Source: Acidobacteriota bacterium (lineage in GTDB: Bacteria; Acidobacteriota; Vicinamibacteria; Vicinamibacterales; JAFNAJ01). From it: 34,055 nucleotides of DNA. Numbering within the stretch: the stretch's first letter is position 1; every line of letters begins with the position of its first letter. Below the pieces are notes generated by a model. It was not told where the DNA came from. It saw only the letters and a list, made by a program, of their open reading frames with translations, and made no database searches. Position numbers and translations under genes: made by a program. The DNA lies in NCBI GenBank assembly GCA_023384575.1, contig JAHDVP010000050.1, positions 1 to 34,055 of the forward strand. The letters run 5' to 3'. Shown in pieces: positions 1 to 34,055 of this stretch.

Positions 1-316
1 GGGGGGCCCGGTGGGGGCCCCCCAGGGCTACCCCAACGCCTCCCGGTCCCGCGGCCGCCTGGTGGGCCCCACGGCGGGCGAGATCGTGCGGCGCGCCGAA
101 CAGCCGCGTGAACCCGCCAACGTCGAGGACCACCTGCGACTCACCGTGGAGCTCGACCCGCGGCGACCAGTCGGCGGCCAGCGCCGCGAGCGACTCACGC
201 GAATCCTCGCCAGGTGTACCGGTCACTGCCGACTCCACCGGCCCGTGCTCCACGATGGCCGCAAACATCGGGGGCCTCGGAGCCTGTGAGTCATTCAGCG
301 TTGAGCTATCAGCCAT
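1..316 (-). CDS. imuB: ImuB-like Y-family DNA polymerase-related protein, N-terminal part (cut by window edge)
   Basis: The minus-strand frame read from the ATG at 314-316 is open to the window edge (about 105 codons). It contains a stretch typical of ImuB / DNA polymerase Y family proteins: WSPRVELHGESQVVLDV followed by GGFTRLFGAP. In known cassettes ImuB is a catalytically inactive Y-family relative that bridges the beta clamp, ImuA and the error-prone polymerase DnaE2 during damage-induced mutagenesis. A second in-frame ATG at 266-268 (MFAAIVEHGP) is an equally good start. It lies about 100 bp downstream of the imuA-like gene on the same strand; a short hairpin (397-401 with 406-410) sits between them. 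The first 25 or so bases are an unusually G-rich run and may be low-quality contig-end sequence, so the last codons are unreliable. DnaE2 would be expected beyond the edge but is not visible. Confidence 0.75.
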   Translation of the reverse strand, partial: MADSSTLNDSQAPRPPMFAAIVEHGPVESAVTGTPGEDSRESLAALAADWSPRVELHGESQVVLDVGGFTRLFGAPHDLARRGAHQAAAGPGGVGVALGGPHRAP

Positions 317-413
317 GAGCCGGCACCGGAATGACTCGTGGATTGCCGTTGAAAGAGGGAATCAAGCTCAAGCCAGGCTGACCAGAGGATTGTCCGCCCC
401 GCGTTCGGGGCCG

Positions 414-1202
414 CTAGGAGAGAGTCTCGTCAATCGGCCGCGCCTCCGCATCGTCCGGCACGAATCGCGATCGCGCCAGCGTCACCCGCGTGCCTGGCGC
501 CATGAACCGGCGCGACCAGTCGGAACTCCCCAGCCAGCCGTGCCCCTCGCCAGCTGCCACGGTCAGCCGTACCGACACGCCACCCGCGCTGCGCGTCAGC
601 GGATCGGGCGCCACCACCAGACAGACCGTCTCGCGTCCTTCGACGAGGCGCTGCAGCCGAATCCACGTCGTGAACGGCTGCCGTCGCAGCAGCGCCGCCG
701 GCACGTCGGCCAGATCGAGCACGACCATGCCGAACCCGCCCGCCGCGAGCACCATCGCCGTCGCCTTCAGCGCACGATCGACCGCCTGCGCGAGCAGATC
801 GTGGTCGTCGCCGACGCGCATCGCCCCGGGCCGATGACGGGTGACCCCGAGGCCGCGCCCTCGCACCCACAGCCACAATGACCAGTCGGGGTCGAGCGGC
901 TGCGTCGAGTCGGGGTCGAACACGTCGAGCGTATCGACGAGGGCCGCCAGCTCGCCACGTCGCGTCGCGGCCGCCATCGACGTGAGCGCCAGGCGCGTTC
1001 GTCCCGACGTGCGGCACCCGACCACCTCCGACACCTGCCCGCGTGGCCAGCCTCCACCCAGGCGGGCATCGAGCGCGGCCTGCCCGGTCGACGCCAGAAG
1101 ATGGGCCGGTGCCTCGGTGGACGGCGACACCGGCACCAGGCCGGCGTCGAGCCGGCGTGCCCTGAGCAGTTCTTCGAGAGTGGCGCGCGCGCGGGAAGCC
1201 AT
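414..1202 (-). CDS. imuA: ImuA-like RecA-fold protein of the SOS mutagenesis cassette
   Basis: This 262-residue protein begins MASRARATLEELLRAR. It has a RecA/SulA-like body: an ALDARLGGGWPRGQVSEVVG stretch in the Walker A region (the classic GKT/S is replaced by GCRTSGRT), then LALTSMAAATRRGELAALVD and a hydrophobic MVVLDLADVP strand. ImuA proteins are RecA relatives that work with ImuB and DnaE2 in translesion synthesis. The frame is open upstream to about 1394. I chose the ATG at 1200-1202 because a plausible promoter and a LexA-type box lie directly upstream, inside that longer frame. The imuB-like gene follows on the same strand, supporting an imuA-imuB operon. Divergence from RecA is large, so the name rests on the fold motifs and the neighbour. 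Confidence 0.78.
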   Translation of the reverse strand: MASRARATLEELLRARRLDAGLVPVSPSTEAPAHLLASTGQAALDARLGGGWPRGQVSEVVGCRTSGRTRLALTSMAAATRRGELAALVDTLDVFDPDSTQPLDPDWSLWLWVRGRGLGVTRHRPGAMRVGDDHDLLAQAVDRALKATAMVLAAGGFGMVVLDLADVPAALLRRQPFTTWIRLQRLVEGRETVCLVVAPDPLTRSAGGVSVRLTVAAGEGHGWLGSSDWSRRFMAPGTRVTLARSRFVPDDAEARPIDETLS

Positions 1203-1221
1203 CGTCGACCAGATCCGTGAT

Positions 1222-1236
1222 GTTCGTCTTTTGTTC
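1222..1236 (-). promoter_or_regulatory. LexA-type SOS box (direct repeat GTTC-N7-GTTC)
   Basis: The plus strand reads GTTC, seven bases, GTTC (GAAC-N7-GAAC on the coding strand of imuA). This is exactly the direct-repeat LexA box known from Alphaproteobacteria. It sits 20 bp upstream of the imuA ATG and about 10 bp downstream of the candidate -10, where a bound repressor would block initiation. SOS control of imuA-imuB-dnaE2 cassettes is well established, which raises the prior for this site. Confidence 0.7.
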
Positions 1237-1246
1237 GTCTCATCCA

Positions 1247-1276
1247 AGCATACGATCGCTCTCCGGAGACGATCAA
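1247..1276 (-). promoter_or_regulatory. Candidate sigma70-type promoter of imuA-imuB
   Basis: On the minus strand TTGATC (1271-1276) and TATGCT (1247-1252) are separated by 18 bp. Transcription would start near 1240, immediately ahead of the LexA-type box and about 40 bp before the imuA ATG. Seen by eye only; no transcript evidence. Confidence 0.45.
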
Positions 1277-1360
1277 GAGGCGAAACTGGTCGCGAGTCAA
1301 ACCGGGTAAACTTGACGCTGGCCAGACCTGAAGCGTGCCTCATCCCCTCGGAGCCCCTGC

Positions 1361-2764
1361 GTGTCTCGTCTCGTTTTGAAATTCGGTGGCACATCCGTTG
1401 GCAGTGCCGCGGCCATCACCCAGGCAGCCGGCGTCGCTGCCGGCCTCCGCCGTGACGGGCACGAAGTCGTCGTCGTCACTTCGGCCATGAGCGGGGTCAC
1501 CGACCTGCTGCTCGCGGGCGCGCACGCGGCGGCGGCGGGCCAGCTCGGCCGCTTTCTCGACATCGCCGCCAGCCTGCGGGCGAAGCACCTCGAGGCCTGC
1601 ACGGCGCTGTTTGACGACCCCGCGGCCTTCCAGGCCGTGCTCAGCCCCATCGAACAACGCCTCGGCGAGCTGTCGCGGCTGGCCGAAGCGCTGGCCGTGC
1701 TCGGCGAGGCCTCGCCGCGTGCCCTCGATGCGGTCTCGTCGCTCGGCGAGCGGATGAGCGTGCACCTGCTCGCGGGGGCGCTGCGCCGAACCGGCGTGGC
1801 GTCGCCGCCAGTCGATGCCGCCGACGTCGTCCGGACCGACGACGAGTTCCAGGCGGCGGTGCCGCTGATGGCCGACACGCGGCAGCTGGCCCAGGAGCGG
1901 CTGCTGCCGATCGCCCGACAGGGCGACGTGCCGGTCGTGACGGGCTTCGTCGGCGCGACCGCCGCCGGCGTGGTCACGACGCTCGGCCGCGGCGGCAGCG
2001 ACTACAGCGCCGCCATCCTCGGCGCCGCGCTCGACGCCGACGAGGTCTGGATCTACACCGACGTCGACGGCGTGCTCACGGCCGACCCGCGCGTCGTGCC
2101 CGAGGCGCGCACGCTCGATCTGCTCACCTATCGCGAGATGTCGGAGCTCGCGTACTTCGGCGCGAAGGTCCTGCACCCCAAGACCATCCTGCCGGCACTC
2201 GAACGCGGGATCCCGCTGCGCATCAAGAACACGTTCAACCCGTCGCACGACGGCACGCTCGTCGTCGCGCAGACCGAGGGCGGACGCGGCGTGCTCAAGG
2301 GCGTGACGGCCATCGAGCGCCAGAGCCTCGTGACGCTCGAGGGCCGGGGCATGCTCGGCGTGCCGGGCATCGCGGGGCGCACGTTCGCGGCCGTGGCCCG
2401 GACCGGCACGAGCGTGCCGATGATCTCGCAGTCGTCCTCCGAGCAGAGCATCTGCTTCGTCGCCCCACAGGCGTCGGCCGTCCGGGTCATCGACGAGCTC
2501 CGGCGCGAGTTCGAGCACGAGCTGGCCCGGCAGGACATCGAGAGCATCTGGGCGCTCGACGACATCGTCGTCGTGACGGCCGTCGGGTCGGCCATCCGGC
2601 AGACGCCCGGCGTGGCCGGCCGGGTCTTCGGCGCCGTCGGTGCCGCCGACATCAACGTGATTGCGATTGCGATGGGCTCGTCCGAGTGCAGCATCAGCCT
2701 CGTCGTCGAAGCGCGCTACGCGCGCGCGGCGGTGCGGGCGATCCACCGGCTGCTCGAGGCCTGA
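1361..2764 (+). CDS. lysC: Aspartate kinase (monofunctional, with C-terminal ACT domains)
   Basis: The 467-residue product catalyses ATP-dependent phosphorylation of L-aspartate, the first step towards lysine, threonine, methionine and diaminopimelate. The N-terminus carries the signature KFGGTSVG at residues 7-14. The kinase core continues with GRGGSDYSAAILG, YTDVDGVLTADPRVV and FGAKVLHPKTI. From roughly residue 310 the C-terminal part has the pattern of two ACT regulatory domains, including VPMISQSSSEQSICF and NVIAIAMGSSECSISLVV, so allosteric feedback inhibition is likely. Length and layout match the long monofunctional type rather than a fusion with homoserine dehydrogenase. The start is a GTG at 1361-1363, placed right before the KFGGTSVG motif as in the family. 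It is divergent from imuA and sits 36 bp before the MFS gene. Confidence 0.93.
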   Translation: MSRLVLKFGGTSVGSAAAITQAAGVAAGLRRDGHEVVVVTSAMSGVTDLLLAGAHAAAAGQLGRFLDIAASLRAKHLEACTALFDDPAAFQAVLSPIEQRLGELSRLAEALAVLGEASPRALDAVSSLGERMSVHLLAGALRRTGVASPPVDAADVVRTDDEFQAAVPLMADTRQLAQERLLPIARQGDVPVVTGFVGATAAGVVTTLGRGGSDYSAAILGAALDADEVWIYTDVDGVLTADPRVVPEARTLDLLTYREMSELAYFGAKVLHPKTILPALERGIPLRIKNTFNPSHDGTLVVAQTEGGRGVLKGVTAIERQSLVTLEGRGMLGVPGIAGRTFAAVARTGTSVPMISQSSSEQSICFVAPQASAVRVIDELRREFEHELARQDIESIWALDDIVVVTAVGSAIRQTPGVAGRVFGAVGAADINVIAIAMGSSECSISLVVEARYARAAVRAIHRLLEA

Positions 2765-2800
2765 CGTGCGCGCGTCCTCCCGTCAGGTACGCGCCACCCC

Positions 2801-4069
2801 ATGAGCCGGCTGCCCGTCGCCGACGCGTCCTGCCCGCCGGATCCGCCGCCGCCCGCGAGCCGTCCGTGGCCGCGCGTGGCCACGGCCCTCACCCACCGCG
2901 ACTTCCGCGTGCTCTGGGCGGGCGCCTGCGTCTCGACGATTGGGACGTGGATGCAGAAGGTCGCGCAGAGCTGGCTGGTGCTCACGCTGACGGGGTCGGC
3001 CTTCTACCTGGGCCTCGATGCCTTTCTGGGCGAACTGCCCATCCTGCTGTTCACGCTCATCGGCGGCGTCATCGCCGACCGGCACGACCGGCGGCGGCTG
3101 CTCATCGGGTCGCAGTACGTGCAGATGGCGACCGCGTTCGCGCTCATGGCGCTCGTGCTCGCCGACGTCGTCCGGATCTGGCACGTCCTGGCGCTGTCGT
3201 TCCTCGCCGGCACGGCACAGGCGTTCGGCGGTCCGGCCTACCAGTCGCTCATTCCGCAGCTCGTGACCAAGGACCACCTGCCGAACGCGATCGCGCTCAA
3301 CTCGATCCAGTTCAACATCGCGCGCATCCTCGGCCCGCTGCTCGCGGGCGCGACGCTCGCGGCCCTCGGATCGGCAGCGTGCTTCGGCCTGAACGGCCTG
3401 TCGTTCCTCGTCGTCATCGTGGCCCTGATGTCGCTGCACGTCGCCCACCAGGCGCCGGCCTCACGGCAGCCGCTGCTCGAGGAGATGCGCGGCGGCCTGC
3501 GCTACGTGCGCAACGAGCGGGCCATCGTCGCGCTGACCGTCCTCGCGTTCCTCTCGACGTTCCTGGGTCAGCCGCTGCTGACGTTCCTGCCGATCTTCGC
3601 GCAGAAGATCTTCGGCGGCGGCGCGGGCGAGTACAGCCGGATGATGGCGGCCTCTGGCGGAGGCGCCGTGATGGGCGCGCTCGTCGTCGCATGGCTGGGC
3701 CGCTTCTCGCACATGGGCCGTGCGCTCCTCGTGGTGCACGCGGGCTTCGGCCTCGTCGTGGTGGCCTTCGCGCTGTCGCGGACGTTGTGGGTGAGCTACG
3801 CCCTGCTCTTCGTCGGAGGCGCGACGACCATCATCGTCCTATCGATGATCACGTCGCTCGTGCAGCTCATCGCGCCCAACGAGATGCGCGGCCGCGTGAT
3901 GAGCATCTACATGATGGCGTTCCGTGGCGGGATGCCGCTCGGCAGCCTGGTGAGCGGGTGGGTGGCCGAGTCGACGTCGGCACCGACGGCGCTCGTCGTC
4001 AACGGCGTGCTGCTCGCGTGTGTGTCCACGTATTTCCTCACGCGGAACACGAGCGTGCGGCAATTGTAG
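2801..4069 (+). CDS. MFS transporter, MFS_3 / EntS-like exporter
   Basis: This 422-residue integral membrane protein matches the MFS_3 type of major facilitator (EntS-like). Its N-terminal signature is DFRVLWAGACVSTIGTWMQK, followed by GGVIADRHDRRRLLIGSQ, the conserved loop between helices 2 and 3. The middle GGPAYQSLIPQLVTKDHLPNAIA and NEMRGRVMSIYMMAF are also characteristic of this group. About ten to twelve membrane segments can be read from the hydrophobic stretches. Such proteins export small molecules such as siderophores or drugs, but the substrate cannot be read from sequence. The first 24 or so residues are polar and proline-rich, probably cytoplasmic. It follows the aspartate kinase by 36 bp and may share its transcript; that does not by itself imply a role in amino-acid export. 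Confidence 0.9.
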   Translation: MSRLPVADASCPPDPPPPASRPWPRVATALTHRDFRVLWAGACVSTIGTWMQKVAQSWLVLTLTGSAFYLGLDAFLGELPILLFTLIGGVIADRHDRRRLLIGSQYVQMATAFALMALVLADVVRIWHVLALSFLAGTAQAFGGPAYQSLIPQLVTKDHLPNAIALNSIQFNIARILGPLLAGATLAALGSAACFGLNGLSFLVVIVALMSLHVAHQAPASRQPLLEEMRGGLRYVRNERAIVALTVLAFLSTFLGQPLLTFLPIFAQKIFGGGAGEYSRMMAASGGGAVMGALVVAWLGRFSHMGRALLVVHAGFGLVVVAFALSRTLWVSYALLFVGGATTIIVLSMITSLVQLIAPNEMRGRVMSIYMMAFRGGMPLGSLVSGWVAESTSAPTALVVNGVLLACVSTYFLTRNTSVRQL

Positions 4070-4163
4070 TTCGGGCTTCCTCCCGCGGCTGGGCAGCGAC
4101 GGGCGACAGCGCTGGCGGCCCCGTGGGCGGAACGCGACGGACGGGCGCGGCGAACACCGGCAC

Positions 4164-4196
4164 GACGAGGGCCGGGCGTGAAGCCCGGCCCTCGTC
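4164..4196. terminator. Strong bidirectional hairpin terminator
   Basis: A perfect 14-bp stem (4164-4177 with 4183-4196) closes a 5-nt GTGAA loop. It lies between the convergent MFS gene (ends 4069) and the lipoprotein gene (ends 4230), so it can serve both. There is no T tract on either side, so it may act as a factor-assisted terminator or 3' end stabiliser. Confidence 0.7.
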
Positions 4197-4229
4197 CGAC
4201 ACGCGGTGACAGCTCGGCGCGGACAGAGG

Positions 4230-4757
4230 CTACCTGCGTCGGGTCGCCTGGTCCCAGATGGCCGCGCCGCCCCCGCCGATGGCCGCGCCGATGAGCGCGC
4301 CCTTCTTCCCGCCGGTGGCCGCGCCCACCCCCGCGCCGATGCCGGCCGTCGAGCCGATGATCACCGCGCTCTTCTGCCAGCTCCGGTCACGCGAGGCCCG
4401 GGCGGGCGCGCGGGCCGGTTCCACCGGCCGCGTCGAGATCACGCGCGGGCTCGCCACCGGCTCCACGACGCGTTCGTAGACCGCCGGCCGCGCCATGGCG
4501 CGCGTCGGAGCCGACACCATCGACACGTCGTCCACGCAGGCGAACCGCGCCGTCGGCGTCCCCGCGACGACGACCTGCTCCGCGATCACGCGCTGCCCCG
4601 GTTCGCACGCGACGGTCACGTTGCCGAACGGGGCCTGCGGCCCGCTGGCTTCGACACCTCGGGCCACGACGTCCGACGAGGCCCCGCACCCGGTCACGAC
4701 CAGCGCCAGCGCGAGTCCGGTACCCGCCACGGCCATCATCGTCCACCTGTTTCTCAT
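4230..4757 (-). CDS. Glycine-zipper lipoprotein, function unknown
   Basis: The 175-residue protein starts MRNRWTMMAV and has a hydrophobic segment ending in the lipobox VVTGC, with the lipidated Cys at residue 24, so it should be an envelope lipoprotein. The middle region is rich in Ala, Pro, Val and Arg. The last 50 residues contain a glycine zipper (GSTAGIGAGVGAATGGKKG and then GALIGAAIGGGGAAIWD), a pattern that inserts into or spans membranes. The start is supported by GAGAGGAG about 8 nt upstream on the minus strand. It is monocistronic, convergent with the MFS gene and divergent from the DUF3891 operon. Glycine-zipper lipoproteins often contribute to envelope integrity; a specific function cannot be given. 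Confidence 0.8.
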   Translation of the reverse strand: MRNRWTMMAVAGTGLALALVVTGCGASSDVVARGVEASGPQAPFGNVTVACEPGQRVIAEQVVVAGTPTARFACVDDVSMVSAPTRAMARPAVYERVVEPVASPRVISTRPVEPARAPARASRDRSWQKSAVIIGSTAGIGAGVGAATGGKKGALIGAAIGGGGAAIWDQATRRR

Positions 4758-4974
4758 GACGAGACTCCTCTCCAGCCACGCTCGTCGCAGGTCGAGAGGC
4801 TGTTGCCTGGCTGGAATCCAAGACCGGTGCCAGCGGGATGGCCCGCAGAGAACTGTCGCCACGTCAACGACTTGAGGAACCTGGCTGTCGTCGGCTCGGC
4901 GTCGGAGTGTCCGGAAGCGAGCACAGCGCGGCACCTCCGTCGAGGACACGTCAGCCGTGCCGTCACAGGCGTCC

Positions 4975-4982
4975 TGTATAGT
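4975..4982 (+). promoter_or_regulatory. Candidate -10 element of the DUF3891-phoBR operon
   Basis: TATAGT (4977-4982), preceded directly by TG, lies only 10 nt before the ATG at 4993. If used, the mRNA would be nearly leaderless. No convincing -35 hexamer is visible. Confidence 0.35.
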
Positions 4983-4992
4983 AGGGCGCGTC

Positions 4993-5742
4993 ATGATCGT
5001 CCGCGCCGGCACCAGAGACCTGATTCTGGTGACGCAATCCGACCACGCACGGCTGGCCGCCGACCTGATGCGGGCGTGGCAGAACGACGGGTTGCCCGAT
5101 CGGCCGACGCGTGAGGCGGCGCTGTTTGCCACCGCGCACCACGACGATGGGTGGATGGTGCACGACGACGCCCCCGGCGTCGACCCGTTGACGGCCCGCC
5201 CGTTCGATTTCGTCGGTGCGCCGGTCGCGATGCGTCACGACGTGTGGCGCCGGGCGGTGCCGCTGCTCGCGAAGCGTTCGACCTATGCGGCGGCCCTCGT
5301 GGCGCAGCACGCACTCACCATCTACCGCCGGTACGCGAGCGACGTGGCGTGGCGGGCGTTCTTCGCCGACATGGAGCGCGCGCGGGACGAGTGGTACGGC
5401 GCCCCGCCGCTCGCCGACGAGGCGTGCGGTTCGATCGATCCGGCTCCTCCCGCGCGGCTGGCGTTCCTGCAGGACTACGCCGTGGTCGCACTGGGCGACC
5501 TGCTCTCACTGACCTTCTGCAACGGCTGGACGAGGCCGCAGGATCGCGAGGGGTACGAGGTGGTGCTCGAGGGCGACCACCTCGAGGTGCACCCCGACCC
5601 GTTCGGCGGGCACGAGGTCGAGCTCGCCGTGCGAGCGCGCCGCGTGCCCAACCGCCGCTACGCCTCCGACGACGACCTTCGCACCGCCGTCGCGGCCGCG
5701 CCGGACGAGTGGCTCACCGGGCGCGCCGGGGGCCGGCCATGA
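4993..5742 (+). CDS. DUF3891 family protein
   Basis: The 249-residue product begins MIVRAGTRDLILVTQSDHARLAADLMRAW cut into a typical family start: an N-terminal strand, a TQSDHARLA motif and a following HHDDGW motif (ATAHHDDGWMVHDD). These His/Asp-rich motifs, with a further FCNGWTRP region near the C-terminus, match DUF3891, a family with no established biochemical function. The conserved His and Asp pairs suggest a metal-dependent hydrolase-like site, which is inference. Its stop overlaps the start of the phoB-like gene (ATGA at 5739-5742), so the two are translationally coupled. No signal peptide is visible, so it is probably cytoplasmic. Confidence 0.82.
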   Translation: MIVRAGTRDLILVTQSDHARLAADLMRAWQNDGLPDRPTREAALFATAHHDDGWMVHDDAPGVDPLTARPFDFVGAPVAMRHDVWRRAVPLLAKRSTYAAALVAQHALTIYRRYASDVAWRAFFADMERARDEWYGAPPLADEACGSIDPAPPARLAFLQDYAVVALGDLLSLTFCNGWTRPQDREGYEVVLEGDHLEVHPDPFGGHEVELAVRARRVPNRRYASDDDLRTAVAAAPDEWLTGRAGGRP

Positions 5743-6443
5743 CGGGGGGCGTCGGGCACGTCCTCGTGGTCGAGGACGACCGAGACATCGCCGAACTGAT
5801 CGCGCACTACCTCGAGCGATCCGGGTTTCGAGCCGTGATCGTGGGGTCGGGCCCCGAGGCGCTCGTCAGCGCCCGACGCGAGGTCCCGACGGTGATGATC
5901 CTCGACCGGATGCTGCCCGGGCTCGACGGCCTCGACGTGTGCCGGGCGATGCGGGCCGAGTCCACGACCGCACGCGTGCCGATCATCATGCTCACGGCGA
6001 GGGCGGAGGAATCGGACCGCATCGCGGGCCTCGAGCTCGGGGCCGACGACTACGTCACCAAGCCGTTCAGCCCGAAGGAGCTCGTCGCGCGCGTCCACGC
6101 GCTGCTGCGGCGGACGGCCCCCCTTCCGGCCGAGCCCGCGCCGCTCGTCTTCGGCCCGCTCGTCGTCGACACCGACCGGCACGTCGTGACCGACCGGGGC
6201 CGAGAGGTCCACCTGACCGCCAAGGAGTTCCTGCTCCTTCAGTACCTGCTGCAGCACCGCGGACGCGTGCTCTCCCGCGACCTGCTGCTCTCGGACGTCT
6301 GGGGGTACCAGTACACGGGGGGCACACGGACCGTCGACGTTCACGTTCGCCGTCTCCGAGAGAAGCTCCCGGTGCTCATCGACGCGATCGTCACCGTCAA
6401 GCAGTTCGGCTACAAGCTCGTCGACCCAGGCCACACGGACTAA
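5739..6443 (+). CDS. phoB: PhoB-like OmpR-family response regulator
   Basis: This 234-residue two-domain regulator has an N-terminal receiver with the acidic pair D13/D14 (HVLVVEDDRDIAEL), phosphoacceptor D56 (MILDRMLPGLDGLDV) and the conserved lysine in DDYVTKPFSPKEL. The C-terminal half is an OmpR/PhoB winged helix, with LTAKEFLLLQYLLQHRGRV, SRDLLLSDVWGY and RTVDVHVRRLREKL as recognition region. It overlaps the DUF3891 gene by ATGA and is followed 3 bp later by its kinase. The closest named family is PhoB, which activates phosphate-starvation genes by binding 11-bp direct repeats. PhoP-type regulators look similar, so the phosphate role rests mainly on the PhoR-type partner. Confidence 0.87.
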   Translation: MTGGVGHVLVVEDDRDIAELIAHYLERSGFRAVIVGSGPEALVSARREVPTVMILDRMLPGLDGLDVCRAMRAESTTARVPIIMLTARAEESDRIAGLELGADDYVTKPFSPKELVARVHALLRRTAPLPAEPAPLVFGPLVVDTDRHVVTDRGREVHLTAKEFLLLQYLLQHRGRVLSRDLLLSDVWGYQYTGGTRTVDVHVRRLREKLPVLIDAIVTVKQFGYKLVDPGHTD

Positions 6444-6446
6444 TCG

Positions 6447-8240
6447 ATGCGCTTCCGCACCAAGACCTTCCTGTCGGCCTTCGCGGTCGCCGCGGGCAGC
6501 CTCGTCGTGGCGTCGCTCTTCGCGTCGCCGGCAATCGAGCGGGGCCTGCTCGAGGAGATCGAGCAGAACCTGGTCATCCAGACGCGGCTGACGGCGGAGT
6601 TGCTCGACGCCAATCCGCAGCCTCGCGACATGGATGTGCTCGACGCCGAGGCCGACGCCATCGGCGCCGTCGTTTCGGCCCGCGTCACGCTGATCGCCCG
6701 CGACGGAACGGTCGTTGGCGACTCGGGCGTGAGCGGGCCGGCGCTCCGCCAGCTCGAGAACCACCGCGGCCGGCCGGAGGTCGCCGAGGCCCTGGCCGGG
6801 CGGCTCACCACCTCGCGACGATACAGCACGACGGTGGGTGACGACCTGCTCTACGTCGCGGTCCCCGTCGCGAGCGGTCCGGTGGCCGTCGTGCGGCTCG
6901 CGATGCCACTCACGCGCCTGTCGGACGTCAAGCGGACCACCCGGCACACGGTCACGGCCGCGCTGCTCGTCGCTCTGGTCGGCGCCGTCGGACTCGCGTG
7001 GATCTCCTCGCGCGTTCTCTCGCGGCGGCTCGACGAGCTGGCCGGCACGGCGGCGCGGTATGCGACCGGCGATTTCACACCGCGCATGCGCGACTCGCGG
7101 AACGACGAGCTCGGCAGCGTGGCCCGCGTGCTCGACGACGCGGTTCAGACGCTCGGGCGGCGGGTCACCGAACTCGGCCGCGACCGCGCGCGCATGGAGG
7201 CGATTCTCTCGGGCATGGTCGAAGGCGTGATCGTCGTCAACGAGGCCGGACAGGTCCAGCTGGTCAACGACGCAGCGCGGCGGATGCTGCGGCTCGCGCC
7301 CTCGGCCCTCGGCCAGCGGTACCTCGACCTGATTCGCCATCCCGACATCGCCTCGCAGATCGGGCGGGCGCTCCACGGGGACATCCCCGACGGCCTCGAG
7401 CTGTCCGTCACGGGCGAGGGGCACCAGACGCTGATCGCCCGGGCGGCACCCGTGTCGTCGGAGGGGGGCGGCGGCGCGGTCGTCGTGCTGCACGACATCA
7501 CCGACCTCCGGCGCACGGATCGCATCAGGCGGGATTTCGTCGCCAACGTGTCGCACGAGCTGCGCACCCCGCTGACGGCGATTCGAGGCTATGTCGAGGC
7601 ACTGCTCGACGCGCCGGTCGGCCCCGACGACACCCAGCGGTTCCTCGAGATCGTGGCGCGCCACACCTCGCGCATGGAGCGGCTGGTGAAGGACCTGCTG
7701 CGCCTCGCCAGGCTCGACGCGGGGCAGGAACCGCTGGACCTCGTCGAGTGCTCCGTCGACGCGCTCTTCGCCTCGGTCGTCAGCGATCTGGCGCCCACGC
7801 TCGACACGCGCCGGCAGACGGTGGCATTCGATGTCGCGCCGGGCGCGGCGATGGTGCTCGGCGATCCCGCCAAGCTCCACGACCTCCTGAGGAACCTGGT
7901 CGAGAACGCGGCCGCCTACTCACCCGAGCGCAGCGAGATTCGCCTCGCCGCCGCCGATGAAGGCACGCACTTCGCCCTGAGAGTCGTCGACCAGGGACCG
8001 GGCATTCCCGAGGCCGATCTCGGCCGCATCTTCGAACGTTTCTACCGCGTCGACAAGGCCAGGTCGCGCGAGTCGGGCGGCACCGGTCTCGGGCTCTCCA
8101 TCGTCCGCCACCTCGTCGAGCTGCACCAGGGCGAGGTGAGCGCCGCCAACCGTCCGGGTGGCGGGGCCATGTTCACCGTCCGGCTGCCGAAACGGCGGAA
8201 CGGTACCCGACCGGGCGGCGTCGACCGCTATCGCAGCTGA
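6447..8240 (+). CDS. phoR: PhoR-like sensor histidine kinase
   Basis: The 597-residue kinase starts with a membrane segment (TFLSAFAVAAGSLVVASLF), has a periplasmic sensing region of about 135 residues, and a second membrane segment (TVTAALLVALVGAVGLAWIS). A HAMP-like region follows, then a PAS domain (MEAILSGMVEGVIVVNEAGQ). HisKA contains the phosphorylated histidine H370 in VANVSHELRTPLTAIRGYVE. The HATPase has N, G1 and G2 boxes (LRNLVENAAAYS, VVDQGPGIPEADL, GGTGLGLSIVRHLVE). This architecture is that of PhoR-type kinases. The periplasmic region is longer than in E. coli PhoR, which lacks one, so direct signal sensing is possible. It lies 3 bp after the response regulator gene and ends the operon. 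Confidence 0.87.
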   Translation: MRFRTKTFLSAFAVAAGSLVVASLFASPAIERGLLEEIEQNLVIQTRLTAELLDANPQPRDMDVLDAEADAIGAVVSARVTLIARDGTVVGDSGVSGPALRQLENHRGRPEVAEALAGRLTTSRRYSTTVGDDLLYVAVPVASGPVAVVRLAMPLTRLSDVKRTTRHTVTAALLVALVGAVGLAWISSRVLSRRLDELAGTAARYATGDFTPRMRDSRNDELGSVARVLDDAVQTLGRRVTELGRDRARMEAILSGMVEGVIVVNEAGQVQLVNDAARRMLRLAPSALGQRYLDLIRHPDIASQIGRALHGDIPDGLELSVTGEGHQTLIARAAPVSSEGGGGAVVVLHDITDLRRTDRIRRDFVANVSHELRTPLTAIRGYVEALLDAPVGPDDTQRFLEIVARHTSRMERLVKDLLRLARLDAGQEPLDLVECSVDALFASVVSDLAPTLDTRRQTVAFDVAPGAAMVLGDPAKLHDLLRNLVENAAAYSPERSEIRLAAADEGTHFALRVVDQGPGIPEADLGRIFERFYRVDKARSRESGGTGLGLSIVRHLVELHQGEVSAANRPGGGAMFTVRLPKRRNGTRPGGVDRYRS

Positions 8241-8251
8241 GCGCAAGCCGC

Positions 8252-8272
8252 GCGTCGGCCAACGACCGACGC
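8252..8272. terminator. Short hairpin between convergent phoR and mscL
   Basis: GCGTCGG (8252-8258) pairs perfectly with CCGACGC (8266-8272) across a 7-nt loop in the 46-bp gap between the two convergent genes. There is no T tract, so termination is inferred from position. Confidence 0.4.
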
Positions 8273-8286
8273 ACGGGTCTGAACAC

Positions 8287-8724
8287 TCACGCCTGGCGTG
8301 ACTTCAGGAGGTCGCGGATCTCCTGCAACAGGACCTCCTGCCGAGGGGGCTCGGGAGGCGCCGCGGGTGCCGCCTCTTGCTGCCGCCGCAGGCGGTTCAT
8401 GCCGCGCACGAGCATGAACACCGCGAAGGCCACGATCAGGAAGCTGATGATCGCGTTGAAGAAGACGCCGTACGCGATGACCGCCGCGCCGGCCTCGCGC
8501 GCGGCCGCCAGCGTCGCGTAGGGGGCCGGTGCCGACGCGCCCTCACGCACGACCAGGAACAGCTCGGTGAAGTCGACGTTGCCGAGCATCACGCCGATGG
8601 GCGGCATCAACACGTCGTTGACGAGCGAGCTGACGATGGTGCCGAAGGCCCCGCCGATGATGATGCCCACGGCCATGTCGACGACATTGCCGCGCATGGC
8701 GAACTCACGGAACTCCTTGAGCAT
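8287..8724 (-). CDS. mscL: Large-conductance mechanosensitive channel MscL
   Basis: The 145-residue inner-membrane protein opens a large pore under membrane tension and releases solutes during hypo-osmotic shock. It begins [20 protein letters not shown], the typical N-terminal amphipathic helix and start of TM1, continuing through [19 protein letters not shown] and [11 protein letters not shown]2 is [22 protein letters not shown]. The C-terminal cytoplasmic helix carries an Ala/Pro-rich linker and [14 protein letters not shown], as in the family. The start chosen is the ATG at 8722-8724; the frame extends further upstream but the family N-terminus begins here. It lies 79 bp downstream of the DUF481 gene on the same strand. 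Confidence 0.95.
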
Positions 8725-8803
8725 GGCGTCCTCCCGGGACGGTGTGCGGCGTCTTCGCCGAAGGAGGCACCCGGGCCCGCCCACGGCGCTCCCGTCGCGT
8801 GAC

Positions 8804-9574
8804 TCAGAACTTGTAGACCAGCGCCACCACGATTGCCACGTCGTTCTTCTCGACGCTCTCGTCAGGGGGCTTGTGCTTGTACGTGCTGAGGACCTCCGCC
8901 TTGATCTGGCTCCGTGAGGTCACCGACGCGGTGATCCCCGCGCCCACGGTGTACAGCCCGTCGGCGAAGTCGTCCATCTTCCACAGAGCCGTGACGACCT
9001 GGGTCACCGAGGCCGTCTCGCTCAGCTTCGCCTCGAGCTTCTGTCCGGCGCTCACTGCGCCGGACGCGTCGACGCGCCGGCTCGTGTTGCGCTCCCAGAC
9101 CCCGCCGGCCCCGGCGTCGATCGTGACCCGGAAGCCGTCGTCGTCGACGAGGCGATAGCCGACGCCCGCCGTGGGCGACACGAGGTACTCGATCTCCTTG
9201 AACTCGTCGCTCAGATACTGCACCTGGCCGAAGACGAACCCCCGGTCAGAGAAGCGGTACTCGTCGCGGCCGAGCAGCGAGAGGCGATCGACCGACAGCT
9301 CGCCGTCGGTCTCGCCTCGCAGGTAGAGCCCCTCGGCCTTGAACAGGTTGCGCGCCTTGGGGTCGCGCACCACTCCGAAACCGAGGTTGTAGTTCTGGGT
9401 GTCGCTGTTGCCCGAGGTCACGGCCAGGCCCGCGCTCACCGAACCCGTCCATGCCGGGGGCGGCGGATCCGGCGGGTCCGGGGCGACCTGGGCGATGACG
9501 GGTGCTGCGCCGAAGGCGAACGGCAGGAGCAGGCAGGCGATGCAGGCGACGGTCGACGAAGCAGAAGACGGCAT
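8804..9574 (-). CDS. DUF481 (YdiY-like) outer-membrane beta-barrel protein
   Basis: This 256-residue protein has a signal peptide (hydrophobic [19 protein letters not shown]) and a short proline-rich linker. The rest is made of alternating strands typical of DUF481, starting [19 protein letters not shown], a family hallmark, then [30 protein letters not shown] and a terminal strand ending VALVYKF with C-terminal Phe. Family members are salt- or acid-induced outer-membrane proteins of uncertain role. The start is the ATG at 9572-9574, with a GAGGTGG about 14 nt upstream. It precedes mscL, but the 79-bp gap makes co-transcription uncertain. Confidence 0.88.
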
Positions 9575-9630
9575 CGATTCGGCAGAATACCACCTCGACG
9601 GAACGACCCGCGAGTTCGCGGGCCCGTCGG

Positions 9631-10716
9631 TCAGTCGAACGACAGGGCCAGCAGCACGACGAGCAGCACCGCGAGCACGATGAAGAAGATCTTCCAGGGA
9701 CTCTTCGGATACTCGCCGGCGATCCGGCCCGTGTAGCCGTTGGCGATCACCTGGTAGGCGCGTCGACCGTAGTCGTAGACCAGCAGCCACACCGGCACGA
9801 GGATGTGCTTGAACGTCTGGCCGGAGAACTCCGGGGCGATTTGCAGGTTGCGGTGCGTGTCGCCGGGAACCGCCGCCGCGCACATCTGGCGCAACTGTCC
9901 GGTCATCGACTCCTGGGCGCGCCTGGCGGCGTCGATGAGCACGACCTGGTAGTGCTCGACCACGAAGCCGGCGACGAACGCCCGGTCGTACGGCACGAGA
10001 TCCTGCGTCGGGAACGGCTCGATGGCGCGCAGCAGCTCCGGGTGGATCCCGTGCGTGCCCGCCACGGGCTCATCGTCGAAGAAGTGGTCGACGACGCCCG
10101 ACGCCGGCTCCCAGCGGACGTGCCGCACCTGGCGCGTCTTCATCTGCCCGCCTTCGCGGTATCGCTCGGTCGTGTAGTAGTAGTGACCGGCCTCCGCCCG
10201 CCACGGACAGCGCACGTGCGCGTCGAAGGTCCAGTACGGAATGTAGACGCCCTTGACCGTGTCGATGAGCGCCTTTCGCTTGAACGCATTCGGCGCGAGC
10301 CACTTGCTGCCGAACCAGCGACGGAGGTCCTCGCGCACCTGCCCCTGGCCGAGGCGGAACGGCAGCAGGCTCTGGGGCCGGATTGGCGCCTTGATCTCGT
10401 CGTAGTCGACGAGCTTCGGCGCGCCGCAGAACTCGCAGTTCTGGCCCACGCGGTCGGGATCGAACACCGACACCGCCCGACAGCTTTGGCACTGGACGGT
10501 CCGCTTCTCGGCCTGCCACCCGCGGAGGTCGTCGGGCAGGTCACGCAGCGTCGTGACGAGGTCGATCTCGTGAATCTGGCCGGTCGTCCGATCGACCTCG
10601 TACGGCGACTCGGTGCCGCAGAACGGGCACACGAGCTGCTGCTTCCCCGCGTTCCACTCGGCCTGCGCGCCGCAGGCCGGACACGGGTACTTCGAGGTCG
10701 CGGTCAGCTCCGACAT
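9631..10716 (-). CDS. Double zinc-ribbon protein with C-terminal membrane anchor (YdjG-like partner of SPFH protein)
   Basis: The 361-residue protein has one zinc ribbon at the N-terminus (CPAC at residues 12-15 and CPFC at 30-33) and a second (CQSC and CEFC) about 45 residues later. The middle domain contains PYWTFDAHVRCPW and a GHYYYTTERYREGG region. A single hydrophobic helix (IFFIVLAVLLVVLLALSF) ends the protein, so the ribbons face the cytoplasm on a tail anchor. Proteins of this build are often mis-annotated as PriA because of the ribbon. The gene lies 22 bp after the SPFH gene. In Bacillus subtilis the comparable pair YdjG (zinc ribbon, membrane) and YdjI (SPFH) recruits PspA to stressed membrane; a similar membrane-stress role is inferred here. 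Confidence 0.72.
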   Translation of the reverse strand: MSELTATSKYPCPACGAQAEWNAGKQQLVCPFCGTESPYEVDRTTGQIHEIDLVTTLRDLPDDLRGWQAEKRTVQCQSCRAVSVFDPDRVGQNCEFCGAPKLVDYDEIKAPIRPQSLLPFRLGQGQVREDLRRWFGSKWLAPNAFKRKALIDTVKGVYIPYWTFDAHVRCPWRAEAGHYYYTTERYREGGQMKTRQVRHVRWEPASGVVDHFFDDEPVAGTHGIHPELLRAIEPFPTQDLVPYDRAFVAGFVVEHYQVVLIDAARRAQESMTGQLRQMCAAAVPGDTHRNLQIAPEFSGQTFKHILVPVWLLVYDYGRRAYQVIANGYTGRIAGEYPKSPWKIFFIVLAVLLVVLLALSFD

Positions 10717-10738
10717 CGCCTCGCGCTCCGGCCGGACG

Positions 10739-11836
10739 TCAGCCGGCGAGGAAGGCGTCGAGCGCCGACCGCGTGATGCGCCAGGTCGAGCCGATCTTCC
10801 TGCCGGCGAGCTCGCCCGATTCGAGGATGGCCAGCACGTCGGTCTCGGCGACGGCGAGCGCCTGAGCCACCTGGGCGGGCGTCAGGATGTCGGCCAGCGG
10901 GGCCGCGGCGCCCGCGGCAGCGACGGACGCGCCGGCCGGGCCCGCGACGGACGGCGTGGGCGGCGGCACGAGCCCGCCGCCCTGCTGGGCCTGTTGCTGC
11001 ATGATCTGCTGCGCGATCGCAAACCCCACGGCCAGCTCGGAGGCCGTGCCGGCCGCGCCTCCGCCACCGCCAGCCTCCATGCCCTTCGCCATCTGGTACT
11101 TGACGAAGTCGTTGAGATTGCCGATGGCGGCCATGCTCGACCGCTTGTCGATGGCGGCCTCGACCTCCGGCGGCACCGAGACGTTCTCGACGATGAAGCT
11201 GGTCGTCTGGAGGCCGTACTTCGCCGAGATGACCGGGTTGATGAGCGGCAGCAACGCGTCGCCGAGCTCGGTGTACCGGGTGGCGACGTCGAGCACGGGG
11301 ATGTTCGCCGACGCCAGGGCATCGCTGAAGACGCTCACGATCCGCGAACGCATCGTGTCGGAGAACTCGTCGAGGCGGAAGTTGTGGTCGGAGCCCGCGA
11401 CTTCCTTGAGGAACAGCTTCGCGTCGACGATGCGGAAATCGTAGATGCCGAACGCCCGGGCTCGCACGATGCCGAAGTCGGGGTCGCGCAGCATGATGGG
11501 GTTCGCCGTCCCCCACTTGTTCCCGGTGAAGAGGCGCGTCGTGACGTAGTAGACGTCGGCCTTGAAGGGCGAGTTGAAGCCGTACTTCCACGACTTCAGC
11601 CTCGTGAGGATCGGGATGTTGTCGGTCGTCAGCGTGTGCTTGCCCGGCCCGAACGTATCGCCGAACTCGCCGAGGTAGACGAACTGCACCACCTGCGACT
11701 CGCGGACGATGAGCTGCGCGCCGTTCTTGATGGCCTTGTCCTCGTCGGGAAAGCGATACGAGAGCGTGTCGCGGCTGTCGTCGGTCCACTCGATGATCTC
11801 GAGGAGCTCGCCCTTGATGAAGTCGAAGATGCCCAT
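10739..11836 (-). CDS. SPFH/band-7 (YdjI-like) protein with C-terminal excisionase-type HTH
   Basis: The 365-residue protein starts MGIFDFIKGELLEIIEWTDD, the hallmark of YdjI-type SPFH proteins, which oligomerise on membranes. The SPFH core includes RESQVVQFVYLGEFGDTFGPG and ITTDN-like TLTTDNIPILTRLKSWKYG, and VSVPPEVEAAIDKRSSMAAIG near the end. A Gly/Ala/Gln-rich linker (residues 250-310) follows. Residues 314-365 form a helix-turn-helix of the HTH_17/excisionase type, with LTPAQVAQALAV and the wing AGRKIGSTWRITRSALDAFL. The usual C-terminal part of YdjI is not this domain. The RBS GGGAGGG lies 11 nt upstream. The zinc-ribbon gene follows 22 bp later. No transmembrane segment is seen; membrane attachment would be through the N-terminus or the partner. 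Confidence 0.8.
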   Translation of the reverse strand: MGIFDFIKGELLEIIEWTDDSRDTLSYRFPDEDKAIKNGAQLIVRESQVVQFVYLGEFGDTFGPGKHTLTTDNIPILTRLKSWKYGFNSPFKADVYYVTTRLFTGNKWGTANPIMLRDPDFGIVRARAFGIYDFRIVDAKLFLKEVAGSDHNFRLDEFSDTMRSRIVSVFSDALASANIPVLDVATRYTELGDALLPLINPVISAKYGLQTTSFIVENVSVPPEVEAAIDKRSSMAAIGNLNDFVKYQMAKGMEAGGGGGAAGTASELAVGFAIAQQIMQQQAQQGGGLVPPPTPSVAGPAGASVAAAGAAAPLADILTPAQVAQALAVAETDVLAILESGELAGRKIGSTWRITRSALDAFLAG

Positions 11837-11868
11837 GGTCTCGTTCGCCCTCCCGTCGGTGAGGCTTC

Positions 11869-11874
11869 ATTGTA
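11869..11874 (-). promoter_or_regulatory. Candidate -10 of the SPFH-zinc ribbon operon
   Basis: TACAAT on the minus strand lies 32 nt before the ATG; a CTTCCG at 17 bp upstream could be a weak -35. A GGGAGGG ribosome site sits between them and the start. Confidence 0.4.
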
Positions 11875-11914
11875 ACCGACCGTCCGGCTGGCGGAAGGCG
11901 GCCCGATTGGACCT

Positions 11915-11941
11915 GTCGCCTGCAGCCAGTCGCCTGCAGCC
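11915..11941. repeat. Tandem 13-bp repeat, period 14
   Basis: GTCGCCTGCAGCC occurs at 11915-11927 and again at 11929-11941 with one A between. It lies in the divergent intergenic region, next to the four 11-bp half-sites. It may be a slippage duplication or a paired binding site; each copy has the PstI-like palindrome CTGCAG. Confidence 0.6.
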
Positions 11942-11948
11942 TGTCTGA

Positions 11949-11992
11949 GTTAACCGCGTCGTAACAGGGGCGTCACCTGGCGATCACAGCCC
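11949..11992 (+). promoter_or_regulatory. Four half-sites at 11-bp spacing, PhoB-box-like operator
   Basis: Four 11-bp units share T-A/C-A-C at the same position: GTTAACCGCGT, CGTAACAGGGG, CGTCACCTGGC, GATCACAGCCC. The core bases TAAC, TAAC, TCAC, TCAC recur exactly every 11 bp. PhoB-type OmpR-family regulators bind tandem CTGTCAT-like 7-mers spaced 11 bp apart, so this fits one helical turn per monomer on one DNA face. TACCCT at 11998-12003 could be the -10. The operator is 115 bp upstream of the TonB-dependent receptor ATG. The match to the E. coli 7-mer is only partial, so the regulator is uncertain. Confidence 0.45.
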
Positions 11993-12106
11993 CTCGGTAC
12001 CCTTCACACGTTTGCCTGGATGCGGACGCCCCGGCGCGCTCGACGCCCGAACGCGTCGGCGGCACGGTCTGGCCGCGCACTCGGGCGATCTTTCTGGAGG
12101 TTTCTG

Positions 12107-14893
12107 ATGTTCTCGAGAATCGGCCCCGCGGTCGCGCTCCTCGTTGCGCTCGGCCCGGCGTCCGTGGCGCTGGCCCAGGCGGGCCGCGCGAGCGGACCAG
12201 GTGACGGCCCGTCAGCCACCGCTTCAACCGCAGCGGTACGCGTGACGGGTACCGTGCGCGACGAGCAGAACGCCATCCCGCTGCCGGGCCTGCCGGTCGA
12301 GGTCGTCGGGACGTCGCGGGTGGTCTACACCGACGTCGACGGCCGGTACCTGCTCGACCTCACCCCTGGCACCTACGAACTTCGGGTCGCGATGGACGGC
12401 TATCAGGAGCGCACGATTCGCATCGTCGCCGAAGGCCGCAGCACCATCGTCGCCGACGTCGGCCTGTCGATGACGCGGTACGCCGAGGAGGTCACCGTCG
12501 TGGCCGATCTCCTCGAGGCGGCCACGTCGACCGCCGCGGCGCAGCTCATCGAGCGCAAGCGGGCGAGCGTCATCACCGACAACCTGGCGTCGCAGGAGAT
12601 GAAGGCCAACGGCGACTCCGACGCCGCGACGGCCATGCAGCGGGTGACCGGCCTCTCGGTGGTCGACGGCCAGTACGTCTTCGTCCGGGGCCTGGGCGAA
12701 CGCTACAGCAACACGACGCTCGCGGGCTCGATCGTGCCGACGACGGAGCCCGACAAGAAGGTCGTGCCGCTGGACCTCTTCCCCGCGGGTCTGCTCGACA
12801 GCGTGCAGGTCGCGAAGACCTACTCCCCTGACAAGCCGGCCGAGTTCGCCGGAGGGCTCGTGCAGGTGGTGCCGGCCAAGCTGCCCAGCCAGCCGGTGCT
12901 CGACCTGTCGTACGGCCTCGGCGTCAACTCGCAGGCGACGGGCAAGGACATCATCCTGAGCCCGCTCGGCAAGCGCGACTGGCTGGGGTTCGACGCCGGT
13001 GCGCGCGAGTTCCCGTCTGGTTTTCCCGAGCAGAAGATCGTGCGGCGCGGCATCTACACGCCCGACGTCGGATTCGCCCGGGAGGACATCGACCGCTTCG
13101 GCCGGGTCCTCGAGAACCGGTGGCTCCCCGTCAGCCAGAGCGGCAGGCCGCACCAGTCGTGGAGCGTCTCGTACGGGAACCGCTTCGGCAAGCTCGGCGT
13201 GCTCGCCAGCATGACGCACTCGTACAAGGAGTCGTTCGTCCGCGAGGATCAGCGGTTCTTCCGCGTCGACGAGGAGGGCCTCGAGGCGGTGTCCGACTAC
13301 GACATCCAGTACGGCCACCAGAAGGCCCAGCTCGGCGTCGTCGCCAATGTGGCGTATCAGTTCACCCCCAACCACCGACTGTCGTTCGAGAACTTCTACG
13401 TGCACACCGGCAAGGACGAAGGGCGGCTCTTCGAAGGGCCCAACACCGAGAACAACTTCCTCTATCGCAACAACCGCCTGTCGTTCGTGGAGGAGGGCCT
13501 GCTCACGAACGCCGTGTCCGGCGACCACTTCTTCCAGGGCTGGGGCAACAGCCGCATCGACTGGCGAGCGAGTTACGGCCAGGCGACGCGGAACGAGCCC
13601 GACCTGCGTGAGACGCTCTACATCGCGCCGCTCGGGGGCGGCACCTTCCGCCTCGCCGACGAGTCGCAGAGCGGCTTCCGGCTCTTCATGGACCTCGAGG
13701 ACGACACGCAGGATCTCGCGCTGAACTGGAGCACGTTCGGCACCATCAATGGCCGGCCGATCCAGTTCAAGTTCGGCCCGTCGTACACCCGGCGCACGCG
13801 CGACTTCACGTCGCGCCGCTTCCGCTACATCCCGACGAACATCGTGAACCCCGACTTCACGCTGCCTCCGGAGCAGCTCTTCACGCAACAGCTCATCGGG
13901 CCGGCCTTCCGGTTCAACGAGGAGACGCGACCCGTCGACGCCTACGACGCCGAGCAGACCAATCTGGCCTTCTATGGCATGGGCGATTTCGTCCTGTCGA
14001 ACCGCGCCCGCCTGGTGGCCGGCGCCCGCGTCGAGCGGTTCGACCAGGCCGTCAACACGTTCGATCCGTTCGGCCTGTTCGTCGAGCGGGTCGAAGCGCG
14101 GCTCGAGAACACGGACATCTTCCCGGGCGTCAATCTGGTCTACAGCCTGCGGCCCGACATGAACCTCCGCGTGGGGTACAGCCAGACAGTAAACCGGCCC
14201 GAGTTCCGCGAACTGGCGGCCTTCGAGTTCACCGACATCGTCGGCCAGCGCGCCACGCGCGGCAACCCCAACCTGACACGGGCGCTCATCCAGAACTTCG
14301 ACGCGCGCTGGGAGATGTTCGGCGACGGGCGCGGGGTGGTCGCGGCGAGCGCCTTCTACAAGAAGTTCAACGACCCGATCGAACGGGTCATCATCGCGAG
14401 CGCGCAGCCCATCTCGACCTTCCAGAACGCCGACAGCGCACGCAATCTCGGCTTCGAGCTCGAGGCGAGCCGCCAGGTCGGCCGGAACCTCTATTTCAGC
14501 CTCAACTACACCTACGTCGACTCCGAGATCACGTTGACCGACGAAGCGCGCCGCACGCAGACGTCGCTCGTGCGACCGCTGGCCGGCCAGTCGAACAACC
14601 TGTTCAACGCCATCGGCGAGGTGACCGCGGGCAGCTTCCAGGCGCGGCTGCTCTTCAACTTCTTCGACGAGCGCATCTCCGACGTCGGCGCGTCCGGCGC
14701 GCCCGACATCATCGAGGAAGGTCGCGGCACCGTCGACCTCGTGGTCTCGCAGCGCTGGAAGCAGCTGCTCTTCCGCGTGACGTTCGACAACCTGACCAAC
14801 AGTCAGTACCGCTTCACGCAGGGCGATGAGGACCAGCGTCTGTTCAAGCTGGGGCGCACGGTGCTGTTCTCGGTCGGATACTCGTTCTTCTGA
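12107..14893 (+). CDS. TonB-dependent outer-membrane receptor with carboxypeptidase-regulatory-like domain
   Basis: The 928-residue protein transports an unidentified substrate across the outer membrane, energised by TonB-ExbBD. It has a signal peptide (residues 1-24, cut near SVALAQ), a carboxypeptidase-regulatory-like Ig fold (about 44-122: VRVTGTVRDEQ, YTDVDGRYLLDLTPGTYELRV), a TonB-box-like EEVTVVA near 127-133, and a plug domain with MQRVTGLSVVDGQYVFVRGL and EPDKKVVPLDLFPAGL. The remainder is a 22-strand type barrel ending in VLFSVGYSFF with C-terminal Phe. The start has GGAGG seven bases upstream (12096-12100). It is the first gene of a three-gene operon with a secreted WGG-type protein and a lipoprotein. 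Phosphate, iron or peptide-like substrates are all possible; the PhoB-like operator favours phosphate-linked control only as inference. Confidence 0.92.
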   Translation: MFSRIGPAVALLVALGPASVALAQAGRASGPGDGPSATASTAAVRVTGTVRDEQNAIPLPGLPVEVVGTSRVVYTDVDGRYLLDLTPGTYELRVAMDGYQERTIRIVAEGRSTIVADVGLSMTRYAEEVTVVADLLEAATSTAAAQLIERKRASVITDNLASQEMKANGDSDAATAMQRVTGLSVVDGQYVFVRGLGERYSNTTLAGSIVPTTEPDKKVVPLDLFPAGLLDSVQVAKTYSPDKPAEFAGGLVQVVPAKLPSQPVLDLSYGLGVNSQATGKDIILSPLGKRDWLGFDAGAREFPSGFPEQKIVRRGIYTPDVGFAREDIDRFGRVLENRWLPVSQSGRPHQSWSVSYGNRFGKLGVLASMTHSYKESFVREDQRFFRVDEEGLEAVSDYDIQYGHQKAQLGVVANVAYQFTPNHRLSFENFYVHTGKDEGRLFEGPNTENNFLYRNNRLSFVEEGLLTNAVSGDHFFQGWGNSRIDWRASYGQATRNEPDLRETLYIAPLGGGTFRLADESQSGFRLFMDLEDDTQDLALNWSTFGTINGRPIQFKFGPSYTRRTRDFTSRRFRYIPTNIVNPDFTLPPEQLFTQQLIGPAFRFNEETRPVDAYDAEQTNLAFYGMGDFVLSNRARLVAGARVERFDQAVNTFDPFGLFVERVEARLENTDIFPGVNLVYSLRPDMNLRVGYSQTVNRPEFRELAAFEFTDIVGQRATRGNPNLTRALIQNFDARWEMFGDGRGVVAASAFYKKFNDPIERVIIASAQPISTFQNADSARNLGFELEASRQVGRNLYFSLNYTYVDSEITLTDEARRTQTSLVRPLAGQSNNLFNAIGEVTAGSFQARLLFNFFDERISDVGASGAPDIIEEGRGTVDLVVSQRWKQLLFRVTFDNLTNSQYRFTQGDEDQRLFKLGRTVLFSVGYSFF

Positions 14894-14933
14894 TGTGGCG
14901 GGCACGCCCCAACGACAGCAGCGAGAGGATTTC

Positions 14934-16250
14934 ATGAAGCTCAGACTGACAGCCCTGGCCACCGTCGCGCTCGTCGGCGCCCTCGCCATGGCCGACATGA
15001 CCCCCGTGCACACCCAGGTCAACGTGCCCGGCATCGACAAGCCCGTCGTCGTCGTCAGCGGCCGCATCCGCGGCACGGTGAACTGGACCAACAACTACTA
15101 CTGGGTGCTGCGCGGCGCCGTCTTCGTGGAGGAGGGCGCCACGCTGAACATCCAGGCCGGCACGCGCGTCGTCGGCGAGGCGGGGTCGGTCGGCACGCTC
15201 ATCGTGCTCCAGGGTGGCAAGCTCAACGCCATCGGCACGCGCGAGCAGCCCATCGTCTTCACCTCGGACCAGGCCCCGGGCACGCGCGCTCGCGGCGACT
15301 GGGGCGGGCTCATCATCAACGGCCGGGCCCCCTTGAACGTCCCCGGCGGCATCGCCGAGGGCGAGGCCGACACGGGCTTCTACGGGGGCAACGACCCGAA
15401 CGACAACAGCGGGTCGCTGCGATACGTGCGACTCGAGTTCGCGGGCACCGAGTTCAGCCCGGACAACGAGCTGAACGGCATCGCCTTCCAGGGCACGGGT
15501 CGAGGCGGCTCGTACGAGTACCTCCAGGTCCACATGAACAAGGACGATGCGTTCGAGTGGTTCGGCGGAACGGCCGACATCAAGTACGCCGTGGCGTCGA
15601 ACACCGGCGACGACAGCTTCGACTGGACCTTCGGCTGGCAGGGACGCGGCCAGTTCCTCGCCGTGCACCAGCGGGGCGACGACGCCGACGCCGGCATCGA
15701 AGCCGACAACAACGAGTTCAACAACGAGTTCCTGCCGCGCTCGGCCCCGGTGCTCTACAACCTGACGCTCTGCGGCGATCCCGACCGCAACGAGGGCCCG
15801 GAGAGCACGCGCGGCATGCTGCTCCGCCGCGGCACGGCCGGCATCATCCGTAATTTCATCGTGATGGGCTTCAAGACGGTTGGCGTCGACATCAATGGCA
15901 GCTCCTCGTTCCGCGAGGCCCAGCAGGGGAACCTGCAGATGTCCAACGGCGTGATCTACCTCACCGGTCCGACCGGCACGACCTATGGAACGGCCAACAC
16001 CCTGTCGCTCATCAACAGCGGGATCTTCACGAACGTCGTGCTCGGGCAGGATCCCGGCATCCGCGACTGCTTCAACCACCTGCAGCCCGACTTCCGTCCT
16101 CGCTCGGTGGCGACGCTGGCGGGCGGCCAGCTCGCGCCGGCCATTCCGCCGAACGACGGGTTCTTCGAGGCCGTCACGTTCATCGGCGCCGTCGGCCCCG
16201 GCGAAGACGACGACTGGACCGCGGGGTGGACGGCCTATCCCCAGCAATGA
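14934..16250 (+). CDS. Secreted WGG-type protein, partner of the TonB-dependent receptor
   Basis: The 438-residue protein has a signal peptide (LTALATVALVGALAMADMTP) and no further membrane segment, so it is exported. Its body carries the family pattern VFTSDQAPGTRARGDWGGLI with INGRAPLNVPGG, then YGGNDPNDNSGSLRYVRLEF, a FEWFGGTADIKY stretch and GDDSFDWTFGWQGRGQF. Proteins of this type are known beside TonB-dependent receptors in other phyla and are often mislabelled as multidrug transporters or T9SS proteins; no T9SS tail is present here. The repetitive hydrophobic turns suggest a right-handed beta-helix. A GAGAGG site precedes the ATG at 14934-14936. Its stop overlaps the next gene (ATGA at 16247-16250). 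A surface or periplasmic binding role is inferred. Confidence 0.78.
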   Translation: MKLRLTALATVALVGALAMADMTPVHTQVNVPGIDKPVVVVSGRIRGTVNWTNNYYWVLRGAVFVEEGATLNIQAGTRVVGEAGSVGTLIVLQGGKLNAIGTREQPIVFTSDQAPGTRARGDWGGLIINGRAPLNVPGGIAEGEADTGFYGGNDPNDNSGSLRYVRLEFAGTEFSPDNELNGIAFQGTGRGGSYEYLQVHMNKDDAFEWFGGTADIKYAVASNTGDDSFDWTFGWQGRGQFLAVHQRGDDADAGIEADNNEFNNEFLPRSAPVLYNLTLCGDPDRNEGPESTRGMLLRRGTAGIIRNFIVMGFKTVGVDINGSSSFREAQQGNLQMSNGVIYLTGPTGTTYGTANTLSLINSGIFTNVVLGQDPGIRDCFNHLQPDFRPRSVATLAGGQLAPAIPPNDGFFEAVTFIGAVGPGEDDDWTAGWTAYPQQ

Positions 16251-16801
16251 CAGCACCCTTCACCACGGGCCCCGGATGGCGATCCGGGGCCCCGCCCCGC
16301 CTCGCCGCCATCTTCGTGGTCCTGGCGGCCACGATCCTTGCGACCGGCTGTAGCCGCCGGCCGTCGCCCGCCCCGCTCGAGCACACCTTCGAGTCGCCCG
16401 AGGCGCTGGCACGCGAGGTGCTGAAGCTCGTCGAGTTTCGCGACACCCACCGCCTCGGGCAGCTCGCGCTGAGCGAGCGGGAGTTCGCCGACCTCGTGTG
16501 GCCCGAGCTGCCGGCCTCGCGTCCCGAGCGCAACCTGCCGCTCGACTACGTCTGGACGGACCTGCGAACCAAGAGCCGGGCACACCTCGGACGCATCGCG
16601 GAGCAGTTCGGCGGGCGCCGCTACGAGCTCGTGGGCGTGTCGTTCCGCGGCGAGACGACGACGTACCGCAGTTACGCCGTGCACCGGAAGGCCGAGCTGA
16701 TCGTCCGCGCGGCCGACGGTAACGAAGACCGGCTGCGCCTGTTCGGCTCGGTGCTCGAGCGGGGCGGTCGCTACAAGCTGTTCAGCTTCGTCGTCGACTG
16801 A
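16247..16801 (+). CDS. Small lipoprotein of the TonB receptor operon
   Basis: The 184-residue protein has an N-terminal hydrophobic segment ending in the lipobox LATGC, with Cys at residue 35. After it come SRRPSPAPLEHTFESPEAL and a compact alpha/beta region (LALSEREFADLVWPELP, GGRRYELVGVSFRGETTTYRS). I do not recognise a named family. The ATG at 16247-16249 overlaps the TGA of the preceding gene, so translation is coupled. The third place in the receptor operon suggests it is the envelope-anchored accessory of the same uptake system. A longer start at 16226 would add seven residues but fits less well. Confidence 0.7.
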   Translation: MTAPFTTGPGWRSGAPPRLAAIFVVLAATILATGCSRRPSPAPLEHTFESPEALAREVLKLVEFRDTHRLGQLALSEREFADLVWPELPASRPERNLPLDYVWTDLRTKSRAHLGRIAEQFGGRRYELVGVSFRGETTTYRSYAVHRKAELIVRAADGNEDRLRLFGSVLERGGRYKLFSFVVD

Positions 16802-16811
16802 GGAAGCGGCG

Positions 16812-16886
16812 CGCCGGGGCCGCTGCCGGCTCGCTCCGGGCCTCAACGTCTCCGGGGAGGCGTCGGCGAACAGGTCGGCCCCGGCG
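16812..16886. terminator. Inverted repeat region between convergent lipoprotein and arsM
   Basis: CGCCGGGGCCG (16812-16822) pairs perfectly with CGGCCCCGGCG (16876-16886). The 53-nt loop contains smaller GC-rich hairpins. This lies in the 94-bp gap between the convergent genes and may end both transcripts; no T tract is present. Confidence 0.4.
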
Positions 16887-16895
16887 TCGCACGGG

Positions 16896-17711
16896 TCAGG
16901 CTGGCCGTCGCGCGCGGATGAACGCGCTCGCGAACTTTCCGTCGACCTGCTCACCCAGCGCCTCGACGTCGATGCCGGCGGCCGTCAGGAAGTCGCGCGC
17001 CTCATCGACGCGGTAGACCCGCCACGGCTCGATGTCGACGTCGACGAAGCCGGCCGTCTCGAGCAGGGTCCGGTACTCGTGCTCGCCGAGCGCGCCGGCG
17101 ACGCAGCCGACCCACAGCTCGATGCTCCGCCGGATCGCCGCGGGCACGTCGCCCCGCACGACGACGTCCGACACGGCGAAGCGGCCGCCGGGCTTCAGCA
17201 CGCGGAAGGCCTCGGCGAGCACGCGGCGCTTGTCGCTCGACAGGTTGATCACGCAGTTGGAGATGATCACGTCGACCGACGCGTCGGGCAACGGGACGTG
17301 CTCGATCTCCCCTTTGAGGAACTCGACGTTCTCGACGCCGGCGCGGGCCTGGTTCGCCCGGGCGAGCTCGAGCATCTCATCGGTCATGTCGAGGCCGTAG
17401 ACCTTGCCCGTCGGTCCGACGCGCCGCGCCGAGAGCAGGACGTCGATGCCGCCGCCCGAGCCGAGATCGAGCACCGTCTCGCCGGGAGCGAGCGCGGCGA
17501 GGGCGGTGGGGTTGCCGCAACCGAGCGAGGCGGCGAGGGCCTCGGCGGGCACGCTGCCCGCCTCGGCGCGATCGTAGAGGTCGGCGGTGATCGGGTCGCT
17601 GGTCCCGCTCGGCGCGCAGCCGCAGCCGCACGACGCCCTGCCGCCGGCGCGCGCCTGGGTGGCGGCGGCGCCGTACTTCGCCTTGATCTCGTCCTTCAGT
17701 GTCTGAGCCAT
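16896..17711 (-). CDS. arsM: Arsenite S-adenosylmethionine methyltransferase
   Basis: The 271-residue enzyme methylates As(III) to methylated, partly volatile arsenicals using SAM. The SAM site is [14 protein letters not shown] (about 80-93). The three conserved arsenic-binding cysteines are at 65 (SLGCGNP), 153 (ISNCVINLS) and 203 (WVGCVAGAL); the 50-residue spacing between the last two matches characterised ArsM. An additional cluster CGCGC lies at 28-32. The N-terminus [20 protein letters not shown] is typical. It is downstream of the arsR-like gene and has its own operator-flanked promoter. No arsenite efflux pump or arsenate reductase is adjacent, so detoxification by methylation may act alone here or with genes elsewhere. 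Confidence 0.92.
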
Positions 17712-17760
17712 GGAGCCCTCCCGGGCAGTTGGCCGGCGGATGACGGCCGCCGTTGCCGAT

Positions 17761-17780
17761 GTATCTGCTCATACGAATAT
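17761..17780 (-). promoter_or_regulatory. ArsR-type operator copy 2 (arsM -10 side)
   Basis: GTATCTG (17761-17767), six bases, CGAATAT (17774-17780): a degenerate copy of the perfect palindrome at 17802-17821. It overlaps the candidate arsM -10 and is expected to be bound by the adjacent ArsR. Same 7-6-7 arrangement in all three copies. Confidence 0.5.
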
Positions 17781-17802
17781 ACTAACGGCGCGGTTCCGTC
17801 AA
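17774..17802 (-). promoter_or_regulatory. Candidate arsM promoter between two operators
   Basis: On the minus strand TTGACG (17797-17802) is followed, 17 bp later, by TATTCG (17774-17779); a TATATT at 17776-17781 gives a 15-bp spacing. Operator copies 1 and 2 overlap the -35 and -10 ends respectively. The arsM ATG is about 60 nt downstream. Confidence 0.5.
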
Positions 17803-17821
17803 TATCTGTTTATGCAGATAT
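17802..17821 (-). promoter_or_regulatory. ArsR-type operator copy 1 (perfect palindrome)
   Basis: ATATCTG (17802-17808) and CAGATAT (17815-17821) form a perfect 7-bp inverted repeat with a 6-bp spacer. It overlaps the last codons and stop of arsR and the -35 of the arsM promoter. Dyads of this size are typical targets of ArsR/SmtB dimers. Confidence 0.65.
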
Positions 17822-18250
17822 ATCGGCTGAGCTCCTGGAACCCTGCCTCGGCCGGCTCGCGCGGCTGCAGCAGGCGAAGGCCGTGGCACCGGCCGCGGGC
17901 GGCTCGGCCGGGTCGAGGCCGGCCAGGCGCACCAGCCGCCGCCGGTCGCGCATCGTGGCCGGGACGTGCGTCAGGCAGTGCAGGGCCGCGTCCATGAGCG
18001 TCCTCTCGACCGGGTCGGCGGGCGTGGCCAGCCGGTAGTAGACCCAGAGGCCGTCGCGGCGCGTCTCGACGAGGCCCTCCCGGCGGAGGTACGCCAGGTG
18101 CCTCGACGTCTTGGACTGCGGCAGCCTCAGACTGTCGTGGATGTCGCATACGCAGACCTCTCCCGCCGAGAGCAGCCGCAGGATGCGCAGCCGGGTCGTG
18201 TCGGCCAGCGCCTTGAAGACTGCTTCGAGCCGATCGAGCTGTCGGTCCAT
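17810..18250 (-). CDS. arsR: ArsR-family metalloregulator
   Basis: The 146-residue winged-helix repressor is probably released from DNA by As(III). The helix region LADTTRLRILRLLSAGEVCVCDIHDSL holds the cysteines C33 and C35 of the CVCD motif that bind arsenite in ArsR. The recognition helix is LPQSKTSRHLAYLRREGLV, followed by the wing RRDGLWVYYRL. The C-terminal tail after residue 105 is longer than in the minimal family and contains a CC pair (AFACCSRA). An ATG at 18248-18250 with GGAGGAG just upstream is preferred over the adjacent GTG at 18251-18253. It precedes arsM on the same strand. The two genes are 98 bp apart with the operator-promoter block between them. Confidence 0.88.
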   Translation of the reverse strand: MDRQLDRLEAVFKALADTTRLRILRLLSAGEVCVCDIHDSLRLPQSKTSRHLAYLRREGLVETRRDGLWVYYRLATPADPVERTLMDAALHCLTHVPATMRDRRRLVRLAGLDPAEPPAAGATAFACCSRASRPRQGSRSSADISA

Positions 18251-18259
18251 CACTCCTCC

Positions 18260-18279
18260 GTATCTGGATCAGCAAATAT
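18260..18279 (-). promoter_or_regulatory. ArsR-type operator copy 3 (arsR promoter)
   Basis: GTATCTG (18260-18266), six bases, CAAATAT (18273-18279) repeats the 7-6-7 dyad of the arsM operators. It sits 9 bp upstream of the arsR ATG and overlaps a candidate TTATAT/TATATT -10, so autoregulation of arsR is likely. Confidence 0.6.
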
Positions 18280-18450
18280 AACATGCCGCCTACCGTCGCC
18301 TTCGCCCAAACCGGCGAAAGCGCCCCGCGCCGGCGCGGAACGCGGGGACCCTCGTGCGGGCCGGCCTGCGAGCCCGCGCCACGCCCGCCGGCCCGGCACC
18401 CGTCGTCCGGTGCGGTAGAATCGCCTCACGCGAAGCTGCGTACCTCCCTC

Positions 18451-21400
18451 ATGCCCCACGCCCTGCGCGTGCTGATCGTCGTCGACCACCCCGAGGCGCG
18501 CGCCCTCGTCCGCCTCGAGCTCGAGCGAACCCTGCCCGGATGCGACGTCATCGAGGCGGGCGACGAGCCCGGGTTCGCCCGTGCGCTCGAATCGCAGCGG
18601 TTCGGGGTCGTCATCACCGAATGGCAGCTCGCGTGGAGCGACGGCATCGACGTCTTCCGCCGCGTCACCGCGTGTGCGCCCGAGTGCCCGGTGGTGGTCT
18701 GCACCTCGCACGGCAGCGAGCACGCCGCGGCCGAGGCGCTGAAGGCCGGCTTTGCCGACTACGTGGTCAAGTCGCCGGCGGAGCTGTGGCGGCTCGCGCC
18801 GGCCGTGCGCCACGCACGCCAGCACGCGGCGCGGACCGCGGCGCGGCGCCTCGCGGAAGAGCGCACGGCGTTTCTCGCCGACGTCACGAGCCTGCTCGCC
18901 TCGTCGCTCGACGTGGAGGCGCTCGTCCGCGAGCTCGCCCGGGTCGTGGTGCCGGGCCTTGCCGACTACTGCTTCGTCGACCTCGTGGCCGAGGACGGCG
19001 GCATCCGCCGGGTGGCGGCACACCACGGCGGCCAGGAGGCACACGGCGTACCGAGCGCTGCCGGCTGCGGCGGAGCGCCCGTCGACGCCAATCGCGGCCT
19101 CGGCGCCTCGGTCATCTTCCGCGGCGAGCCGGCCTACGTCCGCGTGGTCGACGAAGACAGCCTGCGTCGGCTGGCGGCCGACGTTCCGGAGCTCGACCTG
19201 GTGAGACGGCTGCGCACGACCTCGTTCGTCGGCGTACCGCTCATCGCCCGAGACCGGACGCTCGGCGCGCTGTCGCTGGCCTACGCCTCGTCGGGACGGC
19301 ACTACACGCCGGGCGACGTCGTGTTCGCCGAGGACCTGGCGCGCCGCGCGGGGCTCGCGATCGACAACGCGCGCCTGTACCGCGACTCCGAGCGCGCGCG
19401 CGCGGAGATCGCCCGGCTCACGACCGACCTGCAGCGCCGCGTCGACGAGCTGCAGACGCTGCTCGACGTCATTCCGATCGGTATCGGCATCGCCGACGAC
19501 CCCGAGTGCCGGCGCATCCGGGTCAACCCCGCGTTCGCCCGGTCCCTCAGCATCGGCATCGACGAGAACGCGTCGCTCAGTGCCCCGGACGCGGAGCGGC
19601 CGGCCTTTCGTGTCGTGCGCGACGGCGCACCCGTCGCACCCGACGATCTGCCGATGCAGTACGCGGCGCGGACGGGCCGCGAGGTGCGCGACATCGAGCT
19701 CGACGTGCAGCATCCCGACGGCACGCGCGTGACGCTCTACGAGTACGCCTCTCCGCTCTTCGACGAACACGGGCGCGTGCGAGGGGCGGTCGGCGCCTTC
19801 CTCGACATCACCGCACGCAAGCGCGCCGAAGAGCGCCTGCGCCTGCTCGAGCGCGCGAGCGTCGCGCTCAACGCCTCGCTCGACTTCGACGAAACGGTGA
19901 CGCAGGTCGCCGCGCTCGTGGTTCCCTTCCTCGCCGACTGGTGCGCCATCGACCTGGTCGATGCGGACGGCCGGCTCGTGCGCCGCGGTGCGGCCCACGC
20001 CGAGCCGGGCCACGACGTCTCGCTCCGGTCCCACGAGGCGGCGTTCCCGTTCCTCGACGCCAGCCCGTTCCACCCCAGCCGAATCATCCTCGACAAGCGC
20101 CCGCAGGTGACGCGGGCCGTGACGCGCACGTGGCTCGAGCAGCACGTGGCGTGCGTCCATCTGGCCGCGGCGAGCGCCTACGGCCTCAGCTCCGTGCTGG
20201 TGACGCCGCTGCTCGGCAAGCACCGTGCCCTGGGCGCACTCTCGCTATTCTCCCGGCAGCCGAGATACCGCGACGACGACGTCGCGCTCGCCGAGGAGCT
20301 GTCGCTGCGCCTCGCCCTGGCGCTCGACAACGCGCGACTCTACGAGGAGGCCCGCGAGGCGAACCGGCTGCGCGACGAGTTCCTCGCGACGGTGTCGCAC
20401 GAGCTGCGTACGCCGCTCAACGCCATGCTGGGCTGGGCCCACCTGCTGCGCACCGGCGCCCTGTCGGCCGAGACGACGACCCGGGCGCTCGAGGCCATCG
20501 AACGCAACGCGACGGCCCAGACCCTCCTGATCGACGACCTGCTCGACGTGGCCCGCGTCGTGTCGGGCAAGCTCCGCCTGTCACCGGATACCGTCGACCT
20601 GCCCGCGCTCGTCCGCAGCGCCGTCGACGCGTTCCGGCCGGCCGCCACCGCGAAGCGCCTCACGCTGGCGCTCCACTTCACGGGTTCCGTCTCGTCGATC
20701 GCCGGCGACGGCGATCGGCTCCGGCAGGTGTGCTGGAACCTGCTGTCGAACGCCGTCAAATTCACGCCGGAGGATGGGCGCGTCGACGTCGAGGTCCGGC
20801 GCGAAGCCGACTCGGTCGAGATCGCCGTACGCGACACCGGCGTCGGCATCTCCCCCGCGTTCCTCCCGCACCTGTTCGAGCGCTTCCGGCAGGCCGACGC
20901 CTCGACCACCCGTCAGCACGGCGGCCTCGGCCTCGGCCTCTCGATCGTCCGTCACCTGGTGGAGCTGCACGGCGGGCGGGTCCGCGCCGAGAGCCGGGGG
21001 CTCGGCCACGGCGCCGTGTTCACCGTCGTGCTGCCCACATCGCGCGCCGACGGGCCACCGCCGTTCCGTCCCGTCGCGGTCGCTGGCCGTCTGGCCGTGT
21101 CAGGCTCGCAAGGCCTGCTGGCCGGCACGCGCCTGCTGGCCGTCGACGACGAGTCAGACGCCCGTGAGCTGCTGCACGCCATCCTGACGGCGGCGGGCGC
21201 GCGCGTGACCGTCGCCGCGTCGGGCGCCGAGGCGTTCGCCGCCTTCCGCCGCGAGCCACCCGATGCCCTCGTGGCCGACCTCGGCCTGCCCGACGAGGAC
21301 GGGTACGCGCTCCTGCGCCGGATTCGCGCCCTGCCGCCGGCCGACGGCGGTACCGCGCCGGCCATCGCGCTCACCGCGTTCGCTCGCGGGTCGGACCGCG

Positions 21401-21507
21401 CCGAGAGCCTGGCCGCCGGCTTCGACCTGCACCTGACGAAACCCGTCGATCCCGACGAGCTCTGCGCGGCGGTGGCCGACCTGGTCGCCTCGCGCCGGAT
21501 CGGGTGA
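18451..21507 (+). CDS. Hybrid histidine kinase (degenerate REC-GAF-PAS-GAF-HisKA-HATPase-REC)
   Basis: This 1018-residue, apparently soluble sensor has no membrane segment. Domains in order: an N-terminal receiver-like domain (1-125), a GAF (about 140-310, TSFVGVPLIARDRTLGALSL), a PAS (about 325-450), a second GAF (about 450-615, SSVLVTPLLGKHRALGALSL), HisKA with H650 in ATVSHELRTPLNAMLGWAHL, HATPase with RQVCWNLLSNAVKFT, RDTGVGISP and GGLGLGLSIVRHLVELHGG, and a C-terminal receiver with D943 (VADLGLPDEDGY). In the first receiver the phosphoacceptor Asp is replaced by E57 (VVITEWQLAW) and the acidic pair is reduced to D12, so it probably cannot be phosphorylated. The start at 18451 (MPHALRV) was chosen because it sits directly before the first receiver strand. 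It is divergent from arsR, but a role in arsenic sensing is not indicated. Confidence 0.85.
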   Translation: MPHALRVLIVVDHPEARALVRLELERTLPGCDVIEAGDEPGFARALESQRFGVVITEWQLAWSDGIDVFRRVTACAPECPVVVCTSHGSEHAAAEALKAGFADYVVKSPAELWRLAPAVRHARQHAARTAARRLAEERTAFLADVTSLLASSLDVEALVRELARVVVPGLADYCFVDLVAEDGGIRRVAAHHGGQEAHGVPSAAGCGGAPVDANRGLGASVIFRGEPAYVRVVDEDSLRRLAADVPELDLVRRLRTTSFVGVPLIARDRTLGALSLAYASSGRHYTPGDVVFAEDLARRAGLAIDNARLYRDSERARAEIARLTTDLQRRVDELQTLLDVIPIGIGIADDPECRRIRVNPAFARSLSIGIDENASLSAPDAERPAFRVVRDGAPVAPDDLPMQYAARTGREVRDIELDVQHPDGTRVTLYEYASPLFDEHGRVRGAVGAFLDITARKRAEERLRLLERASVALNASLDFDETVTQVAALVVPFLADWCAIDLVDADGRLVRRGAAHAEPGHDVSLRSHEAAFPFLDASPFHPSRIILDKRPQVTRAVTRTWLEQHVACVHLAAASAYGLSSVLVTPLLGKHRALGALSLFSRQPRYRDDDVALAEELSLRLALALDNARLYEEAREANRLRDEFLATVSHELRTPLNAMLGWAHLLRTGALSAETTTRALEAIERNATAQTLLIDDLLDVARVVSGKLRLSPDTVDLPALVRSAVDAFRPAATAKRLTLALHFTGSVSSIAGDGDRLRQVCWNLLSNAVKFTPEDGRVDVEVRREADSVEIAVRDTGVGISPAFLPHLFERFRQADASTTRQHGGLGLGLSIVRHLVELHGGRVRAESRGLGHGAVFTVVLPTSRADGPPPFRPVAVAGRLAVSGSQGLLAGTRLLAVDDESDARELLHAILTAAGARVTVAASGAEAFAAFRREPPDALVADLGLPDEDGYALLRRIRALPPADGGTAPAIALTAFARGSDRAESLAAGFDLHLTKPVDPDELCAAVADLVASRRIG

Positions 21508-21520
21508 GCCGGTTCGGCCG

Positions 21521-21937
21521 TCAGTCTGCGGGCGGACGCGCCGGCTGCGACACCACGAACTCGGCCAGCGTGCGGTCCATGCCGCCCACGTGCCCGTGGT
21601 GCCAGTCGCGGATCGCCCGCAGCGTCTCGAGGCCGAGCTTCGCGTCGCCCGCCCGGTGGCTGTCGCGGACTTTCTGGATGTGCGAGATGAGCGTGTCGTG
21701 CTCGGCGACGTGCGCCTCGTAGAACGGGTAGCTGTGAAAGCGCATCAGCAGCTGTTCCGTGAGGAAGTGCACGTTGGTGAGCTCCACGAGCTGATCGAGG
21801 AGCGTCTCGACCTCGGCGCCGCCGCGCCCCTCCGACAGGGCACGCTCGATGGCCTCGATCAGCCGCGCCTGGAGACGGTGCTCGCCGTCGATGGCGGCCA
21901 GGCCGGTCGTCGGAACGGAAGAAGGCGCGTCGCTCAT
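21521..21937 (-). CDS. Bacteriohemerythrin
   Basis: The 138-residue protein is a four-helix bundle with a diiron O2-binding site. All family ligands are visible in order: His in IDGEHR, His and Glu in HFLTEQLLMRFHSYPF, His in EAHVAEHD, and His, His and Asp in DWHHGHVGGMD. Such proteins bind oxygen for storage, delivery or sensing. The start is the ATG at 21935-21937, with GGGAG upstream; further upstream open frame lacks family similarity. It is convergent with the hybrid kinase (14-bp gap) and divergent from cstA. A single-domain form like this is usually soluble. Confidence 0.9.
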   Translation of the reverse strand: MSDAPSSVPTTGLAAIDGEHRLQARLIEAIERALSEGRGGAEVETLLDQLVELTNVHFLTEQLLMRFHSYPFYEAHVAEHDTLISHIQKVRDSHRAGDAKLGLETLRAIRDWHHGHVGGMDRTLAEFVVSQPARPPAD

Positions 21938-21977
21938 TGTCGGGAACTCCCTGACACGGTGGCCGGTGTCTCCGGCG

Positions 21978-21986
21978 AACATATCA
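21978..21986 (-). promoter_or_regulatory. Candidate extended -10 of the bacteriohemerythrin gene
   Basis: TG, one base, TATGTT on the minus strand, 40 nt before the ATG. No clear -35, as is usual for extended -10 promoters. Confidence 0.35.
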
Positions 21987-22019
21987 CGGTCGCCGCCCCG
22001 CTTCGACCTCGTCTGGGCG

Positions 22020-22025
22020 TACAAT
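22020..22025 (+). promoter_or_regulatory. Candidate -10 of cstA
   Basis: TACAAT lies 24 nt before the cstA ATG; GAGG at 22037-22040 could be its ribosome site. No convincing -35. Confidence 0.35.
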
Positions 22026-22049
22026 GGCGGACGCCCGAGGGACGCCCGC

Positions 22050-23828
22050 ATGAACATCCTCCTCCCGGTCTTCGCGGCCCTGGTCGCGTTCTGGGTCGCG
22101 CTCCGCTTCTACCCGCGGTTCATCGCGCGGGTGTTCGGCGAGGACGACCGCAACCCGCCACCCTCGGTCGCCCTCGCCGACGACCGCGACTTCGTCGAGA
22201 GCCGCTCGCACGTCGTCTTCGCGCAGCACTTCGCGGCCATTGCCGGCGCGGGGCCGATTGTCGGGCCGACGCTGGCGCTGGCCTTCGGCTGGCAGCCCGT
22301 CTGGTTGTGGATCGTCCTCGGCGGCATCTTCTTCGGCGCGGTCCACGACATGTCGGTGCTCTTCACGAGCGTGCGCGAGAAGGGGAGCACGATCGCCGCC
22401 ATCGCGCGGCGGACGCTCGGCCCGGTGGGGTACCTGCTCAACCTCGTCGTCTTGATCTTCGTCCTCACCATCATCAACGCGATCTTCCTGAACCTGTCGG
22501 TCACCGCGCTGACGTCGACCTACCCCCTCGCGGCCCTCGGCCTCGGCGAGGGACAGACACTCCTGAACACGGCCACGGAGGGCGGCGTCGTGGTGGCCCG
22601 CATCGGCGGCATCGCGACGACCTCGGTGTTCGTCATCACGGCGTGCGCGCCGCTCATCGGCTGGATGATCCGTCGCCGCCAGCTGCCGGTCCGCACGGCG
22701 TACGTGATCGCGTTCGCCGTCGCCGTCACCAGCGTGGTGCTCGGCTTCCGGTTCCCGATCACGCTCGACGGCGACACGTGGCGGTACGTGATGACGACGT
22801 ACATCTTCGTCGCCTGCTGGGTGCCCGTGTGGCTGCTGCTCCAGCCGCGCGACTTCACCAACGTCCAGATCCTCTACGGCGGCGTGCTGCTCGTGGGCGT
22901 GTCGGTCGTCATCGGCGGCCTCGCGCACGGGGTGACCATCCAGGCGCCGGCCTTCGATCTGGCGGCGGGCGAGGCGGCGCTGCGCGCGACGATCTGGCCG
23001 ATCCTCTTCATCACGGTCGCCTGCGGCGCCATCAGCGGCTTTCACAGCCTCGTCGCGAGCGGCACCACCGTGCGGCAGATGCCGCGCGAGAGCGACGCGC
23101 GCCGCATCGGGTACGGCGCGATGATCCTCGAGAGCCTGCTGGCGGTGCTGGTCCTGATGGCCGTGGCATCGATGCTCTCCCAGCGCGAGTACCTCGACAT
23201 CGTCTACCCGGCCGATCGGCCGTCGAACCCCATTCTCGGCTTCGCCCTGGGCACCGGCCGGCTGGTGAACCAGGCGATGCCGTTCGTGCCGGTCGCGGTG
23301 GCCACGGTGTTCGGCATCCTCATGATCGAGGGGTTCGTCGTCACGACGCTCGACACGGCCGTGAGGCTCTGCCGGTACCTGATCGAGGAATTCTGGAACG
23401 TCGTGTGCGCCGGGGCGGCCCCCGCGTGGCTGCGGAGCCCACTGACGAACACCGCGCTGGCCGTGGCGCTGATGTTCGCGTTCGCGGTCAGCTCGACCGT
23501 GCGACAGATGTGGCCCGTCTTCGGTGCCGGCAACCAGCTGCTCGCCGCGCTCGCGCTGACGACGGTGTCGGTCTGGCTCGTACAGCGGGCCCGGAGGCAC
23601 GCCTTCGCGCTCGTCCCGGCCGTCTTCATGGTCGCCACGACGCTCGCCGCCCTCGTGCTGCTCGTCCGGGCCAACTTCGCGCCCGGAGGGAACCAGATCC
23701 TCGGGCTCACCGCCGGGTCGCTCTTCGTCCTCGCCCTTGGCGTGGTCGTCGTCGGGGTGTCGCGGTTCAGCCAGGCGGTGCAGGCCCACGCGAGCAACGG
23801 CCGGGCGACGGGCGGCGCCCTGCACTGA
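22050..23828 (+). CDS. cstA: CstA family transporter (carbon starvation / pyruvate or peptide permease)
   Basis: The 592-residue protein has many membrane segments and the CstA signature: SRSHVVFAQHFAAIAGAGPIVGP, GGIFFGAVHDMSVLFTSVREKG and ACGAISGFHSLVASGTTVRQM, all conserved in the family. E. coli CstA is a pyruvate/peptide permease made under carbon starvation; YjiY/BtsT is the pyruvate:H+ paralogue. At 592 residues this is the shorter bacterial form (E. coli CstA is about 700). It starts at ATG 22050-22052, directly before the first hydrophobic segment ILLPVFAALVAFWVAL. No regulator of the BtsSR type is visible beside it; the hybrid kinase upstream is on the same strand but separated by the hemerythrin gene. 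Confidence 0.92.
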   Translation: MNILLPVFAALVAFWVALRFYPRFIARVFGEDDRNPPPSVALADDRDFVESRSHVVFAQHFAAIAGAGPIVGPTLALAFGWQPVWLWIVLGGIFFGAVHDMSVLFTSVREKGSTIAAIARRTLGPVGYLLNLVVLIFVLTIINAIFLNLSVTALTSTYPLAALGLGEGQTLLNTATEGGVVVARIGGIATTSVFVITACAPLIGWMIRRRQLPVRTAYVIAFAVAVTSVVLGFRFPITLDGDTWRYVMTTYIFVACWVPVWLLLQPRDFTNVQILYGGVLLVGVSVVIGGLAHGVTIQAPAFDLAAGEAALRATIWPILFITVACGAISGFHSLVASGTTVRQMPRESDARRIGYGAMILESLLAVLVLMAVASMLSQREYLDIVYPADRPSNPILGFALGTGRLVNQAMPFVPVAVATVFGILMIEGFVVTTLDTAVRLCRYLIEEFWNVVCAGAAPAWLRSPLTNTALAVALMFAFAVSSTVRQMWPVFGAGNQLLAALALTTVSVWLVQRARRHAFALVPAVFMVATTLAALVLLVRANFAPGGNQILGLTAGSLFVLALGVVVVGVSRFSQAVQAHASNGRATGGALH

Positions 23829-23856
23829 ACACCGGCGACACGGCGCCCCCGCGCGA

Positions 23857-23869
23857 CGCGTGTCACGCG
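23857..23869. repeat. Odd-centred palindrome between convergent cstA and the TPP enzyme gene
   Basis: CGCGTG-T-CACGCG is fully symmetric, in the 48-bp gap of two convergent genes. A hairpin would have a short stem, so terminator function is only a possibility. Confidence 0.3.
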
Positions 23870-23876
23870 GCCCGGT

Positions 23877-25613
23877 TCAGATCGAGATCGACCCTTTCCG
23901 GAAGTCGGTCTCGCCGAGGTGCACGTTGACGAGCACCGGCCGGCCCTCGCGGGCGACGGCCTTCGCGGCCTCGAACACGTCTCCAGCCGTCTCCGGGCGA
24001 TCGATCAGGAAGCCGGCCGCGCCGAAGGCTTCGGCGACCCGGTGATAGTCGGTCCGCGCCAGGCGCGTGGCGACGTCGCTTGCGAGGATCTCGACCTGCT
24101 CCCGCGCGATCTGTGCCCACTTCGCGTCGTTACCGACGACGGCGATGACCGGCAGCCGGTGCCTCACGAACGTGTCGAACTCGGCCAGGCTGAAGCCAAC
24201 GGCCCCGTCGCCGAAGAGCAGCCAGATTTCGCTGTCGGGCCTGGCCGCGGCCGCCCCGATCCCGAAACCGGCGCCGACACCGAGCGTGCCGAACACGCCG
24301 GGATCGAGCCACGACAACGGGCGCCGGGGCTGCACGATGTACGACGCGGTCGCGACGAAGTCGCCGCCGTCAGCGACGACGACGCTGTCGTCGCCGAGGT
24401 GACGCTCGATCTCCTGACAGATCCAGATGGGGTTGACCGGATCGACCGGCGTGAGCGACCTCTCGTCGATCTCGACCTCCCGCGCCTCGTCTCGGGCCCG
24501 GAGCAGGTCGAGCCAGCGTGCCCAGCGCCCCGACGCGACCCGGCGCGACGCGAGTGCGCGCAGCAGCAGGTCAGGGTCGGCCTCGATGCCGAGGGTCGGC
24601 CGCCGGTTCTTCCGCAACTCGTGCCGGTCGCGGCCCACCGTCACGAGCGTCGCCTTCGCGGCGATGTGACGGCCGTAATCGAGCCGGAAATCGCAGGGGA
24701 CCCCCGCGAGGCAGACGACGTCGGCCTCGCGCAGCGCCTGCTTGCGCTGGTGCCGCAGCTGCAGCGGATGCCCGCGACCGAGCAGGCCCCGCGCCATGCC
24801 GGACAGGAACGTCGGCATGCCGAGCGACCCGACCGCGTCGGCGAGCGCCGACGCCTCGCGCGGCGCGACGAGGGCCTGGCTGCCGACGACCAGGACCGGG
24901 CGCTCCGCGCGTTCGAGCCACCGCGCGACGCGCGCGACGTTCGCGTCGGACGCCGTCTGCCGGCCCGGCGGTCCCGGCACCGCTGCCGGGGAGCTCCGGG
25001 CCGCGTCGCGGAACAGCCGATCGAGGTGCCGCTGCAGGTACCAGCGGCGTACGGCACCGCCAATCGACCCCCTGGCGGGCGCATCGACGCCGTACCACTG
25101 CCGCACCACGTTCTCGTCGTACAGCAGGTCGACCGGACACTCGACAACGACCGGACCGGGCACGCCGTGCTGCGCGCGACGGAAGGCCTCTTCGACGAGC
25201 GGCACGAGCTCGCCGACCGAGCGCGCCGAGGCGGCCCACGACACGTGGGGACGGAAGAGCGCCATCTGGTCGATGTCCTGCAGCGATCCCCGTCCACGGA
25301 GGATCGTCGCCGTGGCGCCGACGAGCAGCACAAGCGGTGACGCGGCGAGCTGGGCGTTCTTCACCGCGGTGATCGTGTTCGTGGCCCCAGGCCCGGCGGT
25401 CACGGCGGCGACCCCGGGGATGCCCGTCAGCCGCGACGTGGCATCGGCCGCGAAGACCGCGGTCGCCTCGTCGCGTGTGTCGATGACACGCAGGCCCCTC
25501 GCGGCCGAAGCGACGAGAATCGGGGAGATGTGCCCGCCGCACAAGGTGAAGATCGTTTCGACGCCCTGCCGCAACAGCACGTCGGCGACGAGGTCGCCGC
25601 CAGTGCGGGTCAT
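23877..25613 (-). CDS. Thiamine diphosphate-dependent lyase, ILVBL/HACL2-like (acetolactate synthase family)
   Basis: The 578-residue enzyme has the three-domain fold of acetolactate synthase-like enzymes. The N-terminal half [34 protein letters not shown] with the cofactor-activating Glu at 49, [20 protein letters not shown] and [14 protein letters not shown] follows human ILVBL/HACL2 (2-hydroxyacyl-CoA lyase 2) more closely than biosynthetic IlvB. The C-terminal TPP motif is [15 protein letters not shown] with the partner Asn in VVGNDAKW. No IlvN-type small subunit lies nearby, which also argues against branched-chain synthesis. The probable reaction is cleavage of 2-hydroxyacyl-CoA or a related C-C bond. 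Its ATG overlaps the MATE stop (ATGA at 25610-25613), so the two are coupled. Confidence 0.82.
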
Positions 25614-27049
25614 CCGTTCCCTCCTGCGCTCGACTCCCGGACTTCCGCCCGGGCCGGTCCGACATCGACGTGGATGTCGCGCCAGTGCCCCTGGCGGAAC
25701 CGCCACACGGTCAGCACGCACCGCGTGAAGTGACCAAGCACGATCGCCGACCAGATGTGGATCGACGTCAGGCCGACCGTCGCCTGAAGTCCCCAGCACA
25801 CGCCGAGCGGCACGCCGATCTGCGACACGATGGAGATGTAGAGCGGGCTGCGCGTGTCGCCCGTGCCCTGCAGGGCGCCCGTGTAGACCAGCGCGACCGT
25901 CACGAAGAACCCGGACACGGCCAGGTAGCGAAGCAGCTCCGTGCCGAGATCGAGCACGGCCGGGTCGGTCATCCCGAAGAGGCCGAGCAGGACCCGCGGC
26001 ACGAACACGAAGGCGGCCCCGAGCACGCCTGCAATCAGCAGGCCGATCCGGGCGGCGACCTTGGGCGCGTCAAACGCACGGTCGGGCCTTCCTGCCCCGA
26101 GGTTCTGCCCTGCCACGGCGGCGGTGGCCCCCATGAGGCCAACCGACGTCCACGTCAGGAACGTGAAGAGCTCGGTGTAGCCGACGGCATAGGCGGCCTG
26201 CGCCTCGGCGCTCCGCGGCAGCGAGCCGATGAAGCGCAGCAGCAGGACGCCGGCGACGTTCATCGCCACGCCCTGGAGCCCGGCCGGCAGCCCGAACTTG
26301 AAGAGCTGCGAGATGACGTGCCATTCGGGACGCATCGACAGCGGCCGCGGCGGCCGAACCACCAGCGCGCCCGTCGCGAGCAGCCACAGGCCGAAACCGC
26401 TCGCCAGGGCGCTGGCCATGACCGTCCCCATCGCGGCACCCTGCGTGCCGAAGGCCGGCACCGGCCCGAGGCCCCTGATCAGGATGACGTTGAACACGAT
26501 GTTCAGCGCGGTCATCATGACGCCGAGCCGCAGCGGCGTCCTCGCGTCGCCCGCGGCCCGCAGCGCACCGCCGAGCATGAAGAAGACGAGCATGCCCGAG
26601 CAGAACGTGAACATGATCCGCAGGTAGGGCAGGGCCTCGGCCTGCACCTCCGGAGCGGCGTTCACCAGCACGAGCAGCGACGGCGCCGCGAAGTACCCCA
26701 CCGGGGCGACGACCAGCAGCGCGAGCGCCACCGACGTGAGAAACGCCTGGTGCACCACCCGGTTCACCCGCTCGCTGTCGTCGGCGCCGGCGAACCGCGC
26801 GACGAGCACGCCCATGCCCGTATAGAGCGAGGCGATGAAGACGAACACCACCAGGAAGATCTGCCAGCTGACGCCAATGGCCGCGTTGCCCGTGTAACCC
26901 ACGAAGTGACCGACCATCACGTGGTCGACCACGCCCTGGAGCCCGCCGATCATGTTCTGCAGCATCGTCGGCCAGGCGAGCTTCCAGACGGCCCGCGACA
27001 CGGGGCCTTCCACGATGGAACGATCGAAGCGGCGCGAGGTTGCAGCCAT
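25610..27049 (-). CDS. MATE family efflux transporter
   Basis: The 479-residue protein has about twelve membrane helices and two MatE repeats. The N-terminal repeat begins [22 protein letters not shown] and [32 protein letters not shown] is the conserved loop. The second half repeats the pattern with [17 protein letters not shown] and [21 protein letters not shown] proteins export cationic drugs or metabolites with Na+ or H+. It is first in a two-gene unit with the TPP enzyme, whose start overlaps its stop. The substrate is unknown; coupling to the lyase suggests a product or intermediate of that reaction, which is inference. Confidence 0.9.
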
Positions 27050-27066
27050 GGAGACGGTGCCCGAGG

Positions 27067-27075
27067 ATCATAACA
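27067..27075 (-). promoter_or_regulatory. Candidate extended -10 of the MATE-TPP operon
   Basis: TG, one base, TATGAT on the minus strand, 17 nt before the MATE ATG. No clear -35. It lies about 80 bp upstream of the divergent SDR start. Confidence 0.4.
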
Positions 27076-27152
27076 GCACCGCCATGAGGCCACAGGAGGC
27101 GCGGCGCGCCGAACCCCGAACCCGACGGGCTCCGCCGGGCGTCTCTCACAGC

Positions 27153-28115
27153 ATGCACGGTGCCGTGGCCGGCGTGCTCGACTCGCTGCTCGATCGGACG
27201 ATCGTGTTCTCGTTCGACCGAACCGGGTACCGCCGTCATGCCGCCCGTTTCGTTCCCGGAGACCTCGACGTCGACCTGTCCGGCAAGGTCGCCATCGTGA
27301 CCGGAGCCAACGCCGGTCTCGGTTACGAGATCGCGCTCGGCCTGGCCCGTCTCGGGGCGACGGTGCGTCTCGTCTGCCGCCACGCTACGCGCGGTGAGGC
27401 GGCGCTGCAGCGGCTGGCGGATGAGGCCCGCCACCCTCATCTGCGGCTCGATGTCGTCGATGTCTCGAGTCTCGCGGCAGTGCGCGCGTACGTCGCCTCG
27501 CTCGACGCCGCCCAGGTCGATGTGCTGGTCAACAACGCGGGAGTGCTCCTCGACGAGCTGTCGTTCACCGAGGAAGGGCTCGAGCGGACGCTCGCGACCA
27601 ACCTGGTCGGGCCATTCCTGCTGACGGAACTGCTGCTGCCGAAGCTCGCGCGGTCTGCCGACGCCCGCGTCGTACAGGTGTCCTCCGGGGGAATGTACTC
27701 TGAACGGCTCGACGTCGCGGCCCTCGAGAGCGCCGGCGTGCGACGGTTCGACGGCGTCGCGGCCTACGCGCGCACGAAGCGGGCGCAGGTGGTCCTCAAC
27801 GAGCTGTGGGCCGAGCGCCACGCCGCGTTTCCCATCACCTGGAGCGCGATGCACCCCGGCTGGGCCGACACGCCGGGCGTTCGCACCTCGCTGCCCCGCT
27901 TCCGCCTGGTGACCCAGCACATCCTGCGCACCCCCGCCGAGGGAGCCGACACGGCGGTCTGGCTGTCGGCGTGTCGCCGTCTGCGCGGTGAGAGCGGGTA
28001 CTTCTGGTTCGATCGCACCCGTCAACCCACGCACCTCTGGTCGAGGACCCGCGAGCCGGCCGAGGAGCGCGAGGTCTTCTGGCGGGCGCTCGAGCGCTGG
28101 GCGAATCTCGCCTGA
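27153..28115 (+). CDS. Short-chain dehydrogenase/reductase, DHRS12-like
   Basis: The 320-residue oxidoreductase contains the NAD(P) motif TGANAGLGYE, NNAG, and the catalytic pair in YARTK, with Ser in VSSGGM. The order VSSGGMYSERL, then FDGVAAYARTKRAQVVLNELW, then MHPGWADTPGVRTSLP is characteristic of vertebrate-type DHRS12 proteins, whose substrate is unknown. The N-terminal leader MHGAVAGVLDSLLDRTIVF has the length of the DHRS12 leader, which supports the start at 27153; an ATG at 27084 would add 23 residues. It is divergent from the MATE-TPP unit with 103 bp between the starts, so joint regulation is possible. Reaction direction cannot be read. Confidence 0.83.
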   Translation: MHGAVAGVLDSLLDRTIVFSFDRTGYRRHAARFVPGDLDVDLSGKVAIVTGANAGLGYEIALGLARLGATVRLVCRHATRGEAALQRLADEARHPHLRLDVVDVSSLAAVRAYVASLDAAQVDVLVNNAGVLLDELSFTEEGLERTLATNLVGPFLLTELLLPKLARSADARVVQVSSGGMYSERLDVAALESAGVRRFDGVAAYARTKRAQVVLNELWAERHAAFPITWSAMHPGWADTPGVRTSLPRFRLVTQHILRTPAEGADTAVWLSACRRLRGESGYFWFDRTRQPTHLWSRTREPAEEREVFWRALERWANLA

Positions 28116-28151
28116 TCGACCCGCCGTGCTGCGGAAGACCACCCCGCCACA

Positions 28152-28194
28152 CTGGCCTGGCTCGCCCTGAAGCTCTGGCGGGACACGAGGCCAG
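28152..28194. repeat. Inverted repeat in the SDR-porin gap
   Basis: CTGGCCT (28152-28158) pairs with AGGCCAG (28188-28194), and CGCC/GGCG pairs inside the loop. It follows the SDR stop by 36 bp and could be a terminator or a dispersed GC-rich intergenic element. Confidence 0.35.
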
Positions 28195-28245
28195 CGGTCG
28201 TCCCGGCCTGGCCGGCACCGACAAACTCAGCAGCGGGTTGCTCGT

Positions 28246-28251
28246 TATCAT
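28246..28251 (+). promoter_or_regulatory. Candidate -10 of the porin gene, leaderless arrangement
   Basis: TATCAT ends only 7 nt before the ATG at 28259. Such TANNNT-to-start spacing is typical for leaderless mRNAs. No Shine-Dalgarno sequence is visible before this start. Confidence 0.35.
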
Positions 28252-28258
28252 AGGCCGC

Positions 28259-29674
28259 ATGACACCAGTGATCCGTTCGCTGTGGGTGTGCGTCGTGCTG
28301 TCCGCGCCGGCGGCCGCCGTGTCGGCCCAGCCCGTCGCGCCGTCTGGGGAGATCGCGGCGATGCGAGCCGAGATCGAGCGGCTTCGCGTCGAGGTCGACA
28401 CGCTCAAGTCGATCGTGGCCTCACTTCTGCCGCCCGGAAGTCCTGCGCGTGCGCCCGCCGAGGCTTCGCCGCGGCCCGGGGAGCTGCCTCCGCCGCTCAT
28501 CGCGCCCGACGACACGCCTCCGGCCGACCTGGTGGCGCTCGAGTCGCGCGTCGACCTCCTCGCCGCGCAGGTCGCCGAGCAGGCCCAGACGAAGGTCGGA
28601 TCGGGTTCGCGGTTGCCGATCCGCCTCTTCGGGCTGGTGTTGTCGAGCACCTCGGTGAACACCGGCGAAGCCAACTGGCTCGAGAACCCGAACCTGGTGG
28701 CGGTGCCGCCAGTCGGGCTCGACACCGGGTCGTTCAGCTCGACGCTGCGTCAGAGCCGCCTCGGCGTGGCCATCGACGGCACGACGGTCGGCCGGTTCCA
28801 GGCGAGCGGGGTGCTGCTCGTCGACTCCTTCGGCGGCATCCCGGCCTTTCAGACCGGCCCGGTGATGGGCCTGCCACGGCTCCTCTACGGGTTCGCGCGA
28901 TTCGACGACGGCCGGACGGCGATCGAGGTGGGGCAGAACGAGATGATCCTCGCGCCGCGCAACCCGACCTCGCTCGCGGCGACGGCGTTCCCGTCGCTCT
29001 TCCGCTCGGGCAACCTCTACCTCCGCGTGCCGCAGGCCCGCGTGGAGCAGGTCGTCGCCACTGGCGTCCAGTCGCGCCTCCGGGTCACCGGGGGGATCGT
29101 CGCGCCCGTCGCCGGCGACTTCACGAGCCCGGGCTACACGTTCGTGCCGCCGGCGCTCGCCGGCGAACGCTCGCGATGGCCGGGCTTGCAGGCACACGTC
29201 GGGTGGTCGCATGGCGACTTGATGTCACCGGCGGTCAGCCTCGGCGTGTCGGGTCACTACGGTCGCGAGCGCCAGGCCGGACGGACGGATCGGAGCTGGG
29301 CGGGGGCCGTCGACTTCGACGTCACCGCGGGCAGGGTCGGGATCGCGGGCGAGGCCTTCGTCGGCAAACACGTCGACGCGTTTGGTGGCGCGCTCGGTCA
29401 GCAGGGCCGGTCGGCGGGCGGGTTCCTCGAGGGTCGGGTGCGGGCCACCGAGCGCCTTGCGTTGGTCGCCGGCGGGGGAACCGACCGCGTGCGCGATGCG
29501 CGCGGCCGCGGGCTCGCGCTCGACCGCAACACGAGCCTGTTCGGCAACGCTACCTACCGGTTGACGCCGGAACTCTCGGCGGCGGTCGAGTACCGCTGGC
29601 TGTCGACCCGCCCGGCGGTGGGTGCGGAGCGGCGCAATCATCACGTCAACTGGGTGCTTGCCTATGCGTTCTGA
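28259..29674 (+). CDS. Outer-membrane porin-like protein with N-terminal coiled coil
   Basis: The 471-residue protein has a signal peptide (residues 1-24, ending PAAAVSAQ), a short coiled coil (EIAAMRAEIERLRVEVDTLKSIV cut here to its core, heptad Leu/Ile/Val), a Pro-rich linker and a long region of alternating strands. Strand-rich parts include IRLFGLVLSSTSVNTGEANW, FSSTLRQSRLGVAIDG and RLLYGFARFDDGRTAIEVGQ. The final strand HHVNWVLAYAF ends in Phe, as expected for assembly by BAM. The coiled coil plus barrel plan resembles DcaP or OprP-like porins that trimerise; I do not name a substrate. The gene overlaps the cupredoxin gene downstream. Two hairpin-like repeats lie on either side of the pair. 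Confidence 0.77.
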   Translation: MTPVIRSLWVCVVLSAPAAAVSAQPVAPSGEIAAMRAEIERLRVEVDTLKSIVASLLPPGSPARAPAEASPRPGELPPPLIAPDDTPPADLVALESRVDLLAAQVAEQAQTKVGSGSRLPIRLFGLVLSSTSVNTGEANWLENPNLVAVPPVGLDTGSFSSTLRQSRLGVAIDGTTVGRFQASGVLLVDSFGGIPAFQTGPVMGLPRLLYGFARFDDGRTAIEVGQNEMILAPRNPTSLAATAFPSLFRSGNLYLRVPQARVEQVVATGVQSRLRVTGGIVAPVAGDFTSPGYTFVPPALAGERSRWPGLQAHVGWSHGDLMSPAVSLGVSGHYGRERQAGRTDRSWAGAVDFDVTAGRVGIAGEAFVGKHVDAFGGALGQQGRSAGGFLEGRVRATERLALVAGGGTDRVRDARGRGLALDRNTSLFGNATYRLTPELSAAVEYRWLSTRPAVGAERRNHHVNWVLAYAF

Positions 29675-30425
29675 TGGGCGCAGCGGCGATTCCCGTGTCG
29701 GCAGGGGCTTCAGCCCCTGCCGGCCCACTGGCCTGCCGCGGCACTTCAACGCGAGGCGACGGGCCATCACCGAGGTCGCTGTCGCCGCCCTCGTGTTCGC
29801 CGTGTCGGCGCAGGCCGGCGCCGGTCCGGTGAGCGGCACCGTTCGGACCGAGACGCGCGAGGGCATCGCGCCGGCACGGGCCGTGGTGTACGCCGAGCCG
29901 CTCGACGGCCGCCCGCCCCGCCGCGTCGAGCGCGCCACGCTCACGCAGCGCCACCGGGCGTTCCTGCCGACCGTGCTGGCCGTGCCGGTGGGCTCGACGG
30001 TCGACTTCCCCAACGAGGACGTGATCTTCCACAACGTGTTCTCGCTGTCGACGCCGATGCCTTTCGACCTCGGGCTGTACCGCGCGGGCGAGTCGCGCAG
30101 CCGCACGTTCACGCGCGCCGGGACCTACCGCGTGTTCTGCAACATCCACCCGCAGATGACGGCCTTCATCGTGGTGGCACCGACACCGTGGGTGACGATG
30201 GCGGATCCGCAGGGTACGTACCATCTCGAGCTGCCGCCAGGCCGGTACCGGTTGACGGCGATCTCCGAGCGTGCGGTCCCGGTCGTCGCGGAGGTCACCG
30301 TGGGCACCGGCACCACGACGGCGCCAGTGCTCGAGCTCGACGAATCGGCGTTCGTGAGCGTGCCGCACAAGAACAAGCACGGGCACGACTACCCGGCGAG
30401 CGCGTACGACCCGACGAGGAAGTGA
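29664..30425 (+). CDS. Secreted plastocyanin-like cupredoxin
   Basis: The 253-residue protein has a hydrophobic export segment (AVAALVFAVSAQAGAG) and a type-1 copper fold. Copper ligands are H123 in VIFHNVFSLS and C159, H162 and M165 in VFCNIHPQM. The C-terminal part (GTYHLELPPGRYRLTAISER) is an Ig-like strand region. Such proteins shuttle electrons in the periplasm or bind copper. The start at ATG 29664 overlaps the porin stop by 11 bp and leaves an unusually long n-region, with a perfect hairpin (29699-29722) inside it; a non-ATG start further downstream is possible. The His/Lys-rich tail HKNKHGHDYP could bind metal as well. Confidence 0.82.
   Translation: MRSDGRSGDSRVGRGFSPCRPTGLPRHFNARRRAITEVAVAALVFAVSAQAGAGPVSGTVRTETREGIAPARAVVYAEPLDGRPPRRVERATLTQRHRAFLPTVLAVPVGSTVDFPNEDVIFHNVFSLSTPMPFDLGLYRAGESRSRTFTRAGTYRVFCNIHPQMTAFIVVAPTPWVTMADPQGTYHLELPPGRYRLTAISERAVPVVAEVTVGTGTTTAPVLELDESAFVSVPHKNKHGHDYPASAYDPTRK
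29699..29722. repeat. Perfect hairpin repeat with TTCA tetraloop, inside the cupredoxin leader
   Basis: A 10-bp stem (29699-29708 with 29713-29722) closes a TTCA loop. It resembles dispersed GC-rich REP-like hairpins of such genomes and the terminator at 4164-4196. It sits right after the porin stop and in frame within the assigned cupredoxin leader. Confidence 0.6.
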
Positions 30426-30464
30426 GCACCAGCCTGACTGACGTGTGACAGGAGCCTGCAGATC

Positions 30465-30653
30465 ATGACCATCCCGACCGAACCCGTGGGCAGCGTGCCG
30501 CGACCCGCCTACCTGCTCGAGGCCATGCAGGCCACCGCGGAGGGACGTATCGCTACCCGCTCGCCGGGGCCACGAACCTCGCCGCGCCCGTCGCATCGGT
30601 CCTTCAGGGCGGGTCTTCACGCGGCGCTGGCCGGGCTGCTGGCGAGGCGATGA
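30465..30653 (+). pseudogene. N-terminal fragment of a MetE-like methionine synthase/UROD-fold protein
   Basis: The first 28 residues MTIPTEPVGSVPRPAYLLEA with MQATAEGRI match the start of 5-methyltetrahydropteroyltriglutamate-homocysteine methyltransferase-like proteins, which usually run to about 380 residues. After GRI the sequence changes to an Arg/Pro/Ser-rich tail with no family similarity and stops at residue 62. The ribosome site AGGAG is intact (30450-30454). So the promoter-proximal part survived while the body was deleted or replaced. The following gene is convergent. The short product is unlikely to be an enzyme. Confidence 0.6.
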
Positions 30654-30690
30654 CGCACGCGAGCCCCGCATCGCGGAAGCCGTGTCAACG

Positions 30691-32928
30691 TCAGCGCCCG
30701 GGCGCCTTGGGGGGTGACGCTCCATCGACGCGGATGCCGACCTCGCCAGCGAGAACCTCGCCGATGACGCGCGCTTCGGCAATGTCCCGATCGCGCAGCG
30801 CGGCGACGAGCCCGACGGCGTCGTCCGGCGCCACGCCGATCAGCAGACCACCGCACGTCTGCGGATCGAAGAGCGCCCGAACCCGCGCATCCTCGTCCAG
30901 CATGGCCGGCGACAGGGGGCCGGTTCGCTGGCGATTGGCCGGTGCGAGCGTGCTCTCGACACCCCGCTGCAGGAGATCCGCCACGCCCGGCAGCAGCGGG
31001 AGTGCCGACGCGTCGAGCCGCGCCGACACGCCGCTCGCCTCGAGCATCTCGCGCAGGTGACCACCGAGCCCGAAACCGGTCACGTCGGTCAGTCCGGACA
31101 CGTCGAAGCGGTCCAGTTCGTGCGCGGCCGTCGCGTTGCTGCGGAGCATCGACTGCACGAGTGCCGTGAACCACGACGCCCGGCATTGCGCGCGCATGTG
31201 CGCCGCCAGGAGCACGCCCGTGCCGAGCGCCTTGGTCAACACCAGCAGGTCGCCCGCGCGAAGCCTTCCTCTCGACCGCGGCGGCTCCGCGGTCTGCGAG
31301 GCGAGCAGCGTGAAGCCCGCAGTCAGCTGCGGCCCCTCGATGGTGTGGCCACCAACGAGGGTCGCGCCCATCGCGTGGAGCTCGCGCAGGCTGCCGGCGA
31401 GCAGCTGATACAGCAGTTCCTCCTGCTGCCTCGCCGAGGCGACGGGGAGCGTCACCATGGCGAGCGCGGCGAACGGGACAGCGCCAAGGGCGTAGACATC
31501 GCTGGCGGCGTTCAGTGCCGCGAGTCGACCGACGAGGTACGGATCGTCGAGCGGCGCCGCGAAGAAGTCGACCGTCACGGCCACGGCCCTGCCCGCCGGC
31601 GCCCTGACCACGGCCGCGTCGTCCGGCGCGTCGAGGCCAACGACCACATGAGGGCTCGACGGGATGTCGAGCCGGGCGAGGGCACGCGACAGCACGCCCG
31701 CGCCGACCTTGCCGCCGCACCCCAGACACCGCATCGCGGCGGGCGCCGCCTTCGGGGCGGGCGCGGCCCTCATCGCCGTCGGCGTGTAGTCCTGGTACCG
31801 GGCCATGAATGGCCCGTCGATGGCATCCTTCAGGCGCCACACCCACCTGCCCTCGAACGTGACGCCCTTCCACTCGCCGATCGCGCGGCCGTCTCCCGTG
31901 TTGAGCAGCTTCAGGAATCCACGCTGCGGCCGGTAGCGGCGCAGCGAACGCCGGCCGAGCAGGCGCTCGATGTTGTCGAGCAACACCGGGCCCTGCCGCA
32001 CGGCGTAGACCCCGGCCTTGGGCGCGGGGGCACCGTCGATCGTCGCCGTGTCGCCGACGACGAAGATCGGCGCGCCAGTGGGGGTCTGGAGCGTGTCGCT
32101 GGTGCGCAGGAAGCCCCGCGCGTCGGTCGGCAGGCCGAGGGCCGCCACGAGAGGCGGCGGCGCGGCACCGGTCGCCCACACGATCACGTCCGCATCGGCC
32201 TGGCTCCCGTCGGTGAAGGTCAGGCGCCGCCCCTCGACTCGTGTGACCGCACGCCCGGTCTCGAGGCGGATGTTCCTTCGCGCCAGGGCCCGGGCGACGC
32301 GGCGGGCCGTCGCGTCGGCACTGCCGGGCAGCAGTCGAGGGTCACCGGAGTACAGGACGACTTCGACGCCCCGCGCCTCGTCACCGGCCGCGGCTTCGAC
32401 ACGCGCCGGCAGCCCGAAGGCCACCTCGACGCCGCCCGCACCGCCACCCACGACGGCCAGCCGCGGCGGCGACGTCGACGAGCGCAGGGCTCGTGCGATG
32501 GCCTCTTCCAGGCGTGCCAGGAAGCTCTGCATCGGCTTGATGGTCACGAGTCGCGACGCGTCGGCCACCGTCACGCCGTCGAAAGTCGGCATCGACCCGA
32601 TGCCGATCACGAGGACGTCGAAGGCAAGTGGCGCCCGATCGGCGAACTGGAGCTGCCGGAGCTCGGCGTCGAGGCTCGTCACCTCGTCCACGATCAGCCG
32701 CGCGCCGGCCGACGCACAGAGCCGCACCAGGTCGATCTCCATTCGGTCCGGCGGGTAGAGGCCCCCGAGCACCCCCGGCAGCATCCCCGAGTACGTGGCG
32801 ACTGGGAAGTTCGAGACGCAGGTGAGGCGCACCCCGGGAATCGGGCGCATCTTCCACATCCGCAGCACGTGGGCGTTGGTGTGGCCGACGCCGAGGAGAA
32901 CGAGGTCCGAGGAGGGCAACGAAGTCAT
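30691..32928 (-). CDS. selD: Fusion of NADH-dehydrogenase-like flavoprotein with selenophosphate synthase (SelD)
   Basis: The 745-residue protein has two halves. Residues 1-380 form a pyridine nucleotide-disulphide oxidoreductase of the NDH-2 type: FAD motif LLGVGHTNAHVLRMW, NAD motif RLAVVGGGAGGVEVAFGL and FVVGDTATIDGAP. Residues 395-745 are SelD (selenide, water dikinase), which makes selenophosphate from selenide and ATP. The active site MRCLGCGGKVG has Cys404 and Lys407, corresponding to C17 and K20 of E. coli; the second Cys of that site is Gly406. Further conserved parts are GLDAPDDAAV, AVTVDFFAAPLDDPYLVG and DPQTCGGLL. Such NDH-SelD fusions are known in cyanobacteria and algae. No SelA, SelB or MnmH (SelU) is in the window. 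The start at 32928 gives a full-length N-terminal FAD domain. Confidence 0.92.
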   Translation of the reverse strand: MTSLPSSDLVLLGVGHTNAHVLRMWKMRPIPGVRLTCVSNFPVATYSGMLPGVLGGLYPPDRMEIDLVRLCASAGARLIVDEVTSLDAELRQLQFADRAPLAFDVLVIGIGSMPTFDGVTVADASRLVTIKPMQSFLARLEEAIARALRSSTSPPRLAVVGGGAGGVEVAFGLPARVEAAAGDEARGVEVVLYSGDPRLLPGSADATARRVARALARRNIRLETGRAVTRVEGRRLTFTDGSQADADVIVWATGAAPPPLVAALGLPTDARGFLRTSDTLQTPTGAPIFVVGDTATIDGAPAPKAGVYAVRQGPVLLDNIERLLGRRSLRRYRPQRGFLKLLNTGDGRAIGEWKGVTFEGRWVWRLKDAIDGPFMARYQDYTPTAMRAAPAPKAAPAAMRCLGCGGKVGAGVLSRALARLDIPSSPHVVVGLDAPDDAAVVRAPAGRAVAVTVDFFAAPLDDPYLVGRLAALNAASDVYALGAVPFAALAMVTLPVASARQQEELLYQLLAGSLRELHAMGATLVGGHTIEGPQLTAGFTLLASQTAEPPRSRGRLRAGDLLVLTKALGTGVLLAAHMRAQCRASWFTALVQSMLRSNATAAHELDRFDVSGLTDVTGFGLGGHLREMLEASGVSARLDASALPLLPGVADLLQRGVESTLAPANRQRTGPLSPAMLDEDARVRALFDPQTCGGLLIGVAPDDAVGLVAALRDRDIAEARVIGEVLAGEVGIRVDGASPPKAPGR

Positions 32929-32984
32929 GGTCGCAGCGGGGATCTCGGAGCGTCGGGCATCGGTCTCCAGCCGTTCGGGGCGTC

Positions 32985-33626
32985 TCAGGCGCGCATCGCG
33001 ATGATCAGCCCGTCACGAATCGGCACCATCGTCGTCACCCACTCGCGGCCTGTCGTCAGCAGTCTGGTCGTCTCTCGGATGGCGAGCGTTTCGGGTGTCG
33101 CGTCGCGCCCATCGAACACCCGCCCGCTCCACAGCCCGTTGTCCACGATCAGCACGCCCCCGCGACGAAGGCGGCCGGCGATCACGGGAATCGCCGCGGG
33201 ATAGCCGGTCTTGTCGATGTCGAGGAACACGAGGTCGAACGTCGTCGTCGACTCGCTCAGCACCTGCACCGCCTCGCCCACGTGGTAGCGGACGATGTCG
33301 GCATAGCCGAGTGCCTCGAGATGGGCACGGGCGCGCGCCGACAGGTCGGCGTCCCAGACGACGTGGTGCACCTCGCCACCGCCGTGCTCGCCAACGGCAC
33401 GGGCGAACCACGCGGTGGAGTACCCGAACCCCGAACCGAGCTCGAAGATCCGGCGTGCGCCAGCGAGCCGCGCGAGCAGGTAGCAGCACTGCCCTGACGC
33501 CGGACCGATGATCGGGAAGTCGTGCTCTCTCGCGTACGCCTCCATCCGTTCCAGTTCCGGAGGGCGAGGAGGCACGAGGCCGTCGAGGTACGAGACGAGG
33601 GCGTCGGCGAAGAGTGGCGCGGCCAT
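32985..33626 (-). CDS. Class I SAM-dependent O-methyltransferase (COMT-like)
   Basis: The 213-residue enzyme contains SAM motif I FELGSGFGYSTAWF, then DLVFLDIDKTGYP (motif with catalytic/metal Asp residues) and VLIVDNGLWSGRVFD. This order is that of the Mg-dependent catechol or caffeoyl-CoA O-methyltransferase family. The substrate cannot be given. The gene precedes the selD fusion on the same strand, with a 56-bp gap; a functional link is not apparent. The start at ATG 33624-33626 has AGGA upstream. Immediately beyond it lies the group II intron remnant, so the promoter of this gene may have been changed by insertion. Confidence 0.85.
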   Translation of the reverse strand: MAAPLFADALVSYLDGLVPPRPPELERMEAYAREHDFPIIGPASGQCCYLLARLAGARRIFELGSGFGYSTAWFARAVGEHGGGEVHHVVWDADLSARARAHLEALGYADIVRYHVGEAVQVLSESTTTFDLVFLDIDKTGYPAAIPVIAGRLRRGGVLIVDNGLWSGRVFDGRDATPETLAIRETTRLLTTGREWVTTMVPIRDGLIIAMRA

Positions 33627-33687
33627 TGGTAGATCCTACTTGTCTCCACTCAGCGGAGCCGAGCGGGTGAGGGTAAGACCCCCGTTC

Positions 33688-33720
33688 AAACCGTGCGTGC
33701 GGATTTCCCGCACACGGCTT
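33688..33720 (-). ncRNA. Group II intron domain V
   Basis: The 33-nt minus-strand hairpin has a 7-bp basal stem AAGCCGT/ACGGTTT, an upper stem GTGCGG/CCGCAC, a GAAA-type loop and a 2-nt GC bulge. The catalytic triad AGC is at the second to fourth positions. This is the canonical arrangement of domain V. It follows the ORF end by 12 nt, with a possible domain VI stem of CGGG/CCCG after it. Confidence 0.85.
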
Positions 33721-33732
33721 ACCAGGTGGTCT

Positions 33733-34055
33733 TCAGGTCGTGGCATGCGCCACCCCCGGATACTGAATCGTACCGCGCAGGCGAATCAACCCGAGGCGCT
33801 CGAAGAAGGGACGATCCCAGGCCACGACCAGACCGGCAGCCAGACGAGACCCCGCGCGCTTCAGCAGCAGGCCGCGTAATCGACGTTCGACGTACTGGTC
33901 CAGGTGGCTGCCGGCCATCGGCCTTCGGGATGTATCGCCGCAGGACCGGCGGCGGACGATACGTGCCGGCGCGCAGTACCGTCCCGAGCTCCTCAAGCAT
34001 GCGCTCGACACCGTACTGTTCCACAGCCGCGAGCGTCTCGCGATCGACGCCCGCC
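33733..34055 (-). pseudogene. Intron-encoded reverse transcriptase/maturase with large internal deletion
   Basis: From the edge the frame reads AGVDRETLAAVEQYGVERM and then LRAGTYRPPPVLRRYIPKADGR, the RT-0 and RT-1 motifs of group II intron proteins. The next residues should read RPLGIP and the palm motif YADD should follow, but they are absent. In the neighbouring frame the text resumes as HLDQYVERRLRGLLLKRAG, then FFERLGLIRLRGTIQYPG, and stops with HATT. That is the usual C-terminal end of such proteins. So the catalytic palm, thumb and X domains are lost, with a frame change near 33905-33912. The product cannot be an active reverse transcriptase. Confidence 0.78.

Follow-up and report, generated by a model that had tools for sequence, protein, structure and literature searches.

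We describe a gene pair from an Acidobacteriota genome that encodes an SPFH protein ending in a helix-turn-helix (HTH) domain and a membrane protein with two zinc ribbons. With moderate confidence, we interpret the pair as a PspA-independent two-gene scaffold resembling YdjI/YdjG, in which an SPFH oligomer would be held by the zinc-ribbon anchor and the winged HTH domain (wHTH) would act as a protein-interaction adaptor. Both genes lie within the analysed stretch of 34,055 nucleotides, referred to below as the window.

Gene order and domain architecture

The two genes are on the minus strand. The gene of the SPFH-HTH protein (P0001, 365 aa; 10739-11836) is followed, after a gap of 22 nt, by the gene of the double zinc-ribbon partner (P0002, 361 aa; 9631-10716). 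The YdjI-type SPFH domain occupies residues 27-236 (11129-11758, minus strand); it was assigned by a Pfam match to Band_7_1 (PF13421; E 7.7e-82, 274.4 bits against a cut-off of 24), by an HMM match in the genome and by Foldseek. The C-terminal domain (residues 318-365; 10742-10885, minus strand) matches HTH_17 (PF12728) at residues 318-364 with 35.1 bits against a cut-off of 27 (E 1.6e-8), and the NCBIfam excisionase model TIGR01764 with 31.0 against 28.8 (E 2.5e-7). Between the two domains there is a variable Ala/Gly/Pro linker (residues 257-312; 10901-11068, minus strand), most of which has low pLDDT. As in YdjI-type SPFH proteins, the protein has no transmembrane (TM) segment of its own; its maximal KD19 of 1.43 is below TM-helix strength.

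In the AlphaFold2 model, the last 45-50 residues are predicted at pLDDT 94-97 and have the MerR-type topology, helix-helix-strand-strand-helix. The best structural neighbour of this domain found by Foldseek is BldC (6ama; rmsd 1.8 A, target TM 0.76, 34% identity); a sequence search of PDB with the HTH peptide alone as a query gave no match. The Foldseek matches of the SPFH part are HflK/C, stomatin, flotillin and vault. This part is modelled poorly to only fairly (mean pLDDT of the whole model is 67; residues 1-42 and 69-92 are mostly below 50), and therefore no quaternary claim is built on the model. The mean column entropy in 94 sequences is 0.57 bits for the SPFH domain, 1.18 bits for the HTH domain and 1.65 bits for the linker; while the linker drifts, the HTH residues V329, D333, G341, I348, G349 and R353 are invariant. 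Pfam, NCBIfam, AlphaFold2 and Foldseek agree that the fusion of an SPFH protein to an HTH_17-type domain, reported in the preliminary description, is real, and the domain limits given there (residues 314-365) are correct to within a few residues.

The partner, characterized in the same description as a double zinc-ribbon, tail-anchored protein, is borne out as such. It contains two CxxC...CxxC ribbons, the first at 10618-10683 (minus strand; C12, C15, C30 and C33) and the second at 10426-10491 (minus strand; C76, C79, C94 and C97), and all eight cysteines are invariant in 61 aligned relatives. The Zn_Ribbon_TF family matches 53 of these 61 members at E<0.01; the Pfam match of the partner from the window is weak. 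A single TM helix is predicted at the C-terminus (residues 340-360; 9637-9699, minus strand) with KD19 of 2.96 at residue 343 and helix pLDDT above 90, and a TM-like segment is found at the C-terminus of 79 out of 79 partner sequences. Residues 150-335 form, in the predicted structure, a conserved beta-rich middle part with pLDDT mostly over 80-90. The search for partner folds in PDB gave no significant match (best Foldseek E 0.063; best VIA-align Z 4.6 over 62 residues), and an NTF2-like central fold was not recognised by either program. In one genome, the SPFH-HTH gene is followed by a tandem pair of partner genes (G158:C1, 5425754-5427838), the second being far more diverged than the first (28% vs 59% identity).

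Downstream of the pair, on the same strand, the window contains the genes of MscL and a DUF481 protein (8287-9589). A wider operon including these genes was considered and rejected: neither has a homologue in the related loci examined, and hence their proximity looks incidental. Clustering of neighbouring ORFs, made noisy by GC-rich antisense frames, revealed no gene, besides the partner, that is kept in most loci. Nine loci encode, near the SPFH-HTH gene and mostly immediately upstream of it, a protein in which a zf-TFIIB-like ribbon was recognized by eye (e.g. L041, 5151-5903). A separate gene of the window (16896-17711) encodes a SAM-dependent methyltransferase with a Cys-rich N-terminal start; by eye it resembles ArsM (arsenite methyltransferases), and its Pfam matches are to methyltransferase families only.

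Distribution of the fusion and pairing with the partner

A scan of the genome collection with the SPFH-HTH protein yielded 349 relatives, of which 80 were kept as matching end to end through the HTH domain (66-81% identity). By the titles of their records, which may be wrong for single MAGs, the kept relatives belong to Acidobacteriota, Verrucomicrobiota, Betaproteobacteria, Gemmatimonadota and Krumholzibacteriota. This set is biased towards the HTH domain, because one of the search peptides falls in it. A PF13421-only search of the window's order, which is free of this bias, identified 30 loci; 28 of them reach the C-terminus, and the HTH domain is present in all 28. In addition, both Band_7_1 and HTH_17 (the latter at E<0.01) were matched in 51 of 51 diverse relatives from five phyla, and thus the fusion does not stem from misassembly. 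The preliminary description had proposed to seek such fusions elsewhere as a check for an artefact; they are present in Acidobacteriota and in other phyla, five in all, and we reject both an artefact and a chance HTH match given the 51 relatives and 28 loci. Among 297 sampled genomes of the phylum, 136 have any relative, about 21 of them in the HTH form as counted from the listed matches. In Comamonas odontotermitis, a plasmid copy is named by NCBI 'SPFH and helix-turn-helix domain-containing protein', and the gene after it encodes a 'TFIIB-type zinc ribbon-containing protein'.

In the window's order, the SPFH gene was found in 65 genomes, the partner gene in 62, and both in 57. The partner is thus present in 57 of the 65 SPFH-positive genomes versus 5 of the 97 SPFH-negative ones (odds ratio 131, Fisher p 8e-29). 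It is located directly downstream on the same strand in 55 of the 57 genomes with both genes; in the two remaining cases the genes are on different contigs of fragmented assemblies. This co-occurrence and adjacency provide strong evidence that the SPFH-HTH protein and its partner function jointly. The partner gene was also found in 14 of 14 relative genomes tested, 12 of which had been picked for having no partner adjoining the SPFH gene and encode it elsewhere.

The C-terminal domain and its slot

In BldC, R30 and K26 read DNA, T27, T29, W31 and K33 hold phosphates, and the R30A substitution abolishes DNA binding (PMC5859096). The BldC sequence, confirmed against PDB, was mapped to the SPFH-HTH protein with a fixed offset of 306, which places A336, T332, D333, L335, I337 and E339 at the positions of R30, K26, T27, T29, W31 and K33, respectively. 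Position 333 is Asp in all 94 SPFH-HTH sequences, and position 339 is acidic (Glu or Asp) in 87 of them. Position 336 is never basic, being mostly Ala, Ser or Thr; the equivalent of K26 is mostly Ala, with one basic residue among the 94 sequences. Position 335, usually Tyr in the comparators described below, is aliphatic. The would-be recognition helix (residues 331-340; 10817-10846, minus strand) is acidic. Segment 329-342 carries a net charge of -3.73, ranging from -4 to -2 among the 94 sequences, whereas the value for 38 further HTH_17 domains of the window's order, many of them members of one orthologous family, is +2.5 and ranges from -2 to 4. A basic recognition helix with DNA-contact residues is absent from the 94 sequences. 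The wing (residues 344-356; 10769-10807, minus strand) is basic both in the SPFH-HTH proteins (+4.9) and in the comparator domains, and its invariant residues I348, G349 and R353 include the equivalent of BldC R48 (R353). Judging from these positions, the HTH domain is probably not a DNA binder in the usual way. Since its DNA-reading surface has turned acidic, it likely grips proteins instead; weak, non-specific or wing-led contact with DNA via the basic wing is possible.

The C-terminal slot has a varied history. In 32 more distant SPFH relatives it contains a zinc ribbon (17 proteins), GYF_2 (9), SHOCT by Pfam (4) or a BamE-like sequence (1). A same-family SPFH protein with a BamE/SmpA-like sequence in this slot is encoded at L165, 2853-3905. 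In the tree of SPFH domains the HTH form has one origin with support of 100/100, and the slot type changes nine times overall, as estimated from a non-exhaustive sample and a tree with several long branches and unsure deep placements. The zinc-ribbon partner is often found beside GYF_2 members, as it is beside HTH members. Proline-rich stretches of the PPP type are typical GYF ligands. Such motifs occur just before and after GYF_2 in all nine GYF_2 members, the second one near the extreme C-terminus; with these flanking motifs (L142, L148, L153-L155, L172-L175), GYF_2 could bind its own or a neighbouring subunit. Given the GYF_2 domains with their flanking motifs and the interchangeable domains, the slot seems to accommodate modules for protein interaction.

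A more specific model would treat the slot domains as interchangeable self-association modules. The acidic face (331-340) and the basic face (344-356) of the wHTH would stack head to tail by charge, similarly to the head-to-tail stacking of BldC on DNA but without DNA; GYF_2 would bind its flanking PPP-type motifs; and SPFH assemblies would be joined in this way to form a membrane coat that lacks PspA and is anchored through the zinc-ribbon partner. We regard this model as rather unlikely.

The preliminary description had suggested that the pair could tie membrane stress to DNA or to a protein target. The first option corresponds to a membrane-tethered DNA-binding scaffold, in which the HTH domain ties the nucleoid or a promoter to an SPFH ring and couples membrane stress to transcription. 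The clear HTH_17 match in sequence and fold, the DNA-binding function of the nearest structure, the basic wing with R353 and the zinc ribbons of the partner, which could touch nucleic acid, are all consistent with such a tether. However, the recognition segment is net acidic in each of the 94 sequences, with Asp and Glu at the phosphate-contact Thr and Lys of BldC and only non-basic residues in place of its base-reading Arg, and the same slot in relatives holds GYF_2, SHOCT or zinc ribbon domains. A DNA tether is therefore unlikely, and the proposed link of membrane stress to DNA is not supported; a protein target fits better with an HTH domain that has lost its DNA-contact residues.

PspA, the proposed scaffold and known systems

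No match to PspA/IM30 (PF04012) was found in the complete genome, either adjacent to the pair, where a check for pspA had been suggested, or anywhere else (control genomes were positive in 9 of 14 cases), and no match to TPM (YdjH-type, PF04536) was found in the genome. A PspA operon is rejected for this genome. In the order as a whole, strong PspA matches are present in 1 of the 65 SPFH genomes versus 21 of the 97 others, and with weaker PspA-like matches included the counts are 16 of 65 versus 28 of 97, showing no association; phylogeny confounds both comparisons. These counts bear on a conventional PspA-type stress module, in which the SPFH protein would recruit PspA to the membrane as in Bacillus subtilis and the HTH domain would be incidental. 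The closest described pair, YdjI/YdjG, does adjoin pspA, and Band 7 proteins occur beside pspA in Acidobacteriota (Popp et al.), but the absence of PspA from this genome, with working positive controls, contradicts such a module here and makes it quite unlikely. It is very improbable that the HTH domain is a decaying, functionless remnant of a past gene fusion, as the loss of DNA-contact residues might suggest, given that all 51 sampled members, from five phyla, retain it with invariant residues beside a freely varying linker.

SPFH proteins form oligomers. In the two-gene scaffold that we favour, the soluble SPFH-HTH protein would assemble into an oligomer, and the partner, with its one C-terminal TM helix, would recruit this oligomer to the inner membrane and hold it there. 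The wHTH would sit on the flexible linker, in the slot filled by GYF_2, zinc ribbon or SHOCT domains in relatives. Having no DNA-contact chemistry, it may serve as an adaptor that chains scaffold subunits or holds a client, by analogy with the binding of CbpA by CbpM. A role in envelope stress may be proposed by analogy with YdjI only.

The pair had initially been considered a possible undescribed envelope-stress module. The combination of an SPFH protein with a zinc-ribbon TM protein has already been described around PspA as the YdjI/YdjG pair (PMC8581546, PMC11237479), and the HTH architecture has been named by NCBI. On the other hand, a search of literature drawn mostly from non-subscription journals brought up no article on the HTH form, nor on how far it has spread, how it is paired or how its DNA contacts were lost. 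If our interpretation is true, a PspA-independent membrane scaffold of the YdjI/YdjG type is at work in a large clade that spans several phyla, among them Acidobacteriota, Verrucomicrobiota and Betaproteobacteria, and a DNA-binding fold has been turned into a protein adaptor. The automatic name 'helix-turn-helix' should then no longer be taken to mean a transcription regulator, and domain swaps would offer a direct test of what the small domains at the C-terminus of SPFH proteins do.

The closest known system is YdjI/YdjG of B. subtilis, encoded in the pspA-ydjGHI operon (PMC8581546, PMC11237479). YdjI is soluble, needs YdjG and YdjH for membrane localisation, and is required for PspA recruitment (PMC8581546); YdjG combines two zinc ribbons with a TM segment (PMC11237479). 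Like YdjI, the SPFH-HTH protein is of the PF13421 type, soluble, without a TM helix and with a C-terminal add-on after the SPFH domain. The partner encoded alongside resembles the published architecture of YdjG in its two zinc ribbons and TM segment, and may be its homologue. In contrast to Bacillus YdjI, for which a zinc ribbon is reported at the C-terminus, the SPFH-HTH protein ends in a wHTH, and unlike in pspA-ydjGHI, the genome has neither PspA nor TPM and the gene order is reversed, with the SPFH gene first.

The SPFH and GYF_2 pairs from Vibrio and Paracoccus plasmids (L172, L173) belong to the same SPFH family and have the same downstream zinc-ribbon TM partner, but contain GYF_2 with PPP-type motifs on both sides where the SPFH-HTH protein has its wHTH. 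In the SPFH and SHOCT proteins (PMC3581485), PF13421 is likewise followed at the C-terminus by a small domain whose adaptor role is uncertain, the two-helix SHOCT instead of a wHTH. The wHTH fold is shared with BldC and other HTH_17 DNA binders (PMC5859096), whose recognition-helix contacts are replaced in the SPFH-HTH protein by Ala, Asp, Glu and aliphatic residues. CbpM is a MerR-like protein that has lost DNA-binding residues and binds the J-domain of CbpA via an acidic and hydrophobic patch (PMC4063869). In contrast to the SPFH-HTH protein, it is a stand-alone dimer from another family without an SPFH fusion, and the CbpM-CbpA interface, formed mainly by helices alpha2 and alpha4, may differ from the acidic surface of the SPFH-HTH protein. 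Both proteins have a MerR-type fold without DNA-binding residues, and acidic residues that are free for protein contact.
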